Shown: positions 1 through 64,000 of the stretch, piece after piece
Layout of the letters: each line of letters starts with the position of its first letter
How positions within the stretch are numbered: the first letter of the stretch is position 1
Assembly: GCF_006337065.1 (NCBI RefSeq)
Contig: NZ_CP040872.1
Span: forward strand, 3,348,001-3,412,000
Source: Agromyces laixinhei
Lineage (GTDB): Bacteria > Actinomycetota > Actinomycetes > Actinomycetales > Microbacteriaceae
Length of the DNA: 64,000 bases
Reading direction: 5' to 3'
Program-made: the position numbers and the translations under genes
Notes under the pieces: model-generated
What the model was told of the DNA's origin: nothing
The model's input: the letters and a program-made list of their open reading frames with translations, nothing else
The model's database searches: none

Positions 1-2
1 GT

Positions 3-347
3 GAAGCCGCCGGGATCACCGTCCGCGCACAGATCGAGGTCGGCAGCACCGCCAGCAACCCCTTGCTCGCTCACACTCTGCGAGAGGCGACGACCAACCT
101 CCTCCGGCATGCCCGCCCCAGTTTCGTGTCGATTCGAGCGACACCCACGACAGTTTCCGTCACGAACGACGGCGTCGACACCGATCCTCGATCCCTCAGC
201 GGGCTCGCCCGCCTTCGCGAACGACTCGAGCACACCGGCGGACTGCTCACCATCGAGAGCTCGCCACCGACGTTCACGATCCAGGCCCGCACTGACCTCG
301 ACCTGCCCGCCCGCCCGCCCGCCTGCCCGCCTGAGGATGCGCAATGA
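3..347 (+). CDS. Sensor histidine kinase, C-terminal part only (cut by window start)
   Basis: Only about the last 114 codons are present, read in the third frame from the first base. The visible part holds the N-box of a HATPase domain (REATTNLLRHA), then a G1-like VTNDG and an RLRERLEHTGG segment. This is the DesK/NarX type of two-component kinase ATPase. Its TGA stop overlaps the ATG of the next gene (ATGA), so kinase and regulator are translationally coupled. The final residues are a low-complexity Pro/Ala run encoded by CCCGCC repeats. The sensor domain lies outside the window, so the stimulus cannot be guessed. Confidence 0.85.
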   Translation, partial: EAAGITVRAQIEVGSTASNPLLAHTLREATTNLLRHARPSFVSIRATPTTVSVTNDGVDTDPRSLSGLARLRERLEHTGGLLTIESSPPTFTIQARTDLDLPARPPACPPEDAQ

Positions 348-961
348 CTTCGGCTGGCCGCGTCCGGATCATCCTCGTCGACGACGAGCATCTGCTGCGA
401 ACGGCCCTCGCCACCCTTCTCCCCCTCGACGGCACCGTGGAAGTCATAGCGCAAGCCGACGACGGCGCGGACGCCGTCACCGCCGTCCTCGCCCACCGCC
501 CAGACGTGCTCGTCATCGACCTCGAGATGCCCGGCGTCGACGGGCTCGAAGCCACGGCAACCATTCTCGATCGACATCCCGGCCAGCGCGTACTCATGCT
601 GACCCGACACGCACGACCCGGTGTCCTGCGCCGCGCCCTCAAGCTCGGAGTCCTCGGATTCATCAGCAAGTCCTCCGACCCCGATGACATCGTCCACGCC
701 ATCCACCAGGTCCACGCCGGCAAGAGATGGATAGCCCACGACGTCCTCGAAGCATCGATGACCGACGACTCTCCACTCACCGAACGCGAGGCCGATGCAC
801 TCCGAGAAACCCGCAACGGCTACGCCGTCAAAGACATCGCCCGTCGCCTGTACCTCTCATCCGGCACCGTCCGCAACTACCTCTCCAACGCCATGAGAAA
901 GACCAACACCAATACCCGCCACGACGCCGCACGCGTAGCCAACGACCGCGGCTGGCTCTGA
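344..961 (+). CDS. NarL/LuxR-family response regulator (DesR-like)
   Basis: This 205-residue protein has a receiver domain with acidic pocket D13-D14, probable phospho-acceptor D59 in VIDLEMPG, switch T87 and conserved K109. A LuxR-type helix-turn-helix covers about residues 140-195 (LTEREADAL, then LYLSSGTVRNYLSNAM). It overlaps the upstream kinase by four bases and is its cognate partner. Receiver plus LuxR DNA-binding domain means a DNA-binding transcription factor; the target genes are not identifiable from the sequence. DesR of Bacillus, a membrane-fluidity regulator, is the nearest well-known architecture, but that role is only suggested. Confidence 0.9.
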   Translation: MTSAGRVRIILVDDEHLLRTALATLLPLDGTVEVIAQADDGADAVTAVLAHRPDVLVIDLEMPGVDGLEATATILDRHPGQRVLMLTRHARPGVLRRALKLGVLGFISKSSDPDDIVHAIHQVHAGKRWIAHDVLEASMTDDSPLTEREADALRETRNGYAVKDIARRLYLSSGTVRNYLSNAMRKTNTNTRHDAARVANDRGWL

Positions 962-1076
962 AACTCACGGTCTTCATACACACTCCGGAAGTACAACCCT
1001 CGACGCCCACGAGGCTGCCCAGCCGCACAAAAGCTAGGCTCGTTGCACCGGATCGTCGACCGAGTGGAGGGTTGCT

Positions 1077-2651
1077 GTGGAACTCCCCCGTGTTGCGGCA
1101 GCGCGCCGCGAGGCCCATCTCGCGGCGGTCGCGGCGGCCGATACGCTCACGCCCGCCGACCGCTATCAAGAGCTCTTCGTCGCCGTGCAGATGGAACGTG
1201 TCTTCGACGACGGCAAGACCTTCGTGGATGCCGTACCTCGCGGCCGCCCGCTCGACATCCTCGAGCAGTACCGTGCCGACGTCCGACGCGAGGGGTTCGA
1301 CCTCGGGGCGTTCGTCGCGAAGCACTTCGCCCCTCCTGCCGCTGCGTCGAGCGAGTACATCGCCGCGCCCGGGAGGTCGCTCGCGGAACATATCGACGAT
1401 CTCTGGCCGGTGCTCACGAGGGAGCCGACGTCGCATCCGCCGGCGAGTTCGGTGCTGGCACTGCCCGAGCCGTACGTCGTGCCCGGCGGCCGGTTCCGCG
1501 AGATCTACTACTGGGACTCGTACTTCACCATGCTCGGGCTCGCCGAGAGCGGCCGCTTCGACCTCGTGCGTTCGATGGTGGAGGACTTCGCGTTCCTGAT
1601 CGACACCTACGGTCACGTGCCGAACGGCAACCGAACGTACTACCTCGGCCGCTCCCAACCGCCGGTGTTCGTGCTGATGGTCGAACTCCTCGCCGAGCAC
1701 GGCATCGGCGAGACGGCGGAGTTCCTTCCGCAGCTGATGCTCGAACACCGCTGGTGGACCGAGGGCTCCGACCGGCTTCGACCCGGCGAGGTGCGCAACC
1801 ACTGCGTGCGCCTCGAAGACGGCAGCCTGCTCAACCGGTACTGGGATCGCAGCGACGCCCCGCGTGAGGAGATGTACCTGGCCGACGTGCTCACAGCGCA
1901 GGGGTCGAGACGGCCGAGCCACGAGGTCTACCGAGAACTTCGCGCCTGTGCAGCCTCGGGCTGGGACTTCTCCTCGCGCTGGTGCGCCGACCCGAGCGAC
2001 CTCTCGAGCATCCGCACCACGAAGATCGTGCCGGTCGATCTCAACGGCCTGCTGCTGCAGCTCGAGGCCGTGATCGCACGGCAGAGCGACGCGGCGGGCG
2101 ATCATGGCACGGCGCAGCACTACCGCACGCTCGCCGAGCACCGTCGCACGGCGATCGACCGCTGGTTGTGGAATGACGACGCGGGCGCCTATCTCGACTT
2201 CGACTGGGAGCTGGCCGCCCCGCGTGAGCCGCTGACGACGGCCACGGTCATGCCGCTCTTCGTGGGTGCGGCAAGCCCCATGCAGGCCGATCGCGTCGCC
2301 GTTGCGCTGCGCGATCGCCTGCTCCGCCCGGGCGGCATCGGCACCAGCGAACACGAGAGCGGCGAGCAGTGGGACAAGCCGAACGGATGGGCCCCGTTGC
2401 AGTGCCTCGCGATCGCGGGCCTGCGACGATACGGGCACACCGACTTCGCGAACGAGATCACCGAGCGATGGCTGCAGACGGTGGGCGCGCTCTACCGCCG
2501 CGAGACGAAGCTCGTCGAGAAGTACACGCTCGTGCCCGACCCCGACCAGACCTTCGGCGGCGGCGGCGGCGAGTACCCGCTGCAAGACGGCTTCGGCTGG
2601 ACCAACGGCGTGACGCGCCATCTGCTGCGCGGTCGTACGGTAGACGGATGA
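1077..2651 (+). CDS. treA: Trehalase, glycoside hydrolase family 37
   Basis: This 524-residue protein should hydrolyse alpha,alpha-trehalose to two glucoses. Both trehalase signatures are present: PGGRFREIYYWDSY at residues 136-149 and QWDKPNGWAP from residue 431, followed by the usual glycine-rich GGGGGEYPLQDGFGWTNG near the end. There is no signal peptide, so it is a cytoplasmic enzyme. The GTG start is chosen for the GTGGAGGG ribosome site just before it; a TAGGCT -10-like box lies at 1035-1040. The stop overlaps the acylphosphatase ATG. The family is certain; the gene symbol follows common usage and could also be treF. Confidence 0.93.
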   Translation: MELPRVAAARREAHLAAVAAADTLTPADRYQELFVAVQMERVFDDGKTFVDAVPRGRPLDILEQYRADVRREGFDLGAFVAKHFAPPAAASSEYIAAPGRSLAEHIDDLWPVLTREPTSHPPASSVLALPEPYVVPGGRFREIYYWDSYFTMLGLAESGRFDLVRSMVEDFAFLIDTYGHVPNGNRTYYLGRSQPPVFVLMVELLAEHGIGETAEFLPQLMLEHRWWTEGSDRLRPGEVRNHCVRLEDGSLLNRYWDRSDAPREEMYLADVLTAQGSRRPSHEVYRELRACAASGWDFSSRWCADPSDLSSIRTTKIVPVDLNGLLLQLEAVIARQSDAAGDHGTAQHYRTLAEHRRTAIDRWLWNDDAGAYLDFDWELAAPREPLTTATVMPLFVGAASPMQADRVAVALRDRLLRPGGIGTSEHESGEQWDKPNGWAPLQCLAIAGLRRYGHTDFANEITERWLQTVGALYRRETKLVEKYTLVPDPDQTFGGGGGEYPLQDGFGWTNGVTRHLLRGRTVDG

Positions 2652-2917
2652 TCCGCAGACGCGTGCTCGTGCACGGCATCGTGCAGGGCGTGGGGTTCCG
2701 CTTCTCCGCGCGCCGCGAGGCCGAACGACTCGGCGTCGCCGGGTGGGTGCGCAATCGACGGGGCGGCGTGGTCGAGGCCGAGGTCGAGGGCGAAGAGGCA
2801 TCCGTCGCCGCGATGCTCGACTGGCTCGCGACCGGCCCGCCCGGCGCGATCGTCGAGCGCACGGATGTCTCGGCGCGCGAGCCGAGCGGTGAGCGCGGGT
2901 TCCGCATCGCCGAGTGA
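2648..2917 (+). CDS. acyP: Acylphosphatase
   Basis: This 89-residue protein hydrolyses acyl phosphates such as acetyl or carbamoyl phosphate. The family signature is clear: VHGIVQGVGFR with catalytic Arg18, then GWVRNRRGGVVEAEVEG with the catalytic Asn36. Size and single-domain build match the family (about 90 residues). The ATG overlaps the trehalase TGA as ATGA, so it is translated by coupling to trehalase. That pairing has no obvious metabolic reason and may only be an expression arrangement. Confidence 0.93.
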   Translation: MIRRRVLVHGIVQGVGFRFSARREAERLGVAGWVRNRRGGVVEAEVEGEEASVAAMLDWLATGPPGAIVERTDVSAREPSGERGFRIAE

Positions 2918-2944
2918 GCCCCCAGCAGTTCTGCACGCACTCGC

Positions 2945-2980
2945 CACCGAAACGGGTCGAACTCACCGAAATGGGTCGAA
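2945..2980 (+). repeat. Two direct 17-base repeats, 19-base period
   Basis: The unit CACCGAAAYGGGTCGAA occurs twice, starting at 2945 and 2964, just before the promoter of the monooxygenase. A spacing of about two helical turns suggests binding of a regulator on one DNA face. No regulator gene adjoins it. A short palindrome GGGAG-TT-CTCCC follows and may end the acyP transcript. Confidence 0.4.
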
Positions 2981-3019
2981 GTGGGGAGTTCTCCCGATGC
3001 GCCGCCGAGCGGTCGTTGA

Positions 3020-3025
3020 TAGGTT
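3020..3025 (+). promoter_or_regulatory. -10 box of a leaderless promoter (TAGGTT)
   Basis: TAGGTT is followed by exactly six bases and then the ATG at 3032, the spacing expected when transcription begins on the start codon. No convincing -35 box is seen. Confidence 0.4.
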
Positions 3026-3031
3026 TCGGAT

Positions 3032-3082
3032 ATGGATCGACCCATCACCCCACGGCCCAGCGGCGGTCAGCCGAGCGGCTGA
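3032..3082 (+). CDS. Possible 16-residue leader peptide of the monooxygenase gene
   Basis: A short frame MDRPITPRPSGGQPSG starts six bases after the TAGGTT box and ends in a TGA at 3080-3082, whose last base is the first base of the monooxygenase ATG (TGATG). The main gene has no Shine-Dalgarno site of its own, so reinitiation after this leaderless minicistron would explain its translation. The peptide has no recognisable function. It is an inference from spacing; no homology supports it. Confidence 0.35.
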   Translation: MDRPITPRPSGGQPSG

Positions 3083-4212
3083 TGTCCGAGCGCGTGCTCG
3101 TAGTCGGCGGCGGCGTCGCCGGGTTCGGCGCGGCCCGAGCACTGTCGCTGCGCGGCGTGCCGTACACGCTGGTCGAACGTCTGGAGACGCCGCCGCCGAC
3201 ATCCGTTCTCGGCATCAACCTGCCGGGCAATGCGGTTCGGGCGCTCGACGCGCTCGGGGTGGGTGACGAAGCCGTGCGATCCGGTCGGCCGATCGTACGG
3301 CGGGAGTACCGAACGTCGTCCGGCCGGCTCCTGTTCGATGTCGACGAGCGTGACTTCTGGAAGGGCGTCGCCTCGTCCGTCTGCCTCCGCCGCTCGACGT
3401 TGCTCGATCTTCTTCGGGCCGGAACGGACCCGGCGACGGTGCGCTGGGGCAACCCTCTTGTCCGTGCTGAATCCGCCGGTGCCACCGTCCGAGTCCGGCT
3501 CGGCAACGGCGCGGCCGAAGCGTTCGGGTTCGTCGTCGGCGCTGACGGCGTGCACTCGACGACGCGAGGGGCGGTGACCGGCGAGGCGGGCCTGCAACCG
3601 TCCCGCATGTCGTCCGCGAGCTGGCGATTCCAAGCACCGAACCCGGGGGTGGCCTGCTGGACGGCCTGGACAGGCCGAGACGGAACATTCCTCTTGATTC
3701 CGATCGACGACAAGCATGTCTACGGCTACGCCTCGACCACTCGGCGCGGCGCCGCGATTGACAACCCCGACTGGTTGGCGAACACGTCACGGGCCTTCCC
3801 CGCTCCGGTCCGCGATGCGGTCGATGCAGCCCTGACTCATCCGGGCCGGCCCTATCATTCGCCCGTCGAGGTGGTGCGCGCGGAGCGTTGGAGCCTCGGT
3901 CGCATCGCGCTGATCGGCGACGCCGCCCACTCCATGGGGCCGGTCTGGGCGCAGGGCGCCGGCCTTGCGCTCGAGGACGCCCTGGTGCTCGCCGGGCTGC
4001 TCGCCGAGCGTTCCGATTGGACGGTCGTCGGCGCCGAGTTCGAGCGGCTCCGCCGCCCTCGCGTCGAACTCGTCGAGGCGGCGACCGAGAGATTGTCCCG
4101 TCTCGCCGGCCTTCCGATCTGGCTTCGCAACCTGGTCGGGCCCGTGCTCGGTCCGCGCACGTACCAGGAGGCCTACGGCCCCCTGCGCGCACCGCTCTCG
4201 TCGACCGTCTGA
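3082..4212 (+). CDS. FAD-dependent monooxygenase (PheA/TfdB-UbiH type)
   Basis: This 376-residue flavoprotein has the dinucleotide-binding motif GGGVAG at residues 9-14, the middle DG motif (VVGADGVHSTTR) and the C-terminal FAD motif GRIALIGDAAHSMGP. These are the three hallmarks of single-component aromatic hydroxylases and related NAD(P)H:FAD monooxygenases. The substrate is not predictable. The ATG at 3082 is chosen because VLVVGGG begins right after it; an upstream in-frame start would add 56 residues with no family match. No metabolic genes flank it. The gene is monocistronic and converges on rplA. Confidence 0.82.
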   Translation: MSERVLVVGGGVAGFGAARALSLRGVPYTLVERLETPPPTSVLGINLPGNAVRALDALGVGDEAVRSGRPIVRREYRTSSGRLLFDVDERDFWKGVASSVCLRRSTLLDLLRAGTDPATVRWGNPLVRAESAGATVRVRLGNGAAEAFGFVVGADGVHSTTRGAVTGEAGLQPSRMSSASWRFQAPNPGVACWTAWTGRDGTFLLIPIDDKHVYGYASTTRRGAAIDNPDWLANTSRAFPAPVRDAVDAALTHPGRPYHSPVEVVRAERWSLGRIALIGDAAHSMGPVWAQGAGLALEDALVLAGLLAERSDWTVVGAEFERLRRPRVELVEAATERLSRLAGLPIWLRNLVGPVLGPRTYQEAYGPLRAPLSSTV

Positions 4213-4271
4213 GACGCTGACGGCACGCCGGCACGCGGAGCCCCGCACCTCCGCGACATCCGAAAGACACA

Positions 4272-4305
4272 GAACGGGCCCGCCGCGAATGCGACGGACC
4301 CGTTC
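4272..4305. terminator. Bidirectional hairpin terminator between monooxygenase and rplA
   Basis: GAACGGG pairs with CCCGTTC around an inner CCGCCGC / GCGACGG stem. It lies between two convergent genes and has no T-tract, as is usual in high-GC actinobacteria. Confidence 0.65.
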
Positions 4306-4318
4306 ACGAGAGCGTGGC

Positions 4319-5008
4319 TCAGATGGCGTTGACGTCCAGCGGGATACCGGGGCCGAACGTGGTCGACACGGCGCCCTTCTGGATGTAGCGGCCCTTCGAG
4401 CTCGACGGCTTCAGACGCAGCACCTCTTCGAGGGCGGCGTTGGCGTTCTCCTCGAGCTGCTCCTTCGTGAAGGAGGCCTTGCCGACGACGAAGTGCACGT
4501 TGGCGTGCTTGTCGACGCGGAACTCGATCTTGCCGCCCTTGATGTCGGAGACGGCCTGGCCGACGTTGGGGGTCACGGTGCCGGTCTTCGGGTTCGGCAT
4601 GAGACCGCGGGGGCCGAGCACCTTGCCGAGACGGCCGACCTGGCCCATGAGCTCGGGGGTCGAGACCGCCGAGTCGAACGCGGTGTAGCCACCGGCGACC
4701 TTCTCGATGAGCTCGGCGCCGCCGACCTCGTCGGCGCCCGCCGCGATCGCGGCCTCGGCCGCAGGGCCGGTCGCGAACACGATGACGCGGGCGGTCTTGC
4801 CGGTGCCGTGCGGGAGGATGACGGTGCCGCGCACCATCTGGTCTGCCTTGCGGGGGTCGACGCCGAGCTTCAGGGCGACCTCGATGGTCGAGTCGAACTT
4901 CGCCGAGCCGGTCTCCTTCGCGATGCCGACGGCCTCGCTCGGGGTGTAGAACTTGCCGTCTTCGATCTTCTCGGCCGCGGCGCGGTAGGCCTTGGACTTC
5001 TGTGCCAT
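4319..5008 (-). CDS. rplA: 50S ribosomal protein L1
   Basis: This 229-residue protein is the L1 stalk protein of the large ribosomal subunit; in many bacteria it also represses its own L11-L1 mRNA. It is recognised from [18 protein letters not shown] at the start and the conserved [16 protein letters not shown] loop. The ATG at 5008 is chosen for the AAGGAG site seven to eight bases upstream. It is the last gene of the secE-nusG-rplK-rplA series, 99 bases after rplK, and is followed by a hairpin. Confidence 0.98.
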
Positions 5009-5107
5009 GTTGTTTCTCCTTGAGAGAGTGTGGTCATCTGCGCCTGGCGGGCGCTGCCACTGATGCTGAGTGTCTGGTGAGCGGATGCCGCGTGGCATCC
5101 GTCGGGC

Positions 5108-5536
5108 CTATTCGACCGTGATGCCCATCGAGCGAGCGGTGCCCGCGATGATCTTCGACGCTGCGTCGAGGTCGTTCGCGTTCAGGTCGACCATCTTCGA
5201 CTCGGCGATCTCGCGCACCTGTGCCTGGGTCAGCTTGCCGACCTTGGTGGTGTGCGGCACGCCGGAACCCTTGGCGACGCCGGCAGCCTTCTTGATGAGC
5301 TCGGCGGCGGGCGGGGTCTTCAGGATGAAGGTGAACGAACGGTCTTCGTAGACCGTGATCTCAACGGGGATGACGTTGCCGCGCTGGGCTTCGGTCGCCG
5401 CGTTGTAGGCCTTGCAGAACTCCATGATGTTCACGCCGTGCTGACCCAGGGCCGGGCCGATGGGCGGGGCCGGGTTCGCGGCGCCGGCCTTGATCTGAAG
5501 CTTGATCAGACCGGTGACCTTCTTCTTCGGTGCCAT
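5108..5536 (-). CDS. rplK: 50S ribosomal protein L11
   Basis: This 142-residue protein binds the GTPase-associated region of 23S rRNA and is needed for stringent-response activation by RelA/Rel enzymes. The N-terminal segment with [20 protein letters not shown] and the C-terminal rRNA-binding part are intact. The start MAPKKKVTG has a purine-rich GAAAGAGAGAA region before it. It is transcribed in the same direction as nusG and rplA, with strong hairpins in the leader between nusG and rplK. Confidence 0.98.
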
Positions 5537-5559
5537 GATTTCTCTCTTTCTGTTCGAAC

Positions 5560-5701
5560 GCCCCGGTTGCCGGGGCACTCTCCCGCACCCCCGGCCGTTC
5601 CGGGAGGCGGTGATCTGGTGTCTTGCGTCGGAAACGCCTGAACAAGCACGTGCCTGACGCAGCACAACCCTCCGAGTGTACCGGAGGGCCGCTGCGTGCT
5701 G
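5560..5701 (-). terminator. Two stem-loops between nusG and rplK
   Basis: One stem pairs CCCCGG at 5561-5566 with CCGGGG at 5570-5575. A longer one pairs CCCTCCG at 5668-5674 with CGGAGGG at 5682-5688 inside an outer CAGCAC / GTGCTG stem. They probably end or attenuate the secE-nusG transcript before a separate rplK-rplA unit. An L1 or L11 autoregulatory site here is possible but not shown. Confidence 0.5.
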
Positions 5702-5713
5702 TCTGGGTGGTGC

Positions 5714-6637
5714 CTAGAGCTTGGTGACCTGGTCGAAGCTGAGCTCGACCGGGGTCTCGCGCTCGAAGAGCGAGACGAGCACGATGAGCTTGCCGCTCTC
5801 GGGCTTGATCTCGCTGATCGTGCCTGGCAGGCCCGCGAACGAGCCGTCCTTGATGGTGATCGTCTCGCCGACCTCGAAGTCGACCTCGGCGGGGATCGCA
5901 CGGGCTGCGCCGGTGGCGGCGCCCGCCTTCGCGCCCTTCACTGGGGCGACATCCTTGATCTCGACGAGGCTCTTCAGCATGCCGAAGGCCTCTTCGAAGC
6001 GAAGGGGGGTCGGGTTGTGCGCGTTGCCGACGAAGCCGGTCACGCCCGGGGTGTGGCGGATGACCGACCACGAGTCCTCGTTGAGGTCCATGCGCACGAG
6101 CACGTAGCCGGGGATGCGGACGCGCGTGACCATCTTGCGCTGGCCGTTCTTGATCTCGACGACGTCTTCCATCGGCACTTCGACCTGGTAGACGTAGTCG
6201 GCCATGGCCATCGACTCACGGCGCTGTTCGATGTTCGCCTTCACGCGGCGCTCGAAGCCCGCGTAGGAGTGGATGACGTACCACTTGCCGGGGAGGAAAC
6301 GAAGCTCGGCGCGGAACTCCGCGTACGGGTCGGTCTCTTCTTCGTCTTCTTCGATGACGGCTTCGGCAGCGGCCTCGGCCTCGTCGGCCGAGTCGATGTC
6401 GAGAGCGTCGTCGACCACGGCGTCGGCCTCGGGGTCGTTCGACTCGGCGATCGCGTCGAGCACCGCATCGAGATCGACCTCTTCGCCGTCGTCGACGACG
6501 TGCACGGCACGGTGCTCGGCCGCTTCGACCGCGTGCTCGTCGTGCTCGAGCACCTTGCCCGTCTGCGCCTCGTCGTCTTCGGCCGACTGCTCGGCAGCCG
6601 TGGCCCAGTCGACGTCGTCGCGCTCAGTCCTTGACAC
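5714..6637 (-). CDS. nusG: Transcription elongation/termination factor NusG with long acidic N-terminal extension
   Basis: This 307-residue protein has an NGN domain ([20 protein letters not shown] to about FVGNAHNP) and a C-terminal KOW domain ([20 protein letters not shown]). NusG couples RNA polymerase to Rho and to the ribosome. The first roughly 115 residues are an acidic, Asp/Glu/Ala-rich extension absent from enterobacterial NusG (181 residues). Actinobacterial NusG often has such an extension, though this one is long. It follows secE by 66 bases. Confidence 0.97.
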
Positions 6638-6703
6638 TTCTTCTCAATTCCTTTTCTCCGGTGCGCCAGCGGCGAACCGGATCCGTCGAACCCGAAGGCC
6701 CGA

Positions 6704-6979
6704 TCAGACCCCCGGTGTTCCGAAGACGTACAGCACTGCCACGCTGAACACCTGGTCGAACACCCACACGATCGCCATCATGATGATGACGAACACGAGC
6801 ACGACAGTCGTGAAACTGATGAGCTCTTTGCGGGTCGGCGTGACGACCTTCTTCAGTTCGGCGATGACCTGCCGGATGAACAGGGCGACGCGCGAAAAGG
6901 GGTTCCGACGCGATGCGCGTTCGCGCTTCGCGTTGGCGACGACGTCTTCACTCGGTTCGTCGATTACTTTGCGTGCCAC
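6704..6979 (-). CDS. secE: Preprotein translocase subunit SecE
   Basis: This is the single-helix SecE of Gram-positive type, about 91 residues. An amphipathic FIRQVIAELKKVVTPTRKEL segment leads into one membrane helix (TTVVLVFVIIMMAIVWVF). It stabilises SecY in the protein-export channel. Two GTG starts are possible, at 6988 and 6979. The inner one is preferred because AAGGTG lies at a suitable distance before it and because VARKVIDEPSED matches how close homologues begin. It directly follows tRNA-Trp on the same strand. Confidence 0.96.
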   Translation of the reverse strand: MARKVIDEPSEDVVANAKRERASRRNPFSRVALFIRQVIAELKKVVTPTRKELISFTTVVLVFVIIMMAIVWVFDQVFSVAVLYVFGTPGV

Positions 6980-6997
6980 CTCGTACACCTTTCATGG

Positions 6998-7016
6998 GCC
7001 GGCAATCGCTGCCGGC
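6998..7016 (-). terminator. Hairpin between tRNA-Trp and secE
   Basis: GCCGGCA and TGCCGGC form a perfect seven-pair stem with a five-base loop in the 40-base gap. It may be a tRNA processing or attenuation site; with no T-tract it need not stop transcription fully, so secE may be read through from the tRNA promoter. Confidence 0.5.
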
Positions 7017-7019
7017 TCG

Positions 7020-7092
7020 CAGGGCGGACAGGACTCGAACCTGCAACCTGCGGTTTTGGAGACCGCTGCTCTACCAATTGAGCCACCGCCCT
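7020..7092 (-). tRNA. trnW: tRNA-Trp (anticodon CCA)
   Basis: The minus strand folds as a complete 73-base tRNA. The acceptor stem is AGGGCGG with CCGCCCT plus discriminator G, the D arm has GGTAGAGC, and the T arm has GGTTCGAGTCC. The anticodon loop CTCCAAA gives anticodon CCA. CCA is not encoded at the 3' end. Location next to secE is a conserved actinobacterial arrangement. Confidence 0.97.
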
Positions 7093-7321
7093 ATGGATCG
7101 CCCCGGGCGACCGGGACTCTTCCACCGGTTGCCGAGCGCCACGATTCTTCACGTTTCTCACCAGGTGATGGCCCGAAAATAGGCGCAGAGAATCTTGGCT
7201 GACTTCAGCAACCTCACCAAGTGTATGCGACGCCGAAGGCAGAGTAAAGCCGAGCGGATGCCCCGGCGCGCGGCGGCAGTCCGACACATCCGTGCACCCT
7301 TCCTCCACGGCCCGATCGGCA

Positions 7322-7327
7322 TAGATT
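7322..7327 (+). promoter_or_regulatory. -10 box of leaderless promoter for the dGTPase-like gene
   Basis: TAGATT is followed by six bases and then the ATG at 7334. The 240 bases between tRNA-Trp and this gene hold no other recognisable feature. Confidence 0.5.
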
Positions 7328-7333
7328 GGGCGT

Positions 7334-8851
7334 ATGACCATCGACCGCGCGTCGCGCCTCGTCCCCGAGCCGCGCAGCAGCGCGGACGTCACCGGGGAGC
7401 ATTCGCAGTTCCGCCTCGACCTCGAGCGCATCAGGTTCTCGCCGTACTTCTCGCGCCTCTCCGCCGTCACCCAGGTGATCGCACAGCCGGGGGCCGGCCC
7501 CCTCATCCACAACCGGCTCACGCACTCGATCAAGGTCACCGCGGTCGCGCGGGCGATCGCGGTGAAGCTGTCGGATGCCGCGTCGCCGGCCCGTGACTTC
7601 GCACTCGAGCACGGCTGCGATGCCGTCGTCGTGCAGGCCGCCGCGAGCGCCCACGACCTCGGGCACCCGCCCTTCGGCCACCTCGGCGAGCGCGTGCTCG
7701 ACCGCCTCTCACGCGAGACCCTCGGGCTCGTCGACGGCTTCGAGGGCAATGCGCAGAGCTACCGGATCCTCACGGCCCTCGACGTGAGCGCGGCCGCGCC
7801 GCTCGGGCTCAACCTCACGGCCGCCGTGCGTACGGCCGTCGCGAAGTATCCGTGGACGCGATACGTCGACGCGGCGTCGCTGGGCACCGGGCCGCTGCCG
7901 CGCGGGCTGCGGCGCACCGAGCAGGGCATCGAGGTCGTGAAGTACTCGGCCTACGGCATCGATGCCCTCGATCTCGAGCAGGCGCGATCCGGGCTTCCGC
8001 CCATGCAGCAGTCGCTCGAGTGCTCGATCATGGACATCGCCGACGACGTCGCCTACTCGATCCACGATGTCGACGACTTCTACCGCGCCGGCGTGCTCAG
8101 CCAGGGCGCCGTCGCGCGGGAGTTCCGCGGCTGGGCGATGACCGGGTCGAAGCTCCGCGCGCTCGACGGCGCGGCCCTCACCGCGCGCACGGCCCCGCCC
8201 GGCAGCGCCCTCGAGTCGCTGCGCCGCAAGTTCGCTCGCGACGACCCGTGGGTCGCCGACGACGACGCCTTCGCCGAGGCCGTCGCCGTCGTGGCCGACG
8301 ACCTCGTCGACGGACTGCTCGCGACGCCCTTCGACGGATCGATCGCCTCGGAGCGGGCGCTCTCGTCGTTCACGAATCGCTGGATCAGCCACCTGCAGTC
8401 GTCAGTCGTGCCTGCGCCGCACGACGTCGCGCGCTCGGGCCTCGTGACCCTCGACCGCCGCGCCTGGCACGAGGTCGAGATCCTGAAGTTCGTGCACCGG
8501 CACTTCATCCTCGACCGGGCCGACATCGTCATGTACCAGCGCGGGCTCAGCCGGGTGCTCGCGCGCGCCGTCAAGGGGCTCACCGCGTGGGCGACCGACG
8601 AGCACGATCGCGACCGCGTGCCGCAGCGGCTGAAGGAACTCGTGGAGATCGCGACCGACGGATACGCGTCGCTCCGCGACGGTCGCCCCGACGGCGTCCC
8701 GATCCCCGCGGCCGGCGATGTGCGCCGTCTCGGAGTCGGCCGCGGGGTGATCGACTACGTCGCCTCGCTCTCCGACGATCAGGCCCTCGCGGTGTCGGAG
8801 GCGCTCGACGGCCGCCCCGACCGGCTCTGGGACATCGGCCAGAACCTCTGA
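7334..8851 (+). CDS. dgt: Deoxyguanosinetriphosphate triphosphohydrolase-like protein
   Basis: This 505-residue HD-domain protein should cleave dNTPs to nucleoside and tripolyphosphate. The metal-binding signature is intact: NRLTHSIKV near residue 60, then ASAHDLGHPPFGHLGER near residue 100, and a later CSIMDIADDVAYSIHD with the last metal Asp. Length fits the dGTPase-like class. It is monocistronic, preceded by a leaderless-type promoter and followed by a strong hairpin. Substrate preference within the family cannot be read from the sequence. Confidence 0.9.
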   Translation: MTIDRASRLVPEPRSSADVTGEHSQFRLDLERIRFSPYFSRLSAVTQVIAQPGAGPLIHNRLTHSIKVTAVARAIAVKLSDAASPARDFALEHGCDAVVVQAAASAHDLGHPPFGHLGERVLDRLSRETLGLVDGFEGNAQSYRILTALDVSAAAPLGLNLTAAVRTAVAKYPWTRYVDAASLGTGPLPRGLRRTEQGIEVVKYSAYGIDALDLEQARSGLPPMQQSLECSIMDIADDVAYSIHDVDDFYRAGVLSQGAVAREFRGWAMTGSKLRALDGAALTARTAPPGSALESLRRKFARDDPWVADDDAFAEAVAVVADDLVDGLLATPFDGSIASERALSSFTNRWISHLQSSVVPAPHDVARSGLVTLDRRAWHEVEILKFVHRHFILDRADIVMYQRGLSRVLARAVKGLTAWATDEHDRDRVPQRLKELVEIATDGYASLRDGRPDGVPIPAAGDVRRLGVGRGVIDYVASLSDDQALAVSEALDGRPDRLWDIGQNL

Positions 8852-8857
8852 ACGAAA

Positions 8858-8897
8858 CGGGGCCGTGCGGATGCCGCGTGGCATCTGCACGGCCCCG
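8858..8897. terminator. Bidirectional hairpin terminator
   Basis: CGGGGCCGTGC-GGATGCC and its near-perfect complement surround a GCGT loop, forming an 18-pair stem with one mismatch. It lies between the convergent dGTPase-like and LAETG protein genes and contains the recurring GGATGCC word. Confidence 0.8.
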
Positions 8898-8913
8898 AAG
8901 CCGTTACTCGGTG

Positions 8914-10101
8914 TCAGGCCGAAGCGCCTGCGCGACGACGGTAGACGAGCACCGCACCGGCTGCGAGCAGCAGTGCACCGCCGACGAGCGGCAGGGTCGC
9001 GTCGAAGCCGGTCTCGGCGAGGGCGGGCCCGGCCGCGCCGGCACCCGTGGCGGGCGCTGCGAGGACGTTGATCTTCACGATCGCGTCGGCGTAGTTCTGC
9101 GCCTCCTCGCTGCTGCCGATCGCGTAGGTCACCGTGACCAGGTGCTCGCCGGGCGTGAGCGCGGCGAGCGTCTCAACCGACAGCGGCACGGTGAGGAGCC
9201 CGGTGTTGTCGGTCTGGTACACGCCGACGGGAACGGGAGTCGAGTACGCGTACACGTTGAAGAAGGTGAACGCCGCCCATGCGCCGGCGCCTTCCCATGC
9301 CTCGCCCATGTCGACGGAGAGCTGACCGGCAGTGCCCTGCGTGAACGTGCCGCCGTCATAGATCGTGCCCTGGTACTCGTTCTCGATGTACTCGGCGAGC
9401 GCGGTGGAGTCGGCGAAGGGAGCTGCGCCGAGCTCCGGTGCGGCCTCGGGCTGACCGAAGAGGGTCAGCTGCGAGCCCCACTTGATGCTGTACAGGTTGC
9501 CGGTCGCACCGCTATTGACGAAGACGCCGTAGCCGAGCAGCGTGATGTCGTCGGCGGCGGGGTTCGCACCCTCGATCGCGGCGAGCAGGTTCTCGAGGGT
9601 GTCGGTGGCGTTCGCGGCGTATGCGGTTCCGGCGATCGCCTTGCTCGTCGTCCACTGCTGGCCGAGGTCGGCATAGCTCTGGACCGGATCCGCCGGACGT
9701 AGGGTCGTGTACTGCTGTGCGCCGGCAGCGTCGTCGTAGAAGAGCGGGATCTGGAAGTAGGCGTTGCTCGCGCTCCACTGGATGCCGCCGGCGATCAGGT
9801 CGCGCAGGTCGCCGTTGTCGGCGTCCTCGTCGAAGCCGTTGAGGACCTGCACCTTGCCGGCGAGGTCGAGTCCCCAATCGCCGTCGGTGGCGTCGGCGAA
9901 CGAACCCCCCGCTGCGGCGCCGTCGTGCCAGCCGACGTACGTCGATTCATCGGGGCGGATGTCGGCGGCCGCGACGTACTCGGCCACCTCAGGGGAATCG
10001 AAGGCCTGCGCCGGCGCGGCGCCGACGAGTGCCAGGCCACCGCCCATCGCGATGGCGGCGCCGATGGCGGCGAATCTGGTCGTACGTCGTTCGAGGGCCA
10101 T
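8914..10101 (-). CDS. Secreted wall-anchored protein with LAETG sorting signal
   Basis: This 395-residue protein has a signal peptide (Arg-rich start, hydrophobic AAIGAAIAMGGGLALVGA, cleavage after AQA near residue 33). Its C-terminal sorting signal is LAETG at about 361-365, a hydrophobic helix and an RRR tail. LAxTG is the pattern used by class E sortases of high-GC actinobacteria. The ectodomain is acidic and aromatic-rich and matches no family I recognise; its last part (LTPGEHLVTVTYAIG) looks like an Ig-type beta domain. No sortase gene is in the window. The ATG at 10101 is chosen because it opens the signal peptide. Confidence 0.82.
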   Translation of the reverse strand: MALERRTTRFAAIGAAIAMGGGLALVGAAPAQAFDSPEVAEYVAAADIRPDESTYVGWHDGAAAGGSFADATDGDWGLDLAGKVQVLNGFDEDADNGDLRDLIAGGIQWSASNAYFQIPLFYDDAAGAQQYTTLRPADPVQSYADLGQQWTTSKAIAGTAYAANATDTLENLLAAIEGANPAADDITLLGYGVFVNSGATGNLYSIKWGSQLTLFGQPEAAPELGAAPFADSTALAEYIENEYQGTIYDGGTFTQGTAGQLSVDMGEAWEGAGAWAAFTFFNVYAYSTPVPVGVYQTDNTGLLTVPLSVETLAALTPGEHLVTVTYAIGSSEEAQNYADAIVKINVLAAPATGAGAAGPALAETGFDATLPLVGGALLLAAGAVLVYRRRAGASA

Positions 10102-10291
10102 GAATGGGTCCTGTTCTGTGTGGGTCTTCGCTGAGGGCACGTGAAGTGCATGCAGACATGGATCGAGCCGCGCACACGGCGCAGCTCGATTCGGATGCAT
10201 ATGTTCACGATGAGACTATGCGGAGGACTCTCTCCGGAAACACCCCCCGTTCGGGCGACACGGGCTCGATCCATCGCGCCGAAGGGTCGGC

Positions 10292-10330
10292 GATGCCCCG
10301 GGCGCGCGTGCGGCGCGGGCCCGGGGCATC
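10292..10330 (-). terminator. Hairpin after the hexosaminidase gene
   Basis: GATGCCCCGGGC pairs perfectly with GCCCGGGGCATC around a 15-base GC-rich loop, 22 bases past the hexosaminidase stop. The rest of the gap to the LAETG gene (10102-10291) should hold the promoter of that gene, but no clear boxes are seen. Confidence 0.65.
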
Positions 10331-10351
10331 CGTCGGATCACCGACTGCGAC

Positions 10352-13300
10352 TCAGCCGCAGGAGCGTGCGTCGTAGGCCGCGGTGAGGGTCGAGGTGACC
10401 GCAGCCCCGTTGAGCGTCGCGCTCACCTCGACGGTGGCCGTTCCCGCCGGCACGCTCGCCAGGCGCGTCGTGAACGAGTGCACCGCGTTCTTGCCCGCCG
10501 CCACGCTCGCGAACGACTTCTCACCGTGCGCGGTGGTCATCTCGAGCGAGACCGGCTCGTCTTCGCGGTTCGTCGCCTTGACGGTGACGTATGCCTTCGA
10601 GCCGACGCATCGCGTCTCGGCCACGACATCGACCTGTACCTCCGGCACGACCACCGCAGGCCCCGCAACGGCGAGCTCGCCGACGGTCGCCCACGGGTTC
10701 CCGTTCACCTCGCTCGTCGCGACGAGCTTGACGTATCGCGCCGTCGTCGGTCCGAAGGGAGCGAGCTGCGCGTCCGCGTTGTCGACGAAGGTGCCGCTCA
10801 CCACCGGCTCGCCCCACGCGCCGTCGACAGTCGCGACCGTCGACGAGGTGTAGACCTCGTAGTTCGCGATACGACCGTTGGCCCCGCCGGTGCCGGTGCT
10901 CGACCGGCCCGTGTACCAGACGCCGCACACCGACTGTTCGGCGCCGAGGTCGACGACGATCGAGTGAGGGTACTGCGCCTCGGTCGGCGACCACTGCGAG
11001 TGCCAGTAGGTGGCGGGGTTGCCGTCGATCGCGGCGGCCGCCGGACCGTTCGGGGCGGGCTCGCCCGACGTCTGCTGGCTCGAGACCGCGGCGATCGCGC
11101 TCGGAGTGAGCTGCTCGGTGGTGCAGATCGCGTTCGTCGCCGCCGTCGCCCGCGCCACGACCGCTCCCGCGTCGTCGACGAGTTCGAAGACGAACTCGCC
11201 CGATCCCGTCGCCGCGGATGCGTTGTGCAGGGTGAACGCCGCCTCGACGCTCGCGCCCTGCGCGAGGTCGCCGACCTCGATCGAGCCGGGCTCGGCCGAC
11301 CAGCCGGCCGGCGTCGCCGCGACGCGCACCGTGGCACCGGTGACATCCGCATCGGACGTGTTCGTCGCTGTCACGGTGACGGCGGTCTCGTCGCCCGGCG
11401 CCGCCGTGATCGCGGCCGGGGTGGCGTGCATCGCGACATCGCCCGTGATCTTCCACACCGTCTTGCCCCAGTCACCGGGTGTCTGCACGACGAGCCCGTC
11501 GGCGACCGTCTTCGGCGCCGCGTGCGAGACGGGCACGTCGACCAGGCCGGCCGAGACCGAGACGAACTGCTGGCTCGCGGCGTTCGCCACGGTGTAGCCG
11601 CCGTCGACCGCGCGCAGCTGCCACTTCTGCAGCGTCGTGTTCGCGCACGCGGCGAACTGGGCGCCGATGCCGATCTCGACCGGCACGCCGAGACGCATGG
11701 TGCCGTCGCGTGAGAGGTCGAGACAGCGCCCGTCGGGCGCGGTGACGGTGTAGTACCCGTCTGCGGTGGGCGCGAACGACAACTGCGCGGCGTCGTCGCC
11801 GAGGGCGAGCGCACCGGCAGCGTCGATGACCAGTGATCCCTCGCCGTCGGCGCCGGCCACCGTGAAGGCGCCGCCGGGAAGCGGCTGACGCTCGGCGCTC
11901 TCCCACAGCGGGGTGTGCCCGATGGTGTCCATCGCCGCTCGGAACGCGTCGAACGTCGCCCACGGGCGAGTGCCCGACCACGTCGACTGCGCGACGAAGC
12001 GCAGCGGTTCGAACATGCGCGCCTCGGTGGTGTTCTCGGCCTCGGCGGGGGTTCCGGCATCCGGCCAGATGCTCATGCGTGCGCCGCGAATCTGCTCGGT
12101 GCCGCTCGTGACCGTCTGACCGTAGAAGACCTCGGGGGTCCACGCCGAGTTGTAGAGGCCGCGGCTGTTCACGCCGTAGCCGCCGCGCACCATGTAGAGC
12201 GAGTTCGAGTTGTTGACGACCTCGTGTCCCCAGTCGAGGAACTGCTGCGGCCGCACCGAGGAGCCGGCCTGGTTCCAGTGCTCGACCACGATGTCGGGGT
12301 CGACCTGCTCGAACTGGTTCGTCGTCATGACGCCGTCGTTCCAGATGCGCAGCTCCTTGCCCGTCGACTTCACGTACTCGTCGATGCGGTTGATGTACCA
12401 CGCGACGACGTCGTCTTCGGTCGCCCCGGCACCGAACTTCGCCTCGGCGAACTCGCGGATCTGCGGGTAGTTGGCGTAGCCCGAGCCGAGCATGTACTCG
12501 TCGGCGCCCATGTGCCAGCTGTCGGCGGTGAAGACCTCGGCGTACTCGTCGATGAGGTCGGTGTAGAACTCGAACGACTCGTCCTTGGTGATGTCCATGC
12601 GGACTTCGTCTTTCGCCCCGGTCGTGGGATTGGTCAACTGGAGCTCGGGCAGGTTCTCGAGCCAGATCTCCATGTGGCCGGGCGAGTTGATCTCGGGGAT
12701 CACCTCGATGCCGTACGCCGCCGCCTTCTCGACGAGGGTGCGGATGTCGTCTTTCGTGTAGTACGACCAGGTGTTCGTCTCGGGGTACCCGTCGACCTTG
12801 ACCTTGAGTTCGAGCATCAGGGTGTTGAGCTTGAGGAACGACATCTCCTCGATCAGCCGGTCGATGAACTCGGGCGAGATGTTGATGACGCACGCGCACA
12901 CCGTGACGCCGCGCTCCTCGTACTCGGGCACGTCGATGAGCGATCCGCCGGGCAGTTCGCTCTGCTGGCCGAGCATCTGCAGCACGGTCCGGGTGCCGTA
13001 GAGCACGCCTGCGGGTTCGGCTGCGGTGACGGTGATCGTGTCGTCGACCACGAGTTCGTAGCCTTCGGTGCCGAGGTCGTCGCGCGACGCATCGAGCTGC
13101 AACTCGATGTCTCCGGATGCCGCAGCGCCCGAGCCGAGCGTCGTGCCCGGGTGGTCGACCGCGAGCTCGTCACGGAACAGTTCGGCGAGCTCGTCGATGC
13201 GCTCGCTCGTGCCATCGGTGACGACCGCGGGGTCGGCGTCGACCGTGAACACGCCCTCGGCCGGGGTCCAGCCCTCGATGGAGGGGATGACGTCGGGCAG

Positions 13301-13423
13301 CTCGACGGCCGCCGATGCCGGTGAGGCGTTCGTCAGGGTGCCTGCGAGGAGCAGGATGGTGAGCCCCGACGCGGCCAGCGCACCGAGCGCACCGCGTCGT
13401 CTGCCATGCAATGTGGTGTCCAA
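10352..13423 (-). CDS. Secreted beta-N-acetylhexosaminidase (GH20) with NEW3-like and F5/8 type C domains
   Basis: This protein of about 1023 residues removes terminal N-acetylglucosamine or N-acetylgalactosamine, for example from chitin or wall fragments. A signal peptide ending ASPASA leads to a GH20 N-terminal domain and a GH20 catalytic barrel. The catalytic Asp-Glu lies in WHMGADEYM (residues 306-309 from the TTG start). A ricin-like beta region follows, then a NEW3-like beta domain (VTATNTSDADVTGATVRV) and a C-terminal F5/8 type C sugar-binding domain (IDGNPATYWHSQW). The TTG at 13423 is preferred for the GAAGGG site six bases before it; an ATG at 13465 would put the start codon inside a palindrome. 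Confidence 0.9.
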   Translation of the reverse strand: MDTTLHGRRRGALGALAASGLTILLLAGTLTNASPASAAVELPDVIPSIEGWTPAEGVFTVDADPAVVTDGTSERIDELAELFRDELAVDHPGTTLGSGAAASGDIELQLDASRDDLGTEGYELVVDDTITVTAAEPAGVLYGTRTVLQMLGQQSELPGGSLIDVPEYEERGVTVCACVINISPEFIDRLIEEMSFLKLNTLMLELKVKVDGYPETNTWSYYTKDDIRTLVEKAAAYGIEVIPEINSPGHMEIWLENLPELQLTNPTTGAKDEVRMDITKDESFEFYTDLIDEYAEVFTADSWHMGADEYMLGSGYANYPQIREFAEAKFGAGATEDDVVAWYINRIDEYVKSTGKELRIWNDGVMTTNQFEQVDPDIVVEHWNQAGSSVRPQQFLDWGHEVVNNSNSLYMVRGGYGVNSRGLYNSAWTPEVFYGQTVTSGTEQIRGARMSIWPDAGTPAEAENTTEARMFEPLRFVAQSTWSGTRPWATFDAFRAAMDTIGHTPLWESAERQPLPGGAFTVAGADGEGSLVIDAAGALALGDDAAQLSFAPTADGYYTVTAPDGRCLDLSRDGTMRLGVPVEIGIGAQFAACANTTLQKWQLRAVDGGYTVANAASQQFVSVSAGLVDVPVSHAAPKTVADGLVVQTPGDWGKTVWKITGDVAMHATPAAITAAPGDETAVTVTATNTSDADVTGATVRVAATPAGWSAEPGSIEVGDLAQGASVEAAFTLHNASAATGSGEFVFELVDDAGAVVARATAATNAICTTEQLTPSAIAAVSSQQTSGEPAPNGPAAAAIDGNPATYWHSQWSPTEAQYPHSIVVDLGAEQSVCGVWYTGRSSTGTGGANGRIANYEVYTSSTVATVDGAWGEPVVSGTFVDNADAQLAPFGPTTARYVKLVATSEVNGNPWATVGELAVAGPAVVVPEVQVDVVAETRCVGSKAYVTVKATNREDEPVSLEMTTAHGEKSFASVAAGKNAVHSFTTRLASVPAGTATVEVSATLNGAAVTSTLTAAYDARSCG

Positions 13424-13456
13424 GATGGACCCTTCGTTCCGGCAACGAGGTCCAAT

Positions 13457-13494
13457 CAACGACATCGTTGTGCGAGCAATTGTTTACGCAAACA
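13457..13494 (-). promoter_or_regulatory. LacI-type operator and a second palindrome upstream of the hexosaminidase
   Basis: TGTTTACGCAAACA at 13481-13494 is a 14-base near-palindrome with the central CG typical of LacI-family sugar repressors. CAACGA and TCGTTG arms at 13457-13470 form a second palindrome nearer the gene. Both lie just upstream of the start and fit induction of hexosaminidase by amino-sugars. No LacI gene is in the window. Confidence 0.55.
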
Positions 13495-13663
13495 TAGAGA
13501 GGTCGCGGCGTATCCGTCAACCATATGACGGGGAAATCTCGGAACAGAGCGCACGAACCGTCGCTCGACGCGAAGTCGCGCTTGATATCGAGAACATGTC
13601 GGGCGGCAACCACAACCCGTGACACATGGCGGTGAAGTCATGGCACGGGGCATCCGCTCGCTC

Positions 13664-13669
13664 TAGGCT
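13664..13669 (+). promoter_or_regulatory. -10 box of leaderless promoter for the aminotransferase
   Basis: TAGGCT followed by six bases and the GTG start at 13676. Confidence 0.5.
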
Positions 13670-13675
13670 GATGGG

Positions 13676-14902
13676 GTGACCGAGAAGCCGCGCCTGTCCG
13701 CCCGTATCGCCGCCATCGCCGAGTCTGCGACCCTCAAGGTCGATGCGAAGGCGAAGGCCCTCCAGGCCGAGGGGCGCCCGGTCATCTCGTACGCGGCGGG
13801 CGAGCCCGACTTCGCCACGCCCGAGTACATCGTCGAGGCGGCGCTCGCGGCGACGCACGACCCGAAGAACTACCGCTACACCCCGGCGGCGGGCCTTCCC
13901 GATCTGCGCGAGGCCGTCGCCGCGAAGACGCTTCGCGACTCGGGCCTCGAGGTCTCGCCCGGTCAGGTCGTCGTGACCAACGGTGGCAAGCAGGCGGTCT
14001 ACCAGGCGTTCCAGGCGCTCCTCGACCCGGGCGACGAGGTGCTCGTGCCTGCGCCGTACTGGACCACCTACCCCGAGGCGATCAAGCTCGCCGGCGGTCG
14101 CCAGGTCGACGTGTTCGCGGGCGCCGACCAGGGCTACCTCGTCACGGTCGAACAGCTCGAGGCCGCCCGCACCGACCGCACGAAGGTGCTGCTCTTCGTC
14201 TCACCGTCGAACCCGACGGGCGCGGTGTACTCACCCGAGCAGACCCGTGCGATCGGCGAGTGGGCGCTCGAGCACGGCCTCTGGGTCGTCTCCGACGAGA
14301 TCTACCAGAACCTGACGTACGGGCCGATCGACGGCGATGCGGATGCCCCTGCGCCGCGCGCCGCCTCCATCGTCGAAGCCGTGCCCGAGCTCGCCAACCA
14401 GACGATCCTCGTCAACGGCGTCGCGAAGACCTATGCGATGACCGGCTGGCGGCTCGGCTGGATGGTGGGGCCCGCCGACATCATCAAGGGCGCCGCGAAC
14501 CTGCAGTCGCATCTCTCGTCGAACGTGTCGAACATCTCGCAGCGCGCGGCGATCGCAGCGCTGAACGGCCCCCAAGACGCCGTGGAGGAGATGCGCCGGG
14601 CCTTCGACCGTCGCCGCCGCACGATCGTCGCCGAGCTCTCGAAGATCGACGGGCTCACGGTGCCGGTGCCCGAGGGAGCGTTCTACGTCTACCCCGACGT
14701 CACGGGCCTGCTCGGCCGAACCTGGGGCGGGGTCACGCCCACGACCTCGCTCGAACTCGCCGACCTGATCCTCGACCAGGCCGAGGTGGCTGCGGTGCCC
14801 GGCGAGGCATTCGGCCCCTCGGGCTACCTGCGTCTCAGCTACGCGCTCGGCGACGCCCCGCTGCTCGAGGGTGTGCAGCGCCTGCAGCGACTCTTCGCGT
14901 AG
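13676..14902 (+). CDS. aspB: Pyridoxal-phosphate aminotransferase, aspartate type (class I/II)
   Basis: This 408-residue fold-type I aminotransferase has the cofactor Asn and Asp motifs ([26 protein letters not shown]) and the Schiff-base lysine at about residue 251 in [23 protein letters not shown] near the N-terminus is typical of subgroup I-gamma aspartate aminotransferases, which exchange amino groups between aspartate and 2-oxoglutarate. In related genomes this gene often sits near tRNA-Trp and secE; here it is about 6.6 kb away. Prephenate or other amino-acceptor use cannot be excluded. Confidence 0.9.
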
Positions 14903-14914
14903 TCCGGCCCGGCC

Positions 14915-15823
14915 TCACGGGTTCGCGAGCGCGGTGCGCGCCTCGACCGCCAGTTCGTCGGCGACGGCGGTCAGCAGAGCCGAGCGCAGGTTCCACTGCT
15001 GCCAGAAGAGCGGCACGTCGATCGGCGTGCCGCCGATGCGCACGAGGGCGCCGCGTTCGAGCTCGTCGGCCGCCTGGATCCCGGGCAGCATGCCCCAGCC
15101 GAGCCCGAGCTTGACCGCCGACGCGAAATCGCTCGACGCCGGCACGAAGTGCCGCGGCGGCCCGTCGGGGTCGACGCCGCATGCCGACAGGTGTGCGCGT
15201 TGCAGGTCGTCGCGTCGGTCGAAATCGACGAGCGGCGCCTCGGCGAGCGCAGCGTGCGCAGCGTGCGCAGCGGCATGTGACATGAGGCTCCAGCGCTCCG
15301 CGAACGCGGGCGTGGCCACGGCCTCGTAGCGCATCACGCCGAGGGGGCGCACGAGGCATCCGGCCACCGGGGCGGACTGCGAGGTCACCGCACCCAGCAC
15401 CGTGCCCGACTCGAGCAGCCCCGCGGTGAAGTCCTGATCGTCGCGGTGCAGGTCGAACACGACGGAGCGGCGCTCCCCCACGCGGGCCAGCGCCGGAAGG
15501 AACCACGTCGCGAGCGAGTCGGCATTGACCGCGAGGGCGAGCGAGATCGGCCGAGCGGATGCCTCGTCGAGCCCGAACTCGGCGAGGGCGTCGTGTTCGA
15601 GCAGCGCGACCTGGCGCGCGAGTCGCACGATGGGTGCACCGGCCTCGGTGGCCCGGGCCGGCTTCGAGCGCACGACGAGCACGCGCCCGAGCTGCTGCTC
15701 GAGTGCCTTGACGCGCTGGGAGACCGCCGACGGCGTGATGCGCAACCGCCGTGCCGCCGCGTCGAAGGTGCCCTCGTCGATGACGACGGCGAGGGTGCGG
15801 GCGAGGTCGAACGGAATCTCCAT
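14915..15823 (-). CDS. lysG: LysR-family regulator, ArgP/LysG type
   Basis: This 302-residue regulator has an N-terminal winged helix (FDLARTLAVVIDEGTFDAAARRL, ITPSAVSQRVKALEQQLG) and a LysR effector domain. ArgP/LysG proteins sense lysine or arginine and switch on the exporter. It is divergent from the LysE-family gene with 72 bases between, the classical lysG-lysE layout. The start MEIPFDL is chosen because it begins just before the helix-turn-helix. An Ala/His-rich run (SHAAAHAAHAAL) in the effector domain is unusual. Confidence 0.92.
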   Translation of the reverse strand: MEIPFDLARTLAVVIDEGTFDAAARRLRITPSAVSQRVKALEQQLGRVLVVRSKPARATEAGAPIVRLARQVALLEHDALAEFGLDEASARPISLALAVNADSLATWFLPALARVGERRSVVFDLHRDDQDFTAGLLESGTVLGAVTSQSAPVAGCLVRPLGVMRYEAVATPAFAERWSLMSHAAAHAAHAALAEAPLVDFDRRDDLQRAHLSACGVDPDGPPRHFVPASSDFASAVKLGLGWGMLPGIQAADELERGALVRIGGTPIDVPLFWQQWNLRSALLTAVADELAVEARTALANP

Positions 15824-15832
15824 CTGAAGCCA

Positions 15833-15888
15833 TGCTAATGCCAATGAAGAATCTTGAGCTGGCATGAAGCCACCGCGCCGCCTACGGT
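15833..15888. promoter_or_regulatory. Divergent regulatory region of lysG and lysE
   Basis: The 72-base gap has TGCCA and TGGCA half-sites about 15 bases apart (around 15839 and 15860), with AAGAATCTT between them, a plausible LysR binding site. On the plus strand TACGGT at 15883-15888 lies seven bases before the exporter GTG, so that message is probably leaderless. On the minus strand TAGCAT lies eight bases before the regulator ATG. Confidence 0.5.
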
Positions 15889-15895
15889 CATTCTC

Positions 15896-16561
15896 GTGCC
15901 CCTCTCCTCCGCGCTCGCCGGCTTCGGCCTCGGCCTCTCGCTCATCGTCGCGATCGGCGCGCAGAACGTCTTCGTGATGCGCCAGGGCATCCGGCGCGAG
16001 CACGTCTTCGCGGTGACGGCCATCTGCGCGCTGAGCGACCTCGCGCTGATCATGGTCGGCGTCTCGGGCGTCGGCGTCGTGCTCGCGGCCGTGCCGTGGC
16101 TCGTCGACGTCATCCGGTGGGCGGGTGCGGCGTTCCTCGTCGCGTACGGAGTGCTCGCCGCGCGCCGCGCGCTTCGCCCGAACGGGCAGGCACTCGACGC
16201 GACCGCGCCGGAGCCCCGGCACGGCACCGACTCGGGCGCGACGACGACGCTCACCCGGCGGCACACCGGCACCGGGCTCGCGGCTGCGGTGCTGACCTGC
16301 CTCGCCCTCACCTGGCTGAACCCGCACGTCTACCTCGACACGGTGTTCCTGCTCGGCTCGGTCGCCAACACGCACGGAGACGGCCGCTGGGCCTTCGCCG
16401 CGGGAGCCGGTGTCGCGAGCCTCGTCTGGTTCTTCGGCCTCGCCTACGGCGCGCGGCTGCTCGGCGGCGTGCTCGCGAGCCCGCGCGCATGGCGGGTGCT
16501 CGATGCGGTCATCGCGGTCGTCATGGTCGGGCTCGGCGTCATGCTCGTGCTGCCGCGCTGA
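15896..16561 (+). CDS. lysE: LysE/ArgO-family basic amino acid exporter
   Basis: This 221-residue membrane protein with about six helices should export lysine and/or arginine. LysE hallmarks are present: the N-terminal GFGLGLSLIVAIGAQNVFVMRQG, then TWLNPHVYLDTVFLLGS in the second half. A polar loop with PEPRHGTDSGATTTL separates the two halves. The GTG start at 15896 is chosen because the hydrophobic segment begins directly after it and because of the TACGGT box seven bases upstream. Control by the divergent LysG/ArgP is expected from the family. Confidence 0.93.
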   Translation: MPLSSALAGFGLGLSLIVAIGAQNVFVMRQGIRREHVFAVTAICALSDLALIMVGVSGVGVVLAAVPWLVDVIRWAGAAFLVAYGVLAARRALRPNGQALDATAPEPRHGTDSGATTTLTRRHTGTGLAAAVLTCLALTWLNPHVYLDTVFLLGSVANTHGDGRWAFAAGAGVASLVWFFGLAYGARLLGGVLASPRAWRVLDAVIAVVMVGLGVMLVLPR

Positions 16562-16578
16562 CTCGAGGGGCCGGCCCC

Positions 16579-16683
16579 CCACCGACCCTCGCCCCACCGA
16601 CGCTCGCCCCACCGACGCTCGCCCCACCGACCCTCGCCCCACCGACCCTCGCCCCACCGACCCTCGCCCCACCGGCTCTCGCC
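16579..16683 (+). repeat. Seven tandem copies of a 15-base repeat
   Basis: The unit CCACCGACSCTCGCC repeats seven times with few changes, then decays into two shorter copies up to about 16711. It lies between lysE and the ABC operon. The unit is a multiple of three and open in several frames, but no start or family supports a protein. It looks like a minisatellite that could vary in copy number between strains. Confidence 0.85.
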
Positions 16684-16725
16684 CAGCGACTCCCGCCCAG
16701 CGACGCTCGCGGGCCGACCATCACC

Positions 16726-16774
16726 CGCAGACTCTCCTGTTGATGCACGGGACGCATCAACAGGAGAGTCTGCG
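16726..16774. repeat. Perfect 21-base inverted repeat, seven-base loop
   Basis: Arms 16726-16746 and 16754-16774 are exact complements. The core reads GACTCTCCTGTTGATGC with its complement. A diverged copy with the same 17-7-17 geometry lies at 32769-32809. It may act as a terminator after lysE, but the related copy suggests a dispersed palindromic element. Confidence 0.75.
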
Positions 16775-16852
16775 CATCCCCCGACCGGTGGATGGTCGAA
16801 ATCGGTCCGTCGGGGGCTGCCGGCCGCGGCCGCCGCGCGGCATGCTCGGAGC

Positions 16853-17743
16853 ATGGACAACACACACACGGATGCCGCGGTGCGGATCCGCGGGCTCCGC
16901 AAGGTCTACGGCGAGGTGACCGCCGTCGACGATCTCGATCTCGACATCGCCCACGGCGAGACGTTCGCCCTGCTCGGCCCGAACGGCGCCGGCAAGTCGA
17001 CCACGGTCGAGATCCTCGAGGGCTACCGCCTCCGAACCTCGGGCGAGGTGAGCGTGCTCGGCGTCGACCCGGCGCGCGGCGGTCTCGACTGGAAGTCGCG
17101 CATCGGCATCGTGCTGCAGACGAGCGGCGAGACCGGGCTCCTCACCGTCACCGAGCTGCTGCGGCACTTCGCCTCCCTCTACCCGCACCCGCGCGACATC
17201 GACGAGGTCATCGCCGCGGTCGGGCTCGAGGCGAAGGCGAAGACCCGCATCGCCAAACTCTCGGGCGGCCAGCAGCGCCGCGTCGACGTCGCGCTCGGCA
17301 TCGTCGGGCGGCCCGAACTGCTCTTCCTCGACGAACCGACGACGGGCTTCGACCCCGAGGCGCGGCGGCAGTTCTGGGGGCTCATCCGCTCGCTGAAGGC
17401 CGAGGGCACGACGATCCTGCTCACCACGCACTACCTCGACGAGGCCGCACAGCTCGCCGATCGCGCCGGCGTCATCGCCGGCGGGCGGCTCGTCGACCTC
17501 GGCTCGATCGACGAGATCGGCGGCGCGGCCGCGCGCACTCCCCTCGTGCGCTGGCGGGATGCCACAGGAGCCACGCACGAAGTGCGCACCGACGAGCCGG
17601 GGCTGCGCGTGGCATCCGTCGTCGCCGAACTCGGCCGCGAACCCGACGGCCTCGAAGTGATCCGGCCGACGCTCGAAGACATCTACCTGGGGCTCGTGCA
17701 GAGCGTGGAGCCCGAGACGACTGAAGAGGAGACGCTCGCATGA
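16853..17743 (+). CDS. ABC transporter ATP-binding protein (drug-exporter type)
   Basis: This 296-residue ATPase has Walker A (GPNGAGKST), signature LSGGQQRRVDVALG, Walker B (LLFLDEPTTGFDP) and the switch His in LLTTHYLDEAAQLADR. It belongs to the CcmA/DrrA group that pairs with an ABC-2 permease. The permease starts inside its stop codon (ATGA), and a kinase and regulator follow, so all four are probably one operon. A CATGCT box lies six bases before the ATG. Confidence 0.93.
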   Translation: MDNTHTDAAVRIRGLRKVYGEVTAVDDLDLDIAHGETFALLGPNGAGKSTTVEILEGYRLRTSGEVSVLGVDPARGGLDWKSRIGIVLQTSGETGLLTVTELLRHFASLYPHPRDIDEVIAAVGLEAKAKTRIAKLSGGQQRRVDVALGIVGRPELLFLDEPTTGFDPEARRQFWGLIRSLKAEGTTILLTTHYLDEAAQLADRAGVIAGGRLVDLGSIDEIGGAAARTPLVRWRDATGATHEVRTDEPGLRVASVVAELGREPDGLEVIRPTLEDIYLGLVQSVEPETTEEETLA

Positions 17744-18549
17744 GCACCAACCTGATGACCCAGGGCACGTCGCGCATCGGCGTCGAGACGAAGACCTACT
17801 TCCGAGCCGCCGACACGCTCTTCTTCACCTTCCTCTTCCCGTTCGTGATGCTCGCGATCTTCTCGGCCGCGTTCAGCGCGCAGGGCGAGATCGGCCCCCC
17901 TGGGGCTGAGATCTCGATCGCGGCCCTGTACCTGCCGGCGATGATCTCTGCCGGCATCTTCCTGTCGGGCGTGCAGAACCTCGCCGTCGATATCGCCCTG
18001 GAGAAGTCGAACGGCACGCTGAAGCGGTTGGGCGGCACGCCCCTCTCACCCGTCGGGTACTTCGCCGGAAAGATCGGCCAGGTCTTCGTCACCGGCACGC
18101 TGCAGGCCGGGCTGCTGATCCTCGCCGGCTGGCTCGTGCTCGGCATCGCGCTGCCGACCGAGCCCGAGAAATGGCTCACCTTCGCGTGGGTGTTCGTGCT
18201 CGGCCTCACGACGTGCGCCCTGCTCGGCATCGCCCTCTCGGCGCTGCCTCGCTCGGGCAAGAGCGCCGCCGCGGTCGTGATCCCGATCGGACTGATCCTG
18301 CAGTTCATCTCGGGCGTGTACCTGCAGTGGAACATGCTGCCCGAATGGCTGCAGAACTTCGCGAGCCTGTTCCCCCTCAAGTGGATCGCCCAGGGTATGC
18401 GCTCCGTGTTCCTGCCTGAGGGCTGGGAGGCGCTCGAGCAGAACGGCTCGTGGAACCTCGCAGGTGTCGCGATCGCGCTCGGCATCTGGCTCGTCGTCGG
18501 CTTCGTGCTGTCGCGCCTCACCTTCCGGTGGATCCGGCGCGACGCGTGA
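17740..18549 (+). CDS. ABC-2 type transporter permease
   Basis: This 269-residue integral membrane protein has about six helices and the ABC-2 signature region (ALEKSNGTLKRLGGTPLSPVGYFAGKIGQ). It forms the membrane part of the exporter with the preceding ATPase, overlapping it by four bases. Exported substrates of this class include antibiotics, lipids and peptides; none is indicated here. Confidence 0.92.
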   Translation: MSTNLMTQGTSRIGVETKTYFRAADTLFFTFLFPFVMLAIFSAAFSAQGEIGPPGAEISIAALYLPAMISAGIFLSGVQNLAVDIALEKSNGTLKRLGGTPLSPVGYFAGKIGQVFVTGTLQAGLLILAGWLVLGIALPTEPEKWLTFAWVFVLGLTTCALLGIALSALPRSGKSAAAVVIPIGLILQFISGVYLQWNMLPEWLQNFASLFPLKWIAQGMRSVFLPEGWEALEQNGSWNLAGVAIALGIWLVVGFVLSRLTFRWIRRDA

Positions 18550-18570
18550 CCCACGTGCGAAACTCGCAGC

Positions 18571-19770
18571 ATGCTGAACAGACGATGGTGGGATGTCGCG
18601 GCGATCGCCGTGGCATCCGTCATCGTGGCCTTCACCCTGTTCGACCCGCCGCCCTACGGACCGAACGACTGGGGCGTCTGGGCGACGACGGCCGCGTTCC
18701 TCGTCTTCTACTTCGCCTACGCGCGCACCCGACTCGGAGCCGATCGCCTCGCACCCCACATCGTCGTCTCGATCGCGTTCGCCGTGCTCGTGGGCGTCGG
18801 TGCCGCGTTCGAACCGTCGTTCGCGATCGTGCAGGTGTTCGTCTACCCGTTCATCTGGACGACCGCTCCCTCGATCCGCAGCGCGATCGTGTCGAACCTG
18901 CTCATCGCCACTGCGCTCGCGTCGGGGTACGTCGTGCATTTCGGCGCCGCCGGCGTCATCGCGGGGCTCATCAGCGCGGCGATCTCGGGCGGCTTCAGCA
19001 TCGCCCTCGGGCTCTGGATCACGCGCATCGCCAGTTACGGCGAAGAGCGGGGCCGCCTGCTCGACGAACTGCAGTCGGCCCAGGGCCAGCTCGCCGCGAT
19101 GCACCGCGACGCAGGAGTGACCGATGAGCGGGCGCGGCTCGCGCGCGAGATCCACGACACGATCGCGCAGAGCCTCACCGGGCTCGTCATGGTGGCCCAG
19201 CGCACGGGCACACGGCTCGAGGGCGTCGCCGGCGAGGCCGCGGCATCCGCTCGCGCCGACGTCGAGCTCATGGAGCAGATGGCGCGTGAGGCACTCACCG
19301 AGGCCCGCGGCCTCGTCGCCTCGCTCGCGCCGGTCGAGCCTGGGGCCGGGCTCGGCGACGCGCTCGCCCGGCTCGCGGCGAGCTTCGAGCGTGAGACCGG
19401 CGTCGTCGTGACGGTGTCGGCGAGCGCGACCGGTCTCAGCCGCGAGCACGAGGTCGTGCTGCTGCGTTCGGCGCAGGAGGGGCTCGCGAACGTGCGCAAG
19501 CACGCCGGGGCCCGCCATTCCGCCGTGACCGTGGAGTCCGTCGACGGCGAGGTCGTGCTCACGGTCTCCGACGACGGCGTCGGGCCGGGGGCTGCGGCGC
19601 CCGGCACCTCGGGATTCGGGCTCGCCGGCATACGAGATCGCTCCGCCCTCGTCGGCGGCTCGTTCGCGATCGAAGCAGGCGACGACGGCGGCACGGTGCT
19701 GCGCGTCGGCATTCCCCGAGCGGATGCCGGCCCGGCCCCGACCGACCCCGCACAGGAAGGCCGCACATGA
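18571..19770 (+). CDS. Sensor histidine kinase, NarL/DesK type
   Basis: This 399-residue kinase has about six N-terminal membrane helices with almost no extracytoplasmic loop, a HisKA_3 domain with phospho-accepting His195 in REIHDTIAQSLTG, and a C-terminal HATPase (SAQEGLANVRKHAGA, SDDGVGPG, GFGLAGIRDR). The lack of an outer domain and the ABC exporter just upstream suggest it senses a signal within the membrane or through the transporter. It overlaps the next gene by four bases. Confidence 0.93.
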   Translation: MLNRRWWDVAAIAVASVIVAFTLFDPPPYGPNDWGVWATTAAFLVFYFAYARTRLGADRLAPHIVVSIAFAVLVGVGAAFEPSFAIVQVFVYPFIWTTAPSIRSAIVSNLLIATALASGYVVHFGAAGVIAGLISAAISGGFSIALGLWITRIASYGEERGRLLDELQSAQGQLAAMHRDAGVTDERARLAREIHDTIAQSLTGLVMVAQRTGTRLEGVAGEAAASARADVELMEQMAREALTEARGLVASLAPVEPGAGLGDALARLAASFERETGVVVTVSASATGLSREHEVVLLRSAQEGLANVRKHAGARHSAVTVESVDGEVVLTVSDDGVGPGAAAPGTSGFGLAGIRDRSALVGGSFAIEAGDDGGTVLRVGIPRADAGPAPTDPAQEGRT

Positions 19771-20405
19771 GCATCCGCATCGTCGTCGCCGACGACCACC
19801 CGATCGTGCGCGCCGGCATCGTGGGCCTGCTCGAGTCCGAGCAGGGTCTCGAGGTCGTCGGCGAGGCCGCCGACGGCGCCGACGCGGTGGCGGTCGCGGC
19901 ATCCGAACGCCCCGACCTCGTGCTCATGGACCTTCGGATGCCGCAACTCGACGGCGCCGCCGCGACCGCGCGCATTCTCGCCGAGGTGCCGGGCACCCGC
20001 GTGCTCGTGCTCACGACGTACGAGACCGACGACCACATCCTCGCCGCGATCGAGGCCGGTGCGAGCGGGTACCTGCTGAAGGCGGCACCGCAGGCCGAGA
20101 TCGTCGCGGGCATTCGGGCCGTCGCCGCGGGCGAGACCGTGCTCGCTCCGACGATCGCCGCCAAGCTCGTCTCCCGGGTGCGGGCCGGCACGGCGGCTGC
20201 GGCATCCGCTTCGCCGACGCTCTCGCCACGCGAGGTGCAGGTGCTGCGGCTCGTCGCCGATGGGCGTTCGAATCCCGAGATCGCGCGCGAGCTCTTCATC
20301 GGCGAGGCGACCGTGAAGACGCACCTGCTGCACGTCTTCGAGAAGCTCGAGGTCGGCGACCGAACCCGCGCGGTGACCCGGGCGATGGAGCTCGGACTGC
20401 TCTGA
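19767..20405 (+). CDS. LuxR-family response regulator
   Basis: This 212-residue regulator has acidic pocket D9-D10, phospho-acceptor D55 (VLMDLRMPQ), K105 and a C-terminal LuxR helix-turn-helix (LSPREVQVLRLVADGRSNPEIARELFIGEATVKTHL). It is partner of the preceding kinase and last gene of the four-gene exporter operon. A hairpin follows. It may autoregulate the operon. Confidence 0.94.
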   Translation: MSIRIVVADDHPIVRAGIVGLLESEQGLEVVGEAADGADAVAVAASERPDLVLMDLRMPQLDGAAATARILAEVPGTRVLVLTTYETDDHILAAIEAGASGYLLKAAPQAEIVAGIRAVAAGETVLAPTIAAKLVSRVRAGTAAAASASPTLSPREVQVLRLVADGRSNPEIARELFIGEATVKTHLLHVFEKLEVGDRTRAVTRAMELGLL

Positions 20406-20447
20406 GTTCGTCTCGACCGGCGGCTGCGGGAATCGACTGAGCGACGC

Positions 20448-20464
20448 ACCCCCAAACCGGGGGT
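20448..20464 (+). terminator. Hairpin after the exporter/two-component operon
   Basis: ACCCCC and GGGGGT pair around AAACC, 43 bases past the regulator stop. The following sequence to 20680 is the upstream region of the giant gene and contains no clear promoter boxes. Confidence 0.6.
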
Positions 20465-20680
20465 CAGAGGGCAAATTCAGAGCAAATCGTCAGTTTCGAG
20501 GCACCGAATCTGCGGAATCGGTTGCGCATCCTCGAACGGGGGGACTCTGAACTGTTGAGAAATCCTCGCCGCGAGTGCTTGACTGCCCCCGACATCACCC
20601 ACAGTCGGGCACGACGCGTCGGTATTCGCAGTCGGCTCGACGCATTCGGCCGAACTCGACGGCCGGGGCAGGAACCCGAG

Positions 20681-23600
20681 ATGCGCGCTCAACGACGACC
20701 CGCAAACCACAAGGCTCTCGACGAGGGGCCGCGCCACGCATCGCAAGTGCCGCGGCGCGAACGGGTCCAGCGGCGATTGCGGGTGCTCGTGACCGCTGTC
20801 GCGGCCACAGCTCTGCTCTTCGCCGGAGCACCGACGATCGCACTCGCCCAGGTCGACAACGGAATCTCGAATGCCGGGATCGTCTCGGCCGGCGAGGGCG
20901 ACGGCACGCTCGCCACCGATCCGCCCGCCGCGACGGAACCGCCGGCCACAACGGAGCCGCCCGCCGAAACGGAGCCGCCCGCGAAGACGGAACCCCCGGC
21001 CACGACCGAGCCGCCCGCCGAGACCGAACCGCCCGCGAAGACCGAACCCCCGGCCACGACCGAGCCGCCCGCCGAGCAGAAGCAGACCGAGACTCCCCCG
21101 CCGACGGAGAGCCTCGTCGCGCCGCTGGCCGTCGACCCGAACGGCCCACCTGTCCCGAACGGCGCGAAGTTCGTCGTGAAGAAAGGTGGATTCAGGAACG
21201 CCGACGGGACTGTCTCGGGTCTCGCGGGGGCCACGTTCGCACTCTTCCAGGCGGCGAATACGAACACGAACACGAACGATCGTTGGAACACGACCGGGCC
21301 GGCGATCGATACGTGTGTGACCGATGCGAACGGCCTGTGCGGTCTGCTCACGGCTGCGCTCCCTTCGGGCGGGTCGAACACCCAGCGCACGTTCATCGTG
21401 CTCGAGCAGTCGGCTCCGGCCGGCGGCGACTGGACCGCAGTCACCTCGTGGGGCAACGGAATCCCGCAGGAGTACAAGTTCAAATTCGTTAACGTGAACC
21501 GCGACGGCACTCCGGCGAACCGCACCTACTACGCCCCCAACACGAGTACGAACAACACCAACCAGAACCGCACGTGGCCCGACGTCTACAAGAACCCCGA
21601 TCTTCCCCCGCAGTGCGGGCTCGACATCGCCCTCGTGATGGACGTCTCCGGCTCGATCGGGAACAACATCCAGACGTACCGAGACGCGGCCAAGAACTTC
21701 GTTGACGCGCTCGCCGGCACCCCGTCGCAGATGGCACTGTTCACCTTCGCGAGCCAGTCGCCGGCGGCGAACACCAGCGGCACGAACAACGCGAACGTGC
21801 CGTTGCAGTCGTTGAACCCCGCCAACGGCGCTGGGCGCACGTTGCTCGACACACGGATTCAGGGCTTCGCCATTCCTGGGCAGAACGTGTTCTACACGAA
21901 CTGGGATGCCGCCTTCCGTAACGTGATGTCGACCGGTGACGACTACGACGCCGTGCTGTTCCTGACCGACGGAGACCCGACCACCTACGGCAACGGATCA
22001 GTCACGGATACCGACTTCATGCTCCGCAACGTCGAGGAGGCCATCCACTCCGCCAACGGGGTGAAAGCCGACGAGACGCACGTCATGGCCATCGGCATCG
22101 GCGGTAGCGTCGCTACGCCTGGCGGCCAGCACCGACTCGCTCAGATCTCAGGGCCCGACGACTACTACACGACCGACTTCGACGAACTGGGCGACCTCCT
22201 TCGAGGAATCGCCGAAGAGGCATGCGCCGGAAACCTCATCGTGGCGAAGCAGTTCGTCGACTCCAATGGCGTCATAACTGAGGACGCCGTCGAGAACTGG
22301 TCCTTCACGTCGGGGGGCGAAACAAAGCAGACGAACGCCACCGGCGCTGTGAGCTTCCCGATCGACTTCGCCGGAAACCCGAACGCGCAGGCCGTGAGCG
22401 TGGTCGAGGAGGATCGCGCGGGATACTCGCTGCGCCCACAGAACGGGAACAACGCCAACTGTATGGTGCAATCCGGCCCAGGCACGGTGACCGGATACAC
22501 CGACGTGGGGCAGCCGCTCGGCTTCACCGTCAATGTGGCGCCGAACCAGACGATCCTGTGCGTGGTCCAGAACACCCCATCGGCGGCGACGGTCGAGGTC
22601 GACAAGAAGTGGGTCGTCAACGGGCAAGCGTATGACCTCAACGTGATGCCGCCAGGTGTCTCCACAGGCCTCACGCTGGATCCTGCCCCGAAGAACCCGC
22701 CGGCGCAGTTCGGCGAGGTGCACACCGGCTACACCGCTGGTGGCGATGTGACAGTCGGCGAATCGACGGTACAGAAGCCGGCAGGCTGCGGCCCGGTGAC
22801 GGCGGCCTTCTCGAAGGTCGCGGGCGGTGCGACGATCGACTCGACCACAGGTGAGGTCACCGGCCTCACGGCCGGCGCGAACGGATTCCTCATCACGAAC
22901 ACGATGACCTGTGAGGCGAACCTGACGCTGAGCAAGACCGCGGCGGGCGTTCCCACCGGCGTGGCGTGGTCGTTCGACTTCACACTCACCCCGGGCATCG
23001 GCGGCGCCGATCCGACGCCGTTCACCGTGAACGGCAGCGGCCCGTCGACCGTGCCCTTCCCCGTGGGCGCACTCACCCCCGGGCAGGCGTACACGCTCGC
23101 TGAAGCCGACGAGCCGGGCTGGGCCGAGGGCACGATCACGTGCCAGCCCGGGAACACGATCGGCGGATTCACCGCTCAACTGGGTGTCGATGTCACATGT
23201 TCGGTGACGAACACGGCTGCCGCCCCGAGCCTGAAGCTGTCGAAGACGGTGACGGGTGTCGCTGACGGCTACGGGTGGTCGTTCACGTTCGTGGTCGACC
23301 CGGCGAGCGGTCCGCCGACGCAGCACATCGTCGCCGGCACAGGCCCCGGCACTGCGAACCTCGACGTTGCCGGCATCGTGATCGGCGAAACCTACACGGT
23401 CACCGAGCTCCCCAAGGAGGGCTGGACCGAAGGCGCCGTGACCTGTGCGCCGCCAGGCACGAACAATACCTTCACCGCCGCTCCCGGCGTCGCGGTCACT
23501 TGCTCCGCCACCAACACCGCAGACCCTGCTGATCTCTCGCTGACGAAGTCGGCGACCGGCATCGCCGACGGCACCCAGTGGTCGTTCGAGTTCACCCTGA

Positions 23601-26600
23601 CCGGCCCGGGCGGTTCGGCACAGAACGTGACGAACTCCGACCCCACGGTGACCTGGAACGGTCTGACGCCAGGTGCGGCCTACACCCTCGTCGAGACCGA
23701 CAAGCCGGGCTGGGTCGAGGGCACGATCGAGTGCAACATCCCTGATGCGCAGCCCGGCACGCCCGGGTTCCAGTTCACGGCGCTGCCCGGCATGTCGCTC
23801 GACTGCACCGCGTCGAACTCCGCGAACCAGCCCGGTCTGACGCTCTCGAAGACCGTCACCGGGGTGCCCGACGACTACGCATGGAGCTTCGAGTTCACGG
23901 TCGACCCGGAAGTCGGCGGCGAAGACGAGTTCATGGTCCAAGGCGTCGGCAACACCACCGTGCCGGTGCCGGCCGGCGCGCTCGTGCCCGGAACCGTCTA
24001 CACCGTGACCGAGACCGGCCAAGACGGTTGGACCGAGGGATCGGTCATCTGCACCCCGGGCGGCAACGGCAACAACTTCACCGCGCAGCCCGGCGTCGAT
24101 GTCACGTGCGCGGTCACGAACACGGCGGATGCCCCGAAGTTCACGCTCTCGAAGACCGTCGAGGGAGTGCCCGACGACTACCCGTGGGCGTTCCACTTCA
24201 CCGTCAGCCCTGAGATCGACGGTGAGAGCGACTTCGTGGTCGACGGCAGCGGCCCCGGCACCGTGAACCTGCCGGTTGTCGGCGCGGTGATCGGTGAGAC
24301 CTACACGGTCACCGAGGTCGACCAACCCGGCTGGACCGAGGGACCGGTGACCTGTGTGCCGGGTACCGCCAACACCTTCGAAGCCGCACCGGGTTCCGAC
24401 GTGACGTGCTCGGCGACCAACACCGTCGACCCGGCGAGCGTGAAGCTGACGAAGTCCGCGACCGGAATCGCCGACGGCACTCCGTGGTCGTTCGAGTTCA
24501 CCCTGACCGGCCCGGGAGGTTCAGCGAAGAACGTGACCGACGCCGCACCGTCTGCGACGTGGTCGAACCTCACGCTGGGTGAGTTGTACACGCTGACCGA
24601 GACGGATGCCGATGGCTGGACCGAGGGCACGATCGTGTGCACCGGCCTCGACGACGGCAACGATAACCTGCCCGGATTCCAGTTCACGGCCACGCCGGGT
24701 CTCGCGCTCGACTGCACGGCGACGAACGCGGCCGATCAGCCCGACCTCACCTTGAAGAAGACCGCGAGCGGCGTGGCCGTCGGCGTCGACTGGACCTTCG
24801 TCTTCACCGTCGACCCCTCGATCGGTGGCGCGTCGCAATTCGAGGTGAGCGGCACCGGCCCGGCAACGAATGAGGCCGAGGTCGTCGGCCTCGTGCCGGG
24901 CACCGAGTACACCGTGACCGAGGACCCCCAAGACGGTTGGACCGAAGGCGAGGTGAGCTGCGAGCCGGGCGACGGCAACACCTTCACGGCCGCTCCCGGC
25001 GTCGACGTGGTCTGCTCCGTCACGAACCGCGCGACTCCGCCGGTCATCACGCACGACAAGACCGTCGTCTCGTCGACCGCGCAGCCCGACGGCACGTGGG
25101 ATGTCGTCTACTCGGTCGTCGTGACGAACCCGAGTGCGATCGCAGCGGGCGACTACGACCTCAGCGACGCACTCCAGATTCCTGCGAGCGTGACGCCGAG
25201 CGACCAGAGCGCCCAGTGGCGGGTGCTGCCGGCCGGAGCTCTCAACCCGATCGCCGGCTGGACCGGCGCCGCGCCGAACACCACCCTGGCGACCGATCGC
25301 GCGATCGATCCATCCGCCCAGCATGAATACCTGCTTGCGGTGACCTACACGATCGCCGACGGCACCTCGTTCGCACCGGGCGGCCCGCTCGACTGCGACG
25401 CGACCTCCGCGAACCGGGCGTTCCTGAACAAGGCCACGCTGAACAGCGAGACCGACAGGTACGCCTGTGCCGAACCTGCGAAGCCGACCTTCTCGAAGGT
25501 GGCCGACGGGGCGACCCCGGTCGTCGGCAACGACGGGCAATGGGATGTCTCGTACCAGCTGACGGTGAGCAACCCGTCGAGTTCGCAGCTCTACTACGAC
25601 CTGAACGATACGCCGGTCATGCCGCCGAACGTCACGCTCGTCTCGGGCCCGACGATCACCGCGTGGTCAACGCCGCCGGGCGAGACGGCGCTGCCGATCG
25701 AAAACATGGCGATCGCCCCGAACTCCGCACATGAGTTCACCGTGACGGTGCGCGTCGAGGTCTCTCCGGCCGCGACATCCGGCGACCTCACCTGTGACGG
25801 CGAACCCGGATCGGGCATCGTCAACGGCGCCGTCGTGACCTCGAGTGGTCAGACGATCCCCGATGAGGACTGCGTGAGCATTCCCCTGCCGAACATCAAG
25901 CACACCAAGACCGTGTCGAGTGTGAGCCAGAACCCCGACGGCACCTGGAACATCGAGTACACGATCACGGTGAATGACCCGGGCACCGTGCCCGGTCTGT
26001 ACACGCTTCGTGACGCGACCGCGTTCGGCCCCGGCATCACCTACGACCCGGCCGACGCGAGCGTGACCGGCCCGGGCGACGTGAATGCGAACTGGAACGG
26101 CACGACCGACACACTCATCGTCGAGAACAACCCCATGGAACCGCCCTTGACGCACTACTTCACCGTGACGATCGAGAACATCTCGGTCGCCGAGGGCGTC
26201 ATCGGCACGTCGCCTGCCGGCACCTGCCCGGCACCGGGCAGTGACGACGACCGCGCGTTCAACAACGTGGCGGGCCTGCTCGCGGGTGGCGTGACGACGA
26301 ACGCCACGGCGTGCGAGTTCCCGACCATCCCGACACCCACGAAGTCGGGAGCGACCTCGCAGCAGCAGCCCGACAGCACGTGGAACGTGAGCTACACGAT
26401 CACGGTCGACAACAGCGACGGCAAGGCGGGCTACTACGCGCTGACCGACGCGCCGCTGTGGGATGACGCGACGGTCACGATCAACTCCTGGACGGTGACG
26501 AGCGACCAGCTCGATCCCGACATCAGCGGGCCGTTCACCGACGGCGTGATCGTGCCGACGAGTGCCCAGATGCCGATCGCTGCGGGCGCGACGCACACTT

Positions 26601-29596
26601 ACGCGGTCGTGTTCAACGTGAGCCTGCCCGGTGTGGTGCCACCCTCGGTGAAGGAGTGCGCGACCGACTTCGCACCCGGCAAGGGCTTCGTCAACGAGGT
26701 GCAGCTCTTCAGCGGCAACGACACGCGCGACGACCGCGACTGCGTTCCGATGACGGATGCCGGTGTGCCGACCGTCGTGAAGGGCGATCCCGAGACCACC
26801 CAGGGCGCCGACGGAGTCTGGACCATGAAGTACACCGTCACGGTCACGGGCAACCCGACGTACGTGACGAAGTACTCGCTCAGCGACGACCTGCAGTTCG
26901 GCGGCGCGATCGACATTCAGACGGCCGCATGGAAGCGCACGGCACCGCCGGGAGCATCGGGATCGTGGACCGACGGACAGTTCGGCACCCCGCAGACGCT
27001 CGCCACCGATCGCACGATCGACGCCGGAGCGGTGGAGACGTACGTCGTCACCGTGACGGCGCTCGTCGACCCCGCCGCGTTCGACGACCCGTCGACGAAC
27101 ACGTGCCAGCCGAGCGACCAGACGCCGAACGTCGGCTTCCTGAACGCGGCGACGCTGACCTCGAGCGGCATGCCGCAGACCGACACGGGCTGTGCCACTC
27201 CGGCCGAGCCGGACTTCACCAAGGTCGCGAACCAGGCGCTCACGAAGGTGGGCGACAACTGGAAGGTCACGTACACGCTGACCGCCGAGAACACGCACCC
27301 GACCCAGTCGCTCGTGTACGACCTGACCGACACGCCCGCCTTCTCGAGCGGCGTCACCGTCGTCAGCCGCACGGTGACGAGCGCGGATGCCCCGGTGAAC
27401 CCCGCCTGGAACACGCTGCCGCCGACGACCCCCGTCGTGGCGAGCGACGTGGTGCTGCCGGGCGGCGACACTGACGTGTTCACGGTCGAGGTGGTCTTCT
27501 CGGTGAACGTCACCGAGGACACGAGCACCTTCAACTGCTCGGCCGAAGGAGGCGGTGATGGCCTCTTCAACACGGCCACGCTGATCTCCGGCGGCGACTA
27601 CCCCGGCGACGACTGCGTCGACATCCCCGTCAAGGTCATCGTCGACAAGTACTGGGTGATCAACGGCGGTGAGCCGATCCCCGAGGGTCAGCAGCCGGAA
27701 GGCCTCGTGGCCGAACTCGAACTCACCCCGTTGCCCGACGGCAGCGCGCCCGAATGGGGCGAGGCCGAAGACGGGTATGAGGCCGGCGGCCACGTCGACA
27801 TCGGCGAATCGCTGCAGGTGACCATCGACGGTTGCGAGTTCGCGCGCTCTGCCGGCCTCGGCGAGCACGCGCTGCCCGCATCGGTCAATGAGTTCGACGT
27901 GACCAACTACGTCGACTGCGCCCAGACGCTGAACCTCGAGAAGGTCGTGCACAACAACCACGGCGGCAACGGTGAAGCAGTCGACTGGACCCTCACCGCG
28001 ACCGCGGAGGGTGCCGACGACCCGACCGTCAGCGGTGAAGGCACGGCGACGGGTGACGTGGACCTCGATGTGACGTACACCCTCGACGAGACCAGCACCG
28101 TCTGGAACAGCGACCAGTACAAGGTCGCCGCGACGTGGAGCTGCACCAGCCCGCAGGGCGAGGATGCGTTCACGCTCAACGCGCCGGGGGGCAAGACCGC
28201 CGAGCTCACGATCGACGAGCTCGGTGCGACCGTGGACTGCGAGATCGTGAACGAGGACATCGCGCCGACGCTCACGCTCGAGAAGTTCGTGGAGCCCGAG
28301 AACGTGCTGGCCGATCCCGAGGATTGGAACCTCTTCGCGACCGATCCCGAAGCCGAGCGCGTCGTCGAGGGCCTCGGCGGTGCGACCGGTGAGATCGAGG
28401 CCGGTGTCGTCTACACCCTCGGCGAGGAGGCAGCACCCGACTTCCCCTACGCCGAGCTGTTCTCGACGATCGGGTGGTACTGCTCCGTCGATGACGGGCC
28501 GAGCGAGGCGTCGAGCTTCGTGAACGCCGGACCGGGCGACGACGTCTACTGCTCCATCACGAACACGGCGATCCCCGTCGACCCGCTGGTCACGAAGACG
28601 CTCACGTCGATCGAGCAGGCGCCCGACGGCACATGGGATCTGGAGTACCGCGTGACGGTGCAGAACCCGAGCGAGGTTCTCCCGATCGAGTACGACCTCG
28701 ACGACACGCTGTACTTCGGTGAAGGCATCGTCGTCAACGATGCCGCAGCGTCCGGCCCCGGAAACGACGACGACGCCTGGAACGGCGAGACCGAAACCGA
28801 CCTCGCCATCGACCAGGTGGTCGTGCCCGAGAGCACCGACGTCTACACGATCGCCGTCAACGCGACGGTGACGGCGACGGCGTGGTCGGAAGACGGCGTC
28901 TCGTGCGACGAGAACTGGTTCACCGACGGCGGCTTCCGCAACACGGCGACGCTCTCGTGGGGCAGCGACGGCGACGTCACGGTGCTGGCCGACGGAAGCG
29001 GTTCCACCTCGGCGAGCGTCTGTGCCGAGCCGGGTCGTGCCGACGTCGTCAAGACGAGCCTCGGCACGGCGACGAAGAACAGTGACGGCACGTACACCGT
29101 GTCGTACGAGATCGTCGTCAGCAACCCGAGCGAGCACGATCTGTACTACGACCTGCGCGACGACCCGTGGTTCGCGCCGGGCACCTCGATCGTGAACCAG
29201 TCGGCGACGTTCAACGGAACGCCGATCGGCGGTTGGACGTCGGCCCAGCCGCTCGCCGAAGATCGTGTGATCGACGCGGCCGACGGGTCGCCCACGCAGC
29301 ATGTCTACGTGGTGACCTTCAGGGTCGACGTCAGGAACGCGACGAACGGCATGCTCGCGAAGTGCGCGCACCCCGGCACGGGGCTGTACAACACGGCGGT
29401 GCTCGTGAACGGCACGCTCGACTCCACCTCGAGCGCGTGCGAGCCGTTCACGCCGATCGTGAAGCCGACGCCGCCGGCGCCCTCGAGCATCGCCTCGACC
29501 GGCTTCGGCAACGGTTCGCTCATCTGGATCGTCGCCGGGCTCCTCGGCATCGGGGCGCTCCTGCTGCTCCTGGCCCGGCGCCGCAGGGCCAGGTAG
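20681..29596 (+). CDS. Giant multidomain surface protein: von Willebrand A, SpaA-like and many beta-sandwich repeats, wall-sorting tail
   Basis: This protein of about 2971 residues opens with a long signal peptide (basic n-region, cleavage after ALA at 56). A TEPPA-rich Pro/Thr/Glu stalk follows (about 85-146), then a SpaA/prealbumin-like domain (FVVKKGGFRN, GLAGATFALFQ). A von Willebrand A domain runs from Cys312, with MIDAS DVSGS and LFLTDGDPT. Next come seven DUF5979-like repeats of about 101 residues (747-1453; K-T/S-x-x-G-x, WSF, EGxxxCxPG), then longer beta-sandwich repeats with PDGTW and TNPS motifs. The end is IASTG at 2937-2941, a hydrophobic helix and ARRRRAR. It is probably an adhesin or fimbria-like stalk on the cell wall. 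The ATG at 20681 has AGGA upstream. Confidence 0.9.
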   Translation: MRAQRRPANHKALDEGPRHASQVPRRERVQRRLRVLVTAVAATALLFAGAPTIALAQVDNGISNAGIVSAGEGDGTLATDPPAATEPPATTEPPAETEPPAKTEPPATTEPPAETEPPAKTEPPATTEPPAEQKQTETPPPTESLVAPLAVDPNGPPVPNGAKFVVKKGGFRNADGTVSGLAGATFALFQAANTNTNTNDRWNTTGPAIDTCVTDANGLCGLLTAALPSGGSNTQRTFIVLEQSAPAGGDWTAVTSWGNGIPQEYKFKFVNVNRDGTPANRTYYAPNTSTNNTNQNRTWPDVYKNPDLPPQCGLDIALVMDVSGSIGNNIQTYRDAAKNFVDALAGTPSQMALFTFASQSPAANTSGTNNANVPLQSLNPANGAGRTLLDTRIQGFAIPGQNVFYTNWDAAFRNVMSTGDDYDAVLFLTDGDPTTYGNGSVTDTDFMLRNVEEAIHSANGVKADETHVMAIGIGGSVATPGGQHRLAQISGPDDYYTTDFDELGDLLRGIAEEACAGNLIVAKQFVDSNGVITEDAVENWSFTSGGETKQTNATGAVSFPIDFAGNPNAQAVSVVEEDRAGYSLRPQNGNNANCMVQSGPGTVTGYTDVGQPLGFTVNVAPNQTILCVVQNTPSAATVEVDKKWVVNGQAYDLNVMPPGVSTGLTLDPAPKNPPAQFGEVHTGYTAGGDVTVGESTVQKPAGCGPVTAAFSKVAGGATIDSTTGEVTGLTAGANGFLITNTMTCEANLTLSKTAAGVPTGVAWSFDFTLTPGIGGADPTPFTVNGSGPSTVPFPVGALTPGQAYTLAEADEPGWAEGTITCQPGNTIGGFTAQLGVDVTCSVTNTAAAPSLKLSKTVTGVADGYGWSFTFVVDPASGPPTQHIVAGTGPGTANLDVAGIVIGETYTVTELPKEGWTEGAVTCAPPGTNNTFTAAPGVAVTCSATNTADPADLSLTKSATGIADGTQWSFEFTLTGPGGSAQNVTNSDPTVTWNGLTPGAAYTLVETDKPGWVEGTIECNIPDAQPGTPGFQFTALPGMSLDCTASNSANQPGLTLSKTVTGVPDDYAWSFEFTVDPEVGGEDEFMVQGVGNTTVPVPAGALVPGTVYTVTETGQDGWTEGSVICTPGGNGNNFTAQPGVDVTCAVTNTADAPKFTLSKTVEGVPDDYPWAFHFTVSPEIDGESDFVVDGSGPGTVNLPVVGAVIGETYTVTEVDQPGWTEGPVTCVPGTANTFEAAPGSDVTCSATNTVDPASVKLTKSATGIADGTPWSFEFTLTGPGGSAKNVTDAAPSATWSNLTLGELYTLTETDADGWTEGTIVCTGLDDGNDNLPGFQFTATPGLALDCTATNAADQPDLTLKKTASGVAVGVDWTFVFTVDPSIGGASQFEVSGTGPATNEAEVVGLVPGTEYTVTEDPQDGWTEGEVSCEPGDGNTFTAAPGVDVVCSVTNRATPPVITHDKTVVSSTAQPDGTWDVVYSVVVTNPSAIAAGDYDLSDALQIPASVTPSDQSAQWRVLPAGALNPIAGWTGAAPNTTLATDRAIDPSAQHEYLLAVTYTIADGTSFAPGGPLDCDATSANRAFLNKATLNSETDRYACAEPAKPTFSKVADGATPVVGNDGQWDVSYQLTVSNPSSSQLYYDLNDTPVMPPNVTLVSGPTITAWSTPPGETALPIENMAIAPNSAHEFTVTVRVEVSPAATSGDLTCDGEPGSGIVNGAVVTSSGQTIPDEDCVSIPLPNIKHTKTVSSVSQNPDGTWNIEYTITVNDPGTVPGLYTLRDATAFGPGITYDPADASVTGPGDVNANWNGTTDTLIVENNPMEPPLTHYFTVTIENISVAEGVIGTSPAGTCPAPGSDDDRAFNNVAGLLAGGVTTNATACEFPTIPTPTKSGATSQQQPDSTWNVSYTITVDNSDGKAGYYALTDAPLWDDATVTINSWTVTSDQLDPDISGPFTDGVIVPTSAQMPIAAGATHTYAVVFNVSLPGVVPPSVKECATDFAPGKGFVNEVQLFSGNDTRDDRDCVPMTDAGVPTVVKGDPETTQGADGVWTMKYTVTVTGNPTYVTKYSLSDDLQFGGAIDIQTAAWKRTAPPGASGSWTDGQFGTPQTLATDRTIDAGAVETYVVTVTALVDPAAFDDPSTNTCQPSDQTPNVGFLNAATLTSSGMPQTDTGCATPAEPDFTKVANQALTKVGDNWKVTYTLTAENTHPTQSLVYDLTDTPAFSSGVTVVSRTVTSADAPVNPAWNTLPPTTPVVASDVVLPGGDTDVFTVEVVFSVNVTEDTSTFNCSAEGGGDGLFNTATLISGGDYPGDDCVDIPVKVIVDKYWVINGGEPIPEGQQPEGLVAELELTPLPDGSAPEWGEAEDGYEAGGHVDIGESLQVTIDGCEFARSAGLGEHALPASVNEFDVTNYVDCAQTLNLEKVVHNNHGGNGEAVDWTLTATAEGADDPTVSGEGTATGDVDLDVTYTLDETSTVWNSDQYKVAATWSCTSPQGEDAFTLNAPGGKTAELTIDELGATVDCEIVNEDIAPTLTLEKFVEPENVLADPEDWNLFATDPEAERVVEGLGGATGEIEAGVVYTLGEEAAPDFPYAELFSTIGWYCSVDDGPSEASSFVNAGPGDDVYCSITNTAIPVDPLVTKTLTSIEQAPDGTWDLEYRVTVQNPSEVLPIEYDLDDTLYFGEGIVVNDAAASGPGNDDDAWNGETETDLAIDQVVVPESTDVYTIAVNATVTATAWSEDGVSCDENWFTDGGFRNTATLSWGSDGDVTVLADGSGSTSASVCAEPGRADVVKTSLGTATKNSDGTYTVSYEIVVSNPSEHDLYYDLRDDPWFAPGTSIVNQSATFNGTPIGGWTSAQPLAEDRVIDAADGSPTQHVYVVTFRVDVRNATNGMLAKCAHPGTGLYNTAVLVNGTLDSTSSACEPFTPIVKPTPPAPSSIASTGFGNGSLIWIVAGLLGIGALLLLLARRRRAR
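20930..21090 (+). repeat. Tandem 54-base repeats encoding the TEPPA stalk
   Basis: Near-identical 54-base units encode TEPPAKTEPPATTEPPAE blocks, at least twice in full with flanking partial units. Pro/Thr/Glu stalks of this kind span the wall and often vary in length by slippage. Confidence 0.7.
22921..25040 (+). repeat. Seven DNA repeats of about 303 bases inside the giant gene
   Basis: Repeat starts are near 22921, 23231, 23533, 23837, 24140, 24438 and 24747. Each encodes one DUF5979-like domain. Alternate copies are most alike: for example, the copies at 23533 and 24438 share KSATGIADGT and LTGPGGSA. That suggests duplication of a two- or three-domain block. Confidence 0.75.
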
Positions 29597-29609
29597 GGGG
29601 CGCGGCCCA

Positions 29610-29668
29610 CACGACGAAGCTCCCCTCCGCGACATCCGAAAGATGCCTCGGCGGGGAGCTTCGTCGTG
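29610..29668. terminator. Bidirectional hairpin between giant gene and ABC permease
   Basis: A 16-pair perfect stem (CACGACGAAGCTCCCC with its complement, 29610-29625 and 29653-29668) closes a 27-base loop. It lies between convergent genes, so it can end both transcripts. Confidence 0.75.
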
Positions 29669-29672
29669 GGGC

Positions 29673-30437
29673 TCAGCTGACCTTGCGGCGGTAGATGACG
29701 ATCGCCCAGGCGTAGGCCACCCCGAGGATTCCGACGAGCCAGGCGAGGGCGATCCAGATGTCGCTGCCGACCGGTTCGCCGGCGAACAGCGCGCGCATGC
29801 TGTTCACGATCGAGGTCGCAGGCTGGTTCTCGGCGAACCAGGCGACCGGCGCCGGCATCGTGTCGGTCGGCACGAACGCCGAGCTGATGAACGGCAGGAA
29901 GATCAGCGGGTAGCTGAACGCGCTCGCGCCGTCGACCGTCTTCGCCGAGAGCCCGGCGATCACGGCGAGCCAGGTCAGCGCGAGGGTGAACAGCGTCAGG
30001 ATGCCGGCGACGGCGAGCCAGGCGCCGACGGATGCCCCGGTGCGGAACCCCATGATCAGTGCGACGCCGATCACGATGGCGATCGAGACCAGGTTCGAGA
30101 CGAGGGAGGTGAGCACGTGTGCCCAGAGCACGCTCGACCTCGCGACCGGCATCGACTGGAATCGCTCGAAGATGCCGCCCTGCAGGTCGAGGAAGAGCCG
30201 GTAGGCGGTGTAGGCCACACCCGATGCGATCGTGATGAGCAGGATGCCGGGGAGCATGTAGTCGATGTACGACTCGCTGGATCCGGTGTTGATCGCGCCG
30301 CCCAGCACGTAGGTGAACAGCAGCATCATCGCGATCGGCATGACCGCGGTGGTGATGATCGTGTCGGGGCTGCGCAGGATGTGGGTCAGAGATCGGCCGG
30401 TGAGCGCTCGGGTGTCGGCCAGAACGTGGGTGGTCAT
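29673..30437 (-). CDS. ABC-2 type permease, DrrB/daunorubicin-resistance type
   Basis: This 254-residue protein with about six membrane helices has the DrrB pattern (DYMLPGILLITIASGVAYTA, GIFERFQSMPVARSSVLWAH). It is the membrane partner of the ATPase encoded just upstream, overlapping it by four bases. The substrate is unknown. It is last in a minus-strand operon that begins with the ribbon-helix-helix gene. Confidence 0.92.
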   Translation of the reverse strand: MTTHVLADTRALTGRSLTHILRSPDTIITTAVMPIAMMLLFTYVLGGAINTGSSESYIDYMLPGILLITIASGVAYTAYRLFLDLQGGIFERFQSMPVARSSVLWAHVLTSLVSNLVSIAIVIGVALIMGFRTGASVGAWLAVAGILTLFTLALTWLAVIAGLSAKTVDGASAFSYPLIFLPFISSAFVPTDTMPAPVAWFAENQPATSIVNSMRALFAGEPVGSDIWIALAWLVGILGVAYAWAIVIYRRKVS

Positions 30438-31240
30438 GATGCCTCTTTCAGTTCGTCGCCGGTCTGCCCGACGACGGCGAGGAAGACCTCTTCGAGCGTC
30501 GGCTGCTTCTCGACGTATTCGACCGTCGCGGCCGGAAGGAGTTGCTTGAGTTCGGCGAGGGTGCCGTTCTGGATGATGGTGCCCTCGTGCAGGATCGCGA
30601 TGCGATCGGCGAGCTGTTCGGCCTCGTCGAGGTACTGGGTGGTGAGCAGCACGGTCGTGCCGAGGTCAGCGAGCCTCCTGATGGTCTGCCACACCTCGAT
30701 GCGCGCCTGCGGGTCGAGGCCGGTCGTCGGCTCGTCGAGGAAGATGACCGGCGGCTTGCCGATCAGGCTCATCGCGATGTCGAGCCGGCGGCGCATGCCG
30801 CCCGAGTAGGTCGCCGCCTTGCGGCCCCCGGCCTCGGTGAGCGAGAAGCCCGCGAGCAGCTCGTCGGCGATGCCGCCCGGGTTCTTCAGGTGGCGCAGCT
30901 TCGCGATGAGCACGAGGTTCTCGCGCCCGGTGAGCACTTCATCGACGGCGGCGAACTGGCCGGTCAGGCTGATCGACTCCCGCACCTCGCCGGGTTCGGC
31001 GGCGACGTCGAGGCCGGCGACCGTCGCCGTGCCCGCGTCGGCCTTCGCGAGCGTCGAGAGGATGCGGACGAGCGTCGTCTTGCCCGCGCCGTTCGAGCCG
31101 AGCAGGGCGAAGATGCTGCCCGGCGCGACCTCGAAGTCGACGCCCCGGAGCACATGCAGGTCGTCGAACGACTTCTCGATGCCCTGCACGCGGATCGCCG
31201 GCTCGCGGCTATGGGTGGATGTTGCTGTCGTGGAGTTCAT
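30434..31240 (-). CDS. ABC transporter ATPase, DrrA type
   Basis: This 268-residue ATPase has Walker A GSNGAGKTT, signature YSGGMRRRLDIAMSL, Walker B VIFLDEPTTGLDP and the H-loop position changed to Gln (LTTQYLDEAEQLADR), which is normal for DrrA proteins. The C-terminal VEYVEKQPTLEEVFLAV is also DrrA-like. The ATG at 31240 is chosen because the family fold starts soon after, at AIRVQGIEKSF. It pairs with the downstream permease. Confidence 0.93.
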   Translation of the reverse strand: MNSTTATSTHSREPAIRVQGIEKSFDDLHVLRGVDFEVAPGSIFALLGSNGAGKTTLVRILSTLAKADAGTATVAGLDVAAEPGEVRESISLTGQFAAVDEVLTGRENLVLIAKLRHLKNPGGIADELLAGFSLTEAGGRKAATYSGGMRRRLDIAMSLIGKPPVIFLDEPTTGLDPQARIEVWQTIRRLADLGTTVLLTTQYLDEAEQLADRIAILHEGTIIQNGTLAELKQLLPAATVEYVEKQPTLEEVFLAVVGQTGDELKEAS

Positions 31241-31275
31241 TGGTGTCGATCCCTTCGTATTCGTGGTGCCCGAGC

Positions 31276-32127
31276 TCAGCGGGCACGCGTGATGTCGATG
31301 TCGCCCGACCGGGTGCGGGCGCGCACGGCCACGTTCCGGCCGTTCGCGTCGGGAGCGGCGTCGCCGTCGAGCTCGTTGTGTACGCGCCCGTCTTTCGAGG
31401 CCAGGTCGAGCCAGGCTGGCACGCCCGGCCGGATACCGACGTCGATCTGGCCGAAGCCGCTCTCGACCTCGATCGAGCCGCTCGAGACCTCGCGGAGTCT
31501 GATGGCGCCGTATGCGGTCTTGGCCGCCACGGAGCCCTGCGCCGTCGTGATCTCGAGGTCGCCGTAGGAGAGCCTGGCGTCGAGGTCGCCCGCGGACTCC
31601 CCGACCGTGACGGCGCCGTACGACGCCTTGAGCGTCGCGTCTCCGCCGACCGACCCGATGCGGATCTGTCCGTGGTCGGTCGTGACCTCGACGTCGCCCT
31701 CGGCCGCGCCGAGGTTCACGCTGCCGTGGCCGGCCCGCACCCACAGGTCGCCCGTGGTCTCGAGGTCGACCGCACCGGTCGATGACTTGATGCGGGTGGC
31801 CCCGAGGCGGCCGACCGCGTGCACCGCGCCGACGGCGATCTCGGCGGTGAGGCGCGACTCGGCCGGCAGTTCGACCAGCACGTCGACCGAGTCGGTCGGG
31901 CCGGGTCCGATCCAGCTGAGCCTCGGTCGCGGGCCGATGACGGTGACTCGCTTGCCGTCGAAGTCGACCTTCGTCTCGTCGACACCGCGGTGGTCGATCG
32001 CACTCGCCCGGTTGCTCGGCGAGACGGTCACGACGGTGTCGGCGCGGTCGCCGGCGACGACGTCGATGCGGCCGACCTGCAGATTGATCGCGAGGTCGAT
32101 CGGGTTCGGGGTGGAGTAGGTGGGCAT
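31276..32127 (-). CDS. DUF4097-family protein (putative beta-solenoid, adhesin-like)
   Basis: This 283-residue protein has repeating short beta-strand motifs (GAVDLETTGDLWVRAGHGSVNL, GQIRIGSVGGDATLKASYGAV) typical of DUF4097, a right-handed beta-solenoid family. There is no signal peptide or membrane helix, so the family's adhesin label does not fit; a cytoplasmic scaffold or sensor is more likely. It lies between the ribbon-helix-helix gene and the DrrAB exporter, 35 bases before the ATPase, which suggests a shared function in envelope stress or drug response. Confidence 0.82.
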   Translation of the reverse strand: MPTYSTPNPIDLAINLQVGRIDVVAGDRADTVVTVSPSNRASAIDHRGVDETKVDFDGKRVTVIGPRPRLSWIGPGPTDSVDVLVELPAESRLTAEIAVGAVHAVGRLGATRIKSSTGAVDLETTGDLWVRAGHGSVNLGAAEGDVEVTTDHGQIRIGSVGGDATLKASYGAVTVGESAGDLDARLSYGDLEITTAQGSVAAKTAYGAIRLREVSSGSIEVESGFGQIDVGIRPGVPAWLDLASKDGRVHNELDGDAAPDANGRNVAVRARTRSGDIDITRAR

Positions 32128-32198
32128 GCTGGCGCCTCCCTTTCTGGGTGGGGTTCTGATCGGTCTGGTTGCTGCGCGGTGGTCTGGTGTGTTGCCGG

Positions 32199-32687
32199 CT
32201 ATCGCGCCCAGCCGGCGAAGTCGTTGCCGGTGCGCAGCGAGCGCTGCGCGGATCGTCGTTGCTTGGGTTGGAGGGCCGCCGCGACGGCGCGGACGAGCCA
32301 GGTGTTGACCGACAGCCCGTCGGCCGCCGCCGCCTCGTCGACCCTCGCCTTGAGGGCATCCGGCAGGCGGAGTGTGGTGCGTGACGTGCTCGCGTCATCG
32401 AAGTCGGCCGGAGCGGCCGGCCGCTCGTCGGTGTCGGACTCCGATGCCGACTGGGTCACGACGAACTCGACCTCTCGGCCGCGAAGCCGCAGGTCGACCG
32501 AGCCGGGGGCGAGCTCACGCGTGATCTCACCTGCGGCGGCCGACAGTGCGTCGAGCAGCACGAGCCGGGTCGCAGCGTCGAGTCCGCCGGCGATGCGCTC
32601 GGCCACGGCGCGGGCTTCGTCGGTGCTGTTCTCTGCTGCGTCGACGAGCTGCCGCTGCAGTTCGGTCACGTACTGTCCGAGTTCCAT
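32199..32687 (-). CDS. Ribbon-helix-helix DNA-binding protein (HicB/Arc-like), probable operon autoregulator
   Basis: This 162-residue protein has a C-terminal ribbon-helix-helix (SRTTLRLPDALKARVDEAAAADGLSVNTWLVRAVAAAL, about residues 103-140), as in HicB-type antitoxins. The N-terminal half is helical with an ATRLVLLDALSAAAGEIT segment. No toxin gene adjoins; the next gene in the operon is the DUF4097 protein. Palindromes overlapping its promoter fit autorepression. The ATG at 32687 sits six bases after the -10 box. Confidence 0.75.
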   Translation of the reverse strand: MELGQYVTELQRQLVDAAENSTDEARAVAERIAGGLDAATRLVLLDALSAAAGEITRELAPGSVDLRLRGREVEFVVTQSASESDTDERPAAPADFDDASTSRTTLRLPDALKARVDEAAAADGLSVNTWLVRAVAAALQPKQRRSAQRSLRTGNDFAGWAR

Positions 32688-32746
32688 GACACCATGGTGA
32701 CACCACTGTGACGTCGTGTCAAGCGATCTGACACCATTTTGGTGTC
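32688..32746 (-). promoter_or_regulatory. Leaderless promoter with two GACACC operators
   Basis: On the minus strand TTGACA (32722-32717), a 17-base spacer and CACCAT (32699-32694) lie six bases before the ATG. Operator one, GACACCATGGTGAC (32688-32701), covers the -10 box. Operator two (GACACCA, TTT, TGGTGTC; 32730-32746) lies just upstream of the -35. Two sites flanking the promoter fit repression by the encoded ribbon-helix-helix protein. Confidence 0.7.
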
Positions 32747-32768
32747 GTGGCGGGCGGTCCATTCCAGC

Positions 32769-32809
32769 GACTCTGGCGTTGATGCTGCTGACGCATCAGC
32801 ATGCGAGTC
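32769..32809. repeat. Degenerate copy of the 16.7-kb inverted repeat
   Basis: GACTCTGGCGTTGATGC, a seven-base loop and GCATCAGCATGCGAGTC match the element at 16730-16770 in length, loop size and most bases. The outer GACTC and inner TGATGC parts of the stem pair; the middle does not. Confidence 0.55.
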
Positions 32810-32839
32810 ATGGGCGGGGGCTGAGGTGCCGCGCTCCAG

Positions 32840-32971
32840 TCACAGCAGACGACGCGCGTTCGCCCATACCGTGAGCTCGTGCCGGCTCGAGAGCTGGAGC
32901 TTGCGAAGCGAGAGCGCGAGAAAGCGCGTTGCGGGCACGGATGCCGCGGCGCGCCGGATCACTTCGGCGGC
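32840..32971 (-). pseudogene. Remnant of a LuxR-type helix-turn-helix protein
   Basis: About 43 codons immediately after murB read AEVIRRAAASVPATR, then LRKLQLSSRHELTVWANARRLL and a stop. This matches the end of a LuxR DNA-binding domain, where family members usually read xIFRKLGVSSRxELAVWAxRxGL. The rest of the gene is gone and there is no start. It shows that a regulator gene was largely deleted here. The match is short, so coincidence is possible. Confidence 0.45.
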
Positions 32972-32990
32972 GGGCACGGCAGAGCCGGTG

Positions 32991-34193
32991 CTACAACTCG
33001 ACACCCACGAGCACGGGCTCGGGCCGCAGCACGATGCCGAACTCGGCCTGCACCCGGCTCTGCACGTACCTCGCGAGCGACGCGATCTCGTCGGCCGTCG
33101 CGCCGCCGCGGTTCGTGAGCGCGAGCGTGTGCTTCGACGAGATCGCCGCACGCGAGCCCGGCAGTGCGAACCCGCGACGGATGCCCGAGCGCTCGATGAG
33201 CCACGCGGCCGAGAGCTTCACGAGCGGCTCGGCGTCGACGTCTCCGAGCACTGAGACGTCATCGCCGAACGCCTCGACTTCGGCCTGATGCGCGAGGAAC
33301 GCATCGAGCGGCGACTCCGACGCGAGCGAGGCGAGCGGCGTCACCTCGTCGGGCGCCTCCGGCGCGACGTACCAGCGGGGCGCCGCGGCGGGCAGCGAGC
33401 GGGCGACGTGCTCGCCCACGATCGGGTTCGTGAAGAACGATCCGGCGCTCACCGAGTCGGCGTCGTCCGGGTCGAGCACCATTCCCTTCGAGGCACGCAG
33501 CGCGAGCACGCTCTCGCGTACCGCGGCGATGGCGACTCGGTCGCCCTGCTGCACCTCGAGCGCGTCGGCGAGCTGCCCATACGCGATCGGCTGACCGAGC
33601 GACTCGCCGAGCACCGCGCGTTCGGCCGCGGTGTCGTGCAGCTCGAGTTCGACCGTCACGACGATGCCGGCGAGGCCCTGCTTCAGCACCGAGGTGCGGT
33701 AGCCGAGCTCGAGCTCGTCGGCGGTCATGCGGCGCGGCGCTTCGGCGCCCTCGTCGAGGAACTCGATCGCGACGAGGGTCGTCGAAAGTTCCTGCCCGTA
33801 GGCGCCGATGTTCTGCACGGGCGCGGCCCCTACAGATCCCGGGATGCCCGAGAGCGCCTCGATGCCCGAATATCCGTGTTCGACGGTCCACTCGACGAGG
33901 TCGTCCCACGTCTCGCCGGCCTGCACGCGCAGTCGAACGGATGCGCCGGCGTCCGCCTGCGCGGGCAACACCTCGATGCCGCGGGTGGCGACCCGGATCA
34001 CGGTGCCCGCGAAGCCCTCGTCGCCCACGAGCAGGTTCGAGCCGCCGCCGAGGGCGAGCCACGCGTCATCCGTCGCCCAGGTCTCGGTTGCGAGGTCGAC
34101 GAGGTCGCGCTGAGTCGTCGCGGTGACGAGCCGGCCGATCGGGCCGCCGACCTGCAGCGTCGTGAGATCGGCGAAACGGATGTCGCTGCTCAT
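32991..34193 (-). CDS. murB: UDP-N-acetylenolpyruvoylglucosamine reductase
   Basis: This 400-residue flavoenzyme reduces UDP-GlcNAc-enolpyruvate to UDP-MurNAc in peptidoglycan synthesis. Visible features are the FAD-binding LGGGSNLLVGDEGFAGTVI, GIEALSGIPGSVGAAPVQNIGAYGQE, the catalytic Ser in SAGSFFTNP, and the C-terminal SSKHTLALTNRGGATADEI. It begins one base after the hadB-like stop, so it is cotranscribed with the two MaoC-type genes, an arrangement common in actinobacteria. Confidence 0.97.
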   Translation of the reverse strand: MSSDIRFADLTTLQVGGPIGRLVTATTQRDLVDLATETWATDDAWLALGGGSNLLVGDEGFAGTVIRVATRGIEVLPAQADAGASVRLRVQAGETWDDLVEWTVEHGYSGIEALSGIPGSVGAAPVQNIGAYGQELSTTLVAIEFLDEGAEAPRRMTADELELGYRTSVLKQGLAGIVVTVELELHDTAAERAVLGESLGQPIAYGQLADALEVQQGDRVAIAAVRESVLALRASKGMVLDPDDADSVSAGSFFTNPIVGEHVARSLPAAAPRWYVAPEAPDEVTPLASLASESPLDAFLAHQAEVEAFGDDVSVLGDVDAEPLVKLSAAWLIERSGIRRGFALPGSRAAISSKHTLALTNRGGATADEIASLARYVQSRVQAEFGIVLRPEPVLVGVEL

Positions 34194-34194
34194 G

Positions 34195-34623
34195 TCAGCC
34201 GAGCGCGACGCGCACTTGCGCCTTGCCGAGCACCGTGTCGTCGCCGACCTTGACCGTGAGGTCGATGCGGGCGACGGATGCGGCCTCGTCGAGCTGGCCG
34301 ACCTTGGCGACGACCGTGACGAGCGCGCCGCCCTGCGGGTCGACGATCACGGGGCGCGTGAAGCGCACCTGGTAGTCGGCGACGCGGCCGGGGTCGCCGG
34401 CCCAGTCGACGACGGGCTGCACGGCGAGGCCCATGGTGAGCATGCCGTGCGCGAGCACGCCGGGCAGGCCGACCTCTGCTGCGACATCGTCACGGTAGTG
34501 GATGGGGTTGAAGTCACCCGAGGCGCCCGCGTACCGCACGAGCGAGTCGCGGGTGAGCGGGAACGAGCGCTCGGCGACGAGGTCGCCGACGGCGAGGGCG
34601 GAGAAGTCGGGGGCGGGCATCAT
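34195..34623 (-). CDS. hadB: MaoC-family dehydratase, HadB-like
   Basis: This 142-residue hot-dog protein carries the hydratase-2 motif GDFNPIHYRDD followed by GVLAHGML. HadB is the catalytic subunit of the (3R)-hydroxyacyl-ACP dehydratase heterodimer in mycobacteria. Microbacteriaceae lack mycolic acids, so a different acyl substrate is likely. Its ATG overlaps the hadA-like stop, and murB follows after one base. Confidence 0.85.
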   Translation of the reverse strand: MMPAPDFSALAVGDLVAERSFPLTRDSLVRYAGASGDFNPIHYRDDVAAEVGLPGVLAHGMLTMGLAVQPVVDWAGDPGRVADYQVRFTRPVIVDPQGGALVTVVAKVGQLDEAASVARIDLTVKVGDDTVLGKAQVRVALG

Positions 34624-35066
34624 TCGTCACCTCGCACGACGAGGGTGGAGACCGCCGTGACGACGTGGGCGCCGTCGGCACCCGTGATGGCCGACTCTGC
34701 CGTGACCATCGAATGCGCGCCGAGGCTCTTCACGCTCGCGACCGTGAGGGTCGCGGTGAGGAGGTCGCCGGCCACGATCGGCCGGGTCGAGGTGAAGCGC
34801 TGATCGCCGTGCACGACACGCGAGAAGTCGATGCCGGCGTCGGGATCGGCCAGCAGCTGGGCGAGCGTCTGCTCTTGCACGACCACCGCGAACGTCGGCG
34901 GCGCAACGACATCGGCGTAGCCGGCGGCACGCGCGGCACCCGGGTCGAGGTTGATCGGATTCGTCGCGAACACGGCGCGGGCGAACTCCCGCACCTTCTC
35001 ACGACCGACGAGATAAGGCTCGGTAGGCGGGAAGGTCCGCCCCTGAAGCTCGGGGTTCACTGGCAC
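34620..35066 (-). CDS. hadA: MaoC-like N-terminal dehydratase domain protein, HadA-like
   Basis: This 148-residue hot-dog protein (FAS1-type dehydratase region) begins PVNPELQGRTFPPTEPYLVGREKVREFA and has AAGYADVVAPPTFAVVV. HadA is the non-catalytic, substrate-binding partner of HadB, and the two genes overlap by four bases. The GTG at 35066 follows a TAGACT box by six bases, so the operon message hadA-hadB-murB is probably leaderless. Confidence 0.85.
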   Translation of the reverse strand: MPVNPELQGRTFPPTEPYLVGREKVREFARAVFATNPINLDPGAARAAGYADVVAPPTFAVVVQEQTLAQLLADPDAGIDFSRVVHGDQRFTSTRPIVAGDLLTATLTVASVKSLGAHSMVTAESAITGADGAHVVTAVSTLVVRGDE

Positions 35067-35072
35067 CCCGCC

Positions 35073-35078
35073 AGTCTA
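35073..35078 (-). promoter_or_regulatory. -10 box of leaderless promoter for hadA-hadB-murB
   Basis: TAGACT on the minus strand lies exactly six bases before the GTG start of the hadA-like gene. Confidence 0.45.
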
Positions 35079-35167
35079 TGCGGGGTGCATTCCCGCCCGT
35101 CGAAGCAGGACCACGCAGCAGACTCGGGCGAGCGGCGGCATCATCGTCACGAACCAACCGAAACGAC

Positions 35168-35230
35168 ATATGCCAGTTCCCCCTCATCGGTGATGACTTC
35201 ACACTCATCAATGAGGCGGAACTGGCATGT
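35168..35230. terminator. Long inverted repeat downstream of the putrescine/GABA operon
   Basis: TGCCAGTTCC-C-CCTCAT (35171-35187) pairs with ATGAGG-C-GGAACTGGCA (35211-35227), one mismatch. TGATGA and TCATCA inside extend the stem. It stands about 140 bases past the amine oxidase stop. The remaining gap (35231-35366) shows no gene. It probably separates the GABA operon from hadA. Confidence 0.65.
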
Positions 35231-35366
35231 CACCAGGCGGCGTCGCCGAGGCGAAGGCGGTGCGCGCTGGCCCCGCCGCCGAGGCCGTGGTTCAGCAAGA
35301 GCGCGGAATCAGCGCTTGCATGATGAAGAAGGCGTTTCGCACCGAACGCAACCAGACCGAGCGGAA

Positions 35367-36731
35367 TCAGCTCGCGCCGAGGATCTCGGCGGCGACCTCG
35401 CGGCCGACGCGGATCGCGCCGTCGACGTGCTGGTAGCCCTTGCCGGCCATGTCGGAGCACGAGAAGTGGATCGGCCCGACGGGGGTGCGGAGGTCTGCGC
35501 CGTAGCGCGCGAGGCCGCCCATGTCGAAGCTCGCCGCGTATGCGCCGCGGGTCCACTCCTCGGAGCCCCAGTCGCTCTCGTAGTAGACGACCGGGTTCAG
35601 CGCTTCGGGTCCGTAGTAGTGCGACAACGACTCGAGGATCTTCGCCGTGCGCTCCTCGGCCGGGATGGTGAAGACGCCGTCGGCCTCCTCGTCGGAGACG
35701 AAGCCGACGAGCGTGCCGCGCGAGTCGCCGTGGTTCGTATTGTCGTACGCCTCGTGCACGAGTTCATAGGGGCTGAACGCAGTGCCGCTGAGGCCGGCGT
35801 CGCGCCAGAACGGCGTCTCGTAGACCGCGTGCACCTTGATCACGAAGCCCATCGAGAGGTGCTGGTGCATCTGGTGCTGGCGCCGCGGCAGCGGCGGGTC
35901 GTATGAGATGCGGCTGATGAGCACGGGCGGCAACGCCAGCACGAGGTGCTTCGCGTGCACCTCGAGCGAGTCGGTCACGGCGACGACGCCCGCGCCAGGG
36001 GCATCCGGGGTCCAGCGGATGGTGCGCACCGGCTGACCGGTGCGCACCGCGTCGCCCAGGCGCTCGGCGAGCCGCAGCGGCACCTGCTGGAGACCGCCGA
36101 CGACGCGCTCGTCGAGGATGAAGTCGGCGTCGACGAGGTTCGAGAACGAACCGGCGGATGCCGCCATGAGCAGCGCCTGCAGCGCCGAGAACGCATGCGC
36201 GGGCTTCGTGAGCATGGCCCCGGCGATGAACATGCCGATGTTCAGCCGCGCCTCTTCGTCGTCGGTCTGCGTCTCGAGCCAGTGCGCGAACGAGATCTCG
36301 TCGAGGTCCTTCGCCCGTGGGTGCGCCCAGGGCGCCTCGGGGTCGATCTCGGCGACGAGGGCGTCGAGCTTCTCGATCAGCCCGACGATCTCGTTCTCGG
36401 TCTTCGCCGGCACCGGGAAGATGTCGCCCTCGAAGAGCCGCCGCTCGCCGTTCGCATCGATGTAGACGTTCTCGCCGTCGCGGTAGCGGGAGTACGTCTC
36501 GAGGCCGAGGTCGCCCAGGGTCTCGATGAGGGCGTCCTGGTCGGGCGAGACCCACTGGCCGCCGATCTCGAGCATCGCGCCGTCGACGTCATCGGTCCAG
36601 AGACGACCCCCGACGCGGTCGCGTGCCTCGAGCACGACGACGGACCTGCCGGCATCCTTGAGCCTGGTGGCGGCGGTGAGACCGGATGCCCCGGCGCCGA
36701 CGATGACGACGTCGCAGTCGATGCGTTCCAT
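35367..36731 (-). CDS. puo: Flavin monoamine oxidase, probable putrescine oxidase
   Basis: This 454-residue FAD enzyme has an N-terminal Rossmann motif VVIVGAGASGLTAATRLK, an RVGGRLWT motif, and a C-terminal FAD segment (YAASFDMGGL to GKGYQHVDGAIRVGREVA). Putrescine oxidases turn putrescine into 4-aminobutanal with release of ammonia and peroxide. The operon with aldehyde dehydrogenase, GABA transaminase and glutamate dehydrogenase supports that substrate; tyramine cannot be excluded. The second ATG is chosen because GAAGGA is six bases before it. Confidence 0.85.
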   Translation of the reverse strand: MERIDCDVVIVGAGASGLTAATRLKDAGRSVVVLEARDRVGGRLWTDDVDGAMLEIGGQWVSPDQDALIETLGDLGLETYSRYRDGENVYIDANGERRLFEGDIFPVPAKTENEIVGLIEKLDALVAEIDPEAPWAHPRAKDLDEISFAHWLETQTDDEEARLNIGMFIAGAMLTKPAHAFSALQALLMAASAGSFSNLVDADFILDERVVGGLQQVPLRLAERLGDAVRTGQPVRTIRWTPDAPGAGVVAVTDSLEVHAKHLVLALPPVLISRISYDPPLPRRQHQMHQHLSMGFVIKVHAVYETPFWRDAGLSGTAFSPYELVHEAYDNTNHGDSRGTLVGFVSDEEADGVFTIPAEERTAKILESLSHYYGPEALNPVVYYESDWGSEEWTRGAYAASFDMGGLARYGADLRTPVGPIHFSCSDMAGKGYQHVDGAIRVGREVAAEILGAS

Positions 36732-36744
36732 ATCCATTCCTTCA

Positions 36745-36804
36745 CTCTTCTCAGGAGTTTTCCGGTGTTTCCTGGCGAATCAGGTCGATTCCTCCTGAGA
36801 AGAG
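36745..36804 (-). promoter_or_regulatory. 13-base inverted repeat between aldehyde dehydrogenase and amine oxidase genes
   Basis: CTCTTCTCAGGAG (36745-36757) and CTCCTGAGAAGAG (36792-36804) are exact complements 34 bases apart, just upstream of the amine oxidase ribosome site. The region is notably lower in GC. It may be an RNA processing or attenuation hairpin, or an operator for a promoter internal to the operon. Confidence 0.55.
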
Positions 36805-36854
36805 GCCTAGTTGAGACCGACGTTCCTGAAAACGGGTGCGGGTGGGGGTGGGGG

Positions 36855-38324
36855 TCAGGCCACGGGGATGAGGGTGTACTTCGTGTCGAGGTACTCGTGG
36901 ATGCCCTCGAGTCCGCCCTCACGGCCGATGCCCGACTGCTTGACACCGCCGAACGGCGCCGCGGCGTTGGAGACGAGGCCCGTGTTCAGGCCCATCATGC
37001 CCGTGGCGAGGCGGTCGATCATGCGGTGGCCGCGTGCCAGGTCTTGCGTGAAGACGTACGAGACGAGGCCGTATTCGGTGTTGTTGGCGAGACGCACCGC
37101 CTCGTCTTCGGTCGAGAACGTCGTGATGCCGAGCACCGGGCCGAAGATCTCCTCCTTCAGCATGCGGCTGCCCGCCGCGACGCCCGCGAGCACGGTCGGC
37201 GCGTAGAACGTGCCGTCGCCGTCGATGCGCGTTCCGCCAGTGAGGAGGGTTGCGCCGAGGCTCACGGCATCCTGCACGAGTTCGTCGGTGGAGTCGACCG
37301 CCTTCTGGTCGATGAGCGGGCCGATGGCGATGCCGTCTTCGGTGCCGCGGCCGACGCGCATCGACTGCACGCGCTCGGCGACGCGCTTCGCGAACTCATC
37401 GGCGACCGACTCGTGCACGATGAAGCGGTTGGCCGCCGTGCACGCCTGACCGATGTTGCGGAACTTCGCGGTCATCGCGCCATCGACCGCCGCGTCGAGG
37501 TCCGCGTCGTCGAAGATGACGAACGGCGCGTTGCCGCCGAGCTCCATCGAGGTGCGGAGAATGCCCTGTGCGGCCTCCTTCATGAGGCTGCGGCCGACGT
37601 CGGTCGAACCCGTGAACGAGAGCTTGCGCAGGCGCGGGTCGGCGATGATCGGGCCCGACACCTTCGACGACGTCGACGTGGCGATGACGTTCACGACGCC
37701 GGCCGGCAGACCCGCCTCTTCGAGGAGCGCCGCGAAGGCGAGGGTCGTGAGCGGCGTGAGCGCCGGGGGCTTGATCACGACCGTGCACCCCGCGGCGAGC
37801 GCGGGAGCGATCTTGCGCGTCGCCATCGCGAGCGGAAAGTTCCACGGCGTGATGAAGAACGACGGGCCGACCGGGCGCTGCGACACGACCATGCGCCCCG
37901 TGCCCTCGGGGTTCAGCCCGTACCGGCCCGAGATGCGCACGGCCTCTTCGCTGAACCAGCGCAGGAACTCGCCGCCGTAGGCGACCTCGCCCCGGGACTC
38001 GGCGAGCGGCTTGCCCATCTCGAGGGTCATGAGCAGGGCGAAGTCCTCCTTGCGCTCCTGCAGCAGATCGAAGGCGCGGCGCAACAGCTCGGCGCGAGCG
38101 CGAGGAGCGGTCGCCGCCCACGACTCCTGCGCGGCGACGGCGGCGTCGAGCGCGCGAATGCCATCGGCGACGGATGCATCGGCGATCTCCTTGATCGTCG
38201 CACCGGTCGCGGGGTCGATCACGGCGAGCGTCCTGCCGCCCTCGGCGTCGACCCACTCGCCGCCGATGAAGAGCCCGCCGTTGATCTGGTCGAGCACGGT
38301 CGCTTCCTGTGTTGCCGTCGTCAT
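36855..38324 (-). CDS. gabD: Aldehyde dehydrogenase, succinate-semialdehyde dehydrogenase type
   Basis: This 489-residue NAD(P)-dependent dehydrogenase has FITPWNFPLAMATRKIAPALAAG, FTGSTDVGR, the catalytic Glu in MELGGNAPFVIFDDAD and the catalytic Cys in GQACTAANRF. FGGVKQSGIGREGGLEGIHEYLDTKY at the end is typical of GabD. It oxidises succinate semialdehyde to succinate and may also take 4-aminobutanal to GABA, which no other gene here would do. GGAGAT precedes the ATG. Confidence 0.9.
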   Translation of the reverse strand: MTTATQEATVLDQINGGLFIGGEWVDAEGGRTLAVIDPATGATIKEIADASVADGIRALDAAVAAQESWAATAPRARAELLRRAFDLLQERKEDFALLMTLEMGKPLAESRGEVAYGGEFLRWFSEEAVRISGRYGLNPEGTGRMVVSQRPVGPSFFITPWNFPLAMATRKIAPALAAGCTVVIKPPALTPLTTLAFAALLEEAGLPAGVVNVIATSTSSKVSGPIIADPRLRKLSFTGSTDVGRSLMKEAAQGILRTSMELGGNAPFVIFDDADLDAAVDGAMTAKFRNIGQACTAANRFIVHESVADEFAKRVAERVQSMRVGRGTEDGIAIGPLIDQKAVDSTDELVQDAVSLGATLLTGGTRIDGDGTFYAPTVLAGVAAGSRMLKEEIFGPVLGITTFSTEDEAVRLANNTEYGLVSYVFTQDLARGHRMIDRLATGMMGLNTGLVSNAAAPFGGVKQSGIGREGGLEGIHEYLDTKYTLIPVA

Positions 38325-38379
38325 GCGGATGATCTCCGTTCGATAATTCGTGGTGTCGTGAGCGGTTCGGATGGCGCGA

Positions 38380-39701
<1,322 letters not shown>

Positions 39702-39705
<4 letters not shown>

Positions 39706-41060
39706 GCGTGCTTCAGTCCTTCCGCGACGACGGAGAGGCCGTCGATGAGCAGTTCGTCGGAGATGGTGAGCGGCGGCAGGAAGCGGATGACGTTGCCGTA
39801 GGTGCCGCAGGTGAGCACGACGACGCCGTTGGCGTGGGCGTAGGCGGCGACCGCGCTCGTGAGCGCGGCGTCGGGAGCGCCGGAGGCGGGGTCGACGAGC
39901 TCCATCGCGACCATTGCGCCGCGCCCGCGGACGTCGCCGACGCGGGGGTCGGCGGTGCGCAGCGCGTTGAGCCGGCCGATGAGCACGGCGCCGATCTCGC
40001 GGGCGCGATCGATGAGTCCGTCTTCCTCATAGGTCTCGATGGTGGCGAGTGCGGCCGCGCAGGCGAGCGGGTTGCCGCCGTAGGTGCCGCCGAGGCCGCC
40101 TGCCATCGCGGAGTCCATGATCTCGGCGCGGCCGGTGACCGCCGAGAGCGGAAGGCCGCCGGCGATGCCCTTCGCCGTGACGACGAGGTCGGGCACGATG
40201 CCCTCGTGCTCGCTCGCGAACCAGGCGCCCGTGCGGGCGAAGCCGGTCTGCACCTCGTCGGCGATGAAGACGACGTCGTTGGCACGGCACCACTCGACGA
40301 TCGCCGGCAGGAACCCGGCGGCGGGAACGATGAAGCCGCCCTCGCCCTGGATCGGCTCGATGATGATCGCGGCGAGGTTCTCGGCGCCGACCTGCTTCTC
40401 GATGACGGAGATGGCGCGGCCCGCGGCCTCGGCGCCCGAGAGGCCGCCGTCGCGGAACGGGTAGCTGAGCGGTGCGCGGTACACCTCGGAGGCGAACGGC
40501 CCGAAGCCGCTCTTGTACGGGATGTTCTTCGCCGTCAGCCCCATCGTGAGGTTCGTGCGACCGTGGTAGGCGTGGTCGAACGCGACGACGGCCTGCTTCT
40601 TCGTGAAGTGCCGGGCGATCTTGACCGCGTTCTCGACGGCCTCGGCGCCCGAGTTGAAGAGCGCCGAGCGCTTGACGTGGGCGCCTGGGGTGAGCTCGTT
40701 GAGCTTCTCGGCGACGGCGACGTAGCCCTCGTACGGCGAGACGGTGAAGCACGTGTGGGTGAATGAGTGCAGCTGCGCGGTGACGGCCTCCACGACGCGG
40801 GGCGCCGAGTTGCCGACGCCGGTGACGGCGATGCCCGAGCCGAGGTCGATGAGCGAGTTGCCGTCGGCGTCGACGATGACGCCTCCGCCCGCTGCGACGA
40901 CCGAGATCGGCAGGGTGTGGCCGACGCCCGAGGCGACGGCCTCGGCCTTGCGGGCGAGGAGCTCCTGCGAGCGCGGGCCTGGGATGGCGGTGACGAGGCG
41001 GCGCTCCTGGGTGAGCGAGGGGCCGCCGGCCGTGATGACCGGGGTGTCGACGAGAGTCAT
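39702..41060 (-). CDS. gabT: 4-aminobutyrate aminotransferase
   Basis: This 452-residue class III aminotransferase has GSGIAVTGVGNSAPRVVEAV, the cofactor region FNSGAEAVENAVKIAR, AFDHAYHGRTNLTMGLTAK, FIADEVQTGFARTG and the Schiff-base lysine in LVVTAKGIAGGLPLSAVTGRAE. It moves the amino group of GABA to 2-oxoglutarate. It is the first gene of the operon and is divergent from the PucR regulator. The ATG at 41060 is chosen for a GGAG sequence upstream. Confidence 0.95.
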
Positions 41061-41190
41061 GGCTGCTCCGATGCGGGGTGACGGCGGTGGCTGATGCGGC
41101 AATGCTAGGTCGGGTCGAGCGGATGCCTCAGCGCCCGCCTGTACACTCAGGTGGCACTTCTTCGCCGCTACGTACACCCGGGAGTTCACC
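41061..41190. promoter_or_regulatory. Divergent control region of gabT and pucR
   Basis: The 130-base gap holds TACACT at 41142-41147 as a plus-strand -10 candidate and a GGGAG ribosome site before the PucR GTG. GTACAC occurs twice. A PucR-binding site is expected, but no clear palindrome is visible. Confidence 0.4.
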
Positions 41191-42735
41191 GTGCAGCCCA
41201 CCGTGCAGACCATGCTCGACCGCCCGGAACTCGCGCTCGGGCTGCTCACCCCGGCCGCCGGACTGCCCGGGGGCGCACTCGCGACGCCGGTCGTGTGGGC
41301 GCACAGCTCTGACCTCGCCGATCCCACCCCGTTCCTCGACGCGGGCCACGTGCTCCTGACGACCGGCACGCAGTTCGGTGACGACGCCGACACCGGCTTC
41401 GCCGACGCGTACGTCGAGCGGCTCCGACAGACCGGCGTCGCCGCCCTCGGCTTCGGCACCGCGGTCATCCGCGAGGGCACGCCCGACTCGCTCGTCGAGG
41501 CCTGCATCGCACAGGGCCTGCCGCTCTTCGAGGTGCCGTACCGGGTACCCTTCATCGCGATCGCCCGCACGGTCGGCGACCTCATCGCCGAAGACGCCTA
41601 CGCGCGGCAGGCCTGGGCGCTGAGCGCGCAGCGCGCGATCTCGCTCGCGGCCCTTCGGCCCGACGGACTCTCGGCCACCCTCGCCGAACTCTCCCGCCGA
41701 CTCGGGGCCTGGGTGGGACTCATCGACGCGACGGGCTCCCTCGACCGCGAGGCGCCCGTCGACGGACTCGGCCAGCCGCTCCTCGGTGAGGTCGTCGGCG
41801 AGGCACGCTCGATGCTGCGCCGCGGCACGCGCGCGAGCCGCACCGTGCTCGCCGGCGAGTCGGCCGGCGCACCGCAGCGGATGACGCTGCAGACGCTCGG
41901 CGGCGGCGGCGCGCTTCGCGGGGTGCTCGCGATCGGCGACTCCCCCGAACTCGATCAGGCCGGCCGCGAGGTCGTCACCTCGGTGATCGCCCTCGCGGGC
42001 CTCGCGCTCGAGCAGAACCGCAACCTGAACCGAGCGCGCGGTCACCTCCGGTCGGGGCTGCTCCGCGGCATCCTCGCGGGTGATCTGACCCTCGCCGAGC
42101 GGGTCGCGACCGAGATGTGGGGGCCGCTTCCTTCGGCGCCCGTTCGCATCGCGGTCATGGATGCCCCGCTCGCCGGCGTCGACCGCCTGACCGAGCTGCT
42201 CGAACTGCGAGTCGACGAACGCGGCGGCCGGCTCTTCTTCGGCCGCCACGACGAGCAGTTCGTGCTGTTGCTCGAGTACACCGACGCCGGGCTCGCCGAA
42301 GAGCTCGCGACCGAGTTCGAACTGCCCGTCGGGCTCTCCGATCCGGTCGCCGCGGATGGCATCGCGCTCGCCCACGAGCAGGCGCTGCGTGCCGTCGAGC
42401 GCGCCCGCGAGACGGGGTCGGGCGTCGTGCTGTTCGACGAGATCAGCCGTCAGGGAGTGCTCGCGTTCCTCGCCCGCACCGATGCCCGCGCCGTGGCGCT
42501 CGCGATGCTCGCCCCGCTCACCGAGCACGACGCAGCAAGCGGCACCTCACTGCTCACGACGACCCGCACGTGGCTCGAGCACGGCGGCCAGTTCGACGCC
42601 ACCGCTCAGGCGCTCGGGGTGCACCGGCACACGGTGCGCAGCCGCATCGCCGTCGCGGAGCGACTGCTCGGCCGCGACCTCTCGGGCTTCCACGCCCGGG
42701 CCGATCTCTGGGCGGCGCTGCTCGCCGTCGGCTGA
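41191..42735 (+). CDS. PucR-family transcriptional regulator
   Basis: This 514-residue regulator has an N-terminal PucR domain (TPVVWAHSSDLADPTPFLDAGHVLLTTGT), a central GGDEF-like region and a C-terminal HTH_30 (TTTRTWLEHGGQFDATAQALGVHRHTVRSRIA). PucR-type proteins often activate purine, GABA or polyamine catabolism. Divergent placement from gabT makes it the likely activator of the putrescine/GABA operon (compare GabR/PucR-type control in actinobacteria). The GTG start has GGGAG upstream. Confidence 0.9.
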   Translation: MQPTVQTMLDRPELALGLLTPAAGLPGGALATPVVWAHSSDLADPTPFLDAGHVLLTTGTQFGDDADTGFADAYVERLRQTGVAALGFGTAVIREGTPDSLVEACIAQGLPLFEVPYRVPFIAIARTVGDLIAEDAYARQAWALSAQRAISLAALRPDGLSATLAELSRRLGAWVGLIDATGSLDREAPVDGLGQPLLGEVVGEARSMLRRGTRASRTVLAGESAGAPQRMTLQTLGGGGALRGVLAIGDSPELDQAGREVVTSVIALAGLALEQNRNLNRARGHLRSGLLRGILAGDLTLAERVATEMWGPLPSAPVRIAVMDAPLAGVDRLTELLELRVDERGGRLFFGRHDEQFVLLLEYTDAGLAEELATEFELPVGLSDPVAADGIALAHEQALRAVERARETGSGVVLFDEISRQGVLAFLARTDARAVALAMLAPLTEHDAASGTSLLTTTRTWLEHGGQFDATAQALGVHRHTVRSRIAVAERLLGRDLSGFHARADLWAALLAVG

Positions 42736-42756
42736 GCGGCGCGGCGAAGCACCCGG

Positions 42757-42812
42757 CCCAGCCCCGCGCGCTCAGCCCCGCGCTCAGCCCCGCCCGCTCA
42801 GCCGCGCGCGCT
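42757..42812 (+). repeat. Short tandem repeats at the convergent ends of pucR and the beta-glucosidase
   Basis: The unit CGCTCAGCCCCGC occurs about three times, then as CGCTCAGCCGCGC within the last codons of the beta-glucosidase. It resembles other minisatellites at gene ends in this window. Confidence 0.5.
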
Positions 42813-44192
42813 CGCGATGCGGTCGCGGTACCAGGCGTACGAGTCCTTCGGCGTGCGCTCGCCGGTCTCGAAGTCGACGTGCACGAGACCGAACCGCTGG
42901 GTGTAGCCCTCGGCCCACTCGAAGTTGTCGGTGAGCGACCAGAGGTAGTAACCCTGCACGTCGGCGCCCTGCTCGATCGCCGCTCGCACGGCGGCGATGT
43001 GGGCGTCGAGGTAGCCGATGCGCCGTTCGTCGTGCACGGCGCCGGTGACCGCGCCGCCGACGACCTCGTCGGGGAACGATGCTCCGTTCTCGGTGATGAC
43101 GATGGGCGGCAGGCGGTCGCCGTAGTCACGCGCGAACGAGACGAGCAGCTCGGTGAACGTCTCGGGCATGATCGGCCAGCCGAAGCCCGTCGTCGGCACG
43201 TTCTCGAACTCGACGGGTTCGAAGGGCAGGCCCGCCGCGGCGAGCTCTGAGCCCTCGGCCGGCTCGGCCACCCGCGTCGGGTTGTAGAAGTTGATGCCGT
43301 AGAAGTCGATCGGCGCGCCGATCAGCTCGAGGTCGCCGGGCTCGAGACCGGGCATCGCCTCGAGGCCGAAGCCCGAGAGGTCGGGGTAGGCGCCCCTGAG
43401 CACCGGGTCGGCGAAGATGCGGTTGTAGATGAGGTCGAAGGCGCCGGCCGCGAACTGGTCGGCGGGGGCATCCGATGCGGGCACCATCAGGGTGTGGTTG
43501 TTCGTGATGCCGACCTCGGCGTCGCCCCGCTCGCGGATCGCCGCGACGGCGAGCCCGTGTGCGAGCAACTGGTGGTGCGCGGTGGGCAGTGCCCCCATCA
43601 TGAGCGTGTGCCCCGGCGCCTGGCTGCCGAGCGCGTAACCCTGCAGGGTCGTCATCGCAGGCTCGTTGAGCGTGATCCAGCGCTGCACGCGATCGCCGAG
43701 ACGATCGACCACGAGCCCCGCGTAGTCGGCGAGCCGGTAGGCGGTGTCGCGATTCAGCCAGCCGCCGGCCGCCTCGAGCTCTTGCGGGAGGTCCCAGTGG
43801 TAGAGCGTCGGCACCGGGGCGATGCCGGCGGCGAGCAGTTCGTCGACGAGCCGGTCGTAGTAGGCGAGCCCCGCCTCGTTCGCCGGGCCCGTGCCGCCGG
43901 GCTGCACCCGCGGCCACGAGATCGAGAAGCGGTAGTCGTCGGCGCCGAGACCCGAGAGCAGCGCGACGTCGTCGCGATAGCGACGGTAGCTGTCGGCCGC
44001 GAGTTCGGCATTCGAGCCGTCGATGACCAGACCCGGCGTGCGGGTGAACACATCCCAGATCGACTCGCCGCGGCCGCCCTCGCTCGTCGACCCCTCGATC
44101 TGGAAGGCCGCCGTGGCCGCGCCCCAACGGAATCCCCGCGGGAACGTCGTCGTCTCGGGCGAGCGGTCGGGGGTGGTGGGCGCATCGGCCAT
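42798..44192 (-). CDS. Beta-glucosidase, glycoside hydrolase family 1
   Basis: This 464-residue enzyme has the family 1 N-terminal signature FRWGAATAAFQIEGS, the acid/base Glu in WITLNEP and the nucleophile Glu in VITENGASFPD. It should release glucose from cellobiose or aryl beta-glucosides in the cytoplasm. It is monocistronic here, with no sugar transporter beside it. Phospho-glycosidase activity is less likely in actinobacteria. Confidence 0.94.
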   Translation of the reverse strand: MADAPTTPDRSPETTTFPRGFRWGAATAAFQIEGSTSEGGRGESIWDVFTRTPGLVIDGSNAELAADSYRRYRDDVALLSGLGADDYRFSISWPRVQPGGTGPANEAGLAYYDRLVDELLAAGIAPVPTLYHWDLPQELEAAGGWLNRDTAYRLADYAGLVVDRLGDRVQRWITLNEPAMTTLQGYALGSQAPGHTLMMGALPTAHHQLLAHGLAVAAIRERGDAEVGITNNHTLMVPASDAPADQFAAGAFDLIYNRIFADPVLRGAYPDLSGFGLEAMPGLEPGDLELIGAPIDFYGINFYNPTRVAEPAEGSELAAAGLPFEPVEFENVPTTGFGWPIMPETFTELLVSFARDYGDRLPPIVITENGASFPDEVVGGAVTGAVHDERRIGYLDAHIAAVRAAIEQGADVQGYYLWSLTDNFEWAEGYTQRFGLVHVDFETGERTPKDSYAWYRDRIASARG

Positions 44193-44224
44193 GGGGAACC
44201 TCGCTGTTCATCGGCAAGTGGTGA

Positions 44225-44248
44225 TGAGCGGATGCCGCGGCATCCGCT
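44225..44248. repeat. Perfect 24-base palindrome containing CGGATGCC
   Basis: GAGCGGATGCCG joined to its exact complement forms a loop-free palindrome upstream of the beta-glucosidase start. The same words recur elsewhere, for example at 39647 within the glutamate dehydrogenase gene. It could be a hairpin terminator of the upstream PadR gene or a short dispersed repeat. Confidence 0.6.
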
Positions 44249-44324
44249 CGCTCGAAGTGGGACGTTTGACCCACTCTTGCCAGCTTAGGCGCGCGAGCCC
44301 GATCAGGGAAGGCCGACTCGCGAA

Positions 44325-44930
44325 TCAGCGGTCGAGCGGCGGCGGCAGATCTGCATGGCCTGGCCACGCCAGCCCACCTGACTCGAGTTCGCCGAGCAGG
44401 CTGTTCACCCAGTCGCGCTCAGCCGCCAGCCTCGCCAACTCGAACTCGGCTTCGACGAGCAGGATGCGCGGCACACCCTCGGCTTCGGCGAGGTCGCCGG
44501 CGATCCGTGCGAGCTTCAACTCGATCGCGGCCACGCGTGCGCGCAGCGCTGCGACCGCCTCGTCGCGGCCGAGCGCACCCATGAACGAGAGCGCGGCGTA
44601 GGCCAGGGTGGCGTCCGGCTCGGGCGTGGCGAGCAGCAGCGAAACCCTCCGGCGGAGCTCGGCGCGGCCCGCGTCGGTGATGGCATAGCGCACCCGCTCC
44701 GGCCGGCCGGCGGATTGCTCCGTGCCGGCCTCCGCGACGAGACCCGCCTTCTCGAGCTTGCCGACGGCGTGGTAGAGACTGCGCGGCAACCCTCCGACGA
44801 AGTCCTTCCGGGTGTCGACCATGAATCGATGCATGTCGTAGGTGTGCCGCGGGCCCTGACTCAGCAGTGCCAGCACGGCGAGGGCCGGCAGATCACGATC
44901 GGCTCGCTGCAGTTGATCTCGTGCCGTCAC
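44325..44930 (-). CDS. PadR-family transcriptional regulator
   Basis: This protein of about 201 residues has a PadR winged helix (LAVLALLSQGPRHTYDMHRFMVD, SLYHAVGKLEKAGLVAEAG, YAITDAGRAELRRRV) and a C-terminal coiled region. The GTG at 44930 is chosen because TAGGCT lies seven bases before it, implying a leaderless message; an ATG at 44960 would add ten residues. A strong palindrome lies between it and the divergent SnoaL-like gene, which it probably represses together with itself. Confidence 0.88.
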   Translation of the reverse strand: MTARDQLQRADRDLPALAVLALLSQGPRHTYDMHRFMVDTRKDFVGGLPRSLYHAVGKLEKAGLVAEAGTEQSAGRPERVRYAITDAGRAELRRRVSLLLATPEPDATLAYAALSFMGALGRDEAVAALRARVAAIELKLARIAGDLAEAEGVPRILLVEAEFELARLAAERDWVNSLLGELESGGLAWPGHADLPPPLDR

Positions 44931-44962
44931 GCCGTCCAGCCTATCCGGCAGTGGCGACATTC

Positions 44963-44983
44963 ATTAGTGCATCTTGCACTAAT
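44963..44983. promoter_or_regulatory. Operator: nine-base inverted repeat between PadR and SnoaL-like genes
   Basis: ATTAGTGCA and TGCACTAAT flank a TCT spacer in perfect symmetry. It overlaps the probable promoter elements of both divergent genes and is a good PadR binding site. Confidence 0.75.
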
Positions 44984-44992
44984 GCGAACTGC

Positions 44993-45013
44993 ATGCCATG
45001 CTTGACGGCATGA
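44993..45013 (+). CDS. Possible six-codon leader (MPCLTA) of the SnoaL-like gene
   Basis: ATG at 44993 opens a six-codon frame whose TGA (45011-45013) overlaps the main ATG at 45010. A TAATGC box lies seven bases upstream. It is very short, and chance is a real alternative. Confidence 0.2.
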   Translation: MPCLTA

Positions 45014-45477
45014 CCGAGCCCACGATGTCCGCCCCGAGCGATACCGAAGCCGACCACATCGGCATTCTCGCCGCGCTCGACCGAATCTGCGCCGCATGGA
45101 ACGCGGGTGACGCGAGTGCCTACTCATCCGAGTTCACCGACGACGCGAGCTACGTGATCTTCGCCGGCATGCATGACCTCGGCCGTGACGCCATCCGTCG
45201 CACGCACATCCCCGTGTTCGAGAAGTGGCAGCGAGGCAGCCGCATGTCCATGCGGGTGCTCGACCTTCGCCTCGTGGCACCCGGCGTCGCGATCGTGCTC
45301 ACCGACGGCGGCATCGGCAAGGGCGGGCGCATCCGGCACGACAAGGTGCAGACCTTCGTGATGGTGCGAGACGGCGCGACCTGGCGGTGCGCGGCCTTCC
45401 AGAACACGAAGAAGCACCGCCTCTTCATCGCGATGAACCGGCTTGCCGATCGGCGCCCCGCCGATGTCCGGCGCTGA
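45010..45477 (+). CDS. SgcJ/EcaC-like nuclear-transport-factor-2 (SnoaL) fold protein
   Basis: This protein of about 155 residues contains ILAALDRICAAWNAGDASAYSSEFTDDASYVIFAGMHDLGRDAIRRTH, the SgcJ/EcaC pattern of small NTF2-fold proteins. They are often linked to polyketide-type oxidation, though in most genomes the role is unknown. It is divergent from a PadR regulator and shares its operator, so it is probably the regulated target. ATG 45010 is preferred; ATG 44998 would add MLDG. Confidence 0.78.
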   Translation: MTEPTMSAPSDTEADHIGILAALDRICAAWNAGDASAYSSEFTDDASYVIFAGMHDLGRDAIRRTHIPVFEKWQRGSRMSMRVLDLRLVAPGVAIVLTDGGIGKGGRIRHDKVQTFVMVRDGATWRCAAFQNTKKHRLFIAMNRLADRRPADVRR

Positions 45478-45537
45478 TCCTGTCCGGCGCTGATCCTGTC
45501 CGGCGCTGACCCGCCGCCCTACCGCGCCGCCCTACCG
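45466..45537 (+). repeat. Short tandem duplications at the end of the SnoaL-like gene
   Basis: A 16-base unit GTCCGGCGCTGATCCT occurs 2.7 times from 45466 and includes the stop codon. A 13-base unit CGCCGCCCTACCG then occurs twice. Confidence 0.7.
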
Positions 45538-45587
45538 CGCTCCTCGCCTCCGGCGTACGCTGGAGGCACCTCGAGGAGGAGGACACG

Positions 45588-45782
45588 ATGCATGCAACCG
45601 TCGGAGAACGCCTCATCATCCACGGCAAACAGGTCGGTCAGGCCGCACGCCGCGGTGAGATCCTCGAGGTGCGCGGCGACGAGGGCGGGCCGCCCTATCT
45701 CGTGCGCTTCGACGACGGCCACGAGACCCTGCTGTACCCGGGTGCCGACTGCGAGATGGAGGGCGAGCAGCCCGCGGGCTGA
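45588..45782 (+). CDS. DUF1918-domain protein
   Basis: This 64-residue protein (MHATVGERLIIHGKQVG to GGPPYLVRFDDGHETLLYPG) matches the small DUF1918 family found widely in actinobacteria. The function is unknown; the fold is a small SH3-like barrel. A strong GAGGAGGAGG ribosome site and a TACGCT -10 box (45556-45561) give a short conventional leader. It stands 29 bases before the SGNH gene. Confidence 0.92.
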   Translation: MHATVGERLIIHGKQVGQAARRGEILEVRGDEGGPPYLVRFDDGHETLLYPGADCEMEGEQPAG

Positions 45783-45811
45783 GGTATCGATCTCCGCGAT
45801 AGCGTGGAGGC

Positions 45812-46579
45812 ATGTTCCACTCCTACGCGGCGATCGGTGACAGCTTCACCGAGGGCGTCGGCGACGAGTTGCCCGACGGCTCGGTGCGCGGGTGGGCCGA
45901 CTTCGTGGCGATCGGCCTCGCCGAAGCGGCTCGCGAACCCATCGGGTACGCGAACCTCGCGATCCGCGGCCGCAAGCTCGGCCCGATCATCGACGAACAG
46001 CTCGACCCGGCGATCGCGCTGCGCCCAGAGCTCCTGAGCTTCAACGGCGGCGGCAACGACATGCTGCGCCCTCGCATGGACGAGCAGGCGACGGCCCTGC
46101 GCTTCCGCGACGCGATCGAGCGCATCCGCGCCGCGGGCATCCACGTGCTCATGCTGAGCGGTGCGAATCCGACCGATCACCTGCCGCTCGGAAAGGTGTT
46201 CGACGCCCGCGGCGCCCGCCTGACCGCCGCCCTCGTCGACCTCGGAGAGACGGCCGGGGTCACCTTCGTCGACAATTTCAACGATCGCCGGCTCCGCGAC
46301 ATCCGCTATTGGTCGCCCGACAAGCTGCACCTGAACGCCCTCGGCCATGCGCGCGTCGCGAGCAATGTGCTGACGGGGCTCGGCCTCCCGGTTCCTGCCG
46401 AGTGGGGCGTCGAGGAGGTCGCCGCAGCACCCGAGGGCCCGAAGAGCCGCAACACCGCGGCGTACTACCGGGAGTTCGTGCTGCCATGGATCGGACGGCG
46501 ACTCACCGGCCGGTCGTCGGGAGACGGGCGCACGGCGAAGCGGCCGACGCTCGAGCCGGTTCCGGATGCCGGGGCCTGA
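45812..46579 (+). CDS. SGNH/GDSL-family hydrolase
   Basis: This 255-residue esterase-like protein has block I with the nucleophile Ser (AIGDSFTEGVGDE), the block III Asn in FNGGGNDM and the catalytic Asp/His in PDKLHLNALGHARVA. There is no signal peptide, so it is cytoplasmic. The substrate, an acyl ester or carbohydrate acetate, is not predictable. TAGCGT lies six bases before the ATG, with GGAGG also present. The C-terminal tail is basic and disordered. Confidence 0.9.
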   Translation: MFHSYAAIGDSFTEGVGDELPDGSVRGWADFVAIGLAEAAREPIGYANLAIRGRKLGPIIDEQLDPAIALRPELLSFNGGGNDMLRPRMDEQATALRFRDAIERIRAAGIHVLMLSGANPTDHLPLGKVFDARGARLTAALVDLGETAGVTFVDNFNDRRLRDIRYWSPDKLHLNALGHARVASNVLTGLGLPVPAEWGVEEVAAAPEGPKSRNTAAYYREFVLPWIGRRLTGRSSGDGRTAKRPTLEPVPDAGA

Positions 46580-46613
46580 CGCCTGATCGACACGGGCCTG
46601 CCTCGCGGCCGGC

Positions 46614-47111
46614 TCAGGCGACGCCGAGCACGTCGGCGACGAACGCCCTCGTGCGGCGCGCGAGCCCGTCGATGCGCTCGAGTTCGTGGGCGCTCGGCTG
46701 CACCTCCGACGGTGCGGGCGGGCGTCCGAGGCGCACGGTCTCCTGGCAGGCGAGGTCGGCGCAGATGTAGGTGCCGATGCTGTCGCCTCGTTCGCCGGCC
46801 GCGCCCGCGCGTCGCGCGGTGAACAGCTCGACCTGGTCGGCCGGCTGCTGCGTGTGGCAGAGGTTGCAGAGGGCCGCGCGATGCCGTGAACCGGTGCGAT
46901 CGGCGGCGCGAAGCACGATGCCGACCGGCCGGCCCTCGAGTTCGGTGACGAGGTATCCGCGCGACGGGGTGCGCGGGTCGCGCCAGCCGAAGGCGTCGAG
47001 CGGTGCCCACTCGGTGACGAAGAACCGCACCGGGAGCGAGAGCGCTTCGAGTTCGGCCGAGTTCGCGTTGCCGAACAGCGCGCGCACGTCGTGTTCGCCG
47101 AGCGCCTGCAT
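46614..47111 (-). CDS. FBP-domain protein with treble-clef zinc finger
   Basis: This 165-residue protein resembles the FBP family (fibronectin-binding-like, C-terminal EF-G-binding type). A probable zinc site is formed by CNLCH and a later CADLACQ. In other bacteria the family is linked to elongation factor G and fusidic acid tolerance. The sequence alone cannot show that here. AAGGGGG precedes the ATG, and a TAGACT box lies further upstream. Confidence 0.7.
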   Translation of the reverse strand: MQALGEHDVRALFGNANSAELEALSLPVRFFVTEWAPLDAFGWRDPRTPSRGYLVTELEGRPVGIVLRAADRTGSRHRAALCNLCHTQQPADQVELFTARRAGAAGERGDSIGTYICADLACQETVRLGRPPAPSEVQPSAHELERIDGLARRTRAFVADVLGVA

Positions 47112-47157
47112 GCGTCCCCCTTCGTGCGTGATCCGCCCAGTCTACGAATCGACCGCG

Positions 47158-47220
47158 CGGGCACGCACGCACCGGTGCACACCGGGCACGCACGCACCGG
47201 TGCACACCGGGCGCGCACGC
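47158..47220. repeat. 25-base tandem repeat, 2.5 copies
   Basis: The unit starts CGGGCACGCACGCACCGG and carries the palindrome GCACCGGTGC. Two full identical copies (47158-47182, 47183-47207) and a partial third lie between the BASS transporter stop and the FBP gene start. Confidence 0.75.
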
Positions 47221-47225
47221 AAAGG

Positions 47226-48152
47226 TCAGCTCGCGGGCTCCCCGGCCTCGGCCTTCGATGCGGGAGTTGCGGCAGTCGCGGCATCCGCTCGCTTCGGCCC
47301 ACCGCCGCGCCCGCGGATCAGGAAGCCGAACGCGAGGGCCACGAAGAACATCAGCACGCCGTAGACCGCGGCGGGCAGGCTCATCTCGACGCTGCCGATG
47401 ACGGTCTGCGCGATCACGATCGCGAGGGTCGAGTTGTGGATGCCGATCTCGAACGAACTCGCGATCGACTGGGGCCGCCCGACCCGGAGCATGCGCGGCA
47501 CGAGGTAGCCGACGCTCAGGCTCAGCACGCAGAAGAGCACCGTGATGGCCGCGAGGGTGCCGAAGTTCTCGAGCAGCAGATCGAGGTTCGAGACGATCGC
47601 GCCCGCGATGACGATGACGAGGATCACGACGGAGGCGATGCGCACGGGCTTGTCCATGCGGTCGGCGAAGGCCGGGCGCCACCAGCGCACGAGCATGCCC
47701 GCCACGACCGGCAGCAGCACGATCGCGAACACCTCGACGGTCTTCGCCAGCTGCAGGCCGAGGGTGTCGTCACCCGGCAGGAAATACGCGATCGCGAGGT
47801 TCGTGATGAGCGGCAGCGTGAAGACGGCGAGTACCGAGTTGATGGCCGTGAGCGAGATGTTCAGGGCGACGTCGCCGCGGAACAGGTGGCTGTAGAGGTT
47901 CGCCGTCGTGCCGCCGGGCGACGCGGCGAGCAGCATCATGCCGACGGCGAGCACGGGAGGCAGTTGGAACACGAGCACGAGGCCGAGGCAGAGCGCCGGC
48001 AGCACGAGCAGCTGGCAGACGAGGGCGACGAGCACCGCCTTCGGCTGCTTCGCCACCCGCGCGAAATCGCCCGGGGTGAGTGAGAGGCCGAGCCCGAACA
48101 TGATGATGCCGAGGGCGACCGGGAGTCCGATGGTGGTCAACGCTGATCCCAT
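47226..48152 (-). CDS. Bile acid:sodium symporter (BASS) family transporter
   Basis: This 308-residue protein has about nine to ten membrane helices and the BASS motifs LAASPGGTTANLYSHLFRGDVALNISLTAINS and ASSFEIGIHNSTLAIVIAQTV. Members carry organic anions such as pantoate or keto acids with sodium; bile acid is only the family name. The C-terminal tail is Ala/Lys-rich. It is monocistronic. The gap to 48267 contains no gene. Confidence 0.9.
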   Translation of the reverse strand: MGSALTTIGLPVALGIIMFGLGLSLTPGDFARVAKQPKAVLVALVCQLLVLPALCLGLVLVFQLPPVLAVGMMLLAASPGGTTANLYSHLFRGDVALNISLTAINSVLAVFTLPLITNLAIAYFLPGDDTLGLQLAKTVEVFAIVLLPVVAGMLVRWWRPAFADRMDKPVRIASVVILVIVIAGAIVSNLDLLLENFGTLAAITVLFCVLSLSVGYLVPRMLRVGRPQSIASSFEIGIHNSTLAIVIAQTVIGSVEMSLPAAVYGVLMFFVALAFGFLIRGRGGGPKRADAATAATPASKAEAGEPAS

Positions 48153-48267
48153 TCGCCAAGTGTGGCCTACCGCGGCCGGTCGTTGAGTATCGATTCGGTG
48201 ACGGATGCCGCGAGCTCACGATTCGATGGCGGGCAGGCGCCGTACGAATTCGGCGGGCACGTGTCAT

Positions 48268-49317
48268 TCACTCCGTACCCGGTCGGAGAACGAGGTGCAC
48301 GGGGTTCGCACCCTCTGGAGTGAACAACAATTCATCATCGGAACCATCGGCCGAGAGGAGCCGAGCTTCGCATACGGCTGCCTCGGGTTCCGGGCAGCGG
48401 CTGTACATGATGCCGGTGCGATCGGGCGTGTACTCCGGGTAGACGTCGATTCGAGTGCCTTCAGGGTGAGTCAGCTGCTCCAACCCCGACCCGTCGGCGC
48501 GCGCGCGGTGCACACTGATCACGTCTTGAGTCTCGGCGCTCGCCTCGGCGCTCATGAACGTGATCCATTCCCCGTCTGGAGACCAGTCGGGGCGTGCTCC
48601 CAGACCCCACTCCGTGATCCTGGTGAGCTCCTCACCCTCCGCCGTCATGGTGAAGATCGACGTTCGGCCGTTCGCGTCGCGGCCCTCGACAGCGATCATC
48701 TGCCCGTCAGGGCTGAAGTCCATGAACAGGAGTTCCGCGAGCAGCCCGTCGTCGCCTCCGCCGGCGCACCCCGGGATCTCAGCGATCCGTTCGACTGATC
48801 CCGTGTCGACCTCGACCGTCCCGATCCAGCAGACCCCGTCGGGAAACGTGTCGGTCGGGCCCTCCGCCGAATCGAATCCGACCTTGGTTCCGTCCGGCGC
48901 CCACGTGGCGCCTCCCATCCCTCTGCAGGCGCCGGTACAACTGGTCAGCGCTCGGTCTTCGGATCCATCGACCCCGGTCATCCAGACGTCGGTGACCTCG
49001 TCATGAACGTGGTCGTACGCGATCCACTCGCCATCCGGTGACCAGTCAGGGTGCCAGCGATTCCCCGGGCCACCTGAGATCCTCCGGAATTCGCTGCCGT
49101 CGGGGCGGACAAGGGCAAGATCGATCTCATCCCAGAACGCCTGGTAGAGGACCCACGCCTCGCCGGCGGCGATGGGTGGGGATGCGACGGCGATGGGATC
49201 GGGCGATGCCGGTGGAGTCGCGGTCTCGTTCATCGCGCACCCCGCAAGCAGGACCGCGAGTACCGCGGAGAAGGCGATCCGCGAGGCTGTCGTGCCCCCG
49301 ACGCTGTGCTCATACAT
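48268..49317 (-). CDS. TolB-like PD40 beta-propeller lipoprotein
   Basis: This 349-residue protein has a lipoprotein signal peptide (AVLAVLLAGC, lipobox Cys near residue 27) and several PD40/WD40-like repeats (HPDWSPDGEWIAYD, GATWAPDGTKVGFD, LFMDFSPDGQMIAVEG, ARPDWSPDGEWITFM, YPEYTPDRTGIMY). It should form an exported beta-propeller held in the membrane. Function is unknown; TolB-like propellers bind proteins. Its start overlaps the end of the SRPBCC gene by eight bases, so they form an operon with TetR upstream. Base composition is lower in GC than the neighbours. Confidence 0.85.
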   Translation of the reverse strand: MYEHSVGGTTASRIAFSAVLAVLLAGCAMNETATPPASPDPIAVASPPIAAGEAWVLYQAFWDEIDLALVRPDGSEFRRISGGPGNRWHPDWSPDGEWIAYDHVHDEVTDVWMTGVDGSEDRALTSCTGACRGMGGATWAPDGTKVGFDSAEGPTDTFPDGVCWIGTVEVDTGSVERIAEIPGCAGGGDDGLLAELLFMDFSPDGQMIAVEGRDANGRTSIFTMTAEGEELTRITEWGLGARPDWSPDGEWITFMSAEASAETQDVISVHRARADGSGLEQLTHPEGTRIDVYPEYTPDRTGIMYSRCPEPEAAVCEARLLSADGSDDELLFTPEGANPVHLVLRPGTE

Positions 49318-49864
49318 CACTGCCCCCTTTGTCGGCGTCTGACTGTGCACGAGTGACGAGATCCGCAGGGGCCGATGGATCAGCGGCCGGTGGCCGCCCG
49401 GTGCCTGATCGGGCCGCTGATGCCGTTCGTTCAATGACCTTCGCTTGCGAGGCGGTGAGCCTGTCTCCTCGTCGAGGAGTGCCGAGCCGGAGGAGCGGGG
49501 TGAGGAGGCGGACCCAGCCGCGAGGCTGCATGGTGACGCGGGTGGTGATATCGCACGAGGTTGCAGTGACAGGAAGAATTGAGGTCTCGAGCGCGAATCC
49601 GAGAGAAGAGCCGGGGTGATCGAACGCAATCCGCGTCGGCGGTGAGAACTCGGTGACCGAATACTCCGTCTCGCTGACACGCCCCCGCTCGGAACGGACC
49701 ATGACCGCTCGACTGCCGACGCCGACGGGGCCGTCGTCCAGCCTGCGGATCTCGAGGACTTCCGGTTCCCATTTGGGATGATTGTCGAAGACGTGTGTGC
49801 CGATGACGTCGAACGCGGCTTCAGCGCTGCGCTCGATGCGTCGGGTCTTCGTATATGTGATCAT
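49310..49864 (-). CDS. SRPBCC-family (START-like) protein
   Basis: This 184-residue protein has the SRPBCC helix-grip pattern (TKTRRIERSAEAAFDVIGTHVFDNHPKWEPEVLEIRRLDDGPVGVGSRAVM). Such proteins bind hydrophobic ligands in a deep pocket. No catalytic residues can be inferred. A strong AAGGAGG site precedes the ATG. It starts 30 bases after the TetR gene, which may sense the same ligand. Confidence 0.85.
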   Translation of the reverse strand: MITYTKTRRIERSAEAAFDVIGTHVFDNHPKWEPEVLEIRRLDDGPVGVGSRAVMVRSERGRVSETEYSVTEFSPPTRIAFDHPGSSLGFALETSILPVTATSCDITTRVTMQPRGWVRLLTPLLRLGTPRRGDRLTASQAKVIERTASAARSGTGRPPAADPSAPADLVTRAQSDADKGGSDV

Positions 49865-49894
49865 CGCGGGCCCTCCTTGATACTCGGCGGCGGC

Positions 49895-50599
49895 CTATCC
49901 GTCGCGTTCTATGAGCTCCTCGAATGTGAGACCGGCTGCGGCGTCGACATTCGCGGCGGCCGTCGCTGCGGTCGTTGGCAGTGGCATCAGCTGCTGGGTC
50001 AGTACCGTGAAGCTCCACGCCTTGAACTCGGCGACCTGCCAACCGCGGGTGACGACGAACGCGTTGAAGGTCGGCGCACTCTGAACGACGTCGATGATGT
50101 CCACGGCGCGCTCCACAGGGATAGCCACCGGCGTATGTTCGCTTGCCGCAGTGACGATCTTGGTGAATGCGCCGCGCCGTCGGGTGCTGATCTCGGCGAT
50201 CGCGGCCGCCGCGGCAGGCTCGCTGATCGCGGCCACGCTCATGGTCTCTCCCAGGGGAGCCAAACGCTGCAGGATGTCGGTACCGTGCTCGACGACGAGT
50301 GCGATCATCCGTCGCGGGTCGGGCTCCTCGAGCACCGACATGAACCACGGCCGCTGCTCCACCGTCTCCGGCTCCGCCCGTGCTGCGCCAGCATGCGCCA
50401 GCACCTGCTGCAGCAGTTCTGCCTTGTTGTGGAACGTGAAGTAGATCGTCGGCTCAGCGACACCGCCACGCCGCGCGATCGCCGCCATCGAGGCCCCGTG
50501 ATAGCCCGACTCCGCAAAGGTCGCGAACGCCGCCTCCAGCATCCGGCTCCGCGTCTGTGCAGCCTTCTGAGCCTTGGACAGCTTTCGCTCGATCGTCAT
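49895..50599 (-). CDS. TetR-family transcriptional regulator
   Basis: This 234-residue protein has an N-terminal TetR helix-turn-helix (MLEAAFATFAESGYHGASMAAIARRGGVAEPTIYFTFHNKAELL). The C-terminal ligand domain is not specific to any known class. CTATAG boxes fill its own promoter, so autorepression is likely, together with control of the downstream SRPBCC and lipoprotein genes. Confidence 0.93.
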   Translation of the reverse strand: MTIERKLSKAQKAAQTRSRMLEAAFATFAESGYHGASMAAIARRGGVAEPTIYFTFHNKAELLQQVLAHAGAARAEPETVEQRPWFMSVLEEPDPRRMIALVVEHGTDILQRLAPLGETMSVAAISEPAAAAAIAEISTRRRGAFTKIVTAASEHTPVAIPVERAVDIIDVVQSAPTFNAFVVTRGWQVAEFKAWSFTVLTQQLMPLPTTAATAAANVDAAAGLTFEELIERDG

Positions 50600-50605
50600 G
50601 GCTAC

Positions 50606-50642
50606 GGTTTACTATAGTGAGACTATAGAGTCAAGCTATAGT
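50606..50642 (-). promoter_or_regulatory. Leaderless TetR promoter with three CTATAG boxes
   Basis: On the minus strand TTGACT (50634-50629), 17 bases and TAAACC (50611-50606) stand six bases before the ATG. CTATAG occurs at 50612-50617, 50623-50628 and 50636-50641. ACTATAG and CTATAGT with a seven-base spacer (50622-50642) form an inverted repeat around the -35. Repressor bound here would block the promoter. Confidence 0.7.
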
Positions 50643-50706
50643 GACCAATCGACCCACCTGCATACACGTACGCCTCAACGGTGTACAGATGCCGCGAGAG
50701 CAGAGC

Positions 50707-52134
50707 TCAGGCGAGTGCGAAGTCCGGGCGGGGGCGGTCGTCGACGCGCGGACACCAGCCCTCTGGCGAGCGGTCGTAGGCGTGCGCCGGGCCGTCGGCG
50801 ATGAGCCGGGCGAGCGCGTCGAGGAAGCGATCGACGTCGTCGGCCGAGCTGCCGGCGCCGAGGCTCGCGCGAAGACCGTTCGAGCGGGTCGCCGCGCGCT
50901 CGAAGAAGGGGTGCGCACAGAACCGGCCCGCACGCACCGAGATGCCGTGCTCGGCGCCGAGCGCCGCGGCGAGGAGACCGACGGAGCCTCGCTCGAGCTC
51001 GATCGTCGCGATGCCGAGGCGGTCGCCGAGTGCGTCGCCGGCCGTTCCGTCGAGCCCGCCGTCGTAGCCGCGGTCGAGCCCATCGCCCCGACCGCTGTCG
51101 AATCCGCTCAGCACCCGCACTCCGCGCTGCACCGCGAGCCCGTCGTGCAGCCGGCGAGTGAGGGCGTGCTCGTGGTCGCGGCGTGCGTCGTCGCCGATGC
51201 GCTCGAGTTCGGCGAGCGCGCGCGCCAGTGCCACGGCGCCCACGACGTTGGGGGTGCCGGCCTCGTGCCGTTCGACGCCGCGCTTCCAGTCGACGCCGTC
51301 GATTCGCACCGCGTCGACCGCCCCGCCGCCCGCGAGGTAGGCGGGCGCGGCGTCGAGCCAGTCGCCCCGGCCGACGAGCGCGCCGGCGCCGAACGGCGCA
51401 TACGCCTTGTGGCCGGAGAACGCGAGGTAGTCGATGCCCGTCGCCACGAGATCGACCCGTCGGTGCGGCAGCAGTTGCGCGGCGTCGACCGCGATGCGTG
51501 CCCCGCGGGCGTGCGCGATCTCGGCGAGCCGGGCGATCGGCAGCACCTCGCCGGTGACGTTCGACGCACCGGTCACCGACAGCAGCGCCGCCGGCCTGCT
51601 GGCGAGCTCGGCGTCGAGCGCGTCGAGCGTCGCAGCGACCGTCGGCCGGCCTTCGACGACGCGGCGCGAGCGCCACGGCAGCAGGTTGGCGTGGTGTTCG
51701 AGGTCGAGCACCACGGTGTCGCCCGGCACGGCGCCGGCGAGCAGGTTCAGTGCGTCGGTCGTGTTGCGGGTGAAGACGACGAGATCGTCGTCGCGTGCAC
51801 CGACATGCCGCGCGATCGCGAGCCGGGCGTCTTCGACGAGCGAGGTCGACAGTTGCGACGGATACCCCGAGCCGCGGTGCACGCTCGCGTAGTACGGCAG
51901 CACGCGCGTCACCTGCTGCGCCACGACCTCGAACGCCGGGGCCGACGCTGCGACGTCGAGGTTCACGTGCCGCACGACACCGCCGCCGAGCACGGGCACC
52001 TCGAGTCCCGCGTCGGCCAGCAGCGCGAGCGGGCCGGGGCCGGCCGGGCGCGGGCGAGCCGCGGCATCCGCCACCTCGGCAGCCGGCGCGCGGCGCACGG
52101 CCTCGCGCGTCGCGAACTGCTCGGTGACCGTCAC
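50707..52134 (-). CDS. Class V aminotransferase, cysteine-desulfurase-like
   Basis: This 475-residue PLP enzyme has NTTDALNLLAG, LEHHANLLPWR, AVDAAQLLPHRRVDL, the Schiff-base lysine in LAFSGHKAYAPFGAG and the catalytic-type cysteine in GRFCAHPFF, all as in SufS/CsdA enzymes. It is not next to suf genes. The neighbour is an LLM monooxygenase of the NtaA type on the same strand, which hints at sulfur recovery from an organic compound. A Gly/Asp-rich insert (SGRGDGLDRGYDGGLDG) is unusual. GAGGAG precedes the GTG start. Confidence 0.85.
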   Translation of the reverse strand: MTVTEQFATREAVRRAPAAEVADAAARPRPAGPGPLALLADAGLEVPVLGGGVVRHVNLDVAASAPAFEVVAQQVTRVLPYYASVHRGSGYPSQLSTSLVEDARLAIARHVGARDDDLVVFTRNTTDALNLLAGAVPGDTVVLDLEHHANLLPWRSRRVVEGRPTVAATLDALDAELASRPAALLSVTGASNVTGEVLPIARLAEIAHARGARIAVDAAQLLPHRRVDLVATGIDYLAFSGHKAYAPFGAGALVGRGDWLDAAPAYLAGGGAVDAVRIDGVDWKRGVERHEAGTPNVVGAVALARALAELERIGDDARRDHEHALTRRLHDGLAVQRGVRVLSGFDSGRGDGLDRGYDGGLDGTAGDALGDRLGIATIELERGSVGLLAAALGAEHGISVRAGRFCAHPFFERAATRSNGLRASLGAGSSADDVDRFLDALARLIADGPAHAYDRSPEGWCPRVDDRPRPDFALA

Positions 52135-52250
52135 GGATGCTCCTCGATTGCGGGTGTGGCGACGACGCTACGGATCGCCGGAATCGTGCTCAACCATCGC
52201 CGCAGCACAGGGTCACAGCGCGACACATTGCGACACACAGCGGTCCCGCG

Positions 52251-53687
52251 TCAGTATCCAGCGGTCGACGGCACGACGGATGCCACGTGCTCGCCGACCG
52301 CCGCTTGGGCACCGTCCGCCGCGTGCACGCTCACCGGCTGAGCGAGCCCGAGATGTTCGCGCAGTGTCTCGCCCTCGTACTCGGTCCGCATGATTCCCCG
52401 GCGCGCCAGCTCGGGCACGACCCGGAATGCGAACTCCTCGAACTGCTGGGGCTGCACCGCGGACAGCACGTTGAATCCGTCGACCGCCCCTGCGTCGCCC
52501 CACGCTTCGAACTCGGCGGCGATGTCGTCGGGTGTGCCGACGATCATCGAGGCGTTGACGGAGGCGGCGACGACGAGGTGGCGCAGCGTCGGCGGTCGTT
52601 CGCCGGAGGGGTTTCGCCCGGTGCGTTCGGCCACGATCTCGACGAGCTCCTGCCCGGCGGCGCTGAACTCGGCGACGAGCGGCGGCGACACGGCCCGGTC
52701 GGGCGAGAGCCCCGCGAGATCGAGGCCCACGAGTTGCGAGAGCTGCGCGAGCGAACGGTGCGGGGGAAAGCCGGCGGGCGCGCCGTCCGGCCAGTCCTCG
52801 GCGATCTGCACGAGTTCGCTGAGCTCATCGGCGATCGACTGGGCGTGCTCGCGGGTCTCCCCCACGATCGGCAGCACGGGCGCGATGACCTTGAGCGTGC
52901 GGTCGTCGCGGCCCGACTCGAAGGCGAGCGAACGCAGCTCCTCGCGGATCGCGATCGCCTGCTGACGGTCGCCGACGGCGACGAGCGCGAGGTCGGCGCT
53001 CTGCGCGGCGAACAACCGCGACCGGGGCGAGATACCGGCGTGCACGATCGGCAGGTGCCCCTGCACGGGGCGGGGCACGTTGAGCGGGCCGGCCACGCTG
53101 AGGTGCTCGCCGTGGAAGTCGGTCGGGTGCAGCTTCTGCGGGTCGAGGTACACGCCGCGCGCGGCATCCGCGACGATCGCGTCGTCGTCGAACGAGTCCC
53201 AGAGGCGGCGCAGCACGATCTCGAACTCGACCGCGCGGTCGTGCCGTGACCGGTTCAGGGCGTGGAAGTCGGCGCCGTGGTTCGCCGCGGCGCGCGGCTC
53301 GCCGCCCGTCACGAGGTTGAGCCCGGCGCGGCCCCCCGAGAGCAGGTCGGCCGAGGCCGTTGCGCGGGCGAGCGTGTACGGGTCGGAGTAGCTCGTGTTC
53401 GCGGTCGCGATGAGGCCGATGCGGCTCGTCACGCCCGCGAGGTAGGTGATCGCCGCGATCGGGTCGACGCGGGCGACGAGGTAGGGGTCCTGGAATTCGA
53501 GGTCGGGCCCCGTCGCGAGCCAGTCTCCGAAGAAGAGGTAGTCGAGGCGCGCCCCCTCCGCGACCTCGGCGGCACGCCTCAGCACGGCCGCGTCACCGCG
53601 CGGGTCGCGGTGGGCACCCGGGTAGCGCCAGCCCGAAGGGTACGCCCCGATGGCCCTGACCATCGCGCCGATGATGAGTCGTGTCAT
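52251..53687 (-). CDS. LLM-class flavin-dependent monooxygenase (NtaA/SnaA/DszA type)
   Basis: This 478-residue luciferase-like enzyme uses FMNH2 and oxygen. Typical segments are RLDYLFFGDW, NLVTGGEPRAAANHG, EFEIVLRRLWDSF, HGEHLSVAGPLNVPRPVQGHLPIVHAG and MIVGTPDDIAAEFEAW. The family attacks nitrilotriacetate, dibenzothiophene sulfone, alkyl sulfur compounds and similar substrates. An NADH:FMN reductase partner is not in the window. AGGAGG precedes the ATG. It lies 116 bases upstream of the class V aminotransferase. Confidence 0.9.
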   Translation of the reverse strand: MTRLIIGAMVRAIGAYPSGWRYPGAHRDPRGDAAVLRRAAEVAEGARLDYLFFGDWLATGPDLEFQDPYLVARVDPIAAITYLAGVTSRIGLIATANTSYSDPYTLARATASADLLSGGRAGLNLVTGGEPRAAANHGADFHALNRSRHDRAVEFEIVLRRLWDSFDDDAIVADAARGVYLDPQKLHPTDFHGEHLSVAGPLNVPRPVQGHLPIVHAGISPRSRLFAAQSADLALVAVGDRQQAIAIREELRSLAFESGRDDRTLKVIAPVLPIVGETREHAQSIADELSELVQIAEDWPDGAPAGFPPHRSLAQLSQLVGLDLAGLSPDRAVSPPLVAEFSAAGQELVEIVAERTGRNPSGERPPTLRHLVVAASVNASMIVGTPDDIAAEFEAWGDAGAVDGFNVLSAVQPQQFEEFAFRVVPELARRGIMRTEYEGETLREHLGLAQPVSVHAADGAQAAVGEHVASVVPSTAGY

Positions 53688-53819
53688 GTCGACCTCCTGA
53701 CCCGACGGTAGAGAGCGCGAGCGGATGCCGCGAGGCCCGCCGTCACACGTGTCAACGCGAGGTCACGCGGCGTCACCGAAGGGGCGGCGCTCGAGCAGAC
53801 TTGCATCATCGCAATGACA

Positions 53820-53846
53820 CAACTTGTGCTACCTTGACGACACAAA
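53820..53846 (+). promoter_or_regulatory. GntR-type operator and promoter of the membrane protein gene
   Basis: TTGTG and CACAA form an inverted repeat 12 bases apart (53824-53845), with TACCTT as a -10 candidate between them. It lies upstream of the membrane protein gene and the GntR gene, as in autoregulated YtrA-type operons. Confidence 0.5.
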
Positions 53847-53863
53847 GCGAATGGAGCGCCGAC

Positions 53864-54913
53864 ATGCCACAGGTCACGATCCGACCGATCCCACCGGAAG
53901 CACTCCTCGAGGTGCTGCTGCACCTCCCCCTCTTCTCCCTCGTCATCGCTGCGGTGATCGCCGCGATCGTGCTCGTGCTGCGACGCGCGCGTCCAGCGGA
54001 TTCCGGCGGGCGCAACGCGCTCGGCCCGCGGGCGAACGATCCCACCAGGTCGTCGCGCTACCGACCCGAACACCTCGCGCTCGCACTCGGGGCGATCGTC
54101 GTCATCGTTGCGTACGGCGCCGAGAACATCGTGCGCGGCTACCTCGTTCAGCTCGTCAACGTCGTCGAATGGTGGCAATACGCGACGCCGGTCTTCGCCG
54201 CGATGCTCGTGATCGCCGCGGTACTCGCGCTCGTCATCCTTCGCAAGCAGGTGCCCGAACAGCCGGCGCCCTCCAACGTACGTCGCACCTGGACGACGTT
54301 CGGGCCTCGCGGGGGCATCGTCGGCGCGCTCCTCGCATCGGTCGCGCTCGTCGGGACGACCGTCGCGGCGGGACTCGCCTCATCGCCCGACGCCGATGGC
54401 CGATGGATCCACCTCGTGCTCACCGCGCCGAACGCCTCCGTCGACGCGGTGCGGCCGTGGTTCTACGGCTGGGCGTTCGGGGTGCCCGTGCTCGTCTGCA
54501 CCGCTGCACTGGCGGTCGTCGTGTGGCTCACCCTTCGCAGCAACGCCGCGCGGCCGTTCCTCCGACCTGACACGATCACCGGGGAGACGATCGCCCGCGC
54601 CGAGGTCGCGAGCGGCACTGTCTCGATCGGCACAGCCGGCATGCTGCTCGCACTCGGCGGAGCGTGGCGATTCATCGCACGGTCGGGTTCGCTCGCCAAT
54701 CTCGAGATCGAGGGGGTGCCGGGAACCTTCGACATCACGTGGCGATACGCCGAATTCGCCGTGGCAGGGGGCTGGCTCGCGCCCGTGGCCGAAGTCGTCG
54801 CCTTCGTGCTCCTGCTCCTCGTCGCGAGCCGTTTGCGACGGCGCCCCCGCCCTGCTTCACCTGCCTCGCCGAACCCGGCCACCCTCGCACGCGAATCGGC
54901 ATCGGCCCGATGA
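53864..54913 (+). CDS. Multi-pass membrane protein of unknown function
   Basis: This 349-residue protein has about seven membrane helices, for example LFSLVIAAVIAAIVLVL, LALALGAIVVIVAYGAE, VFAAMLVIAAVLALVI and VAEVVAFVLLLLVASRL. I do not recognise the family. The ATG at 53864 is chosen for a GGAG sequence before it. Its stop overlaps the GntR start (ATGA). GntR genes of this short type are usually coupled to transporters or membrane proteins that they control. Confidence 0.8.
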   Translation: MPQVTIRPIPPEALLEVLLHLPLFSLVIAAVIAAIVLVLRRARPADSGGRNALGPRANDPTRSSRYRPEHLALALGAIVVIVAYGAENIVRGYLVQLVNVVEWWQYATPVFAAMLVIAAVLALVILRKQVPEQPAPSNVRRTWTTFGPRGGIVGALLASVALVGTTVAAGLASSPDADGRWIHLVLTAPNASVDAVRPWFYGWAFGVPVLVCTAALAVVVWLTLRSNAARPFLRPDTITGETIARAEVASGTVSIGTAGMLLALGGAWRFIARSGSLANLEIEGVPGTFDITWRYAEFAVAGGWLAPVAEVVAFVLLLLVASRLRRRPRPASPASPNPATLARESASAR

Positions 54914-55296
54914 ACGGCCTGACGAACGGCCTGACAAGCTCCCCGGCGCCCCGGCCTCCGGCTGCTGAGGGCGGTCCGGCGATGGACATCTACCACCAGT
55001 TCCGCGGAATGATCGTGTCGGGGCAGCTCGGCGCCGGCGAACGACTGCCCACGGTTCGGCAGACCGCCGCCGATCTCGGGGTCGCCCCTGGCACCGCCGC
55101 GAAGGCGTACAAGTTGCTCGAACTCGGGGGGTTCGTCGTCACCCGCACGGCGGCGGGCACTCGGGTCGCCGAGTCGGCGGCGGTGCTTCCCGGCACGGTC
55201 GTCCGGCGGCTCCGCGATCTCGCCGCCGAGGCCGAAGCGTCCGGCAGCAGCCTCGACGATGTCGTGAACGCGCTCCGGGCAGTCTGGCGCTCCTGA
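54910..55296 (+). CDS. GntR-family regulator, YtrA-like
   Basis: This 128-residue regulator has an N-terminal winged helix (IYHQFRGMIVSGQLGAGERLPTVRQTAADLGVAPGTAAKAYKLLELGGFVVTR) and only a short helical tail, the YtrA subfamily layout. The first 24 residues are an Ala/Pro-rich extension; an inner ATG at 54982 is an alternative start. It is coupled to the membrane protein gene. Confidence 0.9.
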   Translation: MNGLTNGLTSSPAPRPPAAEGGPAMDIYHQFRGMIVSGQLGAGERLPTVRQTAADLGVAPGTAAKAYKLLELGGFVVTRTAAGTRVAESAAVLPGTVVRRLRDLAAEAEASGSSLDDVVNALRAVWRS

Positions 55297-55322
55297 CCCG
55301 GCTCGACGGCTCGCCGCGATTT

Positions 55323-55388
55323 CGAGGAGATCGGCGATTCCGAGGATGGTCGGGCCCCGATCCGTCCTCGGAATCGCCGATCTCCTCG
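55323..55388 (+). terminator. 24-base perfect inverted repeat after the GntR gene
   Basis: Arms 55323-55346 and 55365-55388 are exact complements with an 18-base loop. The stem begins CGAGGAGATCGG. It lies 26 bases past the GntR stop and six bases before the TACAAT -10 box (55394-55399) of the Stealth gene. Confidence 0.75.
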
Positions 55389-55451
55389 CGACGTACAATC
55401 AGATCACCGCGCAATCCGCGCCCCCGCCCACCCCCTGGAGGCCACTGCTTC

Positions 55452-57128
55452 GTGACGAGACCCGACCGCGATCGAACCCCTGACCGGCAGCACGACGGAA
55501 ACGCATTCGCGAAGAGGGAGACGACGCCCGCCCCGCCGATGCGTCTCTCCGATGCGTCAGAACTCGTGCTCGTGGCATCCGCCGGTCGGCCGCCCCGTTT
55601 CGATCGCGACGATCTCGTGCTGCGCAAGGGCCAGTACGCGCTGCGCAACGGCCACATGACCCCGCAGGAGTCGATGGCCGAAGACCTGCTCGAGCTCGGC
55701 GCAGCGCTCGACGCCGCCGACATCCCGTTCCTGCTCGTGCGGGGCAACGACGACCGCCCGATCATCGCGGTCGACCGAGCCGAGCGCAAGACCGTGGCCC
55801 GCATCTTCGCCGAGGCCTTCGCCGACGAGCCGTTCTACGCATCGACCCTCGCCCCGAAGCGCGCTGCGCAGACCCACGCAGTGCTGCTCGCCGACGGGCG
55901 GCTCTCGGCCGGGCGCAAGCCCACCGTGCTGCGGGTCTACCGCCCGCGCGTCGAGCCGATCGGTCGCCTGCGCTACGGCAGCGAGACGGGCGTGCAGCTC
56001 GAGTTCTGGCGCTTCGGCGACGAGACCATCGAGGCGCCGGCCGAGAACGTGCTGATGCGCCGCACCCTCCAGCGTTCGGAGACGACCGAAGCCGTCGTGC
56101 ACCTGCACGGACGCGACTGGCCGACCCTCGAGCACATGTGGGAACCCCTCGCGAGCGACGTCGACTTCGAGATCGACATGGTGTTCTCGTGGGTCGACGG
56201 ATCGAACGCCGACTTCGTCCGTGAGCGCGCGAAGCGCATGGCCGACCACGTCGTCGGCGAGGGCGACGACTCCGCGGCCCGATACCGGCAGATCGACGAG
56301 CTGAAGTACGCGCTGCGCTCGGTGCACCTCTTCGCGCCGTGGGTGCGCCGCATCTTCATCGCCACCGACTCCCCCGCACCCGCCTGGCTCGCCAAGCACC
56401 CGAAGGTCACGATCGTGCGCAGCGAAGAGATGTTCGCCGACCCCTCGGTGCTGCCGACGCACAACTCGCACGCGGTCGAGAGCCAGTTGCATCACATCGA
56501 CGGTCTCGCCGAGCACTTCCTCTACTCGAACGACGACATGTTCTTCGGCCGGGCTCTCAGCCCCTCGCTGTTCTTCTCTCCCGGCGGCATCACGAAATTC
56601 GTCGAGGCCGGCACTCGCATCGGACTCGGCCGGGCCCACTCGGGCCGCAGCGGCTTCGAGAACGCAGCCCGCGTGAACCGGGCCCTTCTGCGCGAACGCT
56701 TCGGCAAGGTCACGACGCGCCACCTCGAGCATTGCGCGGCGCCCCTGCGCAAGAGCGTCATGGCCGAGCTCGAGGCCGCGTTCCCCGAGGAGTTCCGCCG
56801 CACGGCCGCGAGCCGCTTCCGCTCGGCGACCGACATCTCGGTGACGAACTCGCTCTACCACTACTACGCGCTGCTCGCCGGGCATGCCGTCGCGCAGACC
56901 GATGCGCGGGTCAAGTACGTCGAGACGACGCTGCGCCAGGCGCTGCCCGCGATGGACGAACTCGTGAAGCACCGCGACCACGACATGTTCTGCTTGAACG
57001 ACGGCAGCTTCCCCGAGATCTCCGACGACGAGCGCATCGCGGCCGTCACCGACTTCCTCGAGCGCTACTTCCCGTTCCCTGCACCGTGGGAGAAGGCGTC
57101 GACGGATGCCTCGGAGCTCATCGCCTGA
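55452..57128 (+). CDS. Stealth-family capsular polysaccharide phosphotransferase
   Basis: This 558-residue protein has the Stealth conserved regions in order: CR1 FEIDMVFSWVDGSNADF (near 240), CR2 DELKYALRSVHLFAPWVRRI (near 282), CR3 HNSHAVESQLHHIDGLAEHF with YSNDDMFFGR (near 337), and CR4 DMFCLNDG (near 511). Stealth enzymes transfer sugar-1-phosphate to build phosphate-linked polysaccharides such as capsules. The first 180 residues are an extra domain that may bind acceptor sugar. The GTG start has GGAGG upstream. The 3' end overlaps the convergent DedA gene by 64 bases. Confidence 0.93.
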   Translation: MTRPDRDRTPDRQHDGNAFAKRETTPAPPMRLSDASELVLVASAGRPPRFDRDDLVLRKGQYALRNGHMTPQESMAEDLLELGAALDAADIPFLLVRGNDDRPIIAVDRAERKTVARIFAEAFADEPFYASTLAPKRAAQTHAVLLADGRLSAGRKPTVLRVYRPRVEPIGRLRYGSETGVQLEFWRFGDETIEAPAENVLMRRTLQRSETTEAVVHLHGRDWPTLEHMWEPLASDVDFEIDMVFSWVDGSNADFVRERAKRMADHVVGEGDDSAARYRQIDELKYALRSVHLFAPWVRRIFIATDSPAPAWLAKHPKVTIVRSEEMFADPSVLPTHNSHAVESQLHHIDGLAEHFLYSNDDMFFGRALSPSLFFSPGGITKFVEAGTRIGLGRAHSGRSGFENAARVNRALLRERFGKVTTRHLEHCAAPLRKSVMAELEAAFPEEFRRTAASRFRSATDISVTNSLYHYYALLAGHAVAQTDARVKYVETTLRQALPAMDELVKHRDHDMFCLNDGSFPEISDDERIAAVTDFLERYFPFPAPWEKASTDASELIA

Positions 57129-57793
57129 GCGCTGACGAGGTCATCGGCGTCACCGCCCGGATCCACCGCGACATCCGCCCGTCTCTGCCCGCCTCGCCCT
57201 CTCAGCCACCGGATCACGAGGTCGACGGCCGCGCCGACGACCGCCGCGAAGACGATCGCGACGACCACGGCGAGGAGCGGCTGGTCGTGCATCCAGTGTC
57301 CGGCGACGAGTCCGATCACCGTCGAGTAGGCCGCCCAGGTCAGCCCCGCGACGGCCGACAACGGAATGAAGCGCCGCCGCGGATACCGGGTCGCCCCGGC
57401 CGTCATGTTGACTGCGATGCGCCCCACCGGAATGTAGCGTGCCGTGAAGATCAGGAGCGCGCCGCGGCGGTCGAGCCCTCGGCTCGCCCACTCGACCGTG
57501 CGCACGACCCTGGCTCTGCGCATCCATCGAAAGCGAGTGAGGCCGATGCGTCGACCTGCCTCGAACGCGATGTTGTCGCCGGCCATCGCGCCGAGAGCGG
57601 CAGCCGCGACGAGCAGGAGCATGTGCGGAGATCCGGTCGATGCCGAGACCGCTGCGGCCGCGACCACGACCGTTTCACTCGGAATCGGCGGAAAGAACCC
57701 GTCGATCAGGCAGACGAGCACGACCACGAAGTAGACCCACGGCGATCCCGCGAGCGTCGCGACGGTGTCGTTCAGCACCTGGATGAGGTCCAT
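57065..57793 (-). CDS. DedA-family membrane protein (SNARE-associated/VTT domain)
   Basis: This 242-residue protein has the DedA motifs IPSETVVVAAAAV, LGAMAGDNIAFEAGRRIG, FTARYIPVGRIAVNMTAGATRYPRRRF and about five to six membrane helices. DedA proteins act in lipid scrambling (undecaprenyl phosphate or phosphatidylethanolamine recycling) and envelope homeostasis. The last codons overlap the Stealth gene, giving both proteins variable tails. AGGA precedes the ATG. Confidence 0.92.
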   Translation of the reverse strand: MDLIQVLNDTVATLAGSPWVYFVVVLVCLIDGFFPPIPSETVVVAAAAVSASTGSPHMLLLVAAAALGAMAGDNIAFEAGRRIGLTRFRWMRRARVVRTVEWASRGLDRRGALLIFTARYIPVGRIAVNMTAGATRYPRRRFIPLSAVAGLTWAAYSTVIGLVAGHWMHDQPLLAVVVAIVFAAVVGAAVDLVIRWLRGRGGQRRADVAVDPGGDADDLVSAQAMSSEASVDAFSHGAGNGK

Positions 57794-57912
57794 GTTCCTG
57801 CTTTCTCTCGAGATCTCCGGAGCCGGCGATCGATGCAGCGGATGCCACGGCCGCACCCCTCACGGCCGACGACCATGCATGACGCTATGAAGCATCCGAC
57901 CGCTTGTGCGCC

Positions 57913-58090
57913 CGACGAACGTCGCCGATCACCCCTGACGTTCGTCAGGGACATGCTCGGGGCCGGCAGGTCGTGGCACGTCCCAAGCCTCGCGTCGGCG
58001 GCGGCCGCGCCCCATCCGGCGGGCGACCGGATCGCCCCGGGGGAATACCCCCGGGTTCTCCGGTCACCGATGCTCCTGACGTTCGTCAGG
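57913..58090. promoter_or_regulatory. Intergenic region with repeated CTGACG-TT-CGTCAG palindromes
   Basis: This is the 331-base gap between the divergent DedA and kinase genes. CCCTGACG-TT-CGTCAGGG (57933-57950) and CCTGACG-TT-CGTCAGG (58075-58090) are near-identical palindromes 141 bases apart, and CGACGAACGTCG (57913-57924) is related. A hairpin CCCGGGGG, AATA, CCCCCGGG lies at 58036-58055. The pair looks like operators of one dimeric regulator, possibly the response regulator encoded downstream. The rest shows no gene. Confidence 0.65.
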
Positions 58091-58112
58091 TGTACGCGCA
58101 CGTGCCGCTGCC

Positions 58113-58118
58113 TACGAT
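58113..58118 (+). promoter_or_regulatory. -10 box of leaderless promoter for the kinase gene
   Basis: TACGAT lies six bases before the ATG at 58125, with the second CTGACG palindrome 23 bases upstream. Confidence 0.5.
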
Positions 58119-58124
58119 GAATGG

Positions 58125-59549
58125 ATGCCCGAGCACATTCCCGGCGACGATCGCACCACTCTGCGGAGTGAACTCCCGGGCGCTGCCGCGCTCGTTCTCG
58201 CGACCGCGTCGATGCTGCCGGTCGCACGATGGGGCGACTCGACGGTGCTGCTCTTGATCGTGCCGGCCGCCGCCGCGTCGTACTGGGCCGGCCGGAGGAT
58301 GCACTCGCTCGCCCTGGCGCTGTCGGCGCTGGGCTTCGGCATGCTCGTGGCCCTGCCCGCTTCGTACACCCTGCCGGGAGGCGCTCCGCTCGGCGACTGG
58401 CTGGTCTGCCTCGGGCTCGTGTTCGCGTGTGTCACGCTGCCGTGGTGGATCGGCCGATACCGCCTGCTTCGAGCCGAGCAACGGCGGCGCGACAGCGCCA
58501 TCATCGCCGAGCGCGCGCAGTCCGACGAGCGTGCACGCATCGCCGACGACCTGCACGACACCCTCGGCCACGAACTCGCGCTGATCGCGGTACAGGCGGG
58601 AGCGCTCGAGCTCGATTCCGACGTCGAAGCCGGGCACCGCGATCGGTTCGGCGAGCTCCGGGAAGCAGCCGTGCGAGCGAGCGAGCGCCTCCGCGAGGTC
58701 GTGGCACTCACCCGGAGCCCGGATGAAACGCCGTCGCTCGATCCCGTCGGCCACGGCATCGACGCGCTCGTCGCACGGGCGCGAACCGCGGGCATGGATG
58801 TGCGGTTCACGCACGACGGGGGTGCCCCGCAGAACGGAGAGAGCGGCAGGAGGGTCGCGCCCATCATCCACGAGACGATGCTGCGGATCGTGCGAGAGGG
58901 CCTGACGAACGCGGCACGACATGCACCCGGCGCCATCGTCGACGTCTCGGTCGTGTACGGCGCCGAGACGGTCGAGCTCGGGGTCGTCAACGACGCGTCA
59001 CCGGCCAGCGTGACGGCCGACAGCCCCGGTGGCGGCCACGGCGTGCCGAGTCTTCGCGAACGCGCCCGCCTCGTCGGCGGCACGTTGCGAGCCGAGGCGC
59101 GGCCGTCCGGCGGATTCGAGCTCAGCGCGATGCTCCCCCGAACCTGGACCGCGCCGGCGCTGGAGGCCGGCACCGAACCGGAGTTCGTCTCGAGTGCACG
59201 GTTCGCCCGCAGGCGCCTGCTGCAGACGGCGATCGTGCCCGCGGCGATCGCGGTCGCCATCCTGGTCGCGCTCATCGCCGTGCAGATGGTCACCTACGCC
59301 CAGACCGCCCTCTCGCCCGAGACCTTCGAGTCGCTGCATGTCGGTCAGCCCTCTGACGAGATCGCGCCGCTCCTCCCGCCCGGCGTACCGTCGCCGCCCC
59401 CGATCGTCGACGAGGCGCCGGCACCCGACGGGGCAGACTGCGCGTACTTCTCGGCGAAGCAAGGCTGGCTGCACTTCACGGATGCCACCTACCGCCTCTG
59501 CTTCGCCGACGGGGCGCTGGTCGCGAAAGACCTGCTGGAGGTCGAATGA
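58125..59549 (+). CDS. Sensor histidine kinase with C-terminal membrane helix and outside domain
   Basis: This 474-residue kinase has N-terminal membrane helices (to about residue 110), a HisKA_3 domain with His144 (DDLHDTLGHELA) and a HATPase (REGLTNAARHAPG, SLRERARLVGG, to about 340). Unusually, a further membrane helix (365-390) and a domain of about 80 residues follow. It begins FESLHVGQPSDEIAPLLPPG, like BamE/SmpA-type folds, and carries Cys439 and Cys459. The tail would lie outside the cell. This may be the real sensor, or a partner-binding domain. The stop overlaps the regulator ATG. Confidence 0.9.
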   Translation: MPEHIPGDDRTTLRSELPGAAALVLATASMLPVARWGDSTVLLLIVPAAAASYWAGRRMHSLALALSALGFGMLVALPASYTLPGGAPLGDWLVCLGLVFACVTLPWWIGRYRLLRAEQRRRDSAIIAERAQSDERARIADDLHDTLGHELALIAVQAGALELDSDVEAGHRDRFGELREAAVRASERLREVVALTRSPDETPSLDPVGHGIDALVARARTAGMDVRFTHDGGAPQNGESGRRVAPIIHETMLRIVREGLTNAARHAPGAIVDVSVVYGAETVELGVVNDASPASVTADSPGGGHGVPSLRERARLVGGTLRAEARPSGGFELSAMLPRTWTAPALEAGTEPEFVSSARFARRRLLQTAIVPAAIAVAILVALIAVQMVTYAQTALSPETFESLHVGQPSDEIAPLLPPGVPSPPPIVDEAPAPDGADCAYFSAKQGWLHFTDATYRLCFADGALVAKDLLEVE

Positions 59550-60211
59550 TCCGCGTGGTTCTCGCCGACGACGAGGTCATGATTCGCAGCGGCATCCGCT
59601 CGATCCTCGAGTCGGATCCGCGCATCGAGGTCGTCGCCGAGGCCGGCGACGGCCGCGAGGCGGTCGAGCTCGTGCTGCGACACCGGCCCGACGTCGTCGT
59701 TCTCGACATCCGGATGCCGCTGCTCGACGGCCTCGCAGCGGCCGAAGAACTCGCAGGCGTCGCACCGTCGGCACGGGTCGTCATGCTCACCACATTCGGT
59801 GAACAGGCGTACGTCGAACGCGCACTCGGCGACGGCGCCCTCGGCTTTCTGCTGAAGGCCGCCGACCCACGAGAATTGATCAACGGGGTCTGTGCGGTCG
59901 CGGGCGGCGCCGCCTACCTGTCACCCGAGATCACTCGCCGCGTGATCGCCTCCTACCGCGACCCCGATCGTGCGCGCGAGGCGCGAGCACGCGGCGCGGT
60001 GGCGGCCCTCAGCGAGCGGGAGCGCGACGTGCTCGCCCTGCTCGGCGCGGGCACGACCAACGCGGAGATCGGCTCGAGCCTCCACCTCGTCGAGGGCACG
60101 GTCAAGGGGCATGTGAGCTCGCTCATGCTGAAGCTCGGAGTCCGAAACCGGGTCGAAGCTGCGATCATCGCGCATCACGCGGGCATCGTCGCCGACGGAA
60201 GAGGTGAGTGA
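59546..60211 (+). CDS. LuxR-family response regulator
   Basis: This 221-residue regulator has D8-D9, phospho-acceptor D54 (VVLDIRMPLL), K104 and a C-terminal LuxR domain (LSERERDVLALLGAGTTNAEIGSSLHLVEGTVKGHVSSLM). It is the partner of the preceding kinase with a four-base overlap. The CTGACG palindromes upstream of the pair are candidate targets. It converges on cls with five bases between the stops. Confidence 0.94.
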   Translation: MIRVVLADDEVMIRSGIRSILESDPRIEVVAEAGDGREAVELVLRHRPDVVVLDIRMPLLDGLAAAEELAGVAPSARVVMLTTFGEQAYVERALGDGALGFLLKAADPRELINGVCAVAGGAAYLSPEITRRVIASYRDPDRAREARARGAVAALSERERDVLALLGAGTTNAEIGSSLHLVEGTVKGHVSSLMLKLGVRNRVEAAIIAHHAGIVADGRGE

Positions 60212-60216
60212 GCGCG

Positions 60217-61689
60217 CTACTGCAGCGCCGAGGTGAGGCGCGCGACGCCGTCGAGGAACGTCGCAGAACCCGGCTCGCGTTCCCATTCCTCGAGGGTCAG
60301 CTGGCGGCCCGCATCGCGATAGCCCTGCTCGACGGCGCGCATCTGCCGGACGAACGAGCGGCCGCGCACGAGCAGCGAGACCTCGGAGTTCAGGCTGAAC
60401 GAGCGGATGTCCATGTTGCTCGACCCGATCACGGCGACGTCGTCGTCGATCGAGAGGTGCTTCGAGTGCAGGATGTACGGGCCGGGGTAGAGCCAGATCT
60501 TCACGCCCGCCTGCAGCAGCGCGCGGTAGTACGAGCGCTGTGCATGCCAGACGGAGCCCTGGTCGCCGATCTCCGAGACGAAGAGCTGCACGTCGAGTCC
60601 GCGGTAGCAGGCCGAGGTGATCGCGTAGAGCATCGCCTCGTCGGGCACGAAGTACGGGCTCGTGATGATCGCCTGCCGCTGCGCCGAGTTGATGAGCGTG
60701 AGGAAGAGGCGCAGGCCGTTCTCGGCGTCGTAGCCGGGGCCGCTCGGCACGACCTGGCAGACGAGCGAGTCGGGTGAGGCGTCGGCGGGCACGGCCGCGG
60801 CCGGCACGTTCTCCTCCTCACCGAGCAGCTCGTCGGTCTCGAGGTACCAGTCGGAGAGGAACACGGTGTTGACGGCGGTCACGACCGGGCCCGTGACGCG
60901 GGTCACGAGCTCTTGCCACATGAGCCCGCGCTTGATGTTCTTCGGCGAGTTGTAGCTGCGGGCGATGAGGTTCTGCGACCCCATGAAGCCGACGTTCCCG
61001 TCGACGACGACGAGCTTGCGGTGGTTGCGGAGGTCGGGCCGCTGGTACTGCCCCTTGAGCGGGCGCACCGGCAGCATCGAACTCCACTTCGCGCCGATGC
61101 GGTCGAGCTCTGCGTAGGTCGCATCGTGGCCGGCTGTGCGGTTCGTGGCGACGGCGTCGAGCAGCACGCGCACGGTGACGCCGCGCGCGGCGGCACGCTC
61201 CATCGCCGCGAAGAAGCCCCTCGTGGTGTCGTCGAACGAGACGATGTAGAACTCGACGTGCACGAAACGGGTGGCGGTGTCGATCTCGGCCGCCATGGCG
61301 TCGATCGAGGTCTGATAGTCGCCGATGAGCTCGGCCGTGTTGCCGCCGACGGCGGGCAGTGCGCCGAGGGTGCGGTTCTGCTCGGTGAGCGTGGCGAACC
61401 ACTCGGGCCACGTCGCGCGGTCGGGGGCGAGGTCGACGCCCTCGGCACGTGCGGCGATCATGGCGTTGATCTCGTGCTGCTTCTCACGCCGCTTCTTCGG
61501 CAGCTTCACGCTGCCGATGAGGAGGAAGAAGAGGATGCCGACGAAGGGGATCAGGAAGATCGCGAGCAGCCACGCCATCGCGGCGGTGGGCTTGCGCCCC
61601 CGGGGCACGATGATCAGCGCAGCGATGCGGATGGCGAGGTCTGCCAGTATCAGCACGCCTCCGATGATCGCGGCGAGCTCCGTGCTCAT
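60217..61689 (-). CDS. cls: Cardiolipin synthase, phospholipase D type
   Basis: This 490-residue protein has two N-terminal membrane helices (GGVLILADLAIRIAALIIV, MAWLLAIFLIPFVGILFFLLIG) and two HKD motifs (HRKLVVVDGNVGFMGSQNL, HSKHLSIDDDVAVIGSSNMD). It condenses phosphatidylglycerol molecules to cardiolipin in the membrane. A GGGGAGG ribosome site precedes the ATG. A GC palindrome (CCGCCCGG with CCGGGCGG, 61773-61788) lies upstream in the gap. Confidence 0.95.
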   Translation of the reverse strand: MSTELAAIIGGVLILADLAIRIAALIIVPRGRKPTAAMAWLLAIFLIPFVGILFFLLIGSVKLPKKRREKQHEINAMIAARAEGVDLAPDRATWPEWFATLTEQNRTLGALPAVGGNTAELIGDYQTSIDAMAAEIDTATRFVHVEFYIVSFDDTTRGFFAAMERAAARGVTVRVLLDAVATNRTAGHDATYAELDRIGAKWSSMLPVRPLKGQYQRPDLRNHRKLVVVDGNVGFMGSQNLIARSYNSPKNIKRGLMWQELVTRVTGPVVTAVNTVFLSDWYLETDELLGEEENVPAAAVPADASPDSLVCQVVPSGPGYDAENGLRLFLTLINSAQRQAIITSPYFVPDEAMLYAITSACYRGLDVQLFVSEIGDQGSVWHAQRSYYRALLQAGVKIWLYPGPYILHSKHLSIDDDVAVIGSSNMDIRSFSLNSEVSLLVRGRSFVRQMRAVEQGYRDAGRQLTLEEWEREPGSATFLDGVARLTSALQ

Positions 61690-61772
61690 TCGCCACCTCC
61701 CCGGGTCGTCTTGCTCGCCTCTCGCAGGTGCAGAACTGCAGCGGTCGGGAGAAGTGGTCTGAGTATGCCACC

Positions 61773-61788
61773 CCGCCCGGCCGGGCGG
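61773..61788. terminator. GC-rich perfect palindrome between metallophosphoesterase and cls
   Basis: CCGCCCGG joined directly to CCGGGCGG, about 50 bases past the metallophosphoesterase stop. It probably terminates that transcript. Confidence 0.5.
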
Positions 61789-61836
61789 AAGAGGGCGCAG
61801 ACACCGTGCCGCGCCGTCGGAGCGAGCTCGCGACGC

Positions 61837-62790
61837 TCAGCCGGCGAGCATCGGAGCGGGCACGGTGAACGGCGGCTCATTCGGCACCGGCGGGCTCGCG
61901 GCATCCCCGATGCCGATGCCGGAAGCGGCGAGGCGCCGCGCGCTCTCTTCGGCGTCGACCCAGTCGAGCGCGGCGTACGCGCCGAGGGGCACGACCGAGT
62001 GCAGCACGGTCGTCGGGTACACGTGCACCAGGTTGAAGGCGCGGGCGCCGTCGCGGCCCCTGGTGCCGCCGACGGGCACGTTGAGGTCTTGCGTGTAGCA
62101 ACTGGCCGAGGCGACCGAGACCGGCACACCCGCGAAGGTCGCGGTCGAGGAGTAGTGCAGATGGCCGGCGATGATCGAGCGGATGTCGCTGCCCTCGACG
62201 ACCTCGGCGAGCGCGCCCTGATCGCGCAGCTCGACGGCGACCGCGAGGTCGAGCACGCTCGGCATCGGCGGGTGGTGCATGGCGAGGACCGTGCCGTGCG
62301 GCGCCGGAATCGAGAGCTCCTCGGCGAGCCAGTCGAGCTGCTCGGGAGCGATCGCCCCGTGGTGATGACCCGGCACCGTGGAGTCGAGCGTGATGACGCG
62401 CAACCCGTTGACGTCGTCGACCCGGTCGACCGGTCGCGCGTCGCCGCGCTCGCCCAGCAGCCCGCTCCGGAACGCCGCACGGTCGTCGTGGTTGCCCATG
62501 ACCCAGATGACCCGGGCGCCCAGCCGTTCGGCGACGGGGTCGACGATGCGCCGGATGCGGTCGTATGCATCTGGCTCGCCCTTGTCGGCGAGGTCGCCCG
62601 TGAAGACGATCGCCTCGGGGCGGCCGCCCGATGCCTCGAACTCCTCGAACAGAGCCTCGAGGTGCCGCTCGCTCGAGACCCGGTCGTAGAGCATGCCGCC
62701 GCCGGCGAGCATGTGGGTGTCGCTGATATGGAGGAGGAAGTGGTCCGGCCGGGGGTACTCGGCCGTACGGGTGATCACGATTCGTCCCAT
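61837..62790 (-). CDS. Metallophosphoesterase, Icc/CpdA-like cyclic nucleotide phosphodiesterase
   Basis: This 317-residue protein has the class III phosphodiesterase metal motifs [41 protein letters not shown] and AGHLHYSS in order. The nearest known group is CpdA and Mycobacterium Rv0805, which hydrolyse cAMP and other phosphodiesters. The ATG at 62790 opens the first beta strand; longer starts add Arg-rich sequence with no match. No adenylate cyclase is nearby. Confidence 0.9.
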
Positions 62791-62916
62791 CGATCGGAGG
62801 TCGACGCGCAACCTCGGGCGTCTGGCATGCACACTAGCCGACCACGCGATTCTGAACGGCGCATGAACGCGGCATGTGCCGGAGTCTCGAATCCAGCTTC
62901 GGAGCACGGCGCGGGT

Positions 62917-62922
62917 TAGGCT
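62917..62922 (+). promoter_or_regulatory. -10 box of leaderless promoter upstream of the glycosyltransferase
   Basis: TAGGCT is followed by six bases and GTG at 62929, the start of a 12-codon frame. Confidence 0.45.
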
Positions 62923-62928
62923 CGGATC

Positions 62929-62967
62929 GTGTCCGTCAGAACCACGCACCACCGGCGGCCTGCATGA
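62929..62967 (+). CDS. Possible 12-residue leader peptide ([12 protein letters not shown])
   Basis: A GTG-started mini-frame six bases after TAGGCT ends in a TGA (62965-62967) that overlaps the glycosyltransferase ATG (62964-62966) as ATGA. The main gene lacks a ribosome site, so coupling through this leaderless minicistron is likely. The peptide is rich in His and Arg codons. Confidence 0.35.
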
Positions 62968-64000
62968 GCCGGCACCACCTGCCCGACGGCCGGCACTTCG
63001 CCGTCACGTGGTCGATCCCCGACGACTTCGGCGGAATGACCGACGCGCTGCTGCGCCGATCAGCGGCCTTCGACCGCGTCGACGGCGTCGAGGTCGAGGT
63101 GCTCACCTTCGATGCTCGGCCCGACACCCCCGATGTCGAACACGCCCTTCGCGAGCGCGGGGCGCTGACGCCCGGGGTGCGGGTCTCGAACCTCTACGAC
63201 TGGCTTCGGACGCATCCGCTGCCCGGCGGGTCGCTTCGCCTCGACCGCGACGTGTTCACCCCGCTCACCCCTGACGAGCCGGCGGATGCCGCGCGGCGCG
63301 GTGACCTCGTGACGAGTCGTTCGCGGCTCGGGGCCGACGGCAGCCCGCTGCAGACCGACCACTACCGCGACGACGGCACGCTGCTATTGAGCGACCGCAG
63401 AGACGCCAGGGAACGCGGCGTGCCCGGCGGCCGATCCGTGGTGCTGTGCGACCGCGAGGGCCGGCCGGTGCGCTCATGGCGTCAGGTGTGGCCGCTCTAC
63501 CGCGCCTGGCTCGACGCACTGACCGCGGGCGAGCAGAGCTTCATGATCATCGACAGCAAGACCGTTGCTCCGTTCATGCTCGACTACCGTCGCCCGCACG
63601 TGATCAACGCGCATGTCGTGCATGCCTCGCACCATTCGCCAGAGGGCGACGACCACCCGATCCGCCGGTCGCGGCGCGAAGCGCTCGAGCGCATCGACGA
63701 CTTCGACCTCGTGGCGGTGCTCTCGCACCGGCAACGCGCCGATCTCGAACAGCTCGTGGGCCGACACGAGCAGCTCGTGGTGATCCCGAATCCACGGCCG
63801 GCGCCGCCGATGATGCAGCCGCAGGTGGCGCCGCCCTCCTCGCGGCCCCGCGACCCGGCCCGCGGCATCGTGCTCGCGGCGCTCACCCGGCGCAAGCGGG
63901 TCTCGCACGCGGTCGACGCGATCCAGGCGGCCGGTCCACTGGCCGGCGCGAGCGTGCGCCTCGACGTCTACGGCGACGGCGAGAGCCGTGCGGCCCTCGA
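62964..64000 (+). CDS. Glycosyltransferase (GT4-like, wall teichoic acid glucosyltransferase-like), cut by window end
   Basis: An open frame of 345 codons runs off the window with no stop. It begins [20 protein letters not shown], followed by [18 protein letters not shown], which resembles the start of TagE/GtfA-like enzymes that add glucose to poly(glycerol phosphate) or glycoproteins. Later parts match a GT-B fold: [39 protein letters not shown] and the second Rossmann start [20 protein letters not shown]. Nearness to the Stealth gene suggests a role in surface polysaccharide. Donor and acceptor are unproven. Confidence 0.8.

Follow-up and report, generated by a model that had tools for sequence, protein, structure and literature searches.

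The window, by which is meant the whole 64,000-nucleotide stretch of DNA that was analysed, very probably encodes a further two-component system of the AbsA1 type, lying back to back with a DedA gene. Its kinase is proposed to receive a signal through a domain outside the cell that follows the ATPase domain, and to act through a LuxR-type regulator on its own operon and on the DedA gene. We estimate the probability of this reading as a whole, mechanism included, at roughly 0.6. The tail-bearing layout is already known from AbsA1, of which the window system is another example. What appears to be new is that kinases with this tail adjoin genes of the undecaprenyl-phosphate cycle (DedA, PAP2) or an ABC exporter. 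This proposed family-wide link to the carrier lipid is the most noteworthy outcome, together with a locus compact enough for testing. The locus contains a predicted operator and a predicted target gene, and the tail of its kinase has set boundaries (residues 394-474) and a conserved pair of cysteines.

A kinase that continues past its ATPase domain

The kinase (474 amino acids; 58125..59549, plus strand), assigned from the open reading frame list, Pfam, homologues and a tree, is built of N-terminal helices, a catalytic core, a last helix and an outside domain. The N-terminal helices span residues 16-110 (58170..58454, plus strand). Hydropathy gives three segments, 16-34 (1.46), 61-79 (1.93) and about 87-110 (1.9), and an extra one of the four helices, at roughly 41-57, was read by eye. 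The core is of the NarL type, with a HisKA_3 domain at residues 135-199 (58527..58721, plus strand; Pfam E 9.6e-12), in which His144 is the phospho-accepting residue by motif, and a HATPase_c domain at residues 252-339 (58878..59141, plus strand). The latter was recognised by Pfam and by NCBIfam NarQ/NarX-type models, both below cut-off (20.1 bits against 26.4 in Pfam), and a weak hydropathy call at 270-288 (1.43) falls within it. Kinases of the LiaS/VraS and NarX/NarQ types have the same HisKA_3 and HATPase core. The cut-offs of the NCBIfam curated models were all missed by far, including that of the LiaS equivalog (27 bits against 450). Also, the LiaS/VraS and NarX/NarQ-type models stop at the ATPase domain, whereas the window kinase goes on.

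What follows the ATPase domain is a linker, a membrane helix at residues 368-386 (59226..59282, plus strand) with ARFARRRLLQ just before it, and about 88 residues that include two cysteines. At 2.77 the helix is the hydropathy maximum of the kinase. The tail domain, delimited by alignment and hydropathy, covers residues 394-474 (59304..59546, plus strand), and its cysteines are C439 (59439-59441) and C459 (59499-59501). No Pfam family matched the last 116 residues of the kinase, and the tail drew no family from Pfam, NCBIfam or PDB profiles.

The same features recur among the 92 tail proteins called in related loci. The helix was found in 91 of them, the exception being L087_4, which is the same gene as L048, and all 91 helix-bearing tails have exactly two cysteines C-terminal to the helix. 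The pair is invariant in an alignment of 39 tails, from which L048 (it has no first cysteine), the near-duplicates L032, L033 and L046, and L063 (its reading frame extends beyond the tail) were left out. Lysine and arginine average 4.4 in the 12 residues before the helix and 0.64 in the 12 after it (91 tails), with the excess before the helix in 83 tails and equality in the other 8. This bias across the last helix places the core in the cytoplasm and the tail outside, and an outside location of the tail domain is predicted with high confidence. Together, the cysteine pair and the charge bias fit a disulphide-closed outside domain joined to a cytoplasmic core. The earlier note, working from the window alone, had described a further helix in the membrane following the ATPase domain, two cysteines in a domain on the outside and a catalytic core clamped between membrane segments, and the family bears out each of these points. 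A twin-arginine-like motif precedes the last helix in 43 of the 92 tails. The idea of a Tat signal is not favoured, since positive charges on the inner side explain the motif equally well.

Fold of the tail

The tail had also been said to begin like a BamE/SmpA fold, and here the result is mixed. In profile-profile comparisons the two repeats of BLIP scored 26.8 and 23.2 against the tail, higher than any of 150 column shuffles or of 189 real windows of unrelated profiles (maximum 20.2). The corresponding probabilities were only 55 and 25%, against 97% for the BLIP repeats compared with each other, and BamE of E. coli itself scored 19.7, within the control range. BLIP was the best among the PDB profile matches to the tail, at an E value of about 1, and neither Pfam BamE (PF04355) nor BLIP (PF07467) was listed for any of the 39 tails at E<=0.1. 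The genome that holds the window gave no BamE match. A single-sequence model of the tail, which is poor (pLDDT 63), ends in three strands, and its structure matches, BamE and BLIP chains among them, were non-significant. The BLIP and BamE/SmpA folds have no significant sequence match to the tail and share with it an order of motifs, F..l.vG....v...l and then strands ending in F.dG.L..K. Unlike both, the tail has one repeat, a membrane anchor and two cysteines only. A BamE/BLIP-like fold is thus weakly suggested, as a lead.

Relationship to AbsA1

In AbsA1 of Streptomyces coelicolor, according to excerpts of two reviews, the C-terminus is extracellular and there are four N-terminal helices and one C-terminal helix (PMC9739842, PMC3881020). 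The layout was mapped by eGFP fusions, a result of McKenzie and Nodwell (2009) that we cite by way of the same excerpts (PMC3881020, PMC9739842). AbsA1 orthologues were recognised by the published site upstream of absA1 and by gene order, and they stand in here for the S. coelicolor protein. The site is the ScbR-bound sequence listed for sco3224-3225(absA1) in an excerpt of PMC4595836. Its 22-mer had an exact match in 3 of 271 Streptomyces-type genomes, a label for that genus which is our inference from this match to the S. coelicolor site. Each match is situated at the 5' end of a gene for a tail kinase of 571-576 amino acids and falls 24 bases inside the longest frame, the start of which may lie too far upstream. 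All three loci have a divergent ABC ATPase gene and, downstream, a gene for a 222-amino-acid regulator. The divergent gene of S. coelicolor, SCO3224, encodes an ABC ATPase and is termed a 'putative CDA resistance gene' (PMC6457490).

The three orthologues are among the best matches of the tail profile in the Streptomyces-type search. They are 40-41% identical to the window kinase over 451 columns, and 40-41% over the 117 columns of the tail alone. All four kinases fall into one clade of 15 rows (support 99/96), some of which are long-branched, and the window regulator is 58% identical to the regulators in the AbsA2 position. By these sequence comparisons the window kinase can be assigned to the AbsA1 clade with considerable confidence. 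The system thus shares with AbsA1/AbsA2 (SCO3225/SCO3226) a NarL-type kinase with a helix and an extracellular domain after the ATPase domain, a LuxR-type regulator downstream, a homologous tail and a common clade. The loci differ in the divergent gene, which is the ABC ATPase gene SCO3224 beside AbsA1 and a DedA gene in the window.

Genes adjoining the tail kinases

The regulator gene (59546..60211, plus strand), with a receiver and a LuxR/GerE DNA-binding domain by Pfam, overlaps the kinase stop codon with its start (ATGA). Divergent from the kinase lies a gene for a DedA/VTT-family membrane protein (57065..57856, minus strand; Pfam VTT_dom E 8.6e-19), whose true start is perhaps near 57793, judged by eye from the starts in relatives. 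Its VTT domain has the conserved Glu and Arg...Arg motifs, and FFPPIPSE and ARYIPVGR are both present in 6/6 linked homologues. The match to E32/R112/R118 of UptA is one of motif and spacing, made without an alignment. DedA proteins are described as flippases that recycle undecaprenyl phosphate (excerpts of PMC9876793, PMC12893004 and PMC11474028), and DedA/UptA as binding undecaprenyl phosphate in competition with amphomycin (excerpt of PMC11474028).

Neighbours were surveyed in 96 loci, in which genes were called by a simple frame-composition script and grouped by BLAST. The counts leave out L098, L174, L179, L184, L188, L194, L201 and L222, where no tail gene was called, and loci L225-L231 lie outside the analysis. 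A regulator is found within three genes of 54 of the 92 tails and directly downstream of 47. A VTT gene is directly divergent from six: the window, G240, G023, G021 and two Streptomyces-type loci. On the tree the DedA label marks two separate supported clades and, with less certainty, L072. It requires three changes, although one gain and two losses would fit too. Genomes hold 5-8 VTT genes (13 genomes).

PAP2 proteins are known as pyrophosphate phosphatases that recycle undecaprenyl phosphate, and are unrelated to DedA proteins. A PAP2 gene lies within 3.5 kb of 31/62 Streptomyces-type tails, against 1/30 others. In Streptomyces-type loci all 31 copies of the PAP2 group lie no further than 2.5 kb from the kinase. 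Nine Streptomyces-type genomes hold 10-14 PAP2 genes each, from which our own arithmetic gives an expectation of about 0.4 in that space. The catalytic motifs are present in 37/37 PAP2 neighbours if the expression is relaxed at one non-catalytic position (18/37 with the stricter version), and Pfam confirmed PAP2 in 3/3 neighbours scanned. Not every PAP2 protein acts on the undecaprenyl carrier lipid. Furthermore, an ABC-2 type permease and its ATPase are encoded near 9/62 Streptomyces-type and 4/30 other tails. On the tree, the clustering of the PAP2, ABC and DedA labels exceeds that in 500 shuffles. None of the three neighbour types accompanies 33 of the 81 kinases on the tree, 16 of which form one deep clade.

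Some other neighbours deserve mention. The kinase-regulator-PAP2 set is seen with the same two further genes in many Streptomyces-type loci, and in L171, L187, L189, L198, L209 and L211 we take these to be MutY-like and ECF-sigma-like. In the window, the gene convergent with and downstream of the regulator (60217-61689, minus strand) is presumably cardiolipin synthase-like, judging from its phospholipase-D-type motifs. Beyond the DedA gene, an open reading frame (55452-57128, plus strand) contains DMVFSWVDGSN and resembles, we assume, Stealth-type sugar-phosphate transferases.

A palindrome between the DedA and kinase genes

The region between the two divergent genes holds two copies of the palindrome CCTGACGTTCGTCAGG, found by repeat search, one on the DedA side (57934..57949) and the other 24 bases before the putative kinase -10 element (58075..58090). 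That element, TACGAT (58113..58118, plus strand), lies 7 bases before the kinase ATG at a spacing shared with relatives, and the kinase transcript is probably nearly leaderless. The 14-base core, CTGACNTTCGTCAG, occurs perfectly just twice in the whole genome, at these two places. Eight sites elsewhere in the genome have one mismatch, and the six inspected all lie within predicted coding frames, which suggests that the regulon is small.

Sites of the form TGACNTTCGTC occur 10 times upstream of 8 of the 92 tails, where 0.69 would be expected from the loci overall, and the loci concerned are of the DedA, ABC and PAP2 types. In seven of these eight loci (the window and six relatives) TANNNT follows the site at 24-25 bases, a spacing matched at 16 of 15,420 positions tried by chance in the same loci. 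Such a fixed distance to the -10 element puts the site near -42, as with an activator that touches the polymerase. The upstream regions of the other 84 tails, including those of the AbsA1 orthologues, gave no palindrome. With two mismatches allowed, the window has 3 sites against 1.08 expected, and 8 of 100 shuffles had as many, so that the palindrome is not enriched there over shuffled sequence. Sites and reversed controls in four related genomes number 10/5, 8/3, 3/5 and 4/2, an excess that is slight or absent. Overall, there is a good chance that the palindrome is the operator and the DedA gene a target, and the output of the system is likely the DedA gene together with its own operon. Between the two copies there is also a second perfect inverted repeat, CCCGGGGGAATACCCCCGGG, at 58036-58055.

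Proposed mechanism and alternatives

In the proposed mechanism, the kinase would be anchored at both ends, with the last helix carrying the small disulphide-closed domain outward. We infer that the tail is the sensor, with reception of the signal likeliest in the outside domain, and that the signal would travel along the last helix toward the ATPase side of the core, not by way of the N-terminal helices. The kinase would then phosphorylate the adjacent LuxR-type regulator, as is suggested by the overlap of the two genes and by their family. The regulator would bind TGAC-N-TTCGTCA at a site centred near -42 to activate its own operon, and activate the divergent DedA gene through the second copy of the palindrome.

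The signal would be trouble in the undecaprenyl-phosphate cycle, sensed as the lipid itself or as an antibiotic that seizes it. This is suggested by the DedA gene here and by the PAP2-type phosphatases or ABC exporter beside relatives, and the main argument is that two unrelated steps of undecaprenyl-phosphate handling are encoded beside one family of sensors. The candidate signal is carrier-lipid or lipopeptide stress, and its link to the carrier lipid is held tentatively, at a little under even odds. Broader still, and doubtful, is the generalization that AbsA1-type kinases serve actinobacteria at large as sensors of the carrier cycle, with tails that detect the lipid, or antibiotics that have bound it, and with DedA flippases, PAP2 proteins and exporters as outputs. 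If true, it would explain why AbsA1 is located within a lipopeptide antibiotic gene cluster, and the comparison offers trouble with the cell-wall lipid carrier as a testable candidate for the signal of AbsA1. To our knowledge, AbsA1 is known as a repressor of antibiotic genes, not as acting through envelope genes. Our literature search found no paper that treats AbsA1 together with undecaprenyl, and the entries listed on BamE and kinases, DedA and two-component systems, C-terminal sensors, and BLIP and kinases pointed to no such link.

The tail might instead bind or anchor a partner and read the neighbouring membrane protein (DedA, PAP2 or ABC exporter), much as BceS-type kinases read the state of their transporter. 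That different branches of the family are linked to different membrane-protein genes, and that the domain also occurs free-standing, once after an OmpR-type regulator and kinase (L085), would suit such a role. The neighbours are, however, mutually unrelated, so that one partner surface would be unfit for all, and the tail is conserved in the 33/81 kinases that have none of the three. We consider this unlikely, though the most plausible of the alternatives.

AbsA1/A2 represses antibiotic clusters in S. coelicolor (excerpts of PMC9739842 and PMC6457490), and the window system could likewise control secondary metabolism, with DedA an incidental neighbour. Both perfect palindromes, however, sit between DedA and the kinase, the six inspected one-mismatch sites are all within coding frames, and the DedA linkage recurs in four family and two Streptomyces-type loci. 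The idea therefore seems improbable. Slightly less probable again is that the cysteine pair acts as a redox switch by which the kinase senses external oxidative or disulphide stress. The exact count of two cysteines after the helix in 91/91 tails would agree with a switch, but the simplest account of an invariant cysteine pair in a secreted domain of small size is a structural disulphide, and there are no redox genes among the neighbours.

Distribution of the tail

A last alternative is that the fusion arose through faulty assembly or annotation and that the tail belongs to a separate gene, an objection that free-standing tails (e.g., L084_9, L085_5 and L220_6) might seem to invite and that unbroken frames in many independent genomes refute almost entirely. 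The homologue search which the earlier note had named as a check found core, helix and tail together in the independent genomes G023, G021 and G107 and in G240 of the same genus. The window's own genome has 18 matches to the kinase, and the tail profile matches the window kinase only. A first search of the family with the tail gave matches in 13 of 199 genomes at E<=0.01, among which the real relatives beyond the own genome are G023, G021 and G107; the weak loci L013, L014, L016, L020, L021 and L022 proved unrelated on inspection. The name Microbacteriaceae for the family of these relatives is our inference.

With a profile of four tails, matches at E<=0.001 came from 6/398 family, 20/297 order and 7/396 phylum genomes, one of the last (G873) being an unrelated protein. 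Occurrence in the genus of the window is patchy, at 2 of the 10 genomes listed. The 39-tail profile found the tail in 204 of 343 Streptomyces-type genomes at E<=1e-6, fused and free-standing tails counted together. Thus a domain without a Pfam family is nevertheless present in over half of the Streptomyces-type genomes sampled, and the topology that had been called rare at first, which AbsA1 also has according to the excerpts cited above, is not so. A plasmid search yielded two Streptomyces kinases (E 0.04 and 0.8), and a search of viral contigs found no relative. A contig scan with the whole kinase had a sole match, L024, which is a 15-residue chance match in an unrelated frame.

Certain copies are irregular. 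The G107 kinase (L102, G107:C6) lies near a contig end with part of its N-terminus apparently missing, and the open reading frame directly adjoining it is, we presume, transposase-like. At L073 (G318), beside an ABC ATPase gene and a regulator gene, the tail kinase frame has only 225 amino acids, for which either a broken gene or an error in the sequence may account.

The fused form dominates, with 81 of the 92 called tail proteins having at least 400 amino acids and 11 fewer than 200. The short ones include fragments at locus ends or in broken frames (L100_17, L073_9) as well as free-standing genes. As a small free-standing membrane protein, the tail is encoded at L083:6279-6716, L084:6782-7141 and L085:6035-6394, and in L085 it comes just 3' of the genes for an OmpR-type regulator and a kinase. 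More such proteins are encoded at L220:6584-6940, L223:6437-6853 and L224:6438-6989, each opposite a gene that we take to be of the universal-stress type.
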